Assembly (NCBI GenBank): GCA_903892995.1
Contig: CAITKP010000043.1
Coordinates: 1 to 50,706 of the forward strand
Reading direction: 5' to 3'
Length of the DNA stretch: 50,706 bases
Source of the DNA: an uncultured Campylobacterales bacterium
Lineage (GTDB): Bacteria; Campylobacterota; Campylobacteria; Campylobacterales; Sulfurimonadaceae
Below are positions 1-50,706 of the stretch, one piece after another. The translations under genes and the position numbers were made by a program. Position 1 is the first letter of the stretch, and each line of letters opens with the position of its first letter. The notes under the pieces were generated by a model. The model saw nothing but the letters and a program-made list of their open reading frames with translations. It did not search any database and was not told the DNA's origin.

Positions 1-88
1 CTTTAAACGCGCTTGCAAGATCATCTGCAGCTTGTGCAAATACCGCAGTTCCCAAAATGAGTGCTGTCGCTAAACTTAATTTTGTCAT
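1..88 (-). CDS. Outer-membrane porin, N-terminal fragment
   Basis: Reading leftwards from the ATG at 88-86, the first 29 residues begin MTKLSLATALILGTAVFAQA and continue ADDLASAFK. This is a Sec signal peptide with an AQA cleavage site, followed by a start that resembles campylobacterotal OprD/MOMP-like porins, which often begin the mature protein with ADDLASAF. A ribosome binding site (GGGAAG) lies just upstream. The gene runs off the left edge, so the family call rests on about ten mature residues. It lies downstream of the sox operon on the same strand, separated by a terminator-like hairpin and one TTACATGTAA palindrome. Confidence 0.6.
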   Translation of the reverse strand, partial: MTKLSLATALILGTAVFAQAADDLASAFK

Positions 89-139
89 TTTTTCTTCCCT
101 TAGTTATGATTTTAAAAAGATGCAAAGTTGAAAATTACT

Positions 140-149
140 TTACATGTAA
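140..149. repeat. TTACATGTAA palindrome, intergenic copy
   Basis: Exact copy of the dispersed palindrome, between the sox operon terminator and the porin start. It lies about 50 bp upstream of the porin start codon, so it could overlap that gene's promoter. Confidence 0.9.
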
Positions 150-154
150 GCCAA

Positions 155-176
155 AACAATGGCAGATGCCATTGTT
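155..176 (-). terminator. Probable sox operon terminator
   Basis: AACAATGGCA and TGCCATTGTT form a perfect 10-bp stem with a 2-nt centre. It starts 6 nt after the soxB stop codon, and a short T run follows on the minus strand. The near-absent loop is unusual, so it could instead be a protein-binding palindrome. Confidence 0.55.
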
Positions 177-181
177 ACCAA

Positions 182-1942
182 TTAACAACCTCTTTTACCC
201 TTTTTTGGACATCCGCAATCGTAATCGAGAAGTGTCACATTTCCCTTGTTGCTGACATCAACAACTTTTTTCTTCTTGATATAGTCACGCACTACATCAT
301 ATACTGGTCTTATTTTTGCAGTTTGCAAGTTCGTTCCAGCACTTTGTAAATTTCCACCCCAAGAGGAGACAATATAGGTCTTATTGACATCTAAAGGTTT
401 GCCTCCTACTTTGAGATTGGAGATGCGTTTTCCTGTTTTATTTGCAACAGCAATATCGTAAGTCACACCGCCAAGACGACTCATATCGCCACCTTGTTGG
501 TAGAGCGGATTTGCATTAAAGACATTATCTGCAATATCTTCGAGAAGATTTGCGATATTTTGTCCTTGAAGTTCAAATGTATAAACGTTTGGATAGGTGA
601 TTCCACACATCTCATAAACATTATCCATCAAAATATCTTCGCCAGCTAAAACGGTTGTTCCCCATCTATATCCTGGAGTAAATGAGATATCACACTTCAT
701 CTCATCTATAATCGCATCATTGATGAGTTGATCAAAAGTTGAGAAAAATGTATCTCTTTTATAAAGCATATTTTTTGTTTTTCCAAGCACTTCATTGAAC
801 TCTGCATCAAATGGTGCATAAAGTTCAGCAACGAGTTTTTCACCCTCTGGATCTGCTGGAATCATATTTGAAGCCATTGGTACAAGTTTATACTCATAAT
901 TTTTGACTTTACCATTTTTGACATCAATATCAAGACGTCCGATATATTTTCCATGACTTCCTGCGATGACAATAACAGTATTGTTAATTGTGATCGGTTT
1001 TGGGGAAGGATCATGTGTGTGACCACTTAAGATAAAGTCGATCCCTTTTACTTGACGAGCTACTTCTTGATCTACACTAAATCCATCATGTGAAAGAAGA
1101 ACAACACAATCAACTTTTTTCTCATTGCGTAACTCATCCACATATTTTTGTAAAGTGTCGAGTCTTAAACCAAAACTCCATCCTTTTGTAAACTCTTTTG
1201 GATTTGCAGTGGAAGTAAATGGAAATGATTGACCAATAATCCCTATCTTCGCGCCGCCTCTCTCTTCAATAGTATATGGTTTAAAGATCAGCTCTTCATA
1301 ATCATCTGCAAATGAGTCATCGCCAACAATATTTTGAGAGACAAATTTCGCATTGAGCATACCGATAAGCTCTTTGACACGCTCTTTACCATAAGTAAAT
1401 TCCCAGTGTCCAACCATCACATCAACACCAAGATAGTTTTGTGCTTTTACAATCGCTTCACCTGTTGTTTTGAGTGCAACGCCTGTTCCTTGCCATGTAT
1501 CACCAGAGTCTAAAAAGAGGACATTTTCATTTCCACGCTCTTTTTTTACTTGATTGATATAGGTTTTCATATGGGCAATACCGCCCATTTTTCCAAATTT
1601 TTTAGCAAGTGCTTCAAAATCGATACATGTATCAAAGTATGCGTCCAAACTGCTTGGCTCAAGACCATAATGTTTGGCAAATGAATCACCGCACAAAAAG
1701 CCTGGAGTTCCAACTAGGTTTGGAGCAGAGATCAAAGTTGATGGCTCTCTCCAATAAAGTGGTTTAATGTGAGCGTGAAGATCACACATGTGCAAAAGAG
1801 TTACATTCCCTTTTGCTTTAAATTTATAAATATCTTTGAGTGATATTTTATTGATTGCTTTTGATGCAGCAACACTTGTTGTAGCCATCCCTAAACCAAA
1901 GATAGCAGCAATGTGCATAAAGTCTCTTCTTGAAATTTCCAT
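182..1942 (-). CDS. soxB: SoxB thiosulfohydrolase
   Basis: SoxB hydrolyses the terminal sulfone from the SoxY-cysteine-S-sulfonate intermediate and releases sulfate in the periplasm. The 586-residue protein starts with a twin-arginine signal (SRRDF). It has the metallophosphoesterase metal ligands DLHAH (D54, H56, H58), DSGDTW near 148, the SoxB-type GHWEFTYG near 180, and GHTHD near 310. The 5'-nucleotidase-type C-terminal domain follows. The protein ends in a short Cys- and Lys-rich tail (CGCPKKGKRGC) that I would not expect in a textbook SoxB. It is the last gene of the soxXYZAB run, 9 nt after soxA, with AGGA upstream of the chosen ATG. Identification is secure. Confidence 0.96.
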   Translation of the reverse strand: MEISRRDFMHIAAIFGLGMATTSVAASKAINKISLKDIYKFKAKGNVTLLHMCDLHAHIKPLYWREPSTLISAPNLVGTPGFLCGDSFAKHYGLEPSSLDAYFDTCIDFEALAKKFGKMGGIAHMKTYINQVKKERGNENVLFLDSGDTWQGTGVALKTTGEAIVKAQNYLGVDVMVGHWEFTYGKERVKELIGMLNAKFVSQNIVGDDSFADDYEELIFKPYTIEERGGAKIGIIGQSFPFTSTANPKEFTKGWSFGLRLDTLQKYVDELRNEKKVDCVVLLSHDGFSVDQEVARQVKGIDFILSGHTHDPSPKPITINNTVIVIAGSHGKYIGRLDIDVKNGKVKNYEYKLVPMASNMIPADPEGEKLVAELYAPFDAEFNEVLGKTKNMLYKRDTFFSTFDQLINDAIIDEMKCDISFTPGYRWGTTVLAGEDILMDNVYEMCGITYPNVYTFELQGQNIANLLEDIADNVFNANPLYQQGGDMSRLGGVTYDIAVANKTGKRISNLKVGGKPLDVNKTYIVSSWGGNLQSAGTNLQTAKIRPVYDVVRDYIKKKKVVDVSNKGNVTLLDYDCGCPKKGKRGC

Positions 1943-1951
1943 TAGGTTTTC

Positions 1952-2725
1952 CTATCTTTTAAGACCAGGGATAGCCATTTTAGCACCCTTAGCTTGATGA
2001 CCCAAATAAACTTCCATGCCTACCATTTCAGGTGAACCAAGAGGAATAACTTCTAAAAGTGCATTTTGCATACACCCTTGCATACGGTGTTGGAGTGTGC
2101 TCATAGATGATTTTGTCATTCTATATGCAGGCCATGTTCCAACAGAAGCATTTCCATTTGCTCCAAGAGCAGGAAGTGGTTGTGTTCTTAGGACTGAGCC
2201 TATAACATCTGTACTATGGCAACTTAAACAAGAGAGTCCTCTTTTGCCACGGTTTGTATTGAATGTTTTTTCACCCAAAGCATACGCATCTTTCATCTGC
2301 TGATTTGCATTGATGTCGATATTGATTGGTACATCATTTGCCAAAGATTTTACATATGCAGACATCTCAAACATATCTTTGCTTTGAAGTGTAAATGGTT
2401 TTTTACCATTTTCATGCATTGCTGCTTGAAGCACTTGATCGATTCCTACAACCATGTTGAAATCTTTAAGATATCTTGGGAAGCCCGCGATATAATTTGG
2501 AAGATCTTTTTGGCTTACATGTAAGAACTTTGCAAGACCAGCACTCCCTCCACAATTTTTTTCTAATAGTTCGCCACCATGAGCGATATTCATATCTGCT
2601 GGATTTGATTCGAGCATTTCTGCATACATAGCACGATCTGCGTCGCTCATTGCAAACTGCTCACCTGCATTTGAAAGTGAAGCAATAAGTGCAGCGCTGA
2701 GTGCAATTTTTACAAGAGTTTTCAT
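1952..2725 (-). CDS. soxA: SoxA c-type cytochrome, single CxxCH form
   Basis: SoxA is the catalytic subunit of the SoxAX cytochrome, which oxidatively joins thiosulfate to the SoxY cysteine. The 257-residue protein has a Sec signal peptide (cleavage near residue 20) and one haem motif CLSCH (C166-H170). A cysteine in MQGCM (C218) matches the unusual haem axial ligand of SoxA. At the place where dihaem SoxA proteins carry their first CxxCH there is only CGGSAG (C58), so this is a monohaem type. One TTACATGTAA palindrome (2515-2524) encodes FLHVS at residues 67-71. It sits between soxZ and soxB on short spacers. Confidence 0.95.
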   Translation of the reverse strand: MKTLVKIALSAALIASLSNAGEQFAMSDADRAMYAEMLESNPADMNIAHGGELLEKNCGGSAGLAKFLHVSQKDLPNYIAGFPRYLKDFNMVVGIDQVLQAAMHENGKKPFTLQSKDMFEMSAYVKSLANDVPINIDINANQQMKDAYALGEKTFNTNRGKRGLSCLSCHSTDVIGSVLRTQPLPALGANGNASVGTWPAYRMTKSSMSTLQHRMQGCMQNALLEVIPLGSPEMVGMEVYLGHQAKGAKMAIPGLKR

Positions 2726-2728
2726 GCT

Positions 2729-3064
2729 TTATCCTTTGGGTTGAATCATGATACTGTTTTCACTTGATTCGCCAGTGCTGTCAGTGAAAGTAACTGTAAG
2801 CTTTCCTTGTCCTGCGACTTTCATAGCGATTGTAAATACAGGATTTACAGAAACAGATTCCCATACTTTCATAGATGAAATAAGTTTTCCATTGTAATTA
2901 AATTTGACGTTGTTGATATATTGTGCAGGAACTATTTCTCCTGTTTTTTTATCTTTACGCATACCAGTTTCCATTGGGTGCATAACCATAAAATCGACTT
3001 TTACGATCTCTCCATCACTATAATTTTTTGGTTTGATCTTAATTAATGATGTTCTTTCTTCCAT
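2729..3064 (-). CDS. soxZ: SoxZ sulfur-carrier partner
   Basis: SoxZ pairs with SoxY to form the carrier that holds sulfur intermediates during thiosulfate oxidation. The 111-residue protein has no signal peptide, as usual for SoxZ, which is exported with SoxY by the Tat route. It contains the hallmark VMHPMETGMRKD near residues 27-38 and an Ig-like beta-sandwich pattern. AAAGGA precedes the ATG at a good distance. The soxA start is 3 nt downstream, so the two are probably translationally coupled. Confidence 0.95.
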   Translation of the reverse strand: MEERTSLIKIKPKNYSDGEIVKVDFMVMHPMETGMRKDKKTGEIVPAQYINNVKFNYNGKLISSMKVWESVSVNPVFTIAMKVAGQGKLTVTFTDSTGESSENSIMIQPKG

Positions 3065-3116
3065 TTTTAATCCTTTTATATTTTAAAATTTATTTTGATC
3101 GTTTTGATGATTGAAA

Positions 3117-3584
3117 TCAACCGCATCCACCGATTGTTACTTTTACATTTTGAGTTGCTATAAGATATGTTCCATTGTTAAGTTTTACTAGAGCAACCAC
3201 ATCTTGTGTTCCACCAAGTTTAATACGAGTTGAAAGGAACGCTTTTCCATTTGCTGGTGTGAAAAAAGCATCTACACAGCGTGAGTTGCTATTTTTAGTA
3301 TCTAAGATATGAATCTCTTCTACATAATCATGTGCAGTCATTGGAGAATCCACTTCAACAGTTACTGGTACAACAGCACCATTTTCTGCGATTTCAGGTA
3401 CTTTAAGGTGTACTTTGTCTGATTTCTCAGCTGTTTTTCCACCTGTAATTGCACTTACTGCTTGGTTATAGCTAAATTCGTTTGGACCTTTTTTCTTCTC
3501 TTCTGCAGCCATTCCCATGACAGGTAAAGTGGCACCAACAACGGCAGCTGTTCCTAATGTTTTAAAAAAATCTCTTCTTTGCAT
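3117..3584 (-). CDS. soxY: SoxY sulfur carrier
   Basis: SoxY carries sulfur intermediates on a C-terminal cysteine through the Sox cycle. The 155-residue protein has a Tat signal (QRRDFFKTLG) and ends in the swinging-arm motif GGCG (residues 152-155), the covalent attachment site. Length and layout are normal for the family. The gap to soxZ is 52 nt, the largest within the operon, but contains no clear terminator. Confidence 0.97.
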   Translation of the reverse strand: MQRRDFFKTLGTAAVVGATLPVMGMAAEEKKKGPNEFSYNQAVSAITGGKTAEKSDKVHLKVPEIAENGAVVPVTVEVDSPMTAHDYVEEIHILDTKNSNSRCVDAFFTPANGKAFLSTRIKLGGTQDVVALVKLNNGTYLIATQNVKVTIGGCG

Positions 3585-3599
3585 ATTTTTTCCTTTTTG

Positions 3600-4124
3600 T
3601 TATTTTGGAGATACGATATATGAAGCAATATCACATATTTCTCTTGGCGTAAATAAACCTGTAGTCTGGTTGATAGTCATATGTGTAGTAGGATTGTCGA
3701 TACGAGCATCTGATATTTTTTGATACACAAATTGGTTGTCTCTCACCTTTGTAGCCATCATATTTTCATGATATTTTGTGAGGTCTGGACCAATGTTTCC
3801 AGCACCTTTTGCTTCTTCTATATTATGACAAGCAACACAGTTTCCATACTGCTTTGGTTTACCTTTTTCATCTACTTGACTCAATCCCTCTGGAAGAGGC
3901 CCTTTTGAATCTTCACCATTTAAATTGTGAAAAATATACTTGCCACGCGCGATCGCTTTTGGATCTGTTGTTATACAGCCATCAGGCATTGTAAACACTT
4001 TTGCAGGAGCGAGTAAATCTTTTTCTATAATTTTACTTGCATTAGGACTCTCTATAACACTGCTATAATCAGCAGCAAAAAGAGATATTCCAAGAAGTAA
4101 AGTACTTGTTAGACCTTTTTTCAT
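3600..4124 (-). CDS. soxX: SoxX c-type cytochrome
   Basis: SoxX is the electron-accepting cytochrome of the SoxAX complex. The protein begins with a Sec signal (MKKGLTSTLLLGISLFA) and carries one haem motif, CVACH (C96-H100). The axial Met is probably in NMMATK or HMTINQ towards the C-terminus. I chose the ATG at 4124 because GGAGG lies 6 nt upstream; an in-frame ATG 15 nt earlier has no such site and would put a polar extension before the signal peptide. It is the first gene of soxXYZAB. Confidence 0.94.
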   Translation of the reverse strand: MKKGLTSTLLLGISLFAADYSSVIESPNASKIIEKDLLAPAKVFTMPDGCITTDPKAIARGKYIFHNLNGEDSKGPLPEGLSQVDEKGKPKQYGNCVACHNIEEAKGAGNIGPDLTKYHENMMATKVRDNQFVYQKISDARIDNPTTHMTINQTTGLFTPREICDIASYIVSPK

Positions 4125-4156
4125 TTGATTTCCTCCCATTTATTTTCGAGGCTAAG

Positions 4157-4185
4157 TGTAACAAGCAAGTGTAAAATTTATGTAA
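4157..4185 (-). promoter_or_regulatory. Three TTACA boxes upstream of soxX
   Basis: On the minus strand three TTACA pentamers occur at 4185-4181, 4174-4170 and 4161-4157, spaced 11 and 13 nt apart. Two of them belong to an 8-nt direct repeat (AAGTGTAA on the plus strand). Direct repeats about one helical turn apart are typical of OmpR-family regulator sites, and such a regulator is encoded next door. The binding role is inference. Confidence 0.4.
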
Positions 4186-4207
4186 AATGGAGTGAAATGT
4201 GTGGTTT

Positions 4208-5431
4208 TTATAGTTTGTTAATTTTAGGGAGTATTTTCGTGATGATTTTTTCTGGAAAAATATAGGTAAAAGTGCTTCCAAGTTTTGGTTGTGACTCGAT
4301 TTGAAGGGTGATACCCATTTTGTCAATAATCGATTTTACAATATTGAGTCCTATTCCAAAACCTCCTTTATTGCTATTTTCACGATAATATCTATAAAAA
4401 ATCTTATCTATATTTTCTATTCCAATACCAAAATCTTTTACACTCAAAATGCAAGAATTATCGCTTACATGTAAAGAAATATTGACGACATTATTTTCAT
4501 AAGAGTATTTGATTGCATTGGAAAGTGTATTGTCTATCACTCTTTGAAGCTCTTTTTGGTTTATGAAGACTAAAATATTTTCATCGATGTCACGTTGAAG
4601 TCTCAATCCTTTCATGCTAGCAATATCACTAAAATATTCCACTCGATCATGAACAAATCTTGTAAAGTCGATTTGTTCTGGAATATGCTCAATTCTATTG
4701 TATTTGACAAGATAATCCATATCTTCATAAATATTTGAAAGTACTTTTACGGCTGCTTTCATCCGTTGCATATATTTATTACTCGGATTCTTTCTATTAT
4801 AGAGATCAATGTTTACATTAATGATCGAAAGAGGAGTGTTGATCTCATGAATAGAATCTTTTATAAAGTTATCAAGCCTTTCGTTGAGCTCTTTGAATGG
4901 TTTGGCAAAGCTATGTAAAAAGAATAGGCTCAGGCTAAATACTACAACTCCAATAGAAAATAAAATTGTTGCGATATTTACATATAAAGAAGCAAAAGAG
5001 AGTTCATTTTTTAAAATGAGATAGCTAGCTCCAAAGTAGCGTTCACTTGGCAGTTTAATAATGAGATAAGCATCAGATCCATCAATGTGATACCCCTCTT
5101 TAAAATCTTTTATATCATATTTTAGCAATGTAAAGATAGGTTTAAAACCAAGATCATATAAACCAGATGTGAAACTTTTATATCTTGGATATTCAAAATA
5201 TTTTTCATCCATATTAAACTCTTCCATTGATTTTATAATAAGGTGTGAGTTTTCTTTTAAAAAAAGCTCATTTTGAATTATTTGAAGATTTTTCATATAG
5301 ATAAAATAGAAAAAAAGCGGTGCAAGTAAAATAAGCGTAACAAGCACAGTATAGATGAAAGCTTTTTTTGCAGCGTATCTAAGGTCGTTCAATGATATAC
5401 CCCAAGCCTCTTCTGTTTTGGATAATTCCAT
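4208..5431 (-). CDS. Sensor histidine kinase
   Basis: This is a two-component kinase with a transmembrane segment near residues 24-45, a periplasmic region of about 100 residues, and a second segment near 151-172. The dimerisation/phospho-acceptor motif is HEINTPL (H195). The ATP-binding domain has an N-box (NAIKYS), G1 (DFGIGI) and G2 (GGFGIGL). The gene overlaps the response regulator upstream by 53 nt when the ATG at 5431 is used. A TTG at 5392-5390, with GGGG about 8 nt upstream, would give a shorter protein beginning (M)NDLRYAAKK and a more usual overlap of 14 nt, so the start is uncertain. It lies just upstream of soxX on the same strand, which makes sulfur-compound sensing a reasonable guess. 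Confidence 0.9.
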   Translation of the reverse strand: MELSKTEEAWGISLNDLRYAAKKAFIYTVLVTLILLAPLFFYFIYMKNLQIIQNELFLKENSHLIIKSMEEFNMDEKYFEYPRYKSFTSGLYDLGFKPIFTLLKYDIKDFKEGYHIDGSDAYLIIKLPSERYFGASYLILKNELSFASLYVNIATILFSIGVVVFSLSLFFLHSFAKPFKELNERLDNFIKDSIHEINTPLSIINVNIDLYNRKNPSNKYMQRMKAAVKVLSNIYEDMDYLVKYNRIEHIPEQIDFTRFVHDRVEYFSDIASMKGLRLQRDIDENILVFINQKELQRVIDNTLSNAIKYSYENNVVNISLHVSDNSCILSVKDFGIGIENIDKIFYRYYRENSNKGGFGIGLNIVKSIIDKMGITLQIESQPKLGSTFTYIFPEKIITKILPKINKL

Positions 5432-6035
5432 CAGGCAGTTTTTGGCGAAGATTTTTTACTTGAACACGAATGGTTGCTGGTTCTACATATTCACCCCACA
5501 CTTCATCTTGAAGCACCATGATCGAGACAAGCATATTTTTGTGTTTGAGTAAAACCTCTAAAATATCCTTTTCTGCTTTTCTAAGTACAACTTCTTCGCC
5601 TTTGATTGTGAGCTTACCAGCGTTCATATTATAGACTATCTCTTTATCAAGTTCTATAGCACTACTATCATCTGCATAAAAACTTTTATACGCTTGATTG
5701 AGTCGCAACTCAAGCTCTTCAAGGTCAAAAGGCTTACGGATATAATCGCAACACCCCTGTTCATACCCTTTTTTAAGACTGGCAATATCTGTCATCGAGG
5801 TCAAAAAGATTGCTGGAGTTTTTATATTTTCTTTATGGAGTTTTTCTAAAAGGTGAAATCCTGAAAGAGATGGAACATTTACATTAAGAAGTAAGAGATT
5901 GTATGTTTTATCAAATATCGCTTCAAATGCCTCTTGTCCATCCATAAAAGAGTCCACTTCATAACCAATATCCTCTAAAAACTCTTGAATACTTATACGG
6001 AGGGCGTATTCATCTTCGAGAAGTAAAATTTTCAT
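5379..6035 (-). CDS. OmpR-family response regulator with Asn at the phospho-site
   Basis: The protein has a receiver domain (about 1-115) and a C-terminal winged-helix DNA-binding domain (about 130-215, ending RRGLGYIIERP). The acidic pocket (LLLEDE), the switch Thr (FLTSMT) and the Lys of RKPFDLEEL are present. However, the usual phospho-acceptor Asp in the LLD-xxx-P motif is Asn: the motif reads LLNVNVP (N51, codon AAT). It may therefore work without phosphorylation or be an atypical receiver. It overlaps the Cache sensor gene by 4 nt and the kinase gene downstream, so the three genes form one unit. Confidence 0.92.
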   Translation of the reverse strand: MKILLLEDEYALRISIQEFLEDIGYEVDSFMDGQEAFEAIFDKTYNLLLLNVNVPSLSGFHLLEKLHKENIKTPAIFLTSMTDIASLKKGYEQGCCDYIRKPFDLEELELRLNQAYKSFYADDSSAIELDKEIVYNMNAGKLTIKGEEVVLRKAEKDILEVLLKHKNMLVSIMVLQDEVWGEYVEPATIRVQVKNLRQKLPDGIIQNRRGLGYIIERP

Positions 6036-7123
6036 TTGATCGTTCCTTGAATCTTTTTTTGTGTCGTACCACTTAAAAGAAGGGAGATAAGTTCCTCTTT
6101 TGAATATTTTTGTAACGCCTTGTTCGCACTTTTCGCAAAATCATCTTTATCTTCATCGCTAATAATATCTCTTATATGAAGAATCTGCGATGGAGAATTA
6201 TACATAGTATATTGCTTTGCAATCCTGTTTCTTTCAAGATTGTATAAGTTGCTTCTTGTGACATTTATCAAAAAGGAGATATTGTCTTCAGGATCTCTAA
6301 AATAATCAAGATATTTGTCAGGCAAGATAAAAACAAATGCTCCAATATTTTCTCCCGCCCCATTTCGCATCGTGTCATAAAAAACATATCTACCATTTAT
6401 AGAGACTATTCTATTTGCTTTGAGTTGCGCAAAATTAATATTTTTTAATACTTCAATATGGGAGGCATTATAGTTTTTGTTCGCCACAATATACTTATTT
6501 ATCATCAAATTTTCCTGCATAAATACAGCGATAGAATAGTACTTTTCATCTAAAAGGACATAAAGATCAACGCCCTGTGCACGAAAAAAATCTGTAACAG
6601 GTTCAAAAAAATCTATCGCTTCAAGAAACCCGAGCAAAACACCATTTTTATAAATAGGAACTGTCGCTTTAATTCCAAGTTTTCGACCTACTTCAATGGA
6701 GGTTCTTGGTGTATTGTGTGTTTTAAAGTATTCAAGATCCGTTCTGTAATCACCTAAAGGCATTCCTGCATATACATTGTCCCAGCTTCTTGCAAAAATA
6801 GTGTAATCTGCATTAATAATTTGAATTTTTACTTGAGAGTGAGTGTTTTTTTCGATATTTTGAATAATATCCGAGAGAATCTCATATCCAAGATCTTCAT
6901 CTTCGTTTTCCATCGCATCTACTAAAGCGCTGTTTTTGGAGAGGACTACGGCAAGTTTGAGCGCATCGAGCTCATTTGTTTTTAACTGATCACTCAATTC
7001 AAGTGTAATTTGATCAAGAATGTGATCAAGTTTTTGCTCTTTGAGTTGAGACTTAAAGTAAAAAAATATAGCAGTTGTAAGGAGAGTCACAACAACAAAG
7101 ATTGTAAAAAAAAGTTTAACCAT
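6032..7123 (-). CDS. Membrane-anchored Cache-type sensor protein without kinase
   Basis: A 363-residue protein with an N-terminal membrane anchor (residues 4-24) followed by a long extracytoplasmic region. Its features, such as FARSWDNVYAG, KATVPIYKNG and LGFLEAIDFFEP, are typical of Cache ligand-binding domains of chemoreceptors and kinases. I see no histidine kinase, HAMP, GGDEF or methyl-accepting domain, and the C-terminal 40 residues are charged and probably helical. It is the first gene of a three-gene operon with the regulator and kinase, so it may pass a ligand signal to the kinase. The function is inference. Confidence 0.75.
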   Translation of the reverse strand: MVKLFFTIFVVVTLLTTAIFFYFKSQLKEQKLDHILDQITLELSDQLKTNELDALKLAVVLSKNSALVDAMENEDEDLGYEILSDIIQNIEKNTHSQVKIQIINADYTIFARSWDNVYAGMPLGDYRTDLEYFKTHNTPRTSIEVGRKLGIKATVPIYKNGVLLGFLEAIDFFEPVTDFFRAQGVDLYVLLDEKYYSIAVFMQENLMINKYIVANKNYNASHIEVLKNINFAQLKANRIVSINGRYVFYDTMRNGAGENIGAFVFILPDKYLDYFRDPEDNISFLINVTRSNLYNLERNRIAKQYTMYNSPSQILHIRDIISDEDKDDFAKSANKALQKYSKEELISLLLSGTTQKKIQGTIK

Positions 7124-7264
7124 CTTGAAATTATAACAGCTATTGCGCTCTTTTGTGTGGTGGACTTAGAATTTATTTAAGTGCAAAACGACATAGGTTG
7201 CTTTCATAACTTTTAAGACAAACAACAGTAAACTCACAAGATTAATAGAGTGGGGAAGTTGTTT

Positions 7265-9337
7265 ATGGAAAATTTAGAGATTATAGATAGTGTTTGTACC
7301 TATTGTGGTGTTGGATGTGATATCGCTGCAAAAGTGAACACCGCAGAGAATAAAATTGAGAGCATTTTTGCTCATCCAGATGGAGTTGTTTCTCAAGGAA
7401 AACTGTGCATTAAAGGCAAGTATGGCTTTGATTTTGTGGATTCACCAAACCGTTTAAGAGTTCCTCGTATTCGTAAATCCTTTTTAGAAAAAAACCACTA
7501 TATAAAAGAGATTATTGGCTCAACGCTAATCGATCTTGATGAGACTTGGTATGAAACTACATTAGATGCAGCGACAACGGCTGCAGCAATGAAACTTCGT
7601 GAGATTCAAAAGGAGTATGGAGAAAAGAGCGTTTGTTCCATCGGCGGAGCGCGCACTTCCTGTGAGAGCTCCTATCTATTTCAAAAATTTACTCGTCACA
7701 CACTCAACTCTCCACATGTTGATAACTGCGCAAGGGTGTGTCACTCTCCAAGCTTAAAAGGGATGCGAACGACCATCGGTGAGGGTGCTGCGACAAATCC
7801 GTATAATGATATTTACAACTGTGAGTTTATGATCGTCATAGGCTCAAATACAACAGAAGCGCATCCGATCATCTCAAATCGTATTTTAGATGTAGCTCGT
7901 GAGCATGACAACTTGGCAGTTTTTGATGTAAGAGAGATCAAGCTTCATCGCTTTGCAAAATATAAAGCGATTATGCCTCACGAAGCAAATCTTTTGGTGC
8001 TCAATATGCTTGCGTATGTCATCATTGATGAGGAGCTTTATAGTGATAGTTTCATCGCTGAACGTACAAAAGGGTTTTTAGAGTTTAAAGAGAAAATCCT
8101 CTCCGATCCATACGCAAATCCAAAATATTTTGAAAAGATCGAGGGGTATGAGTATCTTTCAAAGATGATTCCAAAGATCGCTCGTGAATATGCACTCAAA
8201 GAATCGATGATATTTTGGGGACTTGGGATCACTGAGCATTTAGATGGATCTTATGCGGTTATGGCGATTACGCATTTGGCTTTGATGACTGGAAATATTG
8301 GAAAAAGCGGGGCAGGGCTTATGCCTCTTCGTGGACAAAACAATGTCCAAGGAACTTGTGATATGGGGATGCTTCCATACTATGATCCAGATTATCAAAC
8401 ACCTAAAGAGATAGGGCTTATGACACCACAGCTCGTCGATGAGATGCTGGAAAATCGTATAAAAGCGGTGCTTAATATCGGGGAAGATATCACACATATC
8501 CATCCAAATCTCAACAAAATAGATAAAGCATTTGAAAATCTTGATCTTCTTTTTGTACAAGAGCTTTTCATGACAGATGTCGCGCAGCGTGCGGATATCG
8601 TCGTGGGTGTAAAATCTGCGTATGAAAAAACGGGTGTTTACGTCAATGCGATGCGCCGTTTACATCTTTCGCAACCGCTTGTAAAATCTGATCTTCCAGA
8701 TGATTGGGAAGTACTGCAACTTCTTGATAATAAAATGGGTGGAACAGCCAATTATAAGAGTTCAAATGATGTTTGGGATGAGGTGCGTGAAGTAGCGTAT
8801 CGTCGTTTTAGCGGTGCTTCTTATGTAAGACTTGAACGCCATAGAAAGCGTGGGCTTCAGTGGCCTGTTCACACAGAGGACACGCCGATTTTACACCAAC
8901 TGGATTTTAGAACAGAAGATGGTTTGGGAGAGTTCCATTATCATCAGTATAAACTTCGCGGAATGGTTCAAGAGATTTTGCAAAAAGATCTCACAGGATA
9001 CCATCTCACAACTGGAAGAACGATTGCACACTATAACAATGCAGCGCAGACTTCTCAGAGTGAGAAACTCAACAAGCGCTATGATGAGGATATTTTACTT
9101 GTATGTGAGGGTGATAGAGCAGATTTTGTAACAGAGACTGTCATCTTAAAATCTGAGTATGGGCAGACGAGCCCTTTGACGATCGAGTTTAGTGAAAAAA
9201 TTCAGCCAAAAACACTTTTTTGTACTTTTCACCATGCAAAGTCCAAGATCAACAATCTCTTTGGAGACAAAAGTGATGAGCTGATTTTAACAGCAGCTTT
9301 TAAATCTGTAAAAGTCGAGATAGTTCCTGTCGCATGA
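7265..9337 (+). CDS. Formate dehydrogenase catalytic subunit, Cys type
   Basis: A molybdopterin oxidoreductase of 690 residues. An N-terminal 4Fe-4S site (C11, C14, C18, C48) is followed by the bis-MGD domains. The metal-ligand motif CARVCHSPS carries Cys159-His160 where some formate dehydrogenases have selenocysteine. Other family signatures are GSNTTEAHP and LRGQNNVQGTCDMG. There is no N-terminal ferredoxin-like extension and no signal peptide, so it should be cytoplasmic. I chose ATG 7265, with GGGGAAG 6 nt upstream, over an in-frame GTG at 7250. No beta or gamma subunit gene is adjacent, so its electron partner is unknown. Some assimilatory nitrate reductases look similar, but the active-site motif favours formate. 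Confidence 0.85.
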   Translation: MENLEIIDSVCTYCGVGCDIAAKVNTAENKIESIFAHPDGVVSQGKLCIKGKYGFDFVDSPNRLRVPRIRKSFLEKNHYIKEIIGSTLIDLDETWYETTLDAATTAAAMKLREIQKEYGEKSVCSIGGARTSCESSYLFQKFTRHTLNSPHVDNCARVCHSPSLKGMRTTIGEGAATNPYNDIYNCEFMIVIGSNTTEAHPIISNRILDVAREHDNLAVFDVREIKLHRFAKYKAIMPHEANLLVLNMLAYVIIDEELYSDSFIAERTKGFLEFKEKILSDPYANPKYFEKIEGYEYLSKMIPKIAREYALKESMIFWGLGITEHLDGSYAVMAITHLALMTGNIGKSGAGLMPLRGQNNVQGTCDMGMLPYYDPDYQTPKEIGLMTPQLVDEMLENRIKAVLNIGEDITHIHPNLNKIDKAFENLDLLFVQELFMTDVAQRADIVVGVKSAYEKTGVYVNAMRRLHLSQPLVKSDLPDDWEVLQLLDNKMGGTANYKSSNDVWDEVREVAYRRFSGASYVRLERHRKRGLQWPVHTEDTPILHQLDFRTEDGLGEFHYHQYKLRGMVQEILQKDLTGYHLTTGRTIAHYNNAAQTSQSEKLNKRYDEDILLVCEGDRADFVTETVILKSEYGQTSPLTIEFSEKIQPKTLFCTFHHAKSKINNLFGDKSDELILTAAFKSVKVEIVPVA

Positions 9338-9663
9338 GTAGAGCCAAAGGAGATATAGCAGAGTCAAAAGCCTGTGAGTATCTTCTTGAAAATGGCTATC
9401 AAGTGATTGAGCGGAATTTTTACTCAAGGTTTGGCGAGATCGATATCATTGCCTTTAAAGAGGATGTACTCCATTTTGTTGAGGTCAAAAGTGCCTTGGA
9501 ATATGAGCTTGCAGTACAAAATATTACCCCTTCAAAAATGGGTAAACTACTCAAAACAGGTGATGTTTACCTAAAGAAAAATGGTGTCAAACTACCTTAC
9601 ATGTACGATGCAATCATCGTCACTCCTGAATCTATTGAGATGATAGAAAATATCACTTTTTAA
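9334..9663 (+). CDS. YraN family (UPF0102) endonuclease-like protein
   Basis: A 109-residue protein with the UPF0102 signature: GDIAESKACEYL near the N-terminus, then GEIDIIA and HFVEVKSA, which form the restriction-endonuclease-like (PD-D/E-XK) core with E, D and EVK. The molecular role of the family is not established; a DNA-processing role is usually assumed. The start overlaps the end of the dehydrogenase gene by 4 nt (ATGA), so the two are probably co-translated. One near-copy of the palindrome (9597-9606) encodes YMYD. Confidence 0.85.
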   Translation: MSRAKGDIAESKACEYLLENGYQVIERNFYSRFGEIDIIAFKEDVLHFVEVKSALEYELAVQNITPSKMGKLLKTGDVYLKKNGVKLPYMYDAIIVTPESIEMIENITF

Positions 9664-9666
9664 ACT

Positions 9667-9676
9667 TTACATGTAA
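9667..9676. repeat. TTACATGTAA palindrome, after yraN
   Basis: Exact copy starting 4 nt after the yraN stop codon. A short inverted repeat (TGATC/GATCA) and a partial copy (AACATGTAG) follow within 60 bp. It could help form the 3' end of the transcript. Confidence 0.9.
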
Positions 9677-9757
9677 GACATATTGATCAAAAAAGATCAG
9701 ACTTTTAGAAAAAAATCCTAACATGTAGAATATAAGAGAGTTTAAAGATATCATTTG

Positions 9758-9763
9758 TATAAT
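9758..9763 (+). promoter_or_regulatory. trxA promoter, -10 TATAAT
   Basis: A consensus TATAAT preceded by an AT-rich stretch without a clear -35, as is usual in this phylum. It predicts a start near 9770 and a leader of about 30 nt before trxA. Confidence 0.6.
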
Positions 9764-9801
9764 ACAAGCATTACATACACACAAAAAAAGGAATGCGCAC
9801 A

Positions 9802-10119
9802 ATGGGTAAATACATAGAATTAACTTCAGCAAATTTTGAAGAAACGGTTAGCGAAGGCGTTGCATTAGTGGATTTTTGGGCTCCATGGTGTGGACCTTGC
9901 CGTATGATCGCTCCGGTCATCGAAGAACTTGCTGCAGATTTTGATGGAAAAGCAAAAATCTGTAAAGTAAATACTGATGAAGAGCAAGATATCGCTGTTA
10001 AATTTGGTATCCGCTCTATCCCAACTATTTTATTTTTCAAAAATGGTGAAATGGTTGAACAAATGGTAGGAGCTGCTTCTAAACAAGCGTTCCAAGACAA
10101 ATTAAACTCTCTTTTATAA
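9802..10119 (+). CDS. trxA: Thioredoxin
   Basis: A 105-residue cytoplasmic thioredoxin with the redox motif WCGPC (C30, C33) in the context VDFWAPWCGPC, and the cis-Pro in RSIPTI. It reduces protein disulfides and is recharged by the reductase encoded next. GGA lies about 9 nt upstream of ATG 9802, whereas it would directly abut an alternative ATG at 9793; families also start MGKYIELT or similar. Length is normal. It has its own TATAAT promoter. Confidence 0.96.
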   Translation: MGKYIELTSANFEETVSEGVALVDFWAPWCGPCRMIAPVIEELAADFDGKAKICKVNTDEEQDIAVKFGIRSIPTILFFKNGEMVEQMVGAASKQAFQDKLNSLL

Positions 10120-10145
10120 GAGAAATAAGTTGATAGCTAAATGGG

Positions 10146-10177
10146 GCTAAAGCCTCTTTAGCATCGCGATGTTTTTT
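10146..10177 (+). terminator. Probable trxA terminator
   Basis: GCTAAAG/CTTTAGC forms a 7-bp stem with a 3-nt loop. It is followed by a short palindrome CATCGCGATG and then six T residues. The U tract is about 10 nt from the main stem, so efficiency is uncertain. The rest of the gap up to trxB holds only AT-rich sequence, presumably the trxB promoter. Confidence 0.45.
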
Positions 10178-10340
10178 ACTTCTGCATACTTCGATTACAA
10201 ATATTAATTTAAAGTTTATCCAAAGTCTCTATGATGTTACCATCTATTTTTATTATAAAAAAAGTCAAAGATACTCTTTATAAACAAGATAGTATCATAC
10301 AAAATCTCAATAAATTAGATTAAAATAAAAGAGTTATGAT

Positions 10341-11297
10341 ATGGAAAATATGATTTTAGATTGTGCAATAATCGGTGGGGGACCAGCTGGTCTTACAGCT
10401 GGACTTTACACAACACGTGGCGGTTTAGAGAATGTTATTATGTATGAAAAGGGTATGCCTGGTGGACAAATCACGCAAAGTAGTGAGATTGAAAACTATC
10501 CTGGTGTAACGGGTGAGATTACAGGAATGGATCTTATGATCCCATGGCCCGAGCAGTGTCAGAAGTTTGGATTGAAGCATGAGATGTCTGAGGTGACTCG
10601 TGTCTCGCTTCAAGAGAATGGAAACTTTTTGATTCACAAAAGTGATGGTACATCACAAGAGTCTTATAGTGTCATTGTGTGTACGGGTTCAACACCAAAA
10701 CGCGCTGGATTTGCAGGTGAAGATAAGTTTTATGGAAGAGGTGTGAGCACTTGCGCTACATGTGATGGATTTTTTTATAAGGGCAAAGAGGTTGCAGTTG
10801 TCGGTGGTGGAGATACGGCACTTGAAGAGGCACTTTATTTGGCAAAAATATGTAAAAAAGTTTATCTTATCCATCGCCGTGATACATTTCGTTCTGCACC
10901 AAATACAGTCCAGCGTGTGAAATCCACAGAAAATATAGAACTCGTTCTTAATGCCACTCCTCAAGAAGTGTATGGTGATGCTATGGGTGTAAATGGTATT
11001 CGTGTGGCACTTGCAGGTGGAAAAACAAGAGAGATAGAAGTTCCAGGTGTGTTTACTTTTGTAGGAAATAATGTCAATAATAAAGTGTTACTTCAAGAAA
11101 ATGGAGAGTTCCTTTGCGAGCTAAACAGCAATGGTGAAGTGGTCGTGGATTTAAGTATGAGAACTTCATTGGCGGGTCTTTTTGCAGCTGGAGATATCAG
11201 AGTAGAAGCACCAAAACAGGTCGTTTGTGCTGCGGGTGATGGCGCAGTTGCCGCACTTAAAGCGATCTCGTATGTAGATGAGAAATTAAACCATTAA
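10341..11297 (+). CDS. trxB: Thioredoxin reductase
   Basis: An NADPH-dependent flavoenzyme that reduces thioredoxin. The 318-residue protein has the FAD motif [10 protein letters not shown] (12-21), the redox pair CATC (C138, C141), the NADPH motif [10 protein letters not shown] near 155, and the C-terminal FAD contact AAGDIR. Length and domain order are standard. It follows trxA but with a 220-nt gap and a probable terminator, so it is likely transcribed separately. An ATG three codons further in is also possible. Confidence 0.95.
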
Positions 11298-11324
11298 AAT
11301 CAATTAAGTATAAAGGATAAGAGT

Positions 11325-12092
11325 ATGATTAAAGTTGGAGTTTTTGGAGCGAGTGGAAGGGTTGGTCGTTTATTAATTGAGGATTTGAAGCAGGAAAAGG
11401 GTATGTCACTCTCAACAGTTTATGTAAGAGAGAGTCTTGAATTTTCGATCGATCCTTCAGTTTTGGTCACAAATGATATGCATGTATTTTTAAATGCGTG
11501 TGATATTGTCATAGATTTTTCACTTCCAGAAGCGTGTCAGCTTTTACTCGAAGAAGCTTTAAAATCTCCAAAACCTATTGTTGTAGGTACAACAGGTTTA
11601 GACTCTCATCAGATGAATCTCTTAAAAGATGCAAGTGAGATTATGCCGATTCTTTATGCGACAAATATGTCTTTAGGGGTTGCACTTTTAAGTAGACTCG
11701 TCAATATCGCAGCTTCAACATTGGAGGGCTTTGATATAGAGATCGTAGAACAGCATCATAGACATAAAAAAGATGCCCCAAGCGGAACAGCTCTCACACT
11801 TGCGTACTCAGCGGCTGATGGAAGAGGCGTTGATCTTGATAAGGTAAGAGTAAGCGGAAGAAATGGCAACATCGGCGAGAGAAGTAAAGATGAGATCGCA
11901 GTGATGGCGCTTCGTGGTGGGGATATCGTAGGCCGTCATACAGTTGGTTTTTACAATGATGGAGAGTTTATAGAGCTCAACCACACCGCAACAAGTAGAA
12001 ACACGTTTAGTAAAGGTGCGCTTCGTGCTGCAAAGTGGTTAGTTGAAAAACCAAAAGGCCTTTATAGTATTGCAGATTGTTTAGAGTTATAG
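11325..12092 (+). CDS. dapB: 4-hydroxy-tetrahydrodipicolinate reductase
   Basis: DapB performs the second committed step of lysine and meso-diaminopimelate synthesis. The 255-residue protein has the N-terminal dinucleotide motif GVFGASGRVGR, VVGTTGL near 90, the catalytic segment EQHHRHKKDAPSGTA near 145-159, and the RGGDIVGRHTV segment. AAAGGATAAG precedes the ATG. It follows trxB by 27 nt and is probably co-transcribed with it; a terminator follows. Confidence 0.96.
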   Translation: MIKVGVFGASGRVGRLLIEDLKQEKGMSLSTVYVRESLEFSIDPSVLVTNDMHVFLNACDIVIDFSLPEACQLLLEEALKSPKPIVVGTTGLDSHQMNLLKDASEIMPILYATNMSLGVALLSRLVNIAASTLEGFDIEIVEQHHRHKKDAPSGTALTLAYSAADGRGVDLDKVRVSGRNGNIGERSKDEIAVMALRGGDIVGRHTVGFYNDGEFIELNHTATSRNTFSKGALRAAKWLVEKPKGLYSIADCLEL

Positions 12093-12101
12093 TCTTGGTT
12101 G

Positions 12102-12126
12102 AAAAAGGGCTCTTTTAGCTCTTTTT
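12102..12126 (+). terminator. dapB intrinsic terminator
   Basis: AAAAAGGGC pairs with GCTCTTTTT (one G-U) around a 7-nt loop, 9 nt after the dapB stop. The T-rich right arm acts as the U tract. Confidence 0.65.
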
Positions 12127-12174
12127 GAGTAGAATTCGCAAATAGAATGATTTAACATTTACAAGGATTTTATC

Positions 12175-13533
12175 TTGCTTGAAAATATGAATGAAAAGTG
12201 TGCAGTAGTCGGGATATTTGGCCATCCAGAAGCGTCGAAATTAGCTTATTTTTCTCTACATGCTCTCCAGCATCGTGGTCAAGAAGCCGCTGGTATATCA
12301 TCAGCTGATGGAAAAAAACTTCACACTATCAAAGATCGTGGACTTGTTACGAGTGTTTTTGATGAGAAAAAACTTGACACTCTTAAAGGTGAAAATGCTA
12401 TTGGGCATACAAGATACTCGACTGCTGGTGATGACTCGATCCTTGATGCACAGCCTGTATTTGCAAGATATGATCTTGGAGAGATGGCAATAGTTCATAA
12501 TGGAAACTTGACAAATGCTCAAGAAGTACGTGATGTATTGATCCAAAAAGGTGCGATTTTTCAAACTTTTATGGATACAGAAAATCTTATACATCTTATT
12601 GCAAAAAGTGAGCAAGAGCATCTTGTCGAGCGTATAATTGATGCTGTAAAACGTATCGAGGGCGCTTTTTCTCTTGTATTTTTAAGCCGCACAAAGATGT
12701 TTGCTATGCGAGATCGTTTTGGTTTTCGTCCTTTGAGTTTGGGAAGACTACCAAATGGCGGTTATGTAGTAGCGAGTGAAACATGTGCTTTTGATCTCAT
12801 CGGTGCAAAATATATCCGTGATGTTGAACCAGGTGAACTTCTTATTTTTGAGGAGGATAAAGCACCACAAAGTATTAAAGTGTTTGAAGCGACTCCAAAA
12901 CATTGTATTTTTGAGTATGTCTATTTTGCACGTCCAGATTCTAGCATTTATGGGCAAAGTGTGTATCAGATGCGAAAAAATATGGGTGTTGAACTTTCTA
13001 AAATCAAACCAGTTGATGCTGATATCGTTATCCCTGTTCCAGATGGTGGAGTGCCATCGGCGATAGGATATTCTCAGGGAAGCGGAATCCCATACGAGAT
13101 GGGAATTATGCGTAATCACTATGTTGGGCGTACTTTTATTGAGCCTACTCAAGAGATGCGTGATCTTAAAGTAAAGATGAAACTCTCTCCTATGGTTAAT
13201 ATCATTAAGGGGAAATCTGTGATTGTCGTAGATGATTCGATTGTCCGTGGTACAACTTCAAGACGAATTGTAAGAATGCTTAAGGATGCGGGTGCAAGAG
13301 AGGTGCATATGCGTATCTCTTCTCCTCCGACAACTGATCCATGCTTTTATGGCGTAGATACTCCTGACAAAGATAAACTTATTGCTGCAAATATGTCTAT
13401 TGATGAGATTTGTGCTTTTATTGAAGCGGATTCTTTAGCGTATTTGAATGAAGAAGCACTTCTAAGAAGTGTAAATGAAAATGGCGAAGATAAATACTGT
13501 ACGGCTTGTTTTACTGGGAAGTACATAGTTTAG
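12175..13533 (+). CDS. purF: Amidophosphoribosyltransferase
   Basis: PurF makes phosphoribosylamine from PRPP and glutamine, the first step of purine synthesis. The 452-residue protein has an Ntn glutaminase domain whose nucleophile is Cys9, after a short propeptide (MLENMNEK). Motifs are HRGQEAAGIS and GHTRYSTAG. The phosphoribosyltransferase domain carries the PRPP loop VVDDSIVRGTT near 350. I kept the TTG start at 12175 because AGGA lies about 9 nt upstream; the first in-frame ATG (12187) is too far from it. The next gene starts 2 nt after the stop. Confidence 0.95.
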   Translation: MLENMNEKCAVVGIFGHPEASKLAYFSLHALQHRGQEAAGISSADGKKLHTIKDRGLVTSVFDEKKLDTLKGENAIGHTRYSTAGDDSILDAQPVFARYDLGEMAIVHNGNLTNAQEVRDVLIQKGAIFQTFMDTENLIHLIAKSEQEHLVERIIDAVKRIEGAFSLVFLSRTKMFAMRDRFGFRPLSLGRLPNGGYVVASETCAFDLIGAKYIRDVEPGELLIFEEDKAPQSIKVFEATPKHCIFEYVYFARPDSSIYGQSVYQMRKNMGVELSKIKPVDADIVIPVPDGGVPSAIGYSQGSGIPYEMGIMRNHYVGRTFIEPTQEMRDLKVKMKLSPMVNIIKGKSVIVVDDSIVRGTTSRRIVRMLKDAGAREVHMRISSPPTTDPCFYGVDTPDKDKLIAANMSIDEICAFIEADSLAYLNEEALLRSVNENGEDKYCTACFTGKYIV

Positions 13534-13535
13534 GT

Positions 13536-14501
13536 ATGAAAATAAAACAGATATACACTTTTGGAAAATACTTACAAGATAAGTTTGGGACAAAAGTGCA
13601 TAAAACAGCAGTTTCCATCTCTGGATTTACTTGTCCAAACATTGATGGAGCTGTTGCAAAAGGTGGATGCACTTTTTGTGAAAATGACTCTTTTAGTCCA
13701 AGTTTGGATGCGGTCAAACCACTGAAAGGGTTTCATCTTAATCTCTCTTCAAAAGAGAATCCCTTCTTAGAAAAACAACTTCTTCAACTTCAAATCCAAT
13801 TTAACGCTTTGAGTACTCGTCAAAGAAATGAGTATGGAACAGAGAAGTTTTTAGTCTATTTTCAATCTTTTACAAACACCTATGCTCCATTTGAGACACT
13901 CAAAGCTTTGTATGAAAAAGCCCTCTCATTTCCTAATGTCGTAGGTCTTAGCATCGGTACAAGAAGTGATAGCATTACAGAGCAAACACTAGAATATTTA
14001 GCTTCTCTTGCTAAAACCAAAGAGATATGGATAGAGTTTGGCATCCAATCGGTTTATGATGAAACACTAGAGCGCATCAACCGCGGGCATGACAGTGCAA
14101 ATGTAAAAGAGTGGATATTAAAAGCTAAAAAGGCTGGTCTTAATGTTTGTGGACATCTCATATTTGGACTTCCAGATGAAGATGAGGCTATGATGCTCGA
14201 AACTGCAAGAGCGGCGTATGATTGGGGAATCGACTCTGTGAAATACCATCCGCTGTATGTAGTGAAAAAAACAGCGTTGGCAAATGAGTATGCGCGCGGT
14301 GAGTTTACGCCTATTAGCGAGGAGCAGTATTTAAATGTTTTAAATAAAGCACTCCAGATGAAACCCTTACATGTAAGCGTTCAAAGGATCACAGCTGGTG
14401 TGGACGATGACTCGCTTTTGGCCCCGCAGTGGTGCCGAGATAAAAATATGCAGATCAAGCAGATTAATGCTTCACTCAAAAAAATAGGCTTAAAATACTA
14501 A
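13536..14501 (+). CDS. TIGR01212 family radical SAM protein (YhcC-like)
   Basis: A 321-residue radical SAM protein of the YhcC/TIGR01212 group. The variant cluster motif runs from FTCPN to GGCTFCEN, with a 10-residue gap before the CxxC pair rather than the usual CxxxCxxC. FQSFTNTYAP, GLSIGTRSD, IEFGIQSV and GHLIFGLPDED are typical of the family. The reaction is not established. ATG 13536 gives the expected N-terminus; an upstream in-frame start would lie inside purF. One TTACATGTAA copy (14367-14376) encodes PLHVSV. Confidence 0.88.
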   Translation: MKIKQIYTFGKYLQDKFGTKVHKTAVSISGFTCPNIDGAVAKGGCTFCENDSFSPSLDAVKPLKGFHLNLSSKENPFLEKQLLQLQIQFNALSTRQRNEYGTEKFLVYFQSFTNTYAPFETLKALYEKALSFPNVVGLSIGTRSDSITEQTLEYLASLAKTKEIWIEFGIQSVYDETLERINRGHDSANVKEWILKAKKAGLNVCGHLIFGLPDEDEAMMLETARAAYDWGIDSVKYHPLYVVKKTALANEYARGEFTPISEEQYLNVLNKALQMKPLHVSVQRITAGVDDDSLLAPQWCRDKNMQIKQINASLKKIGLKY

Positions 14502-14503
14502 AT

Positions 14504-15016
14504 TTATTTACAATCAACACTTAAAGAGAGATTGTAATCTTGTTTGTATGTAAAGGGTTCTACGATAATTTTTAAGTCTCTTGTTTCACCCTTTTTGATC
14601 TCAGTTTCTGCTATCCATACCTTTTGAAAAGGATTGAGAGGAAAAATGGCATCCAATATTTGATTGTGTGCAACTTTGAAAATATTGACTTGAATCTTAC
14701 ATGTAGAGAAATCTCTTTGCGATTCATTGGTGAGTGCGCCTTTGACGATCAGCGTTGGCGTAAACTCTAAAGCCTTTATTTCGGTGATTTTTGTACTGTT
14801 TTTATAAAGATAGTTATGAAGTTGGATATATCCGACAAAGGGAGCTACAAAAAGTGTTCCAAGACTTAAAATAAGAAAAATCGAAGCGAAGAAAGCCTTT
14901 TTTCTTAAAAGCATAGCCATAATGAGAAGAAGTAAAAATATAACAAAAAGAGCCCCAAAGAGGATGTAATCATAGTTATTTAGTCCATGTATGAACTCTA
15001 AAATCTTCTCTTTCAT
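14504..15016 (-). CDS. DUF2393 membrane protein
   Basis: A 170-residue protein with two membrane helices (about 17-37 and 43-64) followed by an extracytoplasmic beta-rich domain containing LIVKGALTNESQRDF. It fits DUF2393, a family I know mainly from Campylobacterota and with no known function. Its start overlaps the hisIE stop by 4 nt. It converges with the radical SAM gene, with 2 nt between the stop codons and no room for a terminator. A one-mismatch palindrome copy (14697-14706) encodes STCK. Confidence 0.7.
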   Translation of the reverse strand: MKEKILEFIHGLNNYDYILFGALFVIFLLLLIMAMLLRKKAFFASIFLILSLGTLFVAPFVGYIQLHNYLYKNSTKITEIKALEFTPTLIVKGALTNESQRDFSTCKIQVNIFKVAHNQILDAIFPLNPFQKVWIAETEIKKGETRDLKIIVEPFTYKQDYNLSLSVDCK

Positions 15017-15693
15017 GATTCTCTTGCGTTCTTTTCTGCGATTCCGCTTAGATTAAATCTACGAGCGAGCTCTTGTTTGATACGATCTGGTGAAATATTT
15101 TTGTATGCAAGTGCGACAAGCATATGATAGGTGAGATCAGCTGCTTCATAGATCATCTCAGGCTCATCATCATCTTTAAATGCGAAGGTAAATTCACCTG
15201 ACTCTTCAATCACTTTTTTTAGAATTGTATTTTCACCTTTAGCAAAAAGCTTTGCCGTCCAAGAGGTTGATGGATCAGCGTTTTTTCTCTCTTGAATAGT
15301 GTGATAAAGTGTATCAATCACGCCATACATCGCATCGGTATTGACCTCTACTTCTGTTTCAATCGTGCCTGATTTGAGCTCAGTAAAGAAGCAAGAGCGT
15401 CTTCCAGTGTGGCATGCAACGCCCTCTTGTATGACTTTGATAAGCAGGGTGTCGTTATCGCAGTCAAGATTAAAAGAGTGGATAGTTTGGATATGTCCGC
15501 TACTTTCACCCTTTTTCCAGATACGCTTTTTTGAGCGAGAGAAGTAGTGAGCGATATTGGTTTGTAGTGAAAGAGTGAGTGCTTCTTGATCCATGTAAGC
15601 CATCATAAGCACTTCGTTATTTGTTACATCTTGCACGATAACAGGAAGGAGTTCCTGTTTTTGCCAATCGATACGATTTAAAATTTCTTGCAT
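15013..15693 (-). CDS. hisI: Bifunctional phosphoribosyl-AMP cyclohydrolase / phosphoribosyl-ATP pyrophosphatase
   Basis: HisIE carries out steps two and three of histidine synthesis. The N-terminal HisI domain (about 1-110) has the metal-binding DCDNDTLL and CHTGRRSCFF. The C-terminal HisE domain (about 125-215) has the MazG-like KKVIEESGEF and EAADLTYHMLV. The fused 226-residue form is common in this phylum. The upstream palindrome (15703-15712) overlaps its ribosome binding site. The gene is isolated from other his genes here. Confidence 0.95.
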   Translation of the reverse strand: MQEILNRIDWQKQELLPVIVQDVTNNEVLMMAYMDQEALTLSLQTNIAHYFSRSKKRIWKKGESSGHIQTIHSFNLDCDNDTLLIKVIQEGVACHTGRRSCFFTELKSGTIETEVEVNTDAMYGVIDTLYHTIQERKNADPSTSWTAKLFAKGENTILKKVIEESGEFTFAFKDDDEPEMIYEAADLTYHMLVALAYKNISPDRIKQELARRFNLSGIAEKNARES

Positions 15694-15702
15694 ATTTTAT
15701 CC

Positions 15703-15712
15703 TTACATGTAA
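15703..15712. repeat. TTACATGTAA palindrome abutting hisI ribosome binding site
   Basis: On the minus strand the copy reads TTACATGTAAGGAT, so its 3' end supplies part of the AAGGA ribosome binding site of hisI. Next to it is a second palindrome, AAAGCGCGCTTT (15711-15722), sharing two bases; together they fill the 38-nt gap after the prohibitin gene. Confidence 0.9.
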
Positions 15713-15731
15713 AGCGCGCTTTGGGTATAAC

Positions 15732-16781
15732 CTATTTCTTAGTAGAGATGATCTTCTCTTTAGAGTCTTTCATATCAACCCAAATATTTGGTGTTGAACC
15801 ACCAGGCGTTAAGAAAATTTTTGCATCTTTATTTTCTTGCAATGCTTCGTTAAATTTCCCTTGAACTTTGATCTGTTCGAGTTGTAAAAGTTGGCGTGTC
15901 AATGATTTTGAGATTAGGGCATTTGCTTTAGCGTTTGCCTCTGCTTCTATTGTTATAGCATCCGCTTTTCCTTGAGCATCTACAGCTCGTTTAAGCGCTT
16001 CTTGTTTTGCACGTGCTACTTCTTGCTCTGCTTTTTGAACCTCTTGTTTTGCAATCTGTACTCTTTCTATTTGATCTTTTACTTTTTCAGGTAAAACGAT
16101 CTCTCGAAGCTGGATAGATTGTAAAATCGCAGGAGAGCTTGGAAGTGTTTTTACATTATCACGGATTCCATCCTCGATTTTTGTAGCAATGGTATTTCTC
16201 TCATTTGGCAGAGATTCCGCATCATAGTTTCCAACAACATTTCTAACAACATCTCTTACAACAGGGTTGATGATTTTATCTTCCCAGCTAAATCCCCAGT
16301 TTGAGATAGTTTTTGCTGCATTTTCAGCATTGAGTCTGTACTGAACTGTAAGCTCTATGGAAACAGGAAGGCCGCGTTTATCCAAAACAGTAATAGCTGG
16401 TTTTGTACTCATTCCATCATCTTGAGGATTCTTTTCTAAGCCGCTTGCGTAGTTAATAATACGAACTTTTGTATCAACTGCATAGACTCTTTGAATAACT
16501 GGAATAATAAAATGTAAACCTGGAAGCAGGGCTTCTTCTTGATACTTTCCATTTGTTGAAAGAATCCCACGCTCGCCCTCTTGAATGATAACAAAAGGTT
16601 TTGCAATCACTAAAAGAAGTAAAAGACCCACTAAAACATACAGAGTGACCGATTTTCCACCGCCAAAGTTAAAATCTACCTTTGGAGGTCTTGGATCTTT
16701 TGATGAAGAGCTATCTCCACCTCCAAATCCTCCGCTTTGATTTTTTTTCTTGTTGAAATAATCATTCATATCTGATGCCAT
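15732..16781 (-). CDS. Prohibitin/SPFH-domain membrane protein
   Basis: A 349-residue protein with a low-complexity Gly/Ser cytoplasmic N-terminus (about 1-42), one membrane helix (about 45-66), and a prohibitin-type SPFH domain (about 68-260). The SPFH segment includes EGERGILSTNGK and LPGLHFIIPVIQRVY. A long charged coiled coil rich in KAEQEVARAKQEALKRA follows, near 245-275. It resembles prohibitin homologues and HflK. Such proteins form membrane-microdomain rings and often modulate FtsH. No ftsH or hflC is adjacent. AGGAA lies 7 nt upstream of the start. Confidence 0.88.
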   Translation of the reverse strand: MASDMNDYFNKKKNQSGGFGGGDSSSSKDPRPPKVDFNFGGGKSVTLYVLVGLLLLLVIAKPFVIIQEGERGILSTNGKYQEEALLPGLHFIIPVIQRVYAVDTKVRIINYASGLEKNPQDDGMSTKPAITVLDKRGLPVSIELTVQYRLNAENAAKTISNWGFSWEDKIINPVVRDVVRNVVGNYDAESLPNERNTIATKIEDGIRDNVKTLPSSPAILQSIQLREIVLPEKVKDQIERVQIAKQEVQKAEQEVARAKQEALKRAVDAQGKADAITIEAEANAKANALISKSLTRQLLQLEQIKVQGKFNEALQENKDAKIFLTPGGSTPNIWVDMKDSKEKIISTKK

Positions 16782-16800
16782 AGCTGTTTCCTTTATCTAT

Positions 16801-17721
16801 TTAGTTTATATAAGTTAAGTAATGCTCATACTGTGCATTTCGTCCAAAAACGATATCAAAGTAGAGTGATTGGAGTTTTTCTGTCATCTCGCCACGCGCG
16901 CCATTTCCGATCTCTCTTGCATCAATAATACGAACAGGTGTGATCTCTGCTGCTGTTCCTGTTAAGAACGCTTCGTCCGCAACATAAACATCTTCACGAG
17001 AGATACGTTTACGAGTTACTTTGATTCCAAGGTTTTGCGCCATTTCAATCACTGTTTTTTGAGTGATAGACTCAAGTGAGTTATCATTTGGAGGAGTGAT
17101 GAGTTCGCCATTTTTAACCATGAAAAAGCTCGCACCGCTTGCTTCAGCCACGTATCCTTGGTCATCAAGTAAAAGTGCTTCATCATACCCACAATCGATC
17201 GCTTCATATTTAGCCATTTGAGAGTTTAGGTAGTTTGCAGTTGCTTTTGCTTTTCCCATATTTGATGTGTTTGCAGGGCGAGTCATAGAAACGATTTTTA
17301 GTTTAATCCCTTTTGCCATTCCCTCTTCGCCAAGGTAAGCGCCCCATTCCCAAGATGCCAAAACAGTCTCAACAGGTGCATGTTTATGGTAAACACCCAT
17401 AACGCCATAACCTAAAAATGCAAATGGACGGATGTAAACATTGTCGCCTTGAAACTCATTTTTTCTTAAGAGCTCTACTTGCGCAGCGTTGAGCTCTTCA
17501 ACACTATATGGAATATCCATGAGTGTCATTTTCGCAGACTCTTTAAGTCTTTTTGTGTGGTCGTTGAGACGGAAAATCGCGTAACCTTTTGCAGTTTTAT
17601 ACGCTTTAGTTCCTTCGATTACGCCATTTCCATAATGTAGTGTGTGTGAAAGTACATGCACATTTGCATCATCCCAGTTTACGAATTTTCCATTCATCCA
17701 AATATATTTCGCCTTATCCAT
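16801..17721 (-). CDS. ilvE: Branched-chain amino acid aminotransferase
   Basis: A PLP class IV transaminase that performs the last step in leucine, isoleucine and valine synthesis. The 306-residue protein begins with the typical IWMNGKFVNWDDANVHV and HYGNGVIEGTKAY. It carries the Lys region GKAKATANYLNS (about 157-168) and ends with EAFLTGTAAEITPV. Normal length. Its stop is 19 nt from the prohibitin gene start, so they may form an operon. It pairs functionally with leuA further along the window. Confidence 0.94.
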   Translation of the reverse strand: MDKAKYIWMNGKFVNWDDANVHVLSHTLHYGNGVIEGTKAYKTAKGYAIFRLNDHTKRLKESAKMTLMDIPYSVEELNAAQVELLRKNEFQGDNVYIRPFAFLGYGVMGVYHKHAPVETVLASWEWGAYLGEEGMAKGIKLKIVSMTRPANTSNMGKAKATANYLNSQMAKYEAIDCGYDEALLLDDQGYVAEASGASFFMVKNGELITPPNDNSLESITQKTVIEMAQNLGIKVTRKRISREDVYVADEAFLTGTAAEITPVRIIDAREIGNGARGEMTEKLQSLYFDIVFGRNAQYEHYLTYIN

Positions 17722-17842
17722 ACCGCTTCTCCATTAGAGTTAAAAGTTGGATATTCTAGCAAAATAGCGATTTGCATTTTATTAAACTACTAGGAAAGAT
17801 ATCAATAAGCTTCTCCAAAGATGAATGGGGTTATTATCATGC

Positions 17843-17852
17843 TTACATGTAA
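17843..17852. repeat. TTACATGTAA palindrome abutting mlaA ribosome binding site
   Basis: The copy reads TTACATGTAAGAGG on the plus strand, so the last bases join the AAGAGG ribosome binding site of mlaA, 10 nt before its ATG. Confidence 0.9.
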
Positions 17853-17861
17853 GAGGTGCCG

Positions 17862-18584
17862 ATGCGTTTTATTTTTTTCCTATTTATTATAAATATTGCC
17901 TTATTTGCGGTGGATGCCGATGAGTTTAATGATGAGTTTAGTGAGCCAAAAAAAGAGATTTTTGATCCTTTGAGTGGATATAATCGTGCTGTTACTGGAT
18001 TTAATGATTATGTTTTTATGAATATTATAGATCCATATGTTTTTGCGGGATATGATTATGTAGCACCTTTAGTGGTGCGTTCAAGCGTGAAATCCTTTTT
18101 TGACAATCTCAAATTTCCCATCACTTTTGTCAATAATCTTTTACAAACGAAATTTAAGCGGGCATGGATAGATGTGGAGCGTTTTGGGGTCAATACCACT
18201 TTTGGGCTTTTTGGTTTTTTTGATCCAGCTACAACTTGGTTGGGACTTCCAAAAAGTAATGAAGACTTTGGACAAACACTTGGATATTATGGAGTAGGAA
18301 GCGGATTTCCAGTTGTTTTACCATTTTTAGGACATTATAATCTTCGTGATCTTGCTGGATCTTTGGCAGACACCTCTGTTGACCCAATTTATTATGTTGA
18401 TTATCGTAAATATAATGCGACAGAGAATGCGTATCAATCTTGGGGTATAATCTCGTACCGGTATCTCAATGAGGGATCATTGCGCGCAGATGAGTATAAA
18501 GAGTTTAGAAAAGATGCACTTGATCTTTACCCTTTTATACGAGATGCGTATGAACAAAATCGTGAAATGCTAATTAAGGAGTAG
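17862..18584 (+). CDS. mlaA: MlaA/VacJ outer-membrane phospholipid-removal protein
   Basis: MlaA extracts misplaced phospholipids from the outer leaflet of the outer membrane. The 240-residue protein has a short signal peptide ending near LFAVDA. It has no lipobox cysteine, unlike the E. coli lipoprotein. The core signatures DPLSGYNRAVTGFNDYV, PITFVNNLLQ, RFGVNTTFGLFGFFDPA and NEDFGQTLGYYGVGSG are clear. I chose ATG 17862 with AAGAGG 5-6 nt upstream over a GTG at 17856. First of a tight three-gene operon with mlaC and an RND protein. Confidence 0.93.
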   Translation: MRFIFFLFIINIALFAVDADEFNDEFSEPKKEIFDPLSGYNRAVTGFNDYVFMNIIDPYVFAGYDYVAPLVVRSSVKSFFDNLKFPITFVNNLLQTKFKRAWIDVERFGVNTTFGLFGFFDPATTWLGLPKSNEDFGQTLGYYGVGSGFPVVLPFLGHYNLRDLAGSLADTSVDPIYYVDYRKYNATENAYQSWGIISYRYLNEGSLRADEYKEFRKDALDLYPFIRDAYEQNREMLIKE

Positions 18585-18586
18585 TT

Positions 18587-19165
18587 TTGAAGTCATTTTT
18601 ATTTTTATCTATTTTTGGATTATTTTTCAATCTTTATGCAGGAGTTGAAGAGAGCATCACTGATATGATGGTAAAAAACTCTCAAAAAGTCACCTCAATT
18701 TTAAAAGACAAAACGATCTCGAAAAAGAAACAAGATGAGCAACTCATCAAAATAGTCGATCCTCTTTTTGACTTTAAGCTTATGGGAACACTTTGTCTTG
18801 GAAAAACAACTTATTTAGGTTTGAGTGAAGAGCAAAAATCAAAGTTTCATACTGTTTTTAACAAAAAGATCAAAAACTCTTACACAGGAAAACTTCATCT
18901 TTACACCGATGAAAAACTAGAGTTTGACAAAGCGCAGATGGGCAAAGACAAACGTTTGAGCCTGCAAAGTTATCTCATCACAAAAACTGAGCGTAAAAGT
19001 GTTATCTACAAGTTTTATCTCTCAGATGAGAAACAGTGGCTCATTTATGATGTTGATATTTTTGGAGTGAGCATTGTTCAAACATATAGAAATCAGTTTG
19101 CCGGTGCACTAAAAACAAAAAGTTTTGAGCAGTTTTTAGCAGAATTAAATACTGACAATATCTAG
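18587..19165 (+). CDS. mlaC: MlaC/Ttg2D periplasmic phospholipid carrier
   Basis: MlaC ferries phospholipids across the periplasm. The 192-residue protein has a Sec signal (cleaved near residue 18), then MlaC features: DPLFDFKLMG near 57, LSEEQKSKFHTVF near 79 and VIYKFYLSDEKQWLIYDVDIFGVS. It starts with TTG two nt after mlaA, preceded by AAGGAG inside mlaA, and ends directly against the RND gene. No MlaD, E or F gene is here, so the inner-membrane partner is probably the RND protein. Confidence 0.9.
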   Translation: MKSFLFLSIFGLFFNLYAGVEESITDMMVKNSQKVTSILKDKTISKKKQDEQLIKIVDPLFDFKLMGTLCLGKTTYLGLSEEQKSKFHTVFNKKIKNSYTGKLHLYTDEKLEFDKAQMGKDKRLSLQSYLITKTERKSVIYKFYLSDEKQWLIYDVDIFGVSIVQTYRNQFAGALKTKSFEQFLAELNTDNI

Positions 19166-21598
19166 ATGATAGAAAAATTTTACACAAAGCGAGTCATTAA
19201 GTATCCTCGTGCGACACTTTTTTTGCTTCTTTGTGCAGTTGTTTTTTTAGCGCTTTATATTCCAAGATTACATGTAGATGCTTCTGCTGAGACTTTACTT
19301 CTTGAAAATGATAAAGACCTTCTTTACACCAGAGAAATCAATGAGCGTTATGCAACTCCCGATTTTTTAGTTATCACCTACACCCCAAAAAGTGCGCTTT
19401 TAAGTGATGAGAGTCTTAAAAATCTTAAAAATTTAAAAACAGAGCTTCAGTCGCTTGAATTTGTTGCAAATGTAGTCACAATTTTAGATGTTCCACTCTT
19501 TGAAAGTCCTTCCAAGCCACTCAAAGAACTCATAAAAAATATTCCAACACTCGAATCAAGTGAAACCAATAAAACACTTGCAAAAGAGGAGTTCTTATCC
19601 AATCCAATCTATAAAAACAATCTTGTCTCTAAAGATTTTAAGACCACTGCTATTGTGATAAATTTTAAAGAGGACAAAAAGTTCAAAGCACTTTTAGAGC
19701 AAAAAAATAGGACTAAAACTCTCCAAGATATCAAAGCTTTGAAAGATTATCGTGAAATAAAACGCTCTCGTGAACACCAAAGTATCCAAAAGATTCGACT
19801 GCTTATGCAAAATCACTCAGTAAAAAGCGAGCTTTTTTTAGGCGGTGTTGAGATGATCGCGGATGATATGATAAGTTATGTCAAAAAAGATATTCAAACG
19901 TATGGAGCTATTGTTTTACTTTTATTGCTACTTGTTCTTTATGGAGTTTTTAGAGAGTTAAAATGGGTCATTATTCCTGTTTTAATCTCTGGCGCTTCTA
20001 TTGTTGCATCAACTGGGCTTTTTGGATTAATGGGATTTGAGGTGACTGTTATCTCCTCAAACTTTATTTCACTACAGCTTATTGTGACAATTTCGATGAT
20101 TATCCATCTTATTGTACGCTATCGAGAACTCGTCAATGAGGAGCCGACTTTCTCACAAAATGAGTTGGTACTCACAACCGTGACCTCTATTTTAAAACCC
20201 TCATTTTTTGCCATATTTACAACGATTGCTGGATTTACTTCTTTAATCTTTTCGGGGATTTTGCCAGTTATTATGCTAGGTTGGATGATGAGTATTGCTA
20301 TCACTGTTTCTTTGGTTGTAATCTTTTTAAGTTTTCCAGCGATTGTGGTATTGATGCCTTATCCTCAAAAGAAACCTGCAAGTGTGAAGAGTTTTTCACT
20401 TACAAATTTAGCCTCTCATTTAGCTTTAGAGCATAAAAAAATGGTTGTTGCTTTGAGCTTGCTTATTTTTGCATTGAGTGTTTTTGGAGCCTTACATGTA
20501 AGAGTTGAAAACAGTTTTATTAACTATTTTCAAAAATCAACTGAGATATATAAAGGGATGGCAGTTATTGATAAATCTCTTGGTGGTACAACTCCTCTGG
20601 ATGTGATTATCGATTTTCCAAAAGAGAACTCAAAAAAAGAGCAGATTGTAAAAGCCAATGAAGATTCTCTTGATGAGTTTGAAGATGAATATAATGCGAT
20701 CAAAGATCAAAATCAATACTGGTTTAGTGCAGACAAGATGGAAGTTGTGCGAAGAGTACATGCCTATTTAGAGAGTGTACCAGAGGTAGGAAAGGTGCTT
20801 TCTTTGGGAACTGTGCTAGAAGTGGGTCGCAAACTCAACGACAATAAAGAGCTTGATGATTTTGCTCTTGCAATGCTTTACAATGAACTCCCACAGCAGT
20901 TTCGTCCTATTGTTTTGACACCTTATGTGAATATAGAAGCAAATCAAGTGCGCTTTTCACTGCGCATCGTTGACTCAAATCCTGAGTTAAAAAGAGATGC
21001 ACTTTTAAAGAAAATAAAGTATGATCTTGTGCATAAAATAGGACTCAAAGAGGAGAATGTGCATCTCTCAAATCTAATGGTTTTATATAACAATATGCTC
21101 CAATCTCTTTTTAACTCTCAGATCAAAACACTTGGTTTGATGCTGCTTTTACTCGGCGTTGTATTTTTTATTCTTTTTCGTTCTCTTAAAATTATGATGA
21201 TAGCAATGGCTGTCAATGTGATTCCAATCTCTGTTATATTTGGAGTTATGGGGGTTTTGGATATCCCGCTTGATATGATGACCATCACCATAGCATCTAT
21301 TGCCATAGGTATAGCAGTGGATGACACTATCCACTATTTGCACCGCTATAAAGAGGAGTATCATAAAGATTTTGATGCAGTAAAAGCGATGAAAAGAGCA
21401 CATAAAAGCGTTGGATATGCGATGTATTACACTTCAATTACGATTATGATCGGGTTTTTTGTATTGGTACTCTCTGAGTTTACACCTACAATCTATTTTG
21501 GACTTTTAACTGTTTTGGCGATGCTGAGTGCTCTTATTGCCGATCTTGTTTTGCTTCCAGCTTTACTTCTTATAATGAAGCCCTATAAAAATAGTTAA
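19166..21598 (+). CDS. RND/MMPL-type lipid transporter
   Basis: An 810-residue RND permease in the MMPL/hopanoid-transporter group. It has one N-terminal helix (about 13-31), a large periplasmic loop, a block of helices (about 250-410), a second helix-loop unit (about 430-650) and a C-terminal helix block (about 655-800). The second block has the conserved IAIGIAVDDTIHYLHRYKE. No fusion-protein or TolC gene is adjacent. Sitting in an operon with mlaA and mlaC, it probably moves lipids between MlaC and the inner membrane. The same order occurs in Campylobacter jejuni, as I recall. One TTACATGTAA (20492-20501) encodes ALHVRV. Confidence 0.9.
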   Translation: MIEKFYTKRVIKYPRATLFLLLCAVVFLALYIPRLHVDASAETLLLENDKDLLYTREINERYATPDFLVITYTPKSALLSDESLKNLKNLKTELQSLEFVANVVTILDVPLFESPSKPLKELIKNIPTLESSETNKTLAKEEFLSNPIYKNNLVSKDFKTTAIVINFKEDKKFKALLEQKNRTKTLQDIKALKDYREIKRSREHQSIQKIRLLMQNHSVKSELFLGGVEMIADDMISYVKKDIQTYGAIVLLLLLLVLYGVFRELKWVIIPVLISGASIVASTGLFGLMGFEVTVISSNFISLQLIVTISMIIHLIVRYRELVNEEPTFSQNELVLTTVTSILKPSFFAIFTTIAGFTSLIFSGILPVIMLGWMMSIAITVSLVVIFLSFPAIVVLMPYPQKKPASVKSFSLTNLASHLALEHKKMVVALSLLIFALSVFGALHVRVENSFINYFQKSTEIYKGMAVIDKSLGGTTPLDVIIDFPKENSKKEQIVKANEDSLDEFEDEYNAIKDQNQYWFSADKMEVVRRVHAYLESVPEVGKVLSLGTVLEVGRKLNDNKELDDFALAMLYNELPQQFRPIVLTPYVNIEANQVRFSLRIVDSNPELKRDALLKKIKYDLVHKIGLKEENVHLSNLMVLYNNMLQSLFNSQIKTLGLMLLLLGVVFFILFRSLKIMMIAMAVNVIPISVIFGVMGVLDIPLDMMTITIASIAIGIAVDDTIHYLHRYKEEYHKDFDAVKAMKRAHKSVGYAMYYTSITIMIGFFVLVLSEFTPTIYFGLLTVLAMLSALIADLVLLPALLLIMKPYKNS

Positions 21599-21670
21599 CC
21601 ATACGAAACAAAAGATAAAATTGCCTATTTTTTAATCAATAAAATCTCTGAAGAATTTGTAAATCTTAGG

Positions 21671-21676
21671 TACAAT
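21671..21676 (+). promoter_or_regulatory. glnA promoter, -10 TACAAT
   Basis: A near-consensus -10 box about 37 nt before the glnA ATG. No -35 box or sigma-54 element (GG-N10-GC) is evident, so expression is probably sigma-70 dependent. Confidence 0.45.
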
Positions 21677-21707
21677 ACTCGCAATAATTAAGTTTAGGAG
21701 AGAGTTG

Positions 21708-23138
21708 ATGGGAAAATTTGTTAACAATGTAGAAGAGTTTTTTACTTATTGTAAAGAAAATGAAGTTCAATTTGTGGACTTTAGATTTACAGATATTAAA
21801 GGTACTTGGCATCATGTTACTTACAGAATGAGTGCTGTAAGTGCTAGTCAATTTGAGGGTGGTTTACCGTTTGATGGTTCATCAATCGATGCATGGCAAC
21901 CAATTAACAAATCAGATATGCTTCTTAAACCAGATGTTGCTTCTGCGTTTTTAGATCCTTTTACTGCTGATCCAACAATCATCGTTTTCTGTGATGTTTT
22001 TGATATTTACAAAGGGCAACCATACGAAAGATGTCCACGTTCTATCGCAAAAGCTGCACTAAAACATGCTGAGTCTTTAGGTATCGCTGATGCTGCATAC
22101 TTTGGACCTGAAAATGAGTTCTTTGTATTTGATGATGTAAAATTCATAGACAATATCAATGAAGCGGGGTACAAAATCGATACTGAAGAGGGTGGTTGGA
22201 ACTCAAACACTTCATACCCAGATTCTTACAACAATGCACACCGTCCTGGAACAAAGGGTGGATATTTTCCAGTAGCTCCAACAGATACTGGTGTTGATAT
22301 GCGTGCTGAGATGATGATGATCATGGAACAAATCGGTCTTGAAGTTGTTCTTGGTCACCACGAAGTTGCACAAGGTCAACATGAGATCGGTATCGTTTTC
22401 TCTGACATCATCGGTGCAGCGGACAATGTTCAAAAATATAAATATGTTGTAAAAATGGTAGCTCACCTAAATGGTAAAACAGCTACATTTATGCCAAAAC
22501 CAATGTTTGGCGATAATGGAAATGGTATGCACGTTCACCAATCTCTATGGAAAGATGGTAAAAACCTTTTCTATAAAGAAGGAAACTATGCAAACATCTC
22601 TGATATGGGTCTTAACTATGTTGGTGGGATTTTCAAACATGCTCGCGCAGTTGCTGCATTTACAAATCCGACAACAAACTCATACAAACGTCTTCTTCCA
22701 GGTTTTGAGGCTCCAAGTGTTCTAACATATTCAAGCCAAAACCGTTCTGCATCTTGTCGTATTCCATACGGTGCTGGTGAAAAAGCAACTCGTATTGAGA
22801 TGAGATTCCCAGATTCAACAGCTTGTCCATACCTTGCATTTGCTGTTATGATGATGGCTGGACTTGATGGTATCAAAAATCAAGATATTCCAGTTGGACC
22901 AATGGATGAGGATCTTTATGAACTTTCTCTTGATGAGATCCGTGAAAAAGGTATCCCTCAAATGCCACACACTCTTCGTGGAGCATTAGAGTCATTGATC
23001 CGTGATAATGATTTCTTAAAACCAGTATTTACTGATGAGTTTATTAACGCATACCAACACTACAGATTTGAACGTGATGTTTGGCCAGACGAAGGTCGTC
23101 CAACAGCATACGAATTTAAAACTACTTACCAGTGTTAA
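21708..23138 (+). CDS. glnA: Glutamine synthetase, type I
   Basis: GlnA makes glutamine from glutamate and ammonia. The 476-residue protein has the N-terminal [13 protein letters not shown], the active-site loop [16 protein letters not shown], the ATP-binding segment in [16 protein letters not shown], and [10 protein letters not shown] Tyr in DEDLYEL near 400 matches the adenylylation site of GSI-beta enzymes. AGGAGAG lies upstream of ATG 21708; an adjoining TTG is less likely. It has its own promoter and terminator. Its nitrogen-control partners glnB and amt are at 45-47 kb. Confidence 0.96.
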
Positions 23139-23145
23139 TACTTCT

Positions 23146-23176
23146 TTACATGTAAGCCTTTTTTGCTTACATGTAA
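23146..23176 (+). terminator. glnA terminator built from two TTACATGTAA palindromes
   Basis: Arms TTACATGTAAGC (23146-23157) and GCTTACATGTAA (23165-23176) form a perfect 12-bp stem around a 7-nt T-rich loop. Within 5 nt comes an eight-T run. Each arm contains a complete copy of the dispersed palindrome, so the element may have arisen by recruitment of two copies. Confidence 0.85.
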
Positions 23177-23244
23177 CCCTCTTTTTTTTCTCTTAAAATA
23201 ATTTTTTTCAATCCCTTTTAAAACTTCCTATTTATAAAATTAGC

Positions 23245-23250
23245 TATAAT
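23245..23250 (+). promoter_or_regulatory. leuA promoter, -10 TATAAT
   Basis: A consensus TATAAT about 59 nt upstream of the leuA start, in AT-rich DNA with no clear -35. I see no leucine leader peptide or T-box between it and the gene. Confidence 0.6.
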
Positions 23251-23308
23251 TGCGCCATTAGTTGTAGTTAAGAGTGCATCTAAAATATTTCAAGAAAAAA
23301 GGATTCTT

Positions 23309-24982
23309 ATGAGTCATGTAACACAGGGCAAATACCGCCCATATCCAAAAATAGATTTGCCAGATAGAAAATGGCCGTCAAATAGCATAGAAAAAGCACC
23401 GATCTGGTGTAGTGTTGACCTTCGTGATGGAAATCAAGCATTGATCACACCTATGAATATGGATAAAAAACTTGAACTATTTGCACTCTTACTCAAACTC
23501 GGATTTAAAAATATTGAAGTTGGTTTTCCATCTGCTTCGCAAGTTGAGTTTGATTTTTTACGTCGCTTGGTTGATGAAAAATTGATTCCAGATGATGTAA
23601 CAATTCAGGTTTTGGTTCAGGCGCGTGAGCACCTAATCGAAAAAACTTTTGAAGCATTAAAAGGTGTGAAAAAAGCGATTGTTCACTTGTATAACTCAAC
23701 ATCAGTAGCACAGAGAAAGATCGTATTTCAAAAATCCCAAGATGAGATTATTGCGCTTGCACTAGAGGGTGTTGATCTTGTAAAAAAATATGAAGCTTCT
23801 CATGATGGAGAGATTGTTTTAGAGTACTCTCCTGAGAGTTTTACGGGAACTGAGCTAGAGTTTGCAGCACGTATCTGTAACGCTGTAACAGCGCGTTGGG
23901 GGATCTCAAAAGAGAGACCAGTTGTGATCAACTTGCCTGCAACTGTTGAGGTGGCAACGCCAAATATCTATGCAGATCAGATCGAGTGGATGAGCAGACA
24001 TTTGGATAATCGTGCGTATGTTTTGATCTCAACACATACGCACAATGACCGTGGTACAAGTGTTGCGGCAACTGAACTTGCTCTTTTGGCGGGAGCTGAT
24101 AGAGTCGAGGGAACACTTTTGAGCAATGGTGAGCGAACAGGAAATGTTGATATCATCACTTTGGCTTTAAATATGACCACACAAGGCGTTGATAGTGGAC
24201 TTGATTTTTCCAATGTCAATGAAGTTTTAGATGTTGTAGAACGCTGTACAGAGATAGAGACGCATTGTCGTCATCCTTATGTCGGTGAACTTGTTTATAC
24301 AGCGTTTTCAGGCTCACATCAAGATGCCATTAACAAAGGTTTGGCATTTCAAAAGCTCAAAGATGATGCACTTTGGGAAGTGCCTTATCTTCCGATTGAT
24401 CCAGAAGATGTTGGACGCTCGTATGAGGGGATTATCCGTATTAATTCTCAGTCAGGAAAGGGCGGAGTGGCATATATCTTAGAAAATGAGTTTGGATATC
24501 AGTTGCCTAAAAAAATGCATCCAGAGTTTGGAAAAATTATCCAAGGTGTGACAGATAAAGAGGGGCGAGAACTTAACAATAATGAGATCTTGGATATCTT
24601 TACAAAAACATATCTTGAAGCGATTGGTGGGATAGAACTTATTGATTTTGCTAGCAGTTCTCCAACTGCAAAAGATAAAAATGTATGGTGTAAACTCACT
24701 TATACATGTAATACAAGAGAGATAATTTCAGAAGGACATGGTAATGGTCCAATAGATGCATGTAAAAATGCTCTTTCAAAAGAGTGCGAGTATAACTTTA
24801 CTATTAAATCTTACTCAGAACACTCTTGTGGTGAATTAAGCTCAGCAAATGCTGTGGCGTATATAGAGATACAAGATAGTGAAGCTGTTTCTTACTTTGG
24901 AGTGGGTGTAGATAGCGATATTACAATCGCTTCCATCAAAGCACTTTTTTCTGCCCTAAATCGCGCTTATACTAAAAAGTAA
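23309..24982 (+). CDS. leuA: 2-isopropylmalate synthase, long form
   Basis: LeuA condenses acetyl-CoA with 2-oxoisovalerate, the first leucine-specific step. The 557-residue protein begins KYRPYPKIDLPDRKWPSN, typical of the longer actinobacterial-type LeuA. The TIM-barrel motifs VDLRDGNQAL and STHTHNDRG and the regulatory C-terminal domain (about 430-557) are present. AAAAAAGGATTCTT precedes the ATG. The last 11 nt overlap the convergent outer-membrane protein gene. A one-mismatch palindrome copy at 24702 encodes YTCN. Confidence 0.95.
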   Translation: MSHVTQGKYRPYPKIDLPDRKWPSNSIEKAPIWCSVDLRDGNQALITPMNMDKKLELFALLLKLGFKNIEVGFPSASQVEFDFLRRLVDEKLIPDDVTIQVLVQAREHLIEKTFEALKGVKKAIVHLYNSTSVAQRKIVFQKSQDEIIALALEGVDLVKKYEASHDGEIVLEYSPESFTGTELEFAARICNAVTARWGISKERPVVINLPATVEVATPNIYADQIEWMSRHLDNRAYVLISTHTHNDRGTSVAATELALLAGADRVEGTLLSNGERTGNVDIITLALNMTTQGVDSGLDFSNVNEVLDVVERCTEIETHCRHPYVGELVYTAFSGSHQDAINKGLAFQKLKDDALWEVPYLPIDPEDVGRSYEGIIRINSQSGKGGVAYILENEFGYQLPKKMHPEFGKIIQGVTDKEGRELNNNEILDIFTKTYLEAIGGIELIDFASSSPTAKDKNVWCKLTYTCNTREIISEGHGNGPIDACKNALSKECEYNFTIKSYSEHSCGELSSANAVAYIEIQDSEAVSYFGVGVDSDITIASIKALFSALNRAYTKK

Positions 24983-25463
24983 ATATAAAAAGTAGTTCAG
25001 GATAGCCTGAACTACACTCATTAAAATTTTTACACTCATCATAATATTCTTGCACCCATCCAGCTCCAAAATAGGCCTTTTTAGTTACTTTAAGTGTTGC
25101 TCCAGCTTTTATGCCATAGGAGTTAAAATCTTTAAAATCCCCACCCATTGATGTATGTCGATAAAATGTTCCAAGATAGGGTCTCCAGTTTTCACTAAGA
25201 GGGTAATAGTAGTTAAGCGGAATTGTGATTTGTGAGATGCTTGGCTCACTTCCAAACCACTGTGTATAGCCAAGACCGATGGAAAGATCATCTACAAAAA
25301 AATAATCAGCATTCGCACCAAGGAGTGAGTATTGTTTTTGGCCCTCTTTAGTTGTGATGCTTCCACCTCCAACTAAAACGCCAAGAGCAATATTTCCTTT
25401 ATCAAAAATTTCTGCATTGGCAGAAATTGCAAGAAGTAAAAATGCAAGAACTGTTTTTTTCAT
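24972..25463 (-). CDS. Small outer-membrane beta-barrel protein
   Basis: A 163-residue protein with a clear signal peptide ending SANA (residue 17). Alternating beta strands follow (LGVLVGGGSI, LSIGLGYTQWFG, AYFGAGWV), as in OmpW- or OmpA-like eight-stranded barrels. It ends in Phe (LLFIFTF), the usual outer-membrane insertion signal. I cannot name the family. It is the last gene of the bioF-ABC-PBP1A run, 1 nt after the PBP gene. A terminator-like hairpin lies inside its last codons, before the stop. Confidence 0.7.
   Translation of the reverse strand: MKKTVLAFLLLAISANAEIFDKGNIALGVLVGGGSITTKEGQKQYSLLGANADYFFVDDLSIGLGYTQWFGSEPSISQITIPLNYYYPLSENWRPYLGTFYRHTSMGGDFKDFNSYGIKAGATLKVTKKAYFGAGWVQEYYDECKNFNECSSGYPELLFIFTF
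24985..25015 (-). terminator. Terminator-like hairpin inside the barrel-gene 3' end
   Basis: GTAGTTCAGG and CCTGAACTAC form a perfect 10-bp stem with a 4-nt loop. On the minus strand TTTTTATA follows directly. The stem lies over codons for about SSGYPELL, and the T run precedes the stop codon at 24974-24972. On the plus strand it also lies 9 nt after the leuA stop, but without a T run. Confidence 0.7.
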
Positions 25464-25464
25464 T

Positions 25465-27414
25465 TTAGAAAACTAATTGTTCAGTAGTTTTTTCTACGTC
25501 AGCGCTTTTTGGCGGTCTTGAAGTATTGGTGAAATACTCTGTTCTTCCTCCAACCTCTGCTGTAGTAACACCATCAGGTCTTGTAAAAGTTCTTTTTATC
25601 TCAGGATGCGCTTTTAAAACACCTTTGTAAAATGTTGCAAAAGCAGGCGCGGCTGTTCGTCCACCGGTTTCTGATCTCTTCATTGGTGTGTTGTCATCAT
25701 TTCCAAACCATACAATCGTTTCAATACTAGGAGAGTATCCAGCAAACCAAGCATCGGCATTTTTGTTTGTTGTTCCTGTTTTTCCAGCAACTTCAAGACC
25801 AGGCACTGCAGCAAGCGTTCCTGTCCCACGTCTTACAACATCTTGTAAGATTGTTGTAAGAAGATAGTTTTGTTCAGGAGAAGTTATTCTGCGTGAAGGA
25901 ACCTCTTTGTGTGTATAAACAAGCTTACCTTCTTTTTCTACTTTTCTGATGAGATAAGGTTGTACTTGTATGCCATCATTTGCAAATGAACTGTAGTATT
26001 GTGCCATTTCAAGCGGAGAGAGCGTAATAGAACCAAGTGCGATAGAAAGAACAGGCGGGATATTGACCATGCCATAATTTTTTAGTTTTGCTACCACCTT
26101 TTGAAGTCCTATATCCGAAACCATATTGATGGTTGCAAGGTTTTTTGAATGCACAAGTGCTTCACGAAGACTGACAACTCCTGCATAATCCTTTTCATAG
26201 TTTTCAGGTTGCCATAAAACCTCTTCACCATCTTTTTCATAGGTAAAAGTTTTAGCAAGGTCGGTGAGTTGTGATGCTCCAGAGTAGCCAAGATCCATAG
26301 CAATTTGGTAGATAAATGGTTTAAAAGCACTTCCTGGTTGGCGCTTGCCTTGAGTTACTCTGTTAAATGAACTCTGCGCATAATCAACACTTCCAACAAG
26401 GGCTAAAATCATACCCGTTGATGGATCAAGGCTGATTAGAGAGCCATTGAGTTTACTTGTCGCACTTGTATCGTTGCTATCTTTTGGTTTGGCACGAAGA
26501 ACAGCTTCTGTATATGCTTGCTTTATAGCAAAGTTCGCACTTTTTTGCATATCCATATCGATAGTCGTATAGATATCATATCCACCTGTTTTAATATCTG
26601 GAATCTCTAAAGAGAGTTGTCTCACAGCCTCATCAACAACGAATGGCGCTTGATTTTGTGTTAGAGTAGAATCAAATACTTGCGGTTGTTCTTTGCTCGC
26701 AATATCATGTGTTTTCTCATCGATCCAGCCAAGAGAGAACATCCTGTCAATAACACGATTTGCACGACCAAGAGATATTTCATAGTTTTTTGTCGGAGAG
26801 TAAAAACTAGGAGCTTTTGGAAGCCCGACTAAAATAGCGATCTCTTTAAGAGTTAGGTCTTTGAGATCTTTGTGAAAGTAGCCCTCAGAAGCTGTTCTGA
26901 TCCCATAATACCCATGTCCGAGATAGATTTCATTTAAGTATCGCTCTAAAATCTGCTCTTTTGTGAGCTCATTTTCAAGTTTAATTGCATAAATAACCTC
27001 GACCATTTTTCTTGATAGCTTTTTCTCTCGAGTTAAAAGAGTATTTTTGACAAGCTGTTGGGTAAGTGTACTTGCACCTTCTACCATTTTACCAGCTCGG
27101 ACATCTTTGAGCATCGCACGGAAAATCGCATCAAAATTGACACCTTCGTGCTCAAAAAATGATGTATCTTCTATCGCTAAAAGTGCTTCAATAAGTTGCG
27201 GGGGAACTTCTTTGAAAGAGACGTAGTATCTATTTTCAGCATCAAACATATTGGCAATTTTTTCACCATTTTTATCATAGATTTTTGTTGTAAGTGCGGG
27301 TGTATAATTGATGAGTTTATCTAAGTCATATTTGACTTGAGTATAGTAGTACCAAAATATGGCAAAAGGGGTGATAATAAGCAGTGCGATTGCGAAGATG
27401 AGATATTTTTTCAT
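25465..27414 (-). CDS. Penicillin-binding protein 1A (class A)
   Basis: A bifunctional peptidoglycan polymerase and cross-linker. The 649-residue protein has an N-terminal membrane anchor (about 5-24), then a glycosyltransferase-51 domain with EDTSFFEHEG (about 82-91) and GASTLTQQLVKN. The transpeptidase domain has SxxK in GSAFKPF, SxN in SKNLATI and KTGTT. Length is typical of PBP1A. It overlaps the ABC ATPase gene upstream by 4 nt, which suggests co-expression but no obvious shared role. Confidence 0.95.
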   Translation of the reverse strand: MKKYLIFAIALLIITPFAIFWYYYTQVKYDLDKLINYTPALTTKIYDKNGEKIANMFDAENRYYVSFKEVPPQLIEALLAIEDTSFFEHEGVNFDAIFRAMLKDVRAGKMVEGASTLTQQLVKNTLLTREKKLSRKMVEVIYAIKLENELTKEQILERYLNEIYLGHGYYGIRTASEGYFHKDLKDLTLKEIAILVGLPKAPSFYSPTKNYEISLGRANRVIDRMFSLGWIDEKTHDIASKEQPQVFDSTLTQNQAPFVVDEAVRQLSLEIPDIKTGGYDIYTTIDMDMQKSANFAIKQAYTEAVLRAKPKDSNDTSATSKLNGSLISLDPSTGMILALVGSVDYAQSSFNRVTQGKRQPGSAFKPFIYQIAMDLGYSGASQLTDLAKTFTYEKDGEEVLWQPENYEKDYAGVVSLREALVHSKNLATINMVSDIGLQKVVAKLKNYGMVNIPPVLSIALGSITLSPLEMAQYYSSFANDGIQVQPYLIRKVEKEGKLVYTHKEVPSRRITSPEQNYLLTTILQDVVRRGTGTLAAVPGLEVAGKTGTTNKNADAWFAGYSPSIETIVWFGNDDNTPMKRSETGGRTAAPAFATFYKGVLKAHPEIKRTFTRPDGVTTAEVGGRTEYFTNTSRPPKSADVEKTTEQLVF

Positions 27415-28100
27415 TGACGATAATTCCTATTTGCAAAGTTTGATTCTATAAGTGTTTTTGTATAAATATCTTGTGGATTTTGTAATACATTTGCCATTTT
27501 ACCAAATTCTATGACTTTTCCGCTTTTTATAACACATATTTCATCGCACAGCATTTGTGCGGAGTTGATATCGTGGGTTATAAAAAGAAGTTTATAAGCC
27601 ATCTTTTTTTGAAGGTGATGGACTAACTTGATAATATTTTTTCGAGTTTGCCCATCGAGTGCAGTTGTGGGCTCATCTAAAAGGAGTAGTTTTGGAGCGT
27701 TGCTAAGAGCGATGGCTATTACAACACGTTGTAACTGTCCGCCTGAGAGTTCTGGGGGATAGCGCTCTAAAAGTGTAGTATCAAGATCGACTTGCGCGAA
27801 AAGTTCTCTCTTTTTTTCTTCACTGAGATAAAATTGATCTTTGATTTTACAAAGTGGCGAGAGTGCAGTAAAAGGGTTTTGCGGTACAAAGCCAATAGTT
27901 TCTCCCGCAATAAGTTTAAAATCAGACTCTACATGTAAGGCAAGTTTCATCTCTTGAGGCAACATATTTAAAAGTGCTTTGATCGTAAGACTTTTTCCAC
28001 TTCCACTTTCTCCTACAAGTGCTAAGGATGAGTTGATGTCAAAAGCGATATCGACGAGCGTTTTCTCTTTATATGTGATATGAAGTTTTTTGACTTGCAT
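27411..28100 (-). CDS. ABC transporter ATP-binding protein, peptide/nickel type
   Basis: A 229-residue ATPase with Walker A GESGSGKS (about 32-39), Q-loop VPQNPF, signature LSGGQLQR, Walker B LLLLDEPT and H-loop THD. It resembles DppD/NikD-type ATPases, including the C-terminal NPQDIYTKTLIE segment. It is shorter than DppD and has no iron-sulfur-like Cys tail. No permease or binding-protein genes flank it; its neighbours are a bioF-like gene and PBP1A. The substrate is unknown. A near-copy of the palindrome (27929-27938) encodes LHVES. Confidence 0.85.
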   Translation of the reverse strand: MQVKKLHITYKEKTLVDIAFDINSSLALVGESGSGKSLTIKALLNMLPQEMKLALHVESDFKLIAGETIGFVPQNPFTALSPLCKIKDQFYLSEEKKRELFAQVDLDTTLLERYPPELSGGQLQRVVIAIALSNAPKLLLLDEPTTALDGQTRKNIIKLVHHLQKKMAYKLLFITHDINSAQMLCDEICVIKSGKVIEFGKMANVLQNPQDIYTKTLIESNFANRNYRQ

Positions 28101-29195
28101 TTAAAGAAGCTCTTTTACTTTGCGACACAAAGACTCAAAAACTTCTGCATCATCTTCGATTCTAGCGATGATACGAAGTATCGCTTTAGCAACTGTAGGC
28201 TGCCTTATCGCACCGATGATAAACCCATATTTGCGCAGTTCATCTCTTACATGTAAGACTTTTTGATTGTCGCCTAAAATGATGGGAATAATGAGTGAAG
28301 ATGTGCTTACATGTAAGATTTTTTGAGCAATCTCTTGGCGAGATCTGATCTCACGTTTTAAAATCTCTCTATTTTCTAAGATATATTTTAAAGAGTTGTG
28401 CGCAAGAAGCGTGTCATAAAGCGAGAGGGAAGTTGCGTATATAACGGGTTTTGCACGGTTTAAAAGGTACTCGATAATATGAGAAGATGCAAGAATATAA
28501 GCGCCAAAACTTCCATACGCTTTGCCAAGCGTGCCCATTTTTATATGATTGGGTTTAATCTCTATATCAAAAAGATCATAAACTCCCATAAGATAATCCC
28601 CAACAACTCCGCTGCTATGGGCTTCATCCACAATTAAAATCGCATTATGATTATCACAGATATTAAAGATCTCTTTTTCCATAAGATCGCCATCCATAGA
28701 GTAGACTCCCTCAACAGCAACGATCTTTCTTTTGGCCGAAGAGTTCTTTAAAAGTAGCTCGAGCTCTTGTGTATCATTATGCTTGAAAAAGCTTACATGT
28801 AAGCCATCTAAATTACTTGCTAAAACACCTGAAGCGTGAAACTTTTCATCCATAAATAGCGTATCGCCTTTGCGAACTAAGGCCTCAATAAGTGCGATAT
28901 TGGCGTTAAAACCGCTTCCCAAAACAATGGCATCTTCAAAACCGTTTGCCTCACAAAGTGCATCTTCAAAATCTTTGTGTATTTGATGGTAGCCATTGAC
29001 AAGTAAAGAGGCTTTTGGCGCATGAACGGGATTGTTTGAAAGTTGCTTACATGTAAGGGTGTGGAGTTCTTTATTGCAAGCAAGCCCTAGATAGTCATTG
29101 GAAGCAAAATCTTTTTGTTTATAATCAACAACTTCACGGGTTCTATGACGAGAAGATTTTTTGAGTGCCTGAAGCTCTTTTGCGTAGTAATTCAT
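28101..29195 (-). CDS. bioF: BioF-like alpha-oxoamine synthase (probable 8-amino-7-oxononanoate synthase)
   Basis: A PLP enzyme of 364 residues in the BioF/KBL family, probably making the biotin precursor from pimeloyl thioester and alanine. Motifs are ASNDYLGLA (about 31-39), SGFNANIA, DEAHSSGVVG near 192, and the PLP-lysine segment MGTLGKAYGSFG near 222-233. Related alpha-oxoamine synthases cannot be excluded because no other bio gene is adjacent. It contains four exact TTACATGTAA palindromes (28247, 28307, 28793, 29047), the densest cluster in the window: three read LHV and one TCK. Confidence 0.82.
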   Translation of the reverse strand: MNYYAKELQALKKSSRHRTREVVDYKQKDFASNDYLGLACNKELHTLTCKQLSNNPVHAPKASLLVNGYHQIHKDFEDALCEANGFEDAIVLGSGFNANIALIEALVRKGDTLFMDEKFHASGVLASNLDGLHVSFFKHNDTQELELLLKNSSAKRKIVAVEGVYSMDGDLMEKEIFNICDNHNAILIVDEAHSSGVVGDYLMGVYDLFDIEIKPNHIKMGTLGKAYGSFGAYILASSHIIEYLLNRAKPVIYATSLSLYDTLLAHNSLKYILENREILKREIRSRQEIAQKILHVSTSSLIIPIILGDNQKVLHVRDELRKYGFIIGAIRQPTVAKAILRIIARIEDDAEVFESLCRKVKELL

Positions 29196-29230
29196 GCCCT
29201 AATTATAGCATTAAGTAAGAAATAAAATTG

Positions 29231-29236
29231 TATAAT
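29231..29236 (+). promoter_or_regulatory. 6S RNA promoter, -10 TATAAT
   Basis: A consensus TATAAT four nt before the GGCC that opens the closing stem of the RNA; it predicts a transcript start at about 29241. Confidence 0.65.
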
Positions 29237-29239
29237 TTC

Positions 29240-29441
29240 GGCCTGAGCGGTTCGACTAAGTACTTATGAGAGGGTTCTACATTTTTATTTAGTGAACTGG
29301 TAGTTGTCCTTGTGTGATGATGATCTCGCTTGAGGTATGTTAACTCTGCCAAGAGACTGTCGCCTAAGAGGATTCTCGGTTTGCTAATTTTTTAGCTTTG
29401 AGAACCAAAGCTATTTGTACGACGGCTGCTTGGGCCTTTTT
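29240..29441 (+). ncRNA. ssrS: Probable 6S RNA
   Basis: The gap between the bioF-like gene and purD holds a structured RNA of about 200 nt with no ORF. GGCCTGAGC at the 5' end pairs fully (two wobbles) with GCTTGGGCC at 29428-29436, and TTTTT follows, so the closing stem also acts as terminator. Near the 3' side, GCTAA/TTAGC and TTCTC/GAGAA form a strong hairpin, and GAACCAAAG resembles the 3' region of other 6S RNAs. 6S RNA binds sigma-70 RNA polymerase in stationary phase. No SRP, RNase P or tmRNA signatures are present. The identity is inferred from structure and context. Confidence 0.7.
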
Positions 29442-29512
29442 AATTGTTTTTGCAAACTATTTGTAGATATTTTACATGAACTATTGAAGGTAAATTATTT
29501 TAAGGATTTTTG

Positions 29513-30778
29513 ATGAATATTTTGGTTGTTGGAAGCGGTGGACGAGAGTTTTCTATTGGGCGTATGTTAAAGAAAGATTCTGTAGTTGAGAAGCTTTATT
29601 TTGCTCCAGGAAATGGCGCTACTGACACACTTGGTGAAAATATTTCTATTAAAGATTATAATGAACTTGCAGATTTTGCGATTGCTAACAAGATAGACTT
29701 AACGATCGTTGGCCCTGAAGCGCCTTTAGTTGAAGGAATTGTTGATATTTTTAAAGCAAAAGGGCTTGTGATTTTTGGTCCAAGCAAAGAAGCAGCACGC
29801 CTTGAGGGTTCAAAAGTTTATATGAAAAACTTTTTAGCGAAATACAATATCCCAACGGCACGTTTTATCGAAACAGATTCGATCGATAAAGCATTCAAAT
29901 TTATCGATACACTTCCAACACCTATCGTTGTAAAAGCGGATGGTCTTTGTGCTGGTAAGGGCGTTATCATCGCGATGAGCCATGATGAAGCGAAGATTGC
30001 AGTTTCAGAGATGCTCAGTGGAAAAAGTTTTGGCGATGCTGGTAAAAATGTGATTGTTGAAGAGTTTTTAGATGGATATGAACTCTCGATGTTTGCGATT
30101 TGTGATGGAAAAGATTATATCCTCCTTCCAGCTGCACAGGATCACAAACGCTTAATGGATAATGATCAAGGGCCAAATACAGGTGGAATGGGCGCATACG
30201 CTCCAACACCTTTAGTGGATGATGTGATTTATCAAAAAGTAAAAGATCGCGTGATCCGTCCGACACTTGATGGGATGCAACAAGAGGGCGCACCATTTGA
30301 GGGTGTACTGTTTATCGGTCTTATGATCGTAAATGGCGAGCCGATAACTTTGGAATTTAATGTCCGTTTTGGTGATCCAGAGTGCGAGATACTTATGCCA
30401 CTCATGAAAACTCCTGCGCGTGAGCTTTTCTATAAAGCAGCAACTGGCAAGCTTGATGATTTACATGTAGAGTTTGAAGAGAAATTTGCAGTGGGTGTTG
30501 TGATGGCAAGTGGAAACTATCCATACAGCGACTCTATTCCTGCTGAGATCGTGGTTGATGAGATCGTGCATGAAGAGATTAAAGAGTTTACACATATCTC
30601 TTATGCGGGTGTGACAAAAGAGGATGGCGTTTTACTGGCAACGGGCGGACGTGTTTTAGTCTGTGTTGGCGTTGGCGATTCTATCAAACAAGCGCGTGAT
30701 AGAGCGTATATGCTTTGTGGACAAGTGCATTATGTAGGTAAAAAACTTCGTACAGATATCGCGTACCAAGCGCTTTAA
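29513..30778 (+). CDS. purD: Phosphoribosylamine-glycine ligase
   Basis: PurD performs the second step of purine synthesis, following PurF. The 421-residue ATP-grasp protein begins NILVVGSGGREF. It has TIVGPEAPL near 64, the ATP-binding VVKADGLCAGKGV, DHKRLMDNDQGPNTGGMGAYAP and LEFNVRFGDPE. AAGGA lies upstream of ATG 29513. It heads a plus-strand run with the RDD protein and lptD. A near-copy of the palindrome at 30461 encodes LHVEF. Confidence 0.96.
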   Translation: MNILVVGSGGREFSIGRMLKKDSVVEKLYFAPGNGATDTLGENISIKDYNELADFAIANKIDLTIVGPEAPLVEGIVDIFKAKGLVIFGPSKEAARLEGSKVYMKNFLAKYNIPTARFIETDSIDKAFKFIDTLPTPIVVKADGLCAGKGVIIAMSHDEAKIAVSEMLSGKSFGDAGKNVIVEEFLDGYELSMFAICDGKDYILLPAAQDHKRLMDNDQGPNTGGMGAYAPTPLVDDVIYQKVKDRVIRPTLDGMQQEGAPFEGVLFIGLMIVNGEPITLEFNVRFGDPECEILMPLMKTPARELFYKAATGKLDDLHVEFEEKFAVGVVMASGNYPYSDSIPAEIVVDEIVHEEIKEFTHISYAGVTKEDGVLLATGGRVLVCVGVGDSIKQARDRAYMLCGQVHYVGKKLRTDIAYQAL

Positions 30779-30787
30779 GAACTATTG

Positions 30788-31237
30788 ATGAACGAAGAGA
30801 TTGAAAATTTACTGCATCGTGAAGCGTTTACACTAGCCTCGATTCCAAAAAGGTCGTGGGCTTTTTTTATTGATGAACTATTGCTCTCCTTTCTTTTTAT
30901 TATTATTATCTGGGACTCTTTTGTCAGGGCGACAAGCTTTGAGGAGATGATCTCTTTGACAAACTCTTTTGTTTTAGAATATATGGCGATTAAGATTATT
31001 TACCAAACATTTTTTGTTTCTATGTATGGAGCGAGTATTGGAAAGATTCTTCTAAAGATCAGAGTGATTGAGATCTCTACGCTTCAAAAGCCTACACCTT
31101 TGGCTGCTTTTAATAGAGCTGTTTTTAGAATTATCAGCGAGCTACTCTTTTATTTAGGTTTTTTGTGGGGAATGTTGAATCCCACAAGACAAACATGGCA
31201 CGATTTTACCGCAAAAACATTGGTTATCAATGCCTAA
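30788..31237 (+). CDS. RDD family membrane protein
   Basis: A 149-residue protein with the RDD layout: KRSWAFFIDELLL at the first helix, a second helix near 60-80, the conserved YGASIGKILLKIRVI, and a C-terminal helix ending in RQTWHDFTAKTLVI. The family's general role is unknown; some members may be ion exchangers. The ATG at 30788 is preceded by weak purine-rich sequence. It overlaps lptD by 8 nt, so translation is probably coupled with lptD. Confidence 0.85.
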   Translation: MNEEIENLLHREAFTLASIPKRSWAFFIDELLLSFLFIIIIWDSFVRATSFEEMISLTNSFVLEYMAIKIIYQTFFVSMYGASIGKILLKIRVIEISTLQKPTPLAAFNRAVFRIISELLFYLGFLWGMLNPTRQTWHDFTAKTLVINA

Positions 31238-33434
31238 AATCTGGCTTTTTCTTCTTCTCTTTTCATCTTCGCTTTTTGCTGCTATTGCTGATACAAATAC
31301 TACAGATAGTGTTGCACTAGAAGATGATGCAAACAAAGTCGAAATCTATGCGACACATGTTGATAGTGAAAATGAGATTGTCAATGCTAGAGATGATGTC
31401 GTTGTTTTATATAAAGATTACTACCTCAGTGCCAAAGACGCGATTTATGATAAAAAAAGTGGAAATTTAGAACTTTTTGGAAATGTAAGAGCTGTACAAG
31501 GGGATAAATACCAGCTTTTAGGCGATTATGCAAGACTAAATATCTCAAAAAAAGAGAGAGAGTTTAAACCCTTTTATATGCTTGAACAAAAAAGTCAGTT
31601 ATGGGTGAGTGCTGATAAGGGAAATATTCAAGATAAATTTTATGATGTTACAACAGGAATGGTCTCAGGTTGTGATCCAAATAAACCTCTTTGGAAAATA
31701 AAGTTTAGCTCATCTAATTATAATGGTCAAGATAAATGGATGAACCTCTATAATGCTCGGCTTTTTATCTATGATATCCCAATATTTTATATGCCGTATT
31801 TTGGATACTCACTTGATACAAAAAGACGTTCTGGCTTGCTTATTCCTGCATTTGGAGTCTCGAGTGATGAGGGATTTTATTATGAACAGCCCATTTATAT
31901 TGCCGTTGATAATTGGTGGGATCTTGAGTTAAGACCGCAGCTTCGTAGTTCAAGAGGAGTTGGTTCTTATGAGACATTTCGATTTGCTGATTCTAAGGTT
32001 TCTAAAGGATCACTTAGCACAGGTTATTTTCAAGAGGGACAAAGTTATGTCAACTATAATGATTTAGCCCATAAAACACACTATGGATTTCACTTTAAAT
32101 ATGACAATAGTGATTTCTTAAATCAGTGGTTTGGACTTGATTTGAGTGGTCAGTCTGGTATCTATGCAGATGTGAGCTGGATGAACGATGTTGATTATAT
32201 CAACCTTGAAAAAGCAGATACAATCAACAATGTGACATCAAATCAATTGCTTTCTCAGATCAATATGTTCTATAACACTGATGACCAGTACATCGCGGCA
32301 TATCTTAAATATTATTTGGATCTTTCAACTGAGAGCAATGCAAAGACTATACAAAAACTGCCAACACTTCAGTATCATAACTATCTCTCAACACTCTTTA
32401 ACGATCATCTTTATTACAATGTAGATTTAACATCTGTGAACCTTTATCGAGAACTTGGAAAAAATGCGATAAGAAGTGATCTTAACATTCCATTGACGCT
32501 TCAAACATCACTTTTTAATGAGTATCTCAATGTAAGTTATCAGTCTCAATTTTATGCACAACACATTACTTTTAATGCTCAAGCAGATCAAAATAATCAA
32601 AGTACAAATTATGAAGATGGGATTTTTTTGAGACAATATAATATTTTTGATCTCAATACAAATCTCACAAAAGCTTATGATGATTTTACGCATACAATGG
32701 TTTTTGGAGCAAGTTACACCAAAGCTGGCTCGGATACAAACTATGGATTTTATGAGTCTGCTCCAAAATTGTGCCAGACAAATCCAACAGCTGATATCTG
32801 TCAGTTTTATACGGTAAACAATATTGTAGAGACGACAGCACTTAATTTTTCACAATATCTTTTCGACAAAGATGGAGATCAATTTATATACCACAGACTT
32901 TCTCAGCAGATCTCATCTGCAACAGGAAAAAGAGAGTTGGGCGATCTTGAAAATGAGCTTGATTATAAAGTGATAAAAAATGTCAGATATTATAATGATA
33001 CTTTTTACAACTATGACCGTCAGCTCATCGCAAAAACTTTAAACTCTCTCTCTTATCAAGATGAAAATATTGGTGCGCATATTTCCTATCTTTATAAAGA
33101 CACTTTTTTAGATCCGACTGCAGCTGCACCTCGATTTACAAAATATGTAACTTCTGGATTTTCATATAGATATAATGAACATTATAGATATTTTGCAAAT
33201 TACAATTATGATGTTGAAGCTGCAAAAAAGAAGAGTTCAGAAGTGGGGTTTTTATACTCTAAAAGATGTTGGGATTTTGGACTTCGTTATGTAGAAAATA
33301 TCCGTCCAATACTTCAAGCAAACAATCAGGCATCCTCTTTAGATGATAGATATATCTTTTTTACGATCACTTTAAAGCCTATAGGCGGTTCAGAGATAAA
33401 TTACAGAATTCCAAGCACGATACAAGGTCCATAA
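31230..33434 (+). CDS. lptD: LPS-assembly outer-membrane protein LptD
   Basis: LptD inserts lipopolysaccharide into the outer leaflet. The 734-residue protein has a signal peptide ending near LFAAIA, a periplasmic OstA/LptA-like jellyroll (about 30-170, with NARDDVVVLYKDYYLSAKDA) and a large C-terminal beta barrel (about 190-734, with SLDTKRRSGLLIPAFG). Only four cysteines remain after the signal: SGCDP, KLCQT, DICQF and KRCWD. This matches the number used in disulfide-controlled LptD maturation, but the positions differ from the E. coli pattern and the pairing is unknown. Confidence 0.93.
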   Translation: MPKIWLFLLLFSSSLFAAIADTNTTDSVALEDDANKVEIYATHVDSENEIVNARDDVVVLYKDYYLSAKDAIYDKKSGNLELFGNVRAVQGDKYQLLGDYARLNISKKEREFKPFYMLEQKSQLWVSADKGNIQDKFYDVTTGMVSGCDPNKPLWKIKFSSSNYNGQDKWMNLYNARLFIYDIPIFYMPYFGYSLDTKRRSGLLIPAFGVSSDEGFYYEQPIYIAVDNWWDLELRPQLRSSRGVGSYETFRFADSKVSKGSLSTGYFQEGQSYVNYNDLAHKTHYGFHFKYDNSDFLNQWFGLDLSGQSGIYADVSWMNDVDYINLEKADTINNVTSNQLLSQINMFYNTDDQYIAAYLKYYLDLSTESNAKTIQKLPTLQYHNYLSTLFNDHLYYNVDLTSVNLYRELGKNAIRSDLNIPLTLQTSLFNEYLNVSYQSQFYAQHITFNAQADQNNQSTNYEDGIFLRQYNIFDLNTNLTKAYDDFTHTMVFGASYTKAGSDTNYGFYESAPKLCQTNPTADICQFYTVNNIVETTALNFSQYLFDKDGDQFIYHRLSQQISSATGKRELGDLENELDYKVIKNVRYYNDTFYNYDRQLIAKTLNSLSYQDENIGAHISYLYKDTFLDPTAAAPRFTKYVTSGFSYRYNEHYRYFANYNYDVEAAKKKSSEVGFLYSKRCWDFGLRYVENIRPILQANNQASSLDDRYIFFTITLKPIGGSEINYRIPSTIQGP

Positions 33435-33457
33435 AAGCTTTACATGTAAGGGCTTTT
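33433..33457 (+). terminator. lptD terminator with a palindrome at its tip
   Basis: AAAAGC (33433-33438) pairs with GCTTTT (33452-33457). The loop between them is the exact palindrome TTACATGTAA (33440-33449), which can extend the stem. The left arm overlaps the lptD stop codon. Confidence 0.55.
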
Positions 33458-33489
33458 AGTCTTAGAGGAGTTCATCAGCTCTTTTAAGA

Positions 33490-33495
33490 TAGAAT
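33490..33495 (+). promoter_or_regulatory. Possible pnp promoter, -10 TAGAAT
   Basis: A near-consensus -10 box about 55 nt before pnp. A 12-residue reading frame (33523-33561) begins downstream and overlaps the pnp start; see findings. Confidence 0.35.
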
Positions 33496-33550
33496 GTTGG
33501 CACAACAAAAACGGATAAAAATATGATTGAAAAATTAGTAGGAGATAGAA

Positions 33551-35725
33551 TTGAAATATGATGTAGATTTGGCATTTGTCAATAAAGAAGAGAGTTATTC
33601 ATTCAATGAAGTGGCACGTCAGGCAAATGGCGCAGCATGGTTAAAAAGCGGTAATACAGTTATCCTTGCGACAGTAGTTATTGATGAAACAGAAGTGGTC
33701 GAGGATGATTTTTTACCCTTAACAGTGCAGTATATAGAAAAAACATATGCAGCTGGAAAGATTCCTGGAGGATTTTTTAAACGCGAGACAAAACCAAGTG
33801 ATTTTGAAACTTTGACATCTCGCATTGTCGATAGATCCCTGCGTCCTATTTTCCCAAAAGGTTTTGGTCATCCGACTCAGATAACTGTGATGGTTTTAAG
33901 TGTTGATGAGGATGCAGATCTTCAAGTGCTCGCGCTCAATGCTGCATCTGCGGCTTTATATGTTTCAGATATTGATATCAACACTTCTGTTTGTGGTGTG
34001 CGTGTTGCAAAAATCAACAATGAAATTAAATTTAATCCTACTATCAAAGAACTCAATAATTCAACTTTCGATCTTTACCTCTCAGGAACAAAAGATGATA
34101 TGTTGATGATTGAGATGCGTTCTTTAGGCTCAGATGAGTTTGCTCTTAGCGATGCACCGCTTGTTGATCCGGTTTTAGATCCTGCATTGATGGCTCAAGC
34201 GATGGAGATTCACTCATCAAATGCGATGCCTGAAGATGAGTTAATTGAGATTTTAGCTCAAGCGCAAGCTCTGCTTAAAGATGCAAATACTCTGTATGAA
34301 CAAGAGTTTAAATCATTTGCAAAAGAGATAAAACCACTAGAACTCAAAGCCCACCATCTTGATGATGCTATGCTTGCATATGTTGCAACACATCACATTG
34401 CAGATATTAAAGAAGCTCTTGTTCAGATGGCAAAAAGTGAACGTTCAACGGCTCTAAGAAGTTTAAGAAAAGCGATCTTAAAAGAGAAAACTGATTGGAA
34501 TGAACTTGATCTTAAAAATGCGATTGAGAGTGTGAAACGTGATGTCGTAAGAAATATGATTTTAAGAGATAATGTGCGTGCTGATGGAAGAGCACTCAAT
34601 CAAGTACGTCCTATTACAATAGACACAAATGTGCTCCCATCCGCTCACTCATCATGTCTTTTTACTCGCGGTCAGACACAAGCTCTTGTGACTTTGACTT
34701 TAGGCGGACCTAAAGATGCTCAAATGTATGAGAACCTTACTGATTCTTCAACACAAAATGAAAATTTTATGGTGCATTACAACTTCCCAGGATTTTCAGT
34801 TGGAGAGGCTTCACCAATAGGTGCGCCAAGACGTAGAGAACTAGGTCATGGAAATTTAGCAAAACGTGCACTAGAACCGATTTTAAATACAGATGGACAA
34901 ACAATACGTTTAGTATCTGAAATATTAGAATCAAATGGATCATCATCTATGGCAACTGTATGTGGTGGCTATATGGCTCTTCGTGCTGCAGATATTGAGA
35001 CATCAGATATGATCGCAGGAATTGCTATGGGAATGGTAAGTGATGGCGATCAGCACCTGATTTTGAGCGATATTATGGGCTTAGAAGATCATGATGGAGA
35101 TATGGATTTCAAAGTAACAGGCTCAAAAAATGGAATCACTGCAATGCAGATGGATATTAAACTTGGTGGAATCAGCTTAGAGGTGCTTAAAAAAGCTCTT
35201 TACCAAGCCAAAGAGGGAAGAAGACATATTTTAGAGATCATGAACCACGCAGTAGAAGCAATAGAGTTTAACCATGGAGTTTTACCAACGACAAGTATTT
35301 TTCATGTCGATCCAAGTATTATCGGAGATATTATTGGTCAAGCTGGAAAAACAATTCGTGAAATCATTGAAAAGTTTGAGGTTGCTATTGATATAGATAA
35401 AAAAGTGGGTAAAGTAAAACTTTCTGGTACAGATAAAAATAATTTAACAGCTGCAAAAGAGCATATAGAAAATATTGCCACATCTTCAAAAGAGAGTAAA
35501 ATTGAATATAAAGTCGGTGATATTGTTGATGGAAAAGTCAAAAAGATCGTTGATTTTGGAGCGTTCATAGAGCTTCCAGGTGGGACTGATGGACTTATTC
35601 ATATATCTAAAATCTCAGATAGCAGAGTTGAAAGAGTATCTGATGTTTTAAAAGAGGGCGATGCAATTCGTGTTGAAATATTAGAGTTCAAAGGCAATAA
35701 AATCGGTTTAGGTCGTGCGAACTAA
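33551..35725 (+). CDS. pnp: Polynucleotide phosphorylase
   Basis: PNPase degrades RNA phosphorolytically from the 3' end. The 724-residue protein has two RNase PH domains (about 10-230 and 320-545), with FTRGQTQALVTLTLG and GAPRRRELGHGNLA in the second. A KH domain follows (IIGDIIGQAGKTIREI, about 585-640), then an S1 domain (VDGKVKKIVDFGAFIELPGG, about 655-720). I kept the TTG start at 33551 because GGAGAT lies about 8 nt upstream and the N-terminus matches the family. The 3' end is followed by a palindrome, AAACTTTAAAGTTT (35731-35744). Confidence 0.95.
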   Translation: MKYDVDLAFVNKEESYSFNEVARQANGAAWLKSGNTVILATVVIDETEVVEDDFLPLTVQYIEKTYAAGKIPGGFFKRETKPSDFETLTSRIVDRSLRPIFPKGFGHPTQITVMVLSVDEDADLQVLALNAASAALYVSDIDINTSVCGVRVAKINNEIKFNPTIKELNNSTFDLYLSGTKDDMLMIEMRSLGSDEFALSDAPLVDPVLDPALMAQAMEIHSSNAMPEDELIEILAQAQALLKDANTLYEQEFKSFAKEIKPLELKAHHLDDAMLAYVATHHIADIKEALVQMAKSERSTALRSLRKAILKEKTDWNELDLKNAIESVKRDVVRNMILRDNVRADGRALNQVRPITIDTNVLPSAHSSCLFTRGQTQALVTLTLGGPKDAQMYENLTDSSTQNENFMVHYNFPGFSVGEASPIGAPRRRELGHGNLAKRALEPILNTDGQTIRLVSEILESNGSSSMATVCGGYMALRAADIETSDMIAGIAMGMVSDGDQHLILSDIMGLEDHDGDMDFKVTGSKNGITAMQMDIKLGGISLEVLKKALYQAKEGRRHILEIMNHAVEAIEFNHGVLPTTSIFHVDPSIIGDIIGQAGKTIREIIEKFEVAIDIDKKVGKVKLSGTDKNNLTAAKEHIENIATSSKESKIEYKVGDIVDGKVKKIVDFGAFIELPGGTDGLIHISKISDSRVERVSDVLKEGDAIRVEILEFKGNKIGLGRAN

Positions 35726-35828
35726 ATAAAACTTTAAAGTTTGTTTGTGTATCATTGCGATCTCAAAGTGATAAGTAGGGATACGTAAGCCGAACAGACT
35801 TTGGTAAAAAAAATTTATGGAGAGTCAC

Positions 35829-36143
35829 ATGAAAAAAATTCTATTTTTAATGCTTACTTTGGCTGCTGCTGCATTTGCTGCAGATGGTGATGTTGCAAAC
35901 GAAACTTTAAAAGCTTACTCAGTAATCGCTGCTGGTGTTGGTCTTGGTCTTGCTGCGCTTGGTGGAGCTATCGGTATGGGTAATACTGCAGCTGCAACAA
36001 TTGCTGGTACTGCACGTAACCCAGGTCTTGGCGGAAAGCTAATGACTACAATGTTCATCGCATTAGCAATGATCGAAGCACAAGTTATCTATACACTTGT
36101 TATCGCTCTTATCGCATTATATGCAAACCCATTTTTAGGTTAA
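35829..36143 (+). CDS. atpE: F-type ATP synthase subunit c
   Basis: The proteolipid of the membrane rotor. The 104-residue protein starts with a signal-like stretch (MKKILFLMLTLAAAAFAA), as in other Campylobacterota. Two membrane helices follow: IAAGVGLGLAALGGAIGMG, and a second carrying the ion-binding carboxylate Glu in ALAMIEAQVIY. The polar loop is ARNPGLGGK. GGAGAG lies 5 nt upstream of ATG 35829. It stands apart from other atp genes, which is usual in this phylum, and has its own strong terminator. Confidence 0.95.
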   Translation: MKKILFLMLTLAAAAFAADGDVANETLKAYSVIAAGVGLGLAALGGAIGMGNTAAATIAGTARNPGLGGKLMTTMFIALAMIEAQVIYTLVIALIALYANPFLG

Positions 36144-36161
36144 TCAACTTAAAAAACCTCA

Positions 36162-36190
36162 TTGTCAGCTTCGGCTGACAAACTCTTTTT
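36162..36190 (+). terminator. atpE intrinsic terminator
   Basis: TTGTCAGC and GCTGACAA form a perfect 8-bp stem with a TTCG tetraloop. The sequence ACTC and six T residues follow, immediately before the tRNA-Leu gene. Confidence 0.9.
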
Positions 36191-36194
36191 TCGT

Positions 36195-36279
36195 GCGTCC
36201 GTGGTGGAATGGTAGACACGCTACCTTGAGGTGGTAGTGCCCTACGGGTGTGGAAGTTCAAATCTTCTCGGGCGCACCA
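36195..36279 (+). tRNA. tRNA-Leu (anticodon GAG)
   Basis: An 85-nt class II tRNA with acceptor arms GCGTCCG and CGGGCGC, an encoded CCA, a D arm with GGTAGACAC, an anticodon stem CTACC/GGTAG with loop TTGAGGT (GAG at 36228-36230), and a long variable arm (TGCCC-TAC-GGGTG). The T loop is TTCAAAT. It lies directly after the atpE terminator, so its promoter must be very close or upstream of atpE. Confidence 0.95.
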
Positions 36280-36442
36280 TTCATTTATAACTTCAATTTT
36301 TTAATTAAACCTCTTCAATACTAAAATCAACTCTTATAATCCTCATTTATAGCTTTTTTATGAACGATTTGTGATAGAATTGTGTTAAGAAATGGATAAC
36401 TTATCCGAACAATCTTAGATATATAATATGGGAGAGTAATAT

Positions 36443-36655
36443 ATGCTTGATAGATTAAGTTTAAATGTTACAGAGATGATGCGTCAATACAATGTATATA
36501 AAACAGAGAATGAGCATCTTAGAAATGAGCTGATGACTTTAAAAGCGGAACGAGAAATAAAAGATCAAGAGATCGAAAAGCTCGTACAAGAGAATGCTTA
36601 TAAAGATATGGAAATAGAAGAGATAGTATCCAAGATAGAAAGTATGTTAGGTTAA
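36443..36655 (+). CDS. Small coiled-coil protein
   Basis: A 70-residue protein that is almost wholly a predicted coiled coil, with heptad-like Leu/Ile/Met spacing from about residue 18 to 68. It is acidic and highly charged (ENEHLRNELMTLKAEREIKD). I do not recognise a family. Its size and form resemble the division accessory ZapB, but similarity of low-complexity coiled coils proves little. GGGAGAG lies 9 nt before the ATG. It is 6 nt from a second small gene, between two tRNA genes. Confidence 0.65.
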   Translation: MLDRLSLNVTEMMRQYNVYKTENEHLRNELMTLKAEREIKDQEIEKLVQENAYKDMEIEEIVSKIESMLG

Positions 36656-36661
36656 TTGTAG

Positions 36662-36877
36662 ATGAGTAAAAAAATATCTTTTATGGTAGATGGAAAAAAG
36701 TTTGATTTGAATATTGAGGATGAGTTTGCACCATTTTTGCAAAAGCAGATGCATAACGACCTCAATGTCGAAGGTAACAATGATGTAAAAAAGGTACTTG
36801 AGGCATATATTAGAAAAACATATGAACTTTACTTAAAAGAGAAAAAAGTTGAAGAAATTTTAAAAAAGTTTGAATAG
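36662..36877 (+). CDS. Small hypothetical protein
   Basis: A 71-residue protein without membrane segments. The N-terminal part looks like a short beta hairpin (ISFMVDGKKFDLNI). The C-terminal half is helical and charged (DVKKVLEAYIRKTYELYLKEKKVEEILKKF). I do not recognise the family. The tight spacing after the coiled-coil gene suggests the two products work together; a ZapA-like partner is possible, but I see no supporting motif. Confidence 0.6.
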   Translation: MSKKISFMVDGKKFDLNIEDEFAPFLQKQMHNDLNVEGNNDVKKVLEAYIRKTYELYLKEKKVEEILKKFE

Positions 36878-36904
36878 TTTTATATTTTTGTAAGCTTTTT
36901 TGTA

Positions 36905-36910
36905 TATAAT
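36905..36910 (+). promoter_or_regulatory. tRNA-Arg promoter, -10 TATAAT
   Basis: A consensus TATAAT 20 nt before the mature tRNA, in T-rich DNA. Confidence 0.6.
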
Positions 36911-36930
36911 TTCGTTCTCTTTAAAACAAT

Positions 36931-37007
36931 GCGTCCGTAGCTCAGCTGGATAGAGCACCGGTTTGCGGTACCGGCGGTCAGGGATTCGAATTCCTTCGGG
37001 CGCACCA
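36931..37007 (+). tRNA. tRNA-Arg (anticodon GCG)
   Basis: A 77-nt tRNA with acceptor arms GCGTCCG/CGGGCGC, D stem GCTC/GAGC, anticodon stem CCGGT/ACCGG with loop TTGCGGT, T arm AGGGA-TTCGAAT-TCCTT and encoded CCA. The anticodon reads GCG (36965-36967), for the codons CGC and CGU. Most bacteria read this box with an ACG anticodon converted to ICG. The folding leaves no alternative register. Confidence 0.93.
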
Positions 37008-37086
37008 CCTTTTAACTCCGCAGTTTACAATTCTTCAAATATATTAAAATTCATTCTAACTTTGTTTATTTAAGGTGATTACCGAG

Positions 37087-37132
37087 ATAATTCATAATTC
37101 ATAATTCATAATTCATAATTCATAATTCATAA
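37087..37132. repeat. Heptanucleotide tandem repeat (ATAATTC, 6.6 copies)
   Basis: Six perfect units of ATAATTC plus four more bases (ATAA), ending 15 nt before the galE ATG. A unit of seven is not divisible by three, but the repeat lies outside any ORF, so copy-number change would alter promoter spacing or leader length rather than frame. Each unit contributes a CATAAT-like -10 sequence. Confidence 0.95.
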
Positions 37133-37147
37133 AGGCTTGGATATTTC

Positions 37148-38149
37148 ATGAAAATTTTTGTTACCGGCGGAGCTGGATATATTGGGACACATACCTGCGT
37201 AGAGCTCCTTAACGAAGGACATGAAGTTGTTATCTATGACAACTATACAAATAGTTCTTTGGAAGCTTTAAGACGTGTAGAACAGATCACTCAAAAATCA
37301 TTGCAAACGATTAAAGGTGATATCCGAGATGAAGCGCTTTTATCTGTTTCAATGCAAGGCTGTGATGCCGTGATCCACTTTGCAGGGCTTAAAGCTGTAG
37401 GTGAGTCTGTTGAAAAACCTCTTGAATACTACGATAATAATGTTCATGGAACACTTTGTCTCTTACGTGCTATGAAAAAAAATAGCATTAAAACTATCGT
37501 TTTTAGCTCATCAGCTACTGTTTATGGCGATCCTGAATTTTTACCTCTCACAGAAAAACATCCACTGCGAACAACAAATCCTTATGGATATACAAAACTT
37601 GTTATCGAAGAGATTTTACGTGATCTATATAAATCTGATCCAACATGGAAGATTATGATTTTACGCTATTTCAATCCAGTAGGTGCGCATGAAAGTGGGC
37701 TAATAGGTGAAGATCCGCAAGGATTTCCAAACAATCTTATGCCCTTTATTGCTCAAGTTGCAGTTGGAAGAAGAGAGTTTTTAAATGTTTTTGGTGATGA
37801 TTACAAAACACCAGATGGAACTGGAGTGAGAGATTATATACATGTTGTAGATTTGGCAAATGGACATCTCAAAGCATTAGAGGCTTTAAAGAGTTCACAA
37901 TGTACAGCGATTAACCTTGGAACAGGCATAGGTTATAGTGTTTTAGATGTTGTAAAAGCTTTTGCTGAAGCATCTAAAAAGCCAATAAATTATAAAATAT
38001 CGCCTCGAAGAGAGGGTGATATCGCAGCGTGTTATGCCGATGCTAAAAATTCAAAAGAGCTTTTGGGTTGGCAAGCAAAACGCACTTTAAAACAGATGTG
38101 TGAAGACACATGGAATTTTCAATCAAAAAACCCAGAAGGAATCAAATGA
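37148..38149 (+). CDS. galE: UDP-glucose 4-epimerase
   Basis: GalE interconverts UDP-glucose and UDP-galactose (or the N-acetyl forms) for surface polysaccharide. The 333-residue SDR protein has [10 protein letters not shown] near the N-terminus, the catalytic SSSATVYG and YGYTKLVIE (Tyr-x3-Lys), and [15 protein letters not shown]. The heptanucleotide repeat lies just upstream. The stop overlaps the rmlA start by 4 nt, so it heads the rhamnose operon. Confidence 0.94.
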
Positions 38150-39036
38150 AAGGCATCATCTTAGCCGGCGGAAGCGGCACAAGACTTTATCCTATCACAA
38201 AAGGGGTTTCCAAACAGCTTGTACCTATTTATGATAAGCCGATGATCTACTATCCACTTTCAGTGCTTATGCTTGCAGGAATCACAGAAGTACTTATTAT
38301 CTCCACTCCAAAAGATCTTCCAAGATTTGAGGAACTTCTAGGTGATGGAAGCGATATTGGGATGCAGTTTAGCTATGTTGTACAGCCTTCACCCGATGGA
38401 CTTGCTCAAGCATTTTTACTCGGAGAAGAGTTTTTAGCTGGTGATGATGCTTGTCTTGTTTTGGGCGATAATATTTTCCACGGACATGGTCTTTCAAAAC
38501 TCCTAGCGCAAAGTGTTAAAAGCGCACAAGAGGAGAATAAAGCAACGGTATTTGGCTACTACGTTAGCGATCCTGAACGTTATGGTGTGGCTGAATTTGA
38601 TGAAGATGGCAATGTCACTTCAATAGAGGAAAAACCAAACAATCCAAAAAGTAACTATGCTGTGGTTGGACTTTATTTCTATCCAAATGATGTCGTAGCA
38701 AAAGCAAAACAGGTAAAACCAAGTGAACGTGGAGAGCTAGAGATCACAACCCTCAATCAAAACTATCTCGATGAGCAAAGACTTAAAGTCGAGCTTATGG
38801 GACGCGGCTATGCATGGCTTGACACAGGCACTCATGAGTCACTTTTAGAAGCGAGCCAATTTATTCAAACCATAGAAAACCGTCAATCTTTAAAAGTGGC
38901 ATGTATCGAAGAGATCGCTTATGAGATGGGTTATATCAACAAAGAGAAGCTCTTAGAACTTGCAGAACCTTTGAAAAAAAATCAGTATGGCCAGTATCTG
39001 ATCCGCCGAGCAGGTCAGCCAAGAGGGCTTAAATAA
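38146..39036 (+). CDS. rmlA: Glucose-1-phosphate thymidylyltransferase
   Basis: RmlA makes dTDP-glucose, the first step of dTDP-L-rhamnose synthesis. The 296-residue protein has the nucleotidyltransferase motif [35 protein letters not shown] and [20 protein letters not shown] chose ATG 38146 since an upstream in-frame ATG lies well within galE. The 4-nt overlap with galE and 1-nt overlap with rmlC indicate coupled translation. Confidence 0.96.
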
Positions 39037-39614
39037 TGCAGTTTATAAGAACTCATATCCAAGATGTAATCATCATCGAACCACAAGTGCATGGTGATAA
39101 TAGAGGTTACTTTGTAGAGACATTTCGAGCTGATAAACTTGAAGATTTTTTGGGTTATAAAATCAATTTTTGCCAAGATAATGAGTCTAAAAGCTCCCGC
39201 GGAGTTTTACGCGGCTTGCACTACCAACTCCCACCACATGCTCAAACCAAACTTGTGCGTGTCATCCAAGGCAGAGTGCTTGATGTTGCTGTCGATATCC
39301 GTAAAGGAAGCCCAACATTTGGCTTACATGTAAGCGTAGAACTCAGCGCTGAAAATAAAAAGCAGATGTTAGTCCCAAGAGGGTTTGCTCATGGATTTGT
39401 GGTGCTTGAGGATGATACTATTTTTGCCTACAAAGTAGATAACTACTACTCTCCAGAATGTGATAGAGGCATTGCTTTTGATGATGCGGCATTAAATATT
39501 GATTGGAAAATAGCACATAACGAGCTTAATCTTTCTGCAAAAGACAAGGTTCAACCAAAGCTAGCCCAAGCAACTGATCTCTTTGAATATGGTATGAACT
39601 ACTACAATGTTTAA
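39036..39614 (+). CDS. rmlC: dTDP-4-dehydrorhamnose 3,5-epimerase
   Basis: RmlC performs the third step of dTDP-rhamnose synthesis. The 192-residue cupin has GDNRGYFVETFR, the active-site SKSSRGVLRGLHYQ (His at about 64), VDIRKGSPTFG, and PRGFAHGFVVL. It overlaps rmlD by 8 nt. A TTACATGTAA copy (39324-39333) encodes GLHVSVE. Confidence 0.96.
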   Translation: MQFIRTHIQDVIIIEPQVHGDNRGYFVETFRADKLEDFLGYKINFCQDNESKSSRGVLRGLHYQLPPHAQTKLVRVIQGRVLDVAVDIRKGSPTFGLHVSVELSAENKKQMLVPRGFAHGFVVLEDDTIFAYKVDNYYSPECDRGIAFDDAALNIDWKIAHNELNLSAKDKVQPKLAQATDLFEYGMNYYNV

Positions 39615-40491
39615 TATCCTAGTCACAGGCTCAAACGGACAAGTGGGAAGCGAGATAAAAGCTTTACATGGTGATTATCCTTATAACTTCTTTTTCACAG
39701 ATAGAAGCTCTTTAGATATCACAGATGCAATTGCTGTTGAAAAGTTCATTGAAGCAAACAACATAAATGCCATCATAAACTGTGCCGCATATACAGCGGT
39801 CGATAAAGCAGAGTCAGATGAAGCAAACGCCGATGCCATAAACCATTTGGCAGTAAAAAACTTCGCTCTTACATGCAAAGTGCCCTCTGGGTGTAAGCAA
39901 AAAAATATCAAACTCATTCATATCTCAACAGATTATGTGTTTGATGGAAAGAACTATAAACCCTACACGGAAGATGATACCACTGAACCAAATGGCGTTT
40001 ATGGTAAAACAAAGCTTGATGGCGAAAAAGCACTTTTACATGTAAGTCCTGCAAACTCCATCATCATCCGTACTTCATGGGTCTATAGCTCTTTTGGAGC
40101 AAACTTTGTAAAAACGATGCTGAGACTTGGACGTGAAAAAGAGCAGCTAGGTGTCATTTACGATCAAGTGGGAACGCCAACTTATGCAAGAGACTTAGCA
40201 CGAGCAATTTTAGATATTCTGCCAAACATCCAAAACGAAAAAACAGAGATTTATCACTACTCAAATGAGGGTGTGCTTTCTTGGTATGACTTTGCAAAAG
40301 AGATCATGCGTATGGCAAAACTCGATTGTCAGATAAATCCTATAGAGACAAAAGAGTATCCCACTCCTGCGACTCGTCCACACTATTCACTACTCAACAA
40401 ATCAAAAATAAAACAAGAGTTTGGCATCACCATTCCCTACTGGAAAGACTCTTTGGATGCGTGTTTAAAAAGTATGGGGGAGAGAAGATAG
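39607..40491 (+). CDS. rmlD: dTDP-4-dehydrorhamnose reductase, with a 6-residue insertion
   Basis: RmlD makes dTDP-L-rhamnose. The 294-residue SDR protein has the NAD(P) motif TGSNGQVGSEI, NCAAYTAVDKAE, ISTDYVFDG, YGKTKLDGE (Tyr-x3-Lys) and RTSWVYSSFG. Between FALTCK and QKNIKLIHISTD the protein has extra residues VPSGCK. They come from an 18-bp module that splits a TTACA/TGTAA palindrome. Without it the segment would read LTCKQKNIKLIHISTD, which fits the family better. A short-form copy at 40036-40045 encodes LLHVSP. Confidence 0.93.
   Translation: MFNILVTGSNGQVGSEIKALHGDYPYNFFFTDRSSLDITDAIAVEKFIEANNINAIINCAAYTAVDKAESDEANADAINHLAVKNFALTCKVPSGCKQKNIKLIHISTDYVFDGKNYKPYTEDDTTEPNGVYGKTKLDGEKALLHVSPANSIIIRTSWVYSSFGANFVKTMLRLGREKEQLGVIYDQVGTPTYARDLARAILDILPNIQNEKTEIYHYSNEGVLSWYDFAKEIMRMAKLDCQINPIETKEYPTPATRPHYSLLNKSKIKQEFGITIPYWKDSLDACLKSMGERR
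39868..39897 (+). repeat. Long-form palindrome element in rmlD
   Basis: CTTACA (39868-39873), then an 18-bp module (39874-39891, beginning TGCAAAGTGCCC and ending TCTGGG), then TGTAAG (39892-39897). Removing the module restores CTTACATGTAAG. A TG dinucleotide flanks the inner 16 bp on both sides, so the insertion may be 16 bp with a 2-bp target duplication. The same module lies in rmlB in the opposite orientation. Confidence 0.85.
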
Positions 40492-40493
40492 AT

Positions 40494-41531
40494 ATGCAAG
40501 ATGAAATCCACATCAACTCCTATTCTCAACTCATAAATTCAGTTGGCTCACTTTTATCGGCTGCTAGACAAAACGCGTACAGAGAAGTAAATAATATACT
40601 TTTGACTACTTATTGGAATATTGGTAAACATATTGTAGAGTTTGAACAGCATGGAAACGAAAGAGCAAAGTATGGAAAAAACTTACTTAATCAACTTTCA
40701 AAAGATTTAAAAGTAGAGCATAGGAAAGGCTTTAGTCGCTCAAATTTACAGAATATGAGACTTTTTTATCTAAATTATCCAAATTACCAGACAGTGTCTG
40801 GCAATTTGACATGGTCGCACTATGTTGAATTATTATCTATATCAGATGAACTTGCAAGAAGTTTTTATGAAAAACAATGTATGTTAGAAAATTGGGGAAT
40901 AAGAGAACTAAAAAGACAAAAAAATACCGCTCTATTTGAACGACTAGCACTCAGTATGGATAAAAAAGAGGTACTTGATCTTTCCAAACAGGGCAAGTTG
41001 ATTCAAAATACACAAGATATTATAAAAGATCCTTATGTATTTGAATTTTTAGATTTACCAACTTCAAACTACAAAGAAAAACAGTTAGAAAATGCACTCA
41101 TAGATAAACTTGAACATTTTTTACTTGAACTTGGTAAGGGATTTGCTTTTATTGCCCAACAACATAAGATAACTCTTAACAATACACACTTTTATGTTGA
41201 CTTAGTCTTTTATCATCGTATTTTAAAATGTTTTGTTCTTATAGATTTAAAAACTAGAAAAGTATCACACCAAGATATTGGACAGATGAATATGTATCTA
41301 AATTATTTCAAAATGGAAGAAAATGTAGAAGATGATAATCCTCCAATAGGAATAGTATTTGCAGCTGATAAAGATGAAATAATGGTTGAATATGCAACAG
41401 GTTCTATAACAAACCAATTATTTGTTTCTAGGTATCAATTGCATTTACCAGATATCAAGCTACTCAAAGAAGAACTAGAGTTATTGATAAACGATGAAAA
41501 TAAGAAAGGAATTACAAATGAAAATAAATAA
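40494..41531 (+). CDS. DUF1016 / YhcG-type PD-(D/E)XK nuclease-domain protein
   Basis: A 345-residue protein of the YhcG family. The N-terminal DUF1016 domain (about 1-160) has TTYWNIGKHIVEFEQHG and GFSRSNLQNMRLFYLNYP. The C-terminal nuclease-like domain (about 175-330) has ELGKGFAFIAQQHKI, FYVDLVFYHR (the Asp) and FVLIDLKTRKVSHQDIGQMNMYLNY (the D-x-K core). The family is often found near restriction-modification or mobile genes, but its role is not established. I chose ATG 40494, just after rmlD; an earlier in-frame start would lie within rmlD. Its codon use is more AT-rich than its rml neighbours and it carries no TTACATGTAA copy, both consistent with later arrival. Confidence 0.87.
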   Translation: MQDEIHINSYSQLINSVGSLLSAARQNAYREVNNILLTTYWNIGKHIVEFEQHGNERAKYGKNLLNQLSKDLKVEHRKGFSRSNLQNMRLFYLNYPNYQTVSGNLTWSHYVELLSISDELARSFYEKQCMLENWGIRELKRQKNTALFERLALSMDKKEVLDLSKQGKLIQNTQDIIKDPYVFEFLDLPTSNYKEKQLENALIDKLEHFLLELGKGFAFIAQQHKITLNNTHFYVDLVFYHRILKCFVLIDLKTRKVSHQDIGQMNMYLNYFKMEENVEDDNPPIGIVFAADKDEIMVEYATGSITNQLFVSRYQLHLPDIKLLKEELELLINDENKKGITNENK

Positions 41532-42588
41532 ATCAATTTTACTAACAGGAACAGCGGGCTTCATAGGAAGCAATTTTGTTCCATACTTTTTAGAGAAATA
41601 TCCAGAGTACAATTTAGTAAATCTAGACCTTTTAACTTATGCAGGAAACCTAGAAAACCTCAAAGAGTGCGAAGGAAATCCTCGTTATAAGTTTATAAAA
41701 GGCGACATCTGCAACCGTGAGCTAGTAGAGTTTATCTTTAACGAGTACGACATCAAAGGTGTGATCCACTTTGCAGCAGAAAGCCATGTAGATAACTCCA
41801 TCAAAAACCCAGAAGTATTTATACAGACAAACGTCAATGGAACTTTCACGCTTTTAGATGTAGCGTACAAATACTGGATGGAAAAACCCTTTACACCCAA
41901 AGGGCACTCCGCATGTAAGCCAGAATACCAAGGATGTAGATTCCACCACATAAGCACAGATGAAGTATATGGCACACTTGGAGAAAGTGGTCTTTTTACA
42001 GAAAGTACACCTTACGCTCCAAACTCTCCATACAGTGCAAGTAAAGCAAGCAGTGATATGATAGTGAGAAGTTACCAAGAGACTTATGGAATGAACACAG
42101 TCATCACTAACTGCTCAAACAACTATGGCCCAAAACAGCATGATGAAAAACTGATCCCGACTATTATAAGAAAAGCCCTTGCAAATGAAAATATCCCGAT
42201 CTATGGAGATGGCAAAAACATAAGAGACTGGCTCTATGTGCTTGACCATTGTAAAGGGATAGATACGGTTTACCACACAGGAAAATCTGGTGAAGTCTAT
42301 AACATCGGCGGACGCAATGAGAGAACAAACCTTCAAATAGTCGATGCCATCACAACTATACTAGATGAAAAAGTCCCATCTGAAAAAAGCTACAAAGAAC
42401 TCATCACTTTCGTAGAAGATAGAGCAGGGCACGACAGACGCTACGCCATCGATGCTACAAAATTAGAAAATGAACTTGGCTGGAAGGCTGATGAGACTTT
42501 TGATACTGGGATTGTGAAGACTGTGGAGTGGTATTTGAATAAATATTTCTCACACAAAACAAGCACTCATATACCCAACAACTCGTGA
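41518..42588 (+). CDS. rmlB: dTDP-glucose 4,6-dehydratase, with a 6-residue insertion
   Basis: RmlB performs the second step of dTDP-rhamnose synthesis. The 356-residue SDR protein has LLTGTAGFIGSNF, HFAAESHVDNSI, HISTDEVYG, YSASKASSDM (Tyr-x3-Lys) and NNYGPKQHDEKLIP. Ahead of HISTD the protein reads KPFTPKGHSACKPEYQGC. The residues PKGHSA are encoded by an 18-bp module that splits TTTACA/TGTAAG; without them the segment matches the usual family length. AAGGAA precedes ATG 41518, inside the DUF1016 gene end. The last 39 nt overlap the convergent MEMO gene. Confidence 0.95.
   Translation: MKINKSILLTGTAGFIGSNFVPYFLEKYPEYNLVNLDLLTYAGNLENLKECEGNPRYKFIKGDICNRELVEFIFNEYDIKGVIHFAAESHVDNSIKNPEVFIQTNVNGTFTLLDVAYKYWMEKPFTPKGHSACKPEYQGCRFHHISTDEVYGTLGESGLFTESTPYAPNSPYSASKASSDMIVRSYQETYGMNTVITNCSNNYGPKQHDEKLIPTIIRKALANENIPIYGDGKNIRDWLYVLDHCKGIDTVYHTGKSGEVYNIGGRNERTNLQIVDAITTILDEKVPSEKSYKELITFVEDRAGHDRRYAIDATKLENELGWKADETFDTGIVKTVEWYLNKYFSHKTSTHIPNNS
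41890..41919 (-). repeat. Long-form palindrome element in rmlB
   Basis: TTTACA (41890-41895), then an 18-bp module (41896-41913: CCCAAAGGGCACTCCGCA), then TGTAAG (41914-41919). On the minus strand the module matches the rmlD module at 15 of 18 positions. Flanking DNA outside the palindrome halves is not similar between the two genes. Confidence 0.85.
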
Positions 42589-43335
42589 GCTATCCTGTGA
42601 GGCATCGGCACTTGTTCTGTAATCCAAAACTTTTGCATGGTAGCCTTTTAGCTTGGCACTGAGCATCATCGCCTCAACTCCTATTTTTCCGCACGCTTGG
42701 CATCCATCATGGAGTTTATTTATATCGAGATATTCGATAGCATCGATACAGAGAGAATCTAGTTTTTTTGCTTCTTCAAGTGTGTAAAAATGGCTCAAAT
42801 CGGTACTTATGATGATCCCAACATCTTGAAGTTCGAGTAAAAAATTGATAATTGCAGAGATCTCTTTTGACTCGATCACTCCATAAACGATCTCGATAAT
42901 CTTTGCATCTGGAAAATAGTATTTTATAAATGGAAACTGCACTTCAGTGCTGTGTTCATGGTGTGCGCTTTGGAGAGACTCAAATGTGAAGCTCTCTTTT
43001 AATTTTAAAAAAAGCTCTTGAGAAGAGGGCAACTCTCCCAAAGGTGTTTCATAGCCTTGATACTCACACATACTCGCTCCATAAAATGCGACTTTATGTG
43101 ATGGCCCGATGATGACAAAAGTTTTTACATGGCTTTGTGCAAGAACTCTATAAGCTACATTTGCACTAAATCCAGAGTAGATATACCCTGCATGTGGGAC
43201 GATAATGGCTTTTGTTTGGAGTTGTGGAAGTTTGAAATTTGCATCATAAACTTGTGTGAAATGCTTAAAATATCGCTCTATTTCACTACTTTGCGCGGGA
43301 TAAAAACTCCCCGCTACACTCATCTCTCGTTTCAT
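42550..43335 (-). CDS. amrB: AmmeMemoRadiSam system protein B (MEMO1 family)
   Basis: A 261-residue MEMO-family protein related to extradiol dioxygenases. It begins REMSVAGSFYPAQ. It has the conserved His residues in VPHAGYIYSG, GPSHKVAFYG and AHHEHSTEVQFPF, and STDLSHFY, matching the metal site of MEMO1. Its function in bacteria is not established. The start overlaps the radical SAM gene stop by 4 nt. Its 3' end overlaps rmlB (opposite strand) by 39 nt, leaving no intergenic terminator. Confidence 0.93.
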   Translation of the reverse strand: MKREMSVAGSFYPAQSSEIERYFKHFTQVYDANFKLPQLQTKAIIVPHAGYIYSGFSANVAYRVLAQSHVKTFVIIGPSHKVAFYGASMCEYQGYETPLGELPSSQELFLKLKESFTFESLQSAHHEHSTEVQFPFIKYYFPDAKIIEIVYGVIESKEISAIINFLLELQDVGIIISTDLSHFYTLEEAKKLDSLCIDAIEYLDINKLHDGCQACGKIGVEAMMLSAKLKGYHAKVLDYRTSADASQDSSRVVGYMSACFV

Positions 43336-44321
43336 CGCCAGACTCCTTTTATCTCATAGTTGCAGTGTGTGCATCGATTATCTTTTATCCCCACGATATC
43401 TGCGCTATAACCATCTCTTGCAACGATTTTGGCTTTACATGTAGGACAATAAGTACTGCCATCATTAGCAATATTGCCAAGATAAACATATTTGATGCCA
43501 TATTTTTGAGCTATATCTTTTGCTCTTAGAAGTGTTTGTATTGGCGTGCTTGGTGTTTTGAGCATCTTATAATCTGGATGAAATGCACTCAAATGCCACG
43601 GAATCTCAGTACCAAGTTTTGTCGTTATAAACTCAGCCATCTGCTTCATCTCTTTGTCAGAATCATTGACATCGGGAATGAGAAGCGTGGTGATCTCAAG
43701 CCAGATATCGCTTTTGGCAAACTCAACGAGTGAGTCTAAAACGCCACCCAGATCAGTTTTTAAAACTTTTTGATAATACTCATGTGAGAAGCTTTTTAGA
43801 TCGATATTTGCCGCGTCCACCCAAGAGCGCATATCTTCTAGCACTTCATGTGACTCATATCCGCTGGAGACAAACACGTTTTTTATCCCTTTTTCTTTGG
43901 CTAAAATCCCGATATCTTTGGCGTATGGGTACCAAATAGTCGGTTCATTGTAGGTGTAGCTTATGCTTTGGCAGTTGTGTTTGAGCGCCAAATCTACAAT
44001 CTCATGAGGCATAAGAGTAATGCTCTCATCAACGAGCGAAGTCTGAGAAATAGAGTAGTTTTGACAAAATGGACAGCGAAAATTACAGCCGACTGTTCCA
44101 AGAGAAAGAGAGCGAGAATTTGGCAAGAAATGATAGAGTGGTTTTTTCTCTATAGGATCAGCATGCAAGGCACTTGGATGCCCATAGGTTTTATTTACAA
44201 GAGAAGAATCAATATTATAATTAACACCGCATATACCGTGTCCATCTTTTTTTAAGACACAATAATGCTTGCATAAAAGGCAGACGATATGCTCTTCATC
44301 GCTAAAGCGGGAGTATTGCAT
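43332..44321 (-). CDS. amrS: AmmeMemoRadiSam system radical SAM enzyme
   Basis: A 329-residue radical SAM enzyme. The SAM cluster motif CNFRCPFCQN lies near residue 75. There is also an N-terminal Cys set (CLLCKHYC, then GICGVNY) and a C-terminal zinc-ribbon-like pair of CPTC and CTHC (about 292-325). VSSGYE and DAANIDLKSF fit the family. The reaction is unknown to me. I chose ATG 44321 because GAGGAGA lies 6 nt upstream; an earlier in-frame ATG (44345) lacks a comparable site. It overlaps the AMMECR1 gene end by 20 nt. Confidence 0.93.
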   Translation of the reverse strand: MQYSRFSDEEHIVCLLCKHYCVLKKDGHGICGVNYNIDSSLVNKTYGHPSALHADPIEKKPLYHFLPNSRSLSLGTVGCNFRCPFCQNYSISQTSLVDESITLMPHEIVDLALKHNCQSISYTYNEPTIWYPYAKDIGILAKEKGIKNVFVSSGYESHEVLEDMRSWVDAANIDLKSFSHEYYQKVLKTDLGGVLDSLVEFAKSDIWLEITTLLIPDVNDSDKEMKQMAEFITTKLGTEIPWHLSAFHPDYKMLKTPSTPIQTLLRAKDIAQKYGIKYVYLGNIANDGSTYCPTCKAKIVARDGYSADIVGIKDNRCTHCNYEIKGVWR

Positions 44322-44874
44322 CAAATCTCTCCTCGAGTGAGTCAACTCTATATCTATAGATTGTGGGATGCTCTTTATAGATCAAAGGATCAGCTCCTGC
44401 CTTGTAGCTCAGATGCTCTAAAAATTGCTCAGGTGAGGGAAGTTGTTCCCATACTTGTGGCAAAAATGTGCCTTGATAGTTATTGTGTACAAGAATGAGT
44501 CCATCTACAAAAGGCTCAACTTTTTTAAGAAGATCATTAAAATCCTTATATTCCAAAATTTCTGGAGTACTCAGGAGTGAGACTTCAAGGTCCAGCTGAG
44601 AAAATTCGCTTACATGTAAGGCCCTAAATCGAGGATCATGAAATGCAGCCGAGAGCGCATTGCCTAAAATATCATCAATGAGAGCTCTTCGTGCAAGCAA
44701 AGAACCAATGCAACCTCGAAGTTCATGATCATAATGGAGAGTGACGAAAGTAGCACAACTTGTCGCTAAATAGGGGTATTGGTCAATAAGATTTTCTTTG
44801 TCGATTTTATATTGAGAATCAAAGTGTGCGAGAATTGCTGTTTTTGCAATACGAAGGAGGATTTTGTCTAACAT
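44302..44874 (-). CDS. amrA: AmmeMemoRadiSam system protein A (AMMECR1 family)
   Basis: A 190-residue AMMECR1-domain protein with the family core ATFVTLHYDHELRGCIGSL (about residues 41-59), the six-residue LRGCIG being the most conserved part. ALSAAFHDPRF and ISLLSTPE-like (LEVSLLSTPE) segments follow. AAGGA lies 7 nt before ATG 44874, and TATAAT on the minus strand lies just upstream. It is the first gene of the three. A TTACATGTAA copy (44610-44619) encodes ALHVSE. Confidence 0.92.
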   Translation of the reverse strand: MLDKILLRIAKTAILAHFDSQYKIDKENLIDQYPYLATSCATFVTLHYDHELRGCIGSLLARRALIDDILGNALSAAFHDPRFRALHVSEFSQLDLEVSLLSTPEILEYKDFNDLLKKVEPFVDGLILVHNNYQGTFLPQVWEQLPSPEQFLEHLSYKAGADPLIYKEHPTIYRYRVDSLEERFDAILPL

Positions 44875-44908
44875 CAGTTTTCCTTTAAGCTTAAAAGGTC
44901 GTGTTTGA

Positions 44909-44914
44909 TTATAG
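44909..44914 (-). promoter_or_regulatory. AmmeMemoRadiSam operon promoter, -10 TATAAT
   Basis: A consensus TATAAT on the minus strand about 35 nt before the AMMECR1 start; it predicts a leader of about 28 nt. Confidence 0.6.
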
Positions 44915-44931
44915 TACAAAATTTTATAGAG

Positions 44932-45027
44932 TTTCTTGAGTAGTAGATTTAACTTGTTGGATTGAAAACATCTGCTTTAAATCCCAAAGGAGGAGAGGGA
45001 AAGTTAAAAATACTACTCAAGAAATCC
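44932..45027 (-). ncRNA. Candidate small structured RNA
   Basis: The arms at 44932-44945 and 45011-45024 form a perfect 14-bp stem. After a 2x2 internal loop an inner perfect 8-bp stem follows (44948-44955 with 45001-45008), then a TTGG-ATT/AAT-CCAA stem. On the minus strand a promoter TTGTCC-N17-TATAAA (45062-45034) would start transcription at the foot of the stem. An asymmetric loop there exposes a pyrimidine run, CCCTCTCCTCC, complementary to ribosome binding sites. A 3' U tract is poor on the minus strand; the plus strand has a T7 run after the stem but no good promoter. Strand is therefore uncertain. Confidence 0.45.
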
Positions 45028-45033
45028 TATTTT

Positions 45034-45062
45034 TTTATAGCTTTAGGGGTTTGTAGGGACAA
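45034..45062 (-). promoter_or_regulatory. Promoter-like TTGTCC-N17-TATAAA
   Basis: Both boxes and the 17-nt spacing fit a sigma-70 promoter on the minus strand, aimed at the hairpin RNA. The -35 box lies in a perfect 14-nt palindrome, GGGACAATTGTCCC (45056-45069), which could be an operator. Confidence 0.45.
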
Positions 45063-45071
45063 TTGTCCCTG

Positions 45072-45100
45072 ACACTTTAGGGGCTTTGCTCCTAAAGTGT
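45072..45100 (-). terminator. Hairpin downstream of glnB
   Basis: ACACTTTAGG/CCTAAAGTGT form a perfect 10-bp stem with a 9-nt loop, 8 nt after the glnB stop codon. No U tract follows on either strand, so it may protect the 3' end rather than terminate. Confidence 0.45.
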
Positions 45101-45107
45101 ATAACTA

Positions 45108-45461
<354 letters not shown>

Positions 45462-46769
45462 TTATATGTTTAGGCCACGTTCACCGTGTACAGCTTCATC
45501 AAGACCAAGTGATTCAGTCTCTTCATTCACACGTCCGCCACCTGTAAGTGCAGAAGCTATAAAGTAAACGACTACCGTTCCAATTAAAGTCACTAAACCA
45601 ACAACTGCGATTGACTCAAGTTGAACCATGATCTGTCCCATTCTATCACCTGATGCTTTAAGTGGACCATCCCATAAAAGAGCTTTATCATTTACAGCGA
45701 AGATACCAGTTGCAAGTGCACCCCAAAGACCAGCAAGGAAGTGGATTCCAAATGCATCTAAAGAATCATCATAACCGAGTTTTTTCTTGAGCACTGCTAC
45801 ACCAAAGAAACCGATACCTGAACCAACAACACCGATAATCAAAGCACCGCTTACATCAACAAAACCAGTTGCTGGTGTGATCGCAACAAGACCTGCAACA
45901 ACACCTGAAGCAGCACCTAAAAGTGTAGGTTTTTTGAACATTATCCACTCAATTACCAACCATGTGATCGCTGCTGCTGCAGTTGCGATTGTTGTTGTCA
46001 AAAGAGCTAAACCAGCGATCTCATTTGCACCAAATGCTGATCCTGCATTGAATCCATACCATCCAAACCATAGAAGTGCAGCACCAAGAGCTGTTAACAT
46101 AACACTCATAGGTTTCATAGCAACTTTTAAGTATCCAGAACGTTTTCCAACTAAAAATGCAAGCACTAAACCAGCAAGACCACCATTCATGTGTACAACT
46201 GTTCCACCAGCGAAGTCAAGAGTACCAGCTTTCATCAAGTATCCGCCACCCCAAACCATGTGAGCAATAGGAGCATATACCGCAACTGTCCAAAGTGCTA
46301 CAAAGATAAGCCAAGTAGAAAACTTCATACGCTCAATAATAGAACCACTTGCAATCGCTACTGTAATAGCTGCAAAAGTAGCTTGAAATGCGATAAATAC
46401 AAATTGTGGGTATGCACCAACAGTTGTTAAATCTGTCCATTTGATTCCATCAAGCATAAGGTTTGAAAAACCACCTACAACACTGTTCATATCGCCAGTT
46501 GCTGTACCAAACGCTATTGAGTATCCTGCTACAACCCATGCGATAATCGCAACACTAAAACCTACAAAAACCATTGCAAATGTGTTGAGTAAGTTTTTAG
46601 AGCGAGTCATACCGCCATAAAATAGAGCAAGTCCTGCTGGAGTCATCAATAATACAAGAGCAGTAGATATCATCATCCATGCTGTGTTTCCTGTATCTAA
46701 TTTAGGCGCGTCTGCAGCCAATGCTAAAGACGGTAAAAGTAACGCTATGCTTAAAAGCCATTTTTTCAT
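45462..46769 (-). CDS. amt: Ammonium transporter Amt
   Basis: A 435-residue Amt/Mep channel with a signal peptide (ending LALA) and 11 predicted membrane helices. Family features are TAWMMISTALVLLMTPAGLALFYGG, the Phe gate region, and the twin pore His in VVHMNGGLAG (about 185) and FGIHFLAGLWG (about 330). The C-terminal tail contains GLDEAVHGERG, the usual GlnK-contact segment. I chose ATG 46769 with AAGGA upstream over an in-frame ATG at 46790. Two palindromes lie upstream. Confidence 0.95.
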   Translation of the reverse strand: MKKWLLSIALLLPSLALAADAPKLDTGNTAWMMISTALVLLMTPAGLALFYGGMTRSKNLLNTFAMVFVGFSVAIIAWVVAGYSIAFGTATGDMNSVVGGFSNLMLDGIKWTDLTTVGAYPQFVFIAFQATFAAITVAIASGSIIERMKFSTWLIFVALWTVAVYAPIAHMVWGGGYLMKAGTLDFAGGTVVHMNGGLAGLVLAFLVGKRSGYLKVAMKPMSVMLTALGAALLWFGWYGFNAGSAFGANEIAGLALLTTTIATAAAAITWLVIEWIMFKKPTLLGAASGVVAGLVAITPATGFVDVSGALIIGVVGSGIGFFGVAVLKKKLGYDDSLDAFGIHFLAGLWGALATGIFAVNDKALLWDGPLKASGDRMGQIMVQLESIAVVGLVTLIGTVVVYFIASALTGGGRVNEETESLGLDEAVHGERGLNI

Positions 46770-46784
46770 CTTACATTCCTTTTG

Positions 46785-46800
46785 ACTCAATTGCTTGAGT
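46785..46800. promoter_or_regulatory. Inverted repeat in the amt leader
   Basis: ACTCAA-TTGC-TTGAGT, a perfect 6-bp inverted repeat with a 4-nt centre, 16-31 nt before the amt start and near its ribosome binding site. It could be an operator or a small leader hairpin. Confidence 0.35.
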
Positions 46801-46855
46801 GAATTAATTTGTGAGAAAAGTATATCACTTCATAGGCATTCATATAATCAGTATA

Positions 46856-46874
46856 TTGATTAAATTTTAATCAA
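46856..46874. promoter_or_regulatory. Perfect 19-nt palindrome between amt and selO
   Basis: TTGATTAAATTTTAATCAA: two 9-nt arms around one central T. It lies 87-105 nt upstream of amt and 79-97 nt upstream of selO, in the divergent intergenic region, so it may be a binding site for a regulator of either or both. A minus-strand -10-like TATACT lies at 46824-46819. Confidence 0.5.
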
Positions 46875-46952
46875 TTAAGAAATGGCTTGGGAGATTTATC
46901 TATTTAGTAATACTTAGGAGGCTCGAAGTGAGATAGAGGTAAAAATCGCTTT

Positions 46953-48368
46953 ATGAAACTAGAACAATTACAACTAAAAACAGATTATCTCAACTTCGAT
47001 GAAGAGTTTTTTCATAAAGTAGCACCCACGCCACTTAAAGATCCATTTTTGATCTCTGCCAATGAGCTCTTAGCAAAAGCCTTACATGTAAGCAAAGAGG
47101 AACTCTATACAAAAGAGTTTATCTCACTTATAAATGGAACATACAGACTCAAAGGAAGTGATCCTTTTGCGATGTGCTATGCTGGACACCAGTTTGGGTA
47201 TTTTGTGCCGCGCTTGGGCGATGGTAGAGCGATCAATCTTGGTTCTCTTAACGGCACTCATCTGCAGCTTAAGGGTTCGGGACTCACACGCTATTCAAGA
47301 CAGGGCGATGGGCGGGCAGTTTTGCGCTCTTCTATAAGAGAGTATTTGATGAGTGAAGCGATGCACGCTTTGGGAGTTCCATCAAGTCGTGCTCTTGGGA
47401 TCATTGGAAGCGATGAAGATGTAGCACGTGAACGATGGGAAAAAGGTGCTATTGTTTTACGAGTATCTTCAAGCTGGGTGCGCTTTGGAACTTTTGAGTA
47501 TTTTTACTCTAAGAAAAAATATGACAAGCTCCAAGAGTTAGCGGATTATGTTTTACAAGAGAGTTATAGTGAGTTTGTAGGGCGTGAGAATTGTTATCTT
47601 TTGATGTTTGAAGAGATCGTAAAACGTACAGCTCATCTTATGGCGCATTGGCAGAGTATAGGATTTTCACATGGTGTTATGAACACAGACAATATGTCTA
47701 TTGCAGGGCTAACTATTGACTATGGCCCTTATGCATTTTTAGATGATTATGAGTTTGATTTTATCTGTAACCATACTGATAGTGAGGGACGTTATAGTTT
47801 TGGAAATCAGCCAAATATCGGGTATTGGAATCTAGGTGTACTTCTAAATGCACTCTCACCTTTGATAAATATTGAAAAAGGCAAAGAGGTTTTAGAAACT
47901 TATAGCTTATTTTTTATACAAAAATATCATACACTCATGTGTGCAAAACTCGGACTTGATGCAACGAAAGATTATGGCAAACTGATCCAGTGGCTTTTAA
48001 ATATTATGCAGCAAGATGCAGTTGACTATACACTATTTTTTAGAACGCTGAGTGAGTACGAAACAAAAGAGGAGATAACACAACTCTTTATCTCTAAAGC
48101 GCGTATCAATGAGTGGTTGGATACCTATGAAAAAGAGATTAGACCCTTTACATGTAAGCAAACTATGAAAAATGTGAATCCAAAATATGTACTGAAAAAC
48201 TATATGCTGCAAGAAGCGATAGAAAAAGCACAAAATGGAGATTTTTCTTTAGTAAATGATCTCTTACATGTAGCGCAAAATCCTTTTGATGAGCATGAAG
48301 CGTTAACAAGATTTGCAAAAGCAACGCCGCATCAGTTTAAAGCTTTGACATTGAGTTGCTCTTCATAA
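46953..48368 (+). CDS. selO: SelO (YdiU) protein adenylyltransferase
   Basis: A pseudokinase that transfers AMP to Ser, Thr or Tyr of proteins. The 471-residue protein has CYAGHQFGYFVPRLGDGRAINLG (about 69-91), LKGSGLTRYSRQGDGRAVLRSSIREY, the HGVMNTDNMSI segment (about 239-249), and DYGPYAFLDDY. It ends SCSS, as other SelO proteins do with a C-terminal Cys. Length is close to the E. coli protein. It carries two exact TTACATGTAA copies (47082, reading LHVS; 48148, reading TCK) and a near-copy (48264). It is monocistronic, divergent from amt. Confidence 0.93.
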   Translation: MKLEQLQLKTDYLNFDEEFFHKVAPTPLKDPFLISANELLAKALHVSKEELYTKEFISLINGTYRLKGSDPFAMCYAGHQFGYFVPRLGDGRAINLGSLNGTHLQLKGSGLTRYSRQGDGRAVLRSSIREYLMSEAMHALGVPSSRALGIIGSDEDVARERWEKGAIVLRVSSSWVRFGTFEYFYSKKKYDKLQELADYVLQESYSEFVGRENCYLLMFEEIVKRTAHLMAHWQSIGFSHGVMNTDNMSIAGLTIDYGPYAFLDDYEFDFICNHTDSEGRYSFGNQPNIGYWNLGVLLNALSPLINIEKGKEVLETYSLFFIQKYHTLMCAKLGLDATKDYGKLIQWLLNIMQQDAVDYTLFFRTLSEYETKEEITQLFISKARINEWLDTYEKEIRPFTCKQTMKNVNPKYVLKNYMLQEAIEKAQNGDFSLVNDLLHVAQNPFDEHEALTRFAKATPHQFKALTLSCSS

Positions 48369-48410
48369 ATGGCAAATTGCCTACTTTTGGAATATTAAGC
48401 CTATTTAGGG

Positions 48411-48416
48411 TAAAAT
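48411..48416 (+). promoter_or_regulatory. Possible gyrA promoter, -10 TAAAAT
   Basis: A near-consensus -10 box about 29 nt before the gyrA start, just after the selO stop. Confidence 0.4.
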
Positions 48417-48444
48417 GGGCGAAAATTATTTCTAGGCATTATTG

Positions 48445-50706
48445 ATGAACGATTTATTAGATAACAGTCAAATCAAAAACATAAATATAGAAGACACTCT
48501 ACAAAGTAGCTACCTTGATTACTCTATGAGTGTTATTATCGGGCGTGCGCTGCCTGATGTTCGTGATGGACTTAAACCTGTTCATAGACGTATCCTTTAT
48601 GCTATGGATAAACTCAACCTTTCAGCAGGTGCAAAATATAAAAAATCTGCTCGTATCGTCGGGGATGTGATCGGTCAGTACCACCCACACGGTGATACAG
48701 CGGTTTATGACGCGCTTGTTCGTATGGCACAACCATTTTCTATGAGTATGCCACTTGTTGATGGACAAGGAAACTTCGGTTCAATCGATGGTGACAACGC
48801 CGCAGCGATGCGTTATACTGAAGCACGTATGACAAAGTATGCTGGAGAGCTACTTAAAGATTTAGAAAAAAATACGGTCAATATGATCGACAACTACGAT
48901 GGCACGACACAAGAACCAGATGTTCTTCCAACTCGTGTTCCAAACCTTCTTATCAACGGTTCAAGCGGGATCGCTGTTGGTATGGCAACAAATATTCCTC
49001 CACACAATCCTCGTGAGATCATTGGCGGATTGAAACTTCTTTTAGATAATCCAGATTGTGAATTGTATGAATTGATGGAATATATCAAAGCACCAGATTT
49101 TCCAACAGGCGGAACAATTTTTGGAAAAAAAGGGATTATTGATGCATATGAAACTGGACGCGGACGTATTAAAGTACGCGCAAAGACTCATATTGAGAAA
49201 AAAGCAAACAAAGATGTAATCGTAATCGATGAACTCCCTTATCAAGTAAATAAAGCGCGTTTGATTGAGAGTATTGCCAACCTTGTAAAAGATAAACTTC
49301 TTGATGGAATCTCAGAGATCCGTGATGAATCAGACCGCGAGGGAATCCGCGTGGTTATAGAACTAAAACGTGATGCGATGAGCGAGATTGTGCTCAACAA
49401 CCTTTTTAAATCTACCAATATGCAAACCACTTTTGGTATTATCATGCTCTCTATTTTAAACCAAGAGCCTCGTATTTTTGGTATCAAAGATATCTTGAAA
49501 CACTTCATCAATCACCGTAAAACAGTTATTATTCGTAGAACTATTTTTGATCTTGAAAAAGCAAAAGCAAGAGCGCATATCTTAGAAGGTCTTATCAAAG
49601 CGATCAATATTATTGATGATGTTATTCGTGTGATCCGTGCTTCTAAAAGTGAAGAGGAAGCAAGAGATAACTTGGTAAGCGAATTTGATTTCTCTGAGAT
49701 CCAAGCTGCAAGTATCGTTGCGATGAGACTTGGAAGATTGACAGGTCTTGAGATAGAAAAGATAGAAAATGAACTTCGTGAGTTAATAATCCTCATTGAA
49801 TACTTAGAATCTATTCTAAAAAGTGAAGATGTTTTACATGGTATTATCAGAGATGAACTTGATGAGGTGTATGAAATCTACTCAATTGAGAGACGTACAG
49901 AGATCGAAGATGATTATGATGATATTGATATTGAAGATTTGATTCCAAATGAGCCGATGGTTGTTACAATCACGCACCGTGGTTATATCAAGCGTGTGCC
50001 TCTTGTTCAGTATGAAAAACAGCGCCGTGGCGGAAAAGGTAAAACTGCTGTAACAATCTATGAAGATGATTTTATCGAGAAGTTCTTTATCTGTAATACG
50101 CATGATACATTGATGTTTGTCACGGATCGTGGGCAGTTGCATTGGTTGAAAGTTTATAAGATCCCAGAGGGTAGCCGTACAGCAAAAGGCAAGGCGGTTG
50201 TAAATCTTGTAAATCTTGTCGCAAATGAAAGTATCTGTTCGATTATTCCTACGACTGATTTTAGTGAAGATAAATCTTTAACATTCTTTACTCAAAATGG
50301 TATTGTAAAACGTACCAATCTTTCTGAGTTCTCAAATATCAGAAGTAACGGAGTCAGAGCGATTATCTTAGATGATGATGATACGCTCATCCTTGCACTG
50401 ATTGCAACAAAAGAGACAAAATATCTTTTCATTGTGACACAAAAAGCGCAATGTATTAAGTTTGAGATAGAAAAAACTCGTGAACAAGGGCGTTCAACTC
50501 GCGGTGTTAGAGGGATTAAGTTCAAAATAGCAGGTGATAAAGTCGTTGATGCAAATGTGATCGATAGTGACGAACAAGAGATCCTTATGGTTAGTGAAAA
50601 AGGTATCGGAAAACGTACAGATGCTGGAGAATACCGTCTTACAAATCGTGGCGGTTCAGGTGTTATTGCTATGAAACTTAACCAAAAAACTGGTGTAAAT
50701 GTTGTC
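48445..50706 (+). CDS. gyrA: DNA gyrase subunit A, truncated by the window end
   Basis: The first 754 codons of GyrA, which runs past the right edge. It begins [19 protein letters not shown]. It has the [17 protein letters not shown] segment, the quinolone pocket [22 protein letters not shown], and the catalytic Tyr in [11 protein letters not shown]-terminal beta-pinwheel repeats begin after about residue 490. Thr replaces the Ser common in Enterobacteria at the first quinolone-pocket position, as in Campylobacter. TTGATG precedes the coding sequence and no strong ribosome binding site is visible. Confidence 0.96.

What the first reader, a model, noticed from the sequence alone, without database searches (positions are those of the whole stretch)
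44932..45069. Candidate sRNA between glnB and the AmmeMemoRadiSam operon
A nested long hairpin (14 + 8 bp perfect stems) is preceded on the minus strand by TTGTCC-N17-TATAAA, with the predicted start at the foot of the stem. The -35 box lies within the palindrome GGGACAATTGTCCC, a possible operator. The exposed loop is CCCTCTCCTCC, the complement of a strong ribosome binding site, as in sRNAs that block translation (compare RepG in Helicobacter). Its position next to glnB-amt suggests a role in nitrogen control.
Basis: partly seen in the sequence, partly recalled or inferred. Interest (0 to 1): 0.65.

Follow-up and report, generated by a model that had tools for sequence, protein, structure and literature searches.

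The report
Conserved long RNA hairpin after glnB
Behind the nitrogen-sensor gene glnB of a Campylobacterota bacterium lies a long hairpin, kept almost unchanged in two sister species, that is probably a small regulatory RNA, although the promoter, the operator and the nitrogen role first proposed for it are not supported.

Summary
The hairpin is real: window 44926-45030, 30-nt arms with 14 + 8 bp perfect stems, the strongest inverted repeat in the window. It folds far better than shuffled sequence (z -7.8, minus strand). It is single-copy. Of 228 genomes of its family it is found only in three species of one genus, always in the glnB-AMMECR1 spacer. It is 88-89% identical to the window's copy although glnB/amt fourfold sites are only 62-64% identical, so it is under constraint. 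CCCTCTCCTCC is identical in all three and predicted unpaired on the minus strand. This supports a conserved structured RNA co-directional with glnB, most likely an sRNA or 3'UTR-derived sRNA. The closest analogue in design is Campylobacter CJnc190. Not supported: the TTGTCC-N17-TATAAA promoter is absent from both relatives that keep the hairpin; the 'operator' palindrome belongs to a dispersed double-hairpin repeat also found behind rplT, nusA and a TonB-receptor gene; no specific conserved target was found; the nitrogen role rests on position alone. Strand, transcript ends and expression are untested. Only three distinct sequences exist, with no two-sided compensatory change, so covariation neither proves nor refutes it.

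The parts
44926..45030 (-). Long hairpin, candidate structured/small RNA (about 105 nt)
   Evidence: orthologues in G001 and G007 at the same place
44932..44945 (-). 3' arm of the outer 14-bp perfect stem (partner 45011-45024)
45011..45024 (-). 5' arm of the outer 14-bp perfect stem
   Evidence: C-G to U-G change in relatives keeps the pair on the minus strand
44948..44955 (-). 3' arm of the inner 8-bp stem (partner 45001-45008)
45001..45008 (-). 5' arm of the inner 8-bp stem
44989..44999 (-). Exposed C/U-rich stretch CCCTCTCCTCC, identical in all three species; presumed pairing site for Shine-Dalgarno-like sequences
   Evidence: 14 of 14 columns identical
44959..44984 (-). Small apical hairpin inside the big loop; lies in the most variable part (24 of 33 columns identical)
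45034..45039 (-).
45055..45070 (.).
45072..45100 (-). First hairpin of the dispersed repeat, directly behind the glnB stop codon
45108..45446 (-). glnB (PII protein)
45462..46790 (-). amt (ammonium transporter), upstream of glnB
   Evidence: named from sequence
44908..44913 (-). TATAAT of TTGTACTATAAT, the likely promoter of the AMMECR1 - radical SAM - Memo operon, downstream of the hairpin
   Evidence: similar TATAAT in G007, G002, G003, G006
44302..44874 (-). AMMECR1-family gene (ATG start at 44874; the listed TTG start at 44919 lies upstream of the likely promoter)

Best explanation
The hairpin is a clade-specific structured RNA made on the minus strand, in the same direction as glnB. It is either the 3' part of the glnB transcript or a short transcript of its own. 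I infer that its 27-bp interrupted stem is cut by RNase III, or simply protects the RNA, and that this leaves the C/U-rich stretch CCCUCUCCUCC free. That stretch would pair with G-rich Shine-Dalgarno sequences and block translation, without Hfq. Shown here: the inverted repeat, its conservation at one locus in three species, the invariant and predicted-unpaired C/U stretch, no detectable Hfq and a detectable RNase III in this genome. Inferred: transcription, strand, processing, targets.
For: Minus-strand fold z -7.8; z -7.2, -5.2, -5.5 on the minus strand against -5.6, -3.3, -4.0 on the plus strand in the three species. Hairpin identity to the window's copy is 94-95 of 107 columns against 62-64% at fourfold sites of glnB and amt (Fisher p about 1e-6 for window vs G001). 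G001 vs G007 is 106 of 107, against 79-86% at fourfold sites. The flanks between the hairpin and its neighbours vary and carry indels. The C/U stretch is 14 of 14 identical, while the apical part is 24 of 33. All four one-sided pair changes keep a standard pair on the minus strand: minus 108 of 110 cells pair, plus 100 of 110. The likely promoter TTGTACTATAAT downstream makes it unlikely to be the leader of the next operon. Hfq not found, RNase III found. Precedent for the design: CJnc190 (PMC8687705).
Against: No transcript data. Only three distinct sequences, two of them nearly identical, and no two-sided compensatory change. No conserved promoter upstream and no U-tract behind the hairpin on the minus strand in any of the three. 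The strand comparison leans on a structure derived from the minus strand, and one pair (columns 11/107) favours the plus strand. No specific target: close matches to GGAGGAGAGGG are not more frequent than in the reversed-pattern control. The best local candidate related to the locus, the radical SAM gene's ribosome site (-18.3 kcal/mol), pairs weakly in G001 (-8.8) and just as well in G002, which has no hairpin.
Confidence: 0.5

Rival explanations
1. It is the 3' end of the glnB (amt-glnB) mRNA: a long hairpin that stops read-through or protects the transcript end from exonucleases, without any trans-acting role.
For: It lies co-directionally behind glnB, after two further hairpins. Sister species without it have another hairpin behind glnB (GGCACAAA-TTTGTGCC followed by ACTCCTTTT). 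No own promoter is conserved.
Against: No U-tract behind it on the minus strand. A pure end-hairpin needs no conserved sequence, yet the arms (56-57 of 60 columns) and the unpaired C/U stretch (14 of 14) are kept.
Confidence: 0.22
2. The RNA is made on the plus strand (or on both, as in CJnc180/190): the hairpin plus the following T7 would be an sRNA with an intrinsic terminator and a G-rich loop AAAGGAGGAGAGGG.
For: CCTATTTTTTT directly behind the stem on the plus strand in the window; TACAAT shortly before the hairpin foot on the plus strand in G007; plus-strand MFE is nearly as low.
Against: The T-tract is absent in G001 and G007 (CACTTTTC, CACTATTC); TACAAT is absent in the other two; more broken pairs on the plus strand.
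Confidence: 0.12
3. It is a non-coding inverted-repeat element (MITE-like) that inserted behind glnB in an ancestor of these species, with no function.
For: Absent from G002, G003 and G006, which have a shorter spacer at the same locus; long terminal inverted repeats; next to another dispersed repeat.
Against: Single copy in all three genomes and none elsewhere in 228 family genomes; only short chance-level pieces in 399 order genomes; no target-site duplication visible in G001 or G007; conserved far better than fourfold sites.
Confidence: 0.12

Closest known systems
CJnc190 (Campylobacter jejuni; PMC8687705)
   Same: Long intramolecular duplex around a C/U-rich loop that could pair with a G-rich ribosome site; same phylum; genome with RNase III.
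   Different: Different locus (between Cj1650 and map, opposite CJnc180); no sequence relationship tested; here processing, expression and target are unknown.
RepG (Helicobacter pylori; PMC8295292)
   Same: C/U-rich loop; here too in a genome without detectable Hfq (absence of Hfq in H. pylori is own knowledge).
   Different: RepG is a stand-alone gene whose product is the mature sRNA and targets a G-repeat in the tlpB leader (PMC8295292; PMC8687705). Here there is no conserved own promoter and no such target, and the C/U stretch is closed by a much longer stem (own knowledge of RepG's structure).
3'UTR-derived sRNA of the glutamine synthetase mRNA in Enterobacteriaceae (PMC9731577)
   Same: Possible release of an sRNA from the 3' part of a nitrogen-control mRNA.
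   Different: Different gene (glnA against glnB) and phylum; no processing evidence here. Only the start of the abstract was consulted.
REP-type palindromic repeats (for the neighbouring 45037-45105 element, not for the hairpin)
   Same: Dispersed paired palindromes outside genes, variable stems, conserved short flanks.
   Different: No Y1 (RAYT-type) transposase found in this genome.

Membership tests
CJnc190-like RNase III-processed sRNA | Long intramolecular duplex around the mature sRNA | tested here: met
   By prediction:
[quoted passage not shown]
   Loop present and invariant; no conserved specific target
CJnc190-like RNase III-processed sRNA | RNase III cleavage of the precursor | not testable with these tools
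   RNase III gene present
RepG-type stand-alone sRNA | Own conserved promoter with start at the 5' end of the RNA | tested here: not met
   TATAAA absent in G001 and G007; no conserved gnTAnaAT upstream
RepG-type stand-alone sRNA | Intrinsic terminator at the 3' end (own knowledge) | tested here: not met
   No U-tract behind the hairpin on the minus strand
Any Rfam 15 family | Covariance-model match above gathering score | tested here: not met
   best is a microRNA model at 24.7 bits against a cut-off of 88, i.e. chance
MITE / mobile inverted repeat | Several copies at different loci | tested here: not met
Leader (riboswitch/attenuator) of the AMMECR1 operon | Lies between the operon's promoter and its first gene | tested here: inconclusive
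   Likely promoter TTGTACTATAAT lies downstream of the hairpin and a similar one is present in G007, G002, G003, G006; transcription starts not mapped
REP element (neighbouring palindrome) | Associated Y1 transposase (RAYT) in the genome | tested here: not met
REP element (neighbouring palindrome) | Dispersed non-coding copies | tested here: met

The most novel reading that the evidence does not exclude
A glnB-3'UTR-derived, Hfq-independent sRNA, released by RNase III from a long duplex, carries an anti-Shine-Dalgarno C/U loop and couples PII/ammonium status to translation of a set of mRNAs in one clade of Campylobacterota.
Probability: 0.15. Interest if true: 0.6.

Novelty: new member of a known kind. 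Interest (0 to 1): 0.38.

Why it matters
Regulatory RNAs outside Campylobacter and Helicobacter are little described in the Campylobacterota; one paper in the searched library mentions Sulfurimonas, small RNA and transcription start site together. If expressed, this would extend to an environmental clade the pattern of C/U-loop RNAs acting without Hfq, and would suggest a link between the PII locus and an sRNA there.

Tried and rejected
Promoter TTGTCC-N17-TATAAA: rejected, not conserved and part of a repeat. Operator: rejected as specific, it is a dispersed repeat. Mobile repeat: single copy. Rfam: nothing. Weak covariance hits in G093 (E 0.065; across a gene start) and L016 (E 0.085): judged chance. 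Short BLAST matches in the order: 21-44 nt pieces at E of about 1e-4 per genome over 399 genomes, judged chance; contexts not opened. Viral contigs (two patterns) and plasmids: no match. Small proteins: only 23-36 aa TTG frames without conservation evidence. Target search with the complement of the loop: no enrichment over the reversed control; the one 1-mismatch site lies upstream of no evident gene start. Specific targeting of the radical SAM gene's ribosome site: not conserved.

Full report
The observation. The inverted repeat at 44926-45030 is real and stands out: 30-nt arms, 87% complementary, with nested perfect stems of 14 and 8 bp. Apart from one short self-overlapping palindrome it is the only inverted repeat of 20 nt or more within 200 nt in the window. 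A perfect 14-bp repeat alone is not extraordinary (mean 0.16 per simulated window), but the folding energy is: -35.7 kcal/mol, z -7.8 on the minus strand; -35.1, z -4.4 on the plus strand. The TTGTCC-N17-TATAAA arrangement, the palindrome and the exposed CCCTCTCCTCC are all present as described.

Where it occurs. By BLAST and by a covariance model built from the three known copies, the hairpin is single-copy. It is found only in this genome and in G001 and G007, two species of the same genus, always between glnB and the AMMECR1 gene and in the same orientation. The public record L011 (uncultured Campylobacterales MAG) has a copy with the same score as G001's and the same spacer. Three other species of the genus (G002, G003, G006) have a shorter spacer at the same locus, with another small hairpin behind glnB and a TATATAAT-type promoter for the next operon. 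In the remaining two held genomes of the genus (G004, G005) no glnB was seen next to AMMECR1.

Constraint. Between the window and G001 or G007 the hairpin is 94-95 of 107 columns identical, whereas fourfold sites are 62-64% identical in glnB and amt and 31-35% in AMMECR1. Between G001 and G007 it is 106 of 107, against 79-86% at fourfold sites of amt and glnB. The sequence between hairpin and glnB, and between hairpin and AMMECR1, differs by indels and substitutions. Within the hairpin the C/U-rich stretch is unchanged (14 of 14), the arms nearly so, and the apical part varies (24 of 33). Purifying selection on both the arms and the loop is the simplest reading; local recombination between species cannot be excluded.

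Strand. Four pairs differ between species, each on one side only, and each keeps a standard pair when read as minus-strand RNA (the fourth, 34/84, is hidden by an alignment gap and is seen). Counting all cells, 108 of 110 pair on the minus strand and 100 of 110 on the plus strand. One pair (11/107) points the other way, and the structure was derived from the minus strand, so this is a leaning, not proof. There is no two-sided compensatory change, so covariation is untestable with three sequences. On the plus strand the window has T7 directly behind the stem, but the relatives do not.

Promoter, operator, terminator. In Campylobacter and Helicobacter the sigma-70 signal is gnTAnaAT without a -35 box (PMC3847290). 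The proposed -10, GCTATAAA, lacks the last T, is shared with the repeat copy behind rplT, and is missing in G001 and G007. The palindrome is the second hairpin of a double-hairpin repeat, roughly GTTAYACACT-[stem-loop]-GGCAGGGACANNTGTCCCTACAACCCCCTAAAGC. Behind stop codons it occurs at glnB, rplT, a TonB-receptor-like gene and nusA in this genome (gene names read from the translations), and related copies occur in other genomes of the genus, in G005 as a tandem array. No Y1 transposase was found. The palindrome is therefore not evidence for an operator of this RNA. No U-tract follows the hairpin on the minus strand. The likely promoter of the AMMECR1 operon (TTGTACTATAAT) lies between the hairpin and that operon, so the hairpin is probably not its leader.

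Function. The genome has no detectable Hfq and has RNase III. The nearest precedent for the architecture is CJnc190 of C. jejuni, cut by RNase III from a long intramolecular duplex, whose C/U-rich loop blocks a G-rich ribosome site (PMC8687705). I found no specific target. Sites complementary to the loop are not enriched in the genome (7/9 against 12/10 in the reversed control). The strongest local candidates are ordinary purine-rich ribosome sites; pairing with the radical SAM gene's site is not conserved and is equally strong in a species without the hairpin. The nitrogen link rests on position only.

Verdict. A conserved, clade-specific structured RNA candidate, most likely an sRNA or glnB-3'UTR RNA on the minus strand (0.5). 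Nothing in it departs from known kinds of regulatory RNA.

Noticed in passing
45037-45105; L005, L008, L003 around 1501; G005:C11:4033-4258: A dispersed double-hairpin repeat (CACT-stem-AGTGGCAGGGACANNTGTCCCTACAACCCCCTAAAGC) behind glnB, rplT, a TonB-receptor-like gene and nusA, with stems that vary in sequence but stay paired; relatives across the genus, tandem in G005. No Y1 transposase in this genome.
   Followed up: partly
29300-29435: purD RNA motif (RF01069, 66.7 bits) on the plus strand.
   Followed up: no
20984-21118: A second perfect inverted repeat of at least 15 bp with a spacing of about 100 nt.
   Followed up: no
L093 about 1470-1490, L092 about 1468-1490: In G001 and G007 an additional small hairpin (CCCGCAT/ATGCGGG in G007) stands directly before the long hairpin, in place of the window's TATAAAAAAA.
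   Followed up: partly
44874-44919: The listed TTG start of the AMMECR1 ORF (44919) lies upstream of the likely promoter TATAAT (44908-44913); the ATG at 44874 is the likelier start.
   Followed up: partly
L108-L113: Six of the eight genomes of the genus have a second, weak match (30-36% over about 100 aa) to the AMMECR1 protein elsewhere, possibly a paralogue.
   Followed up: no
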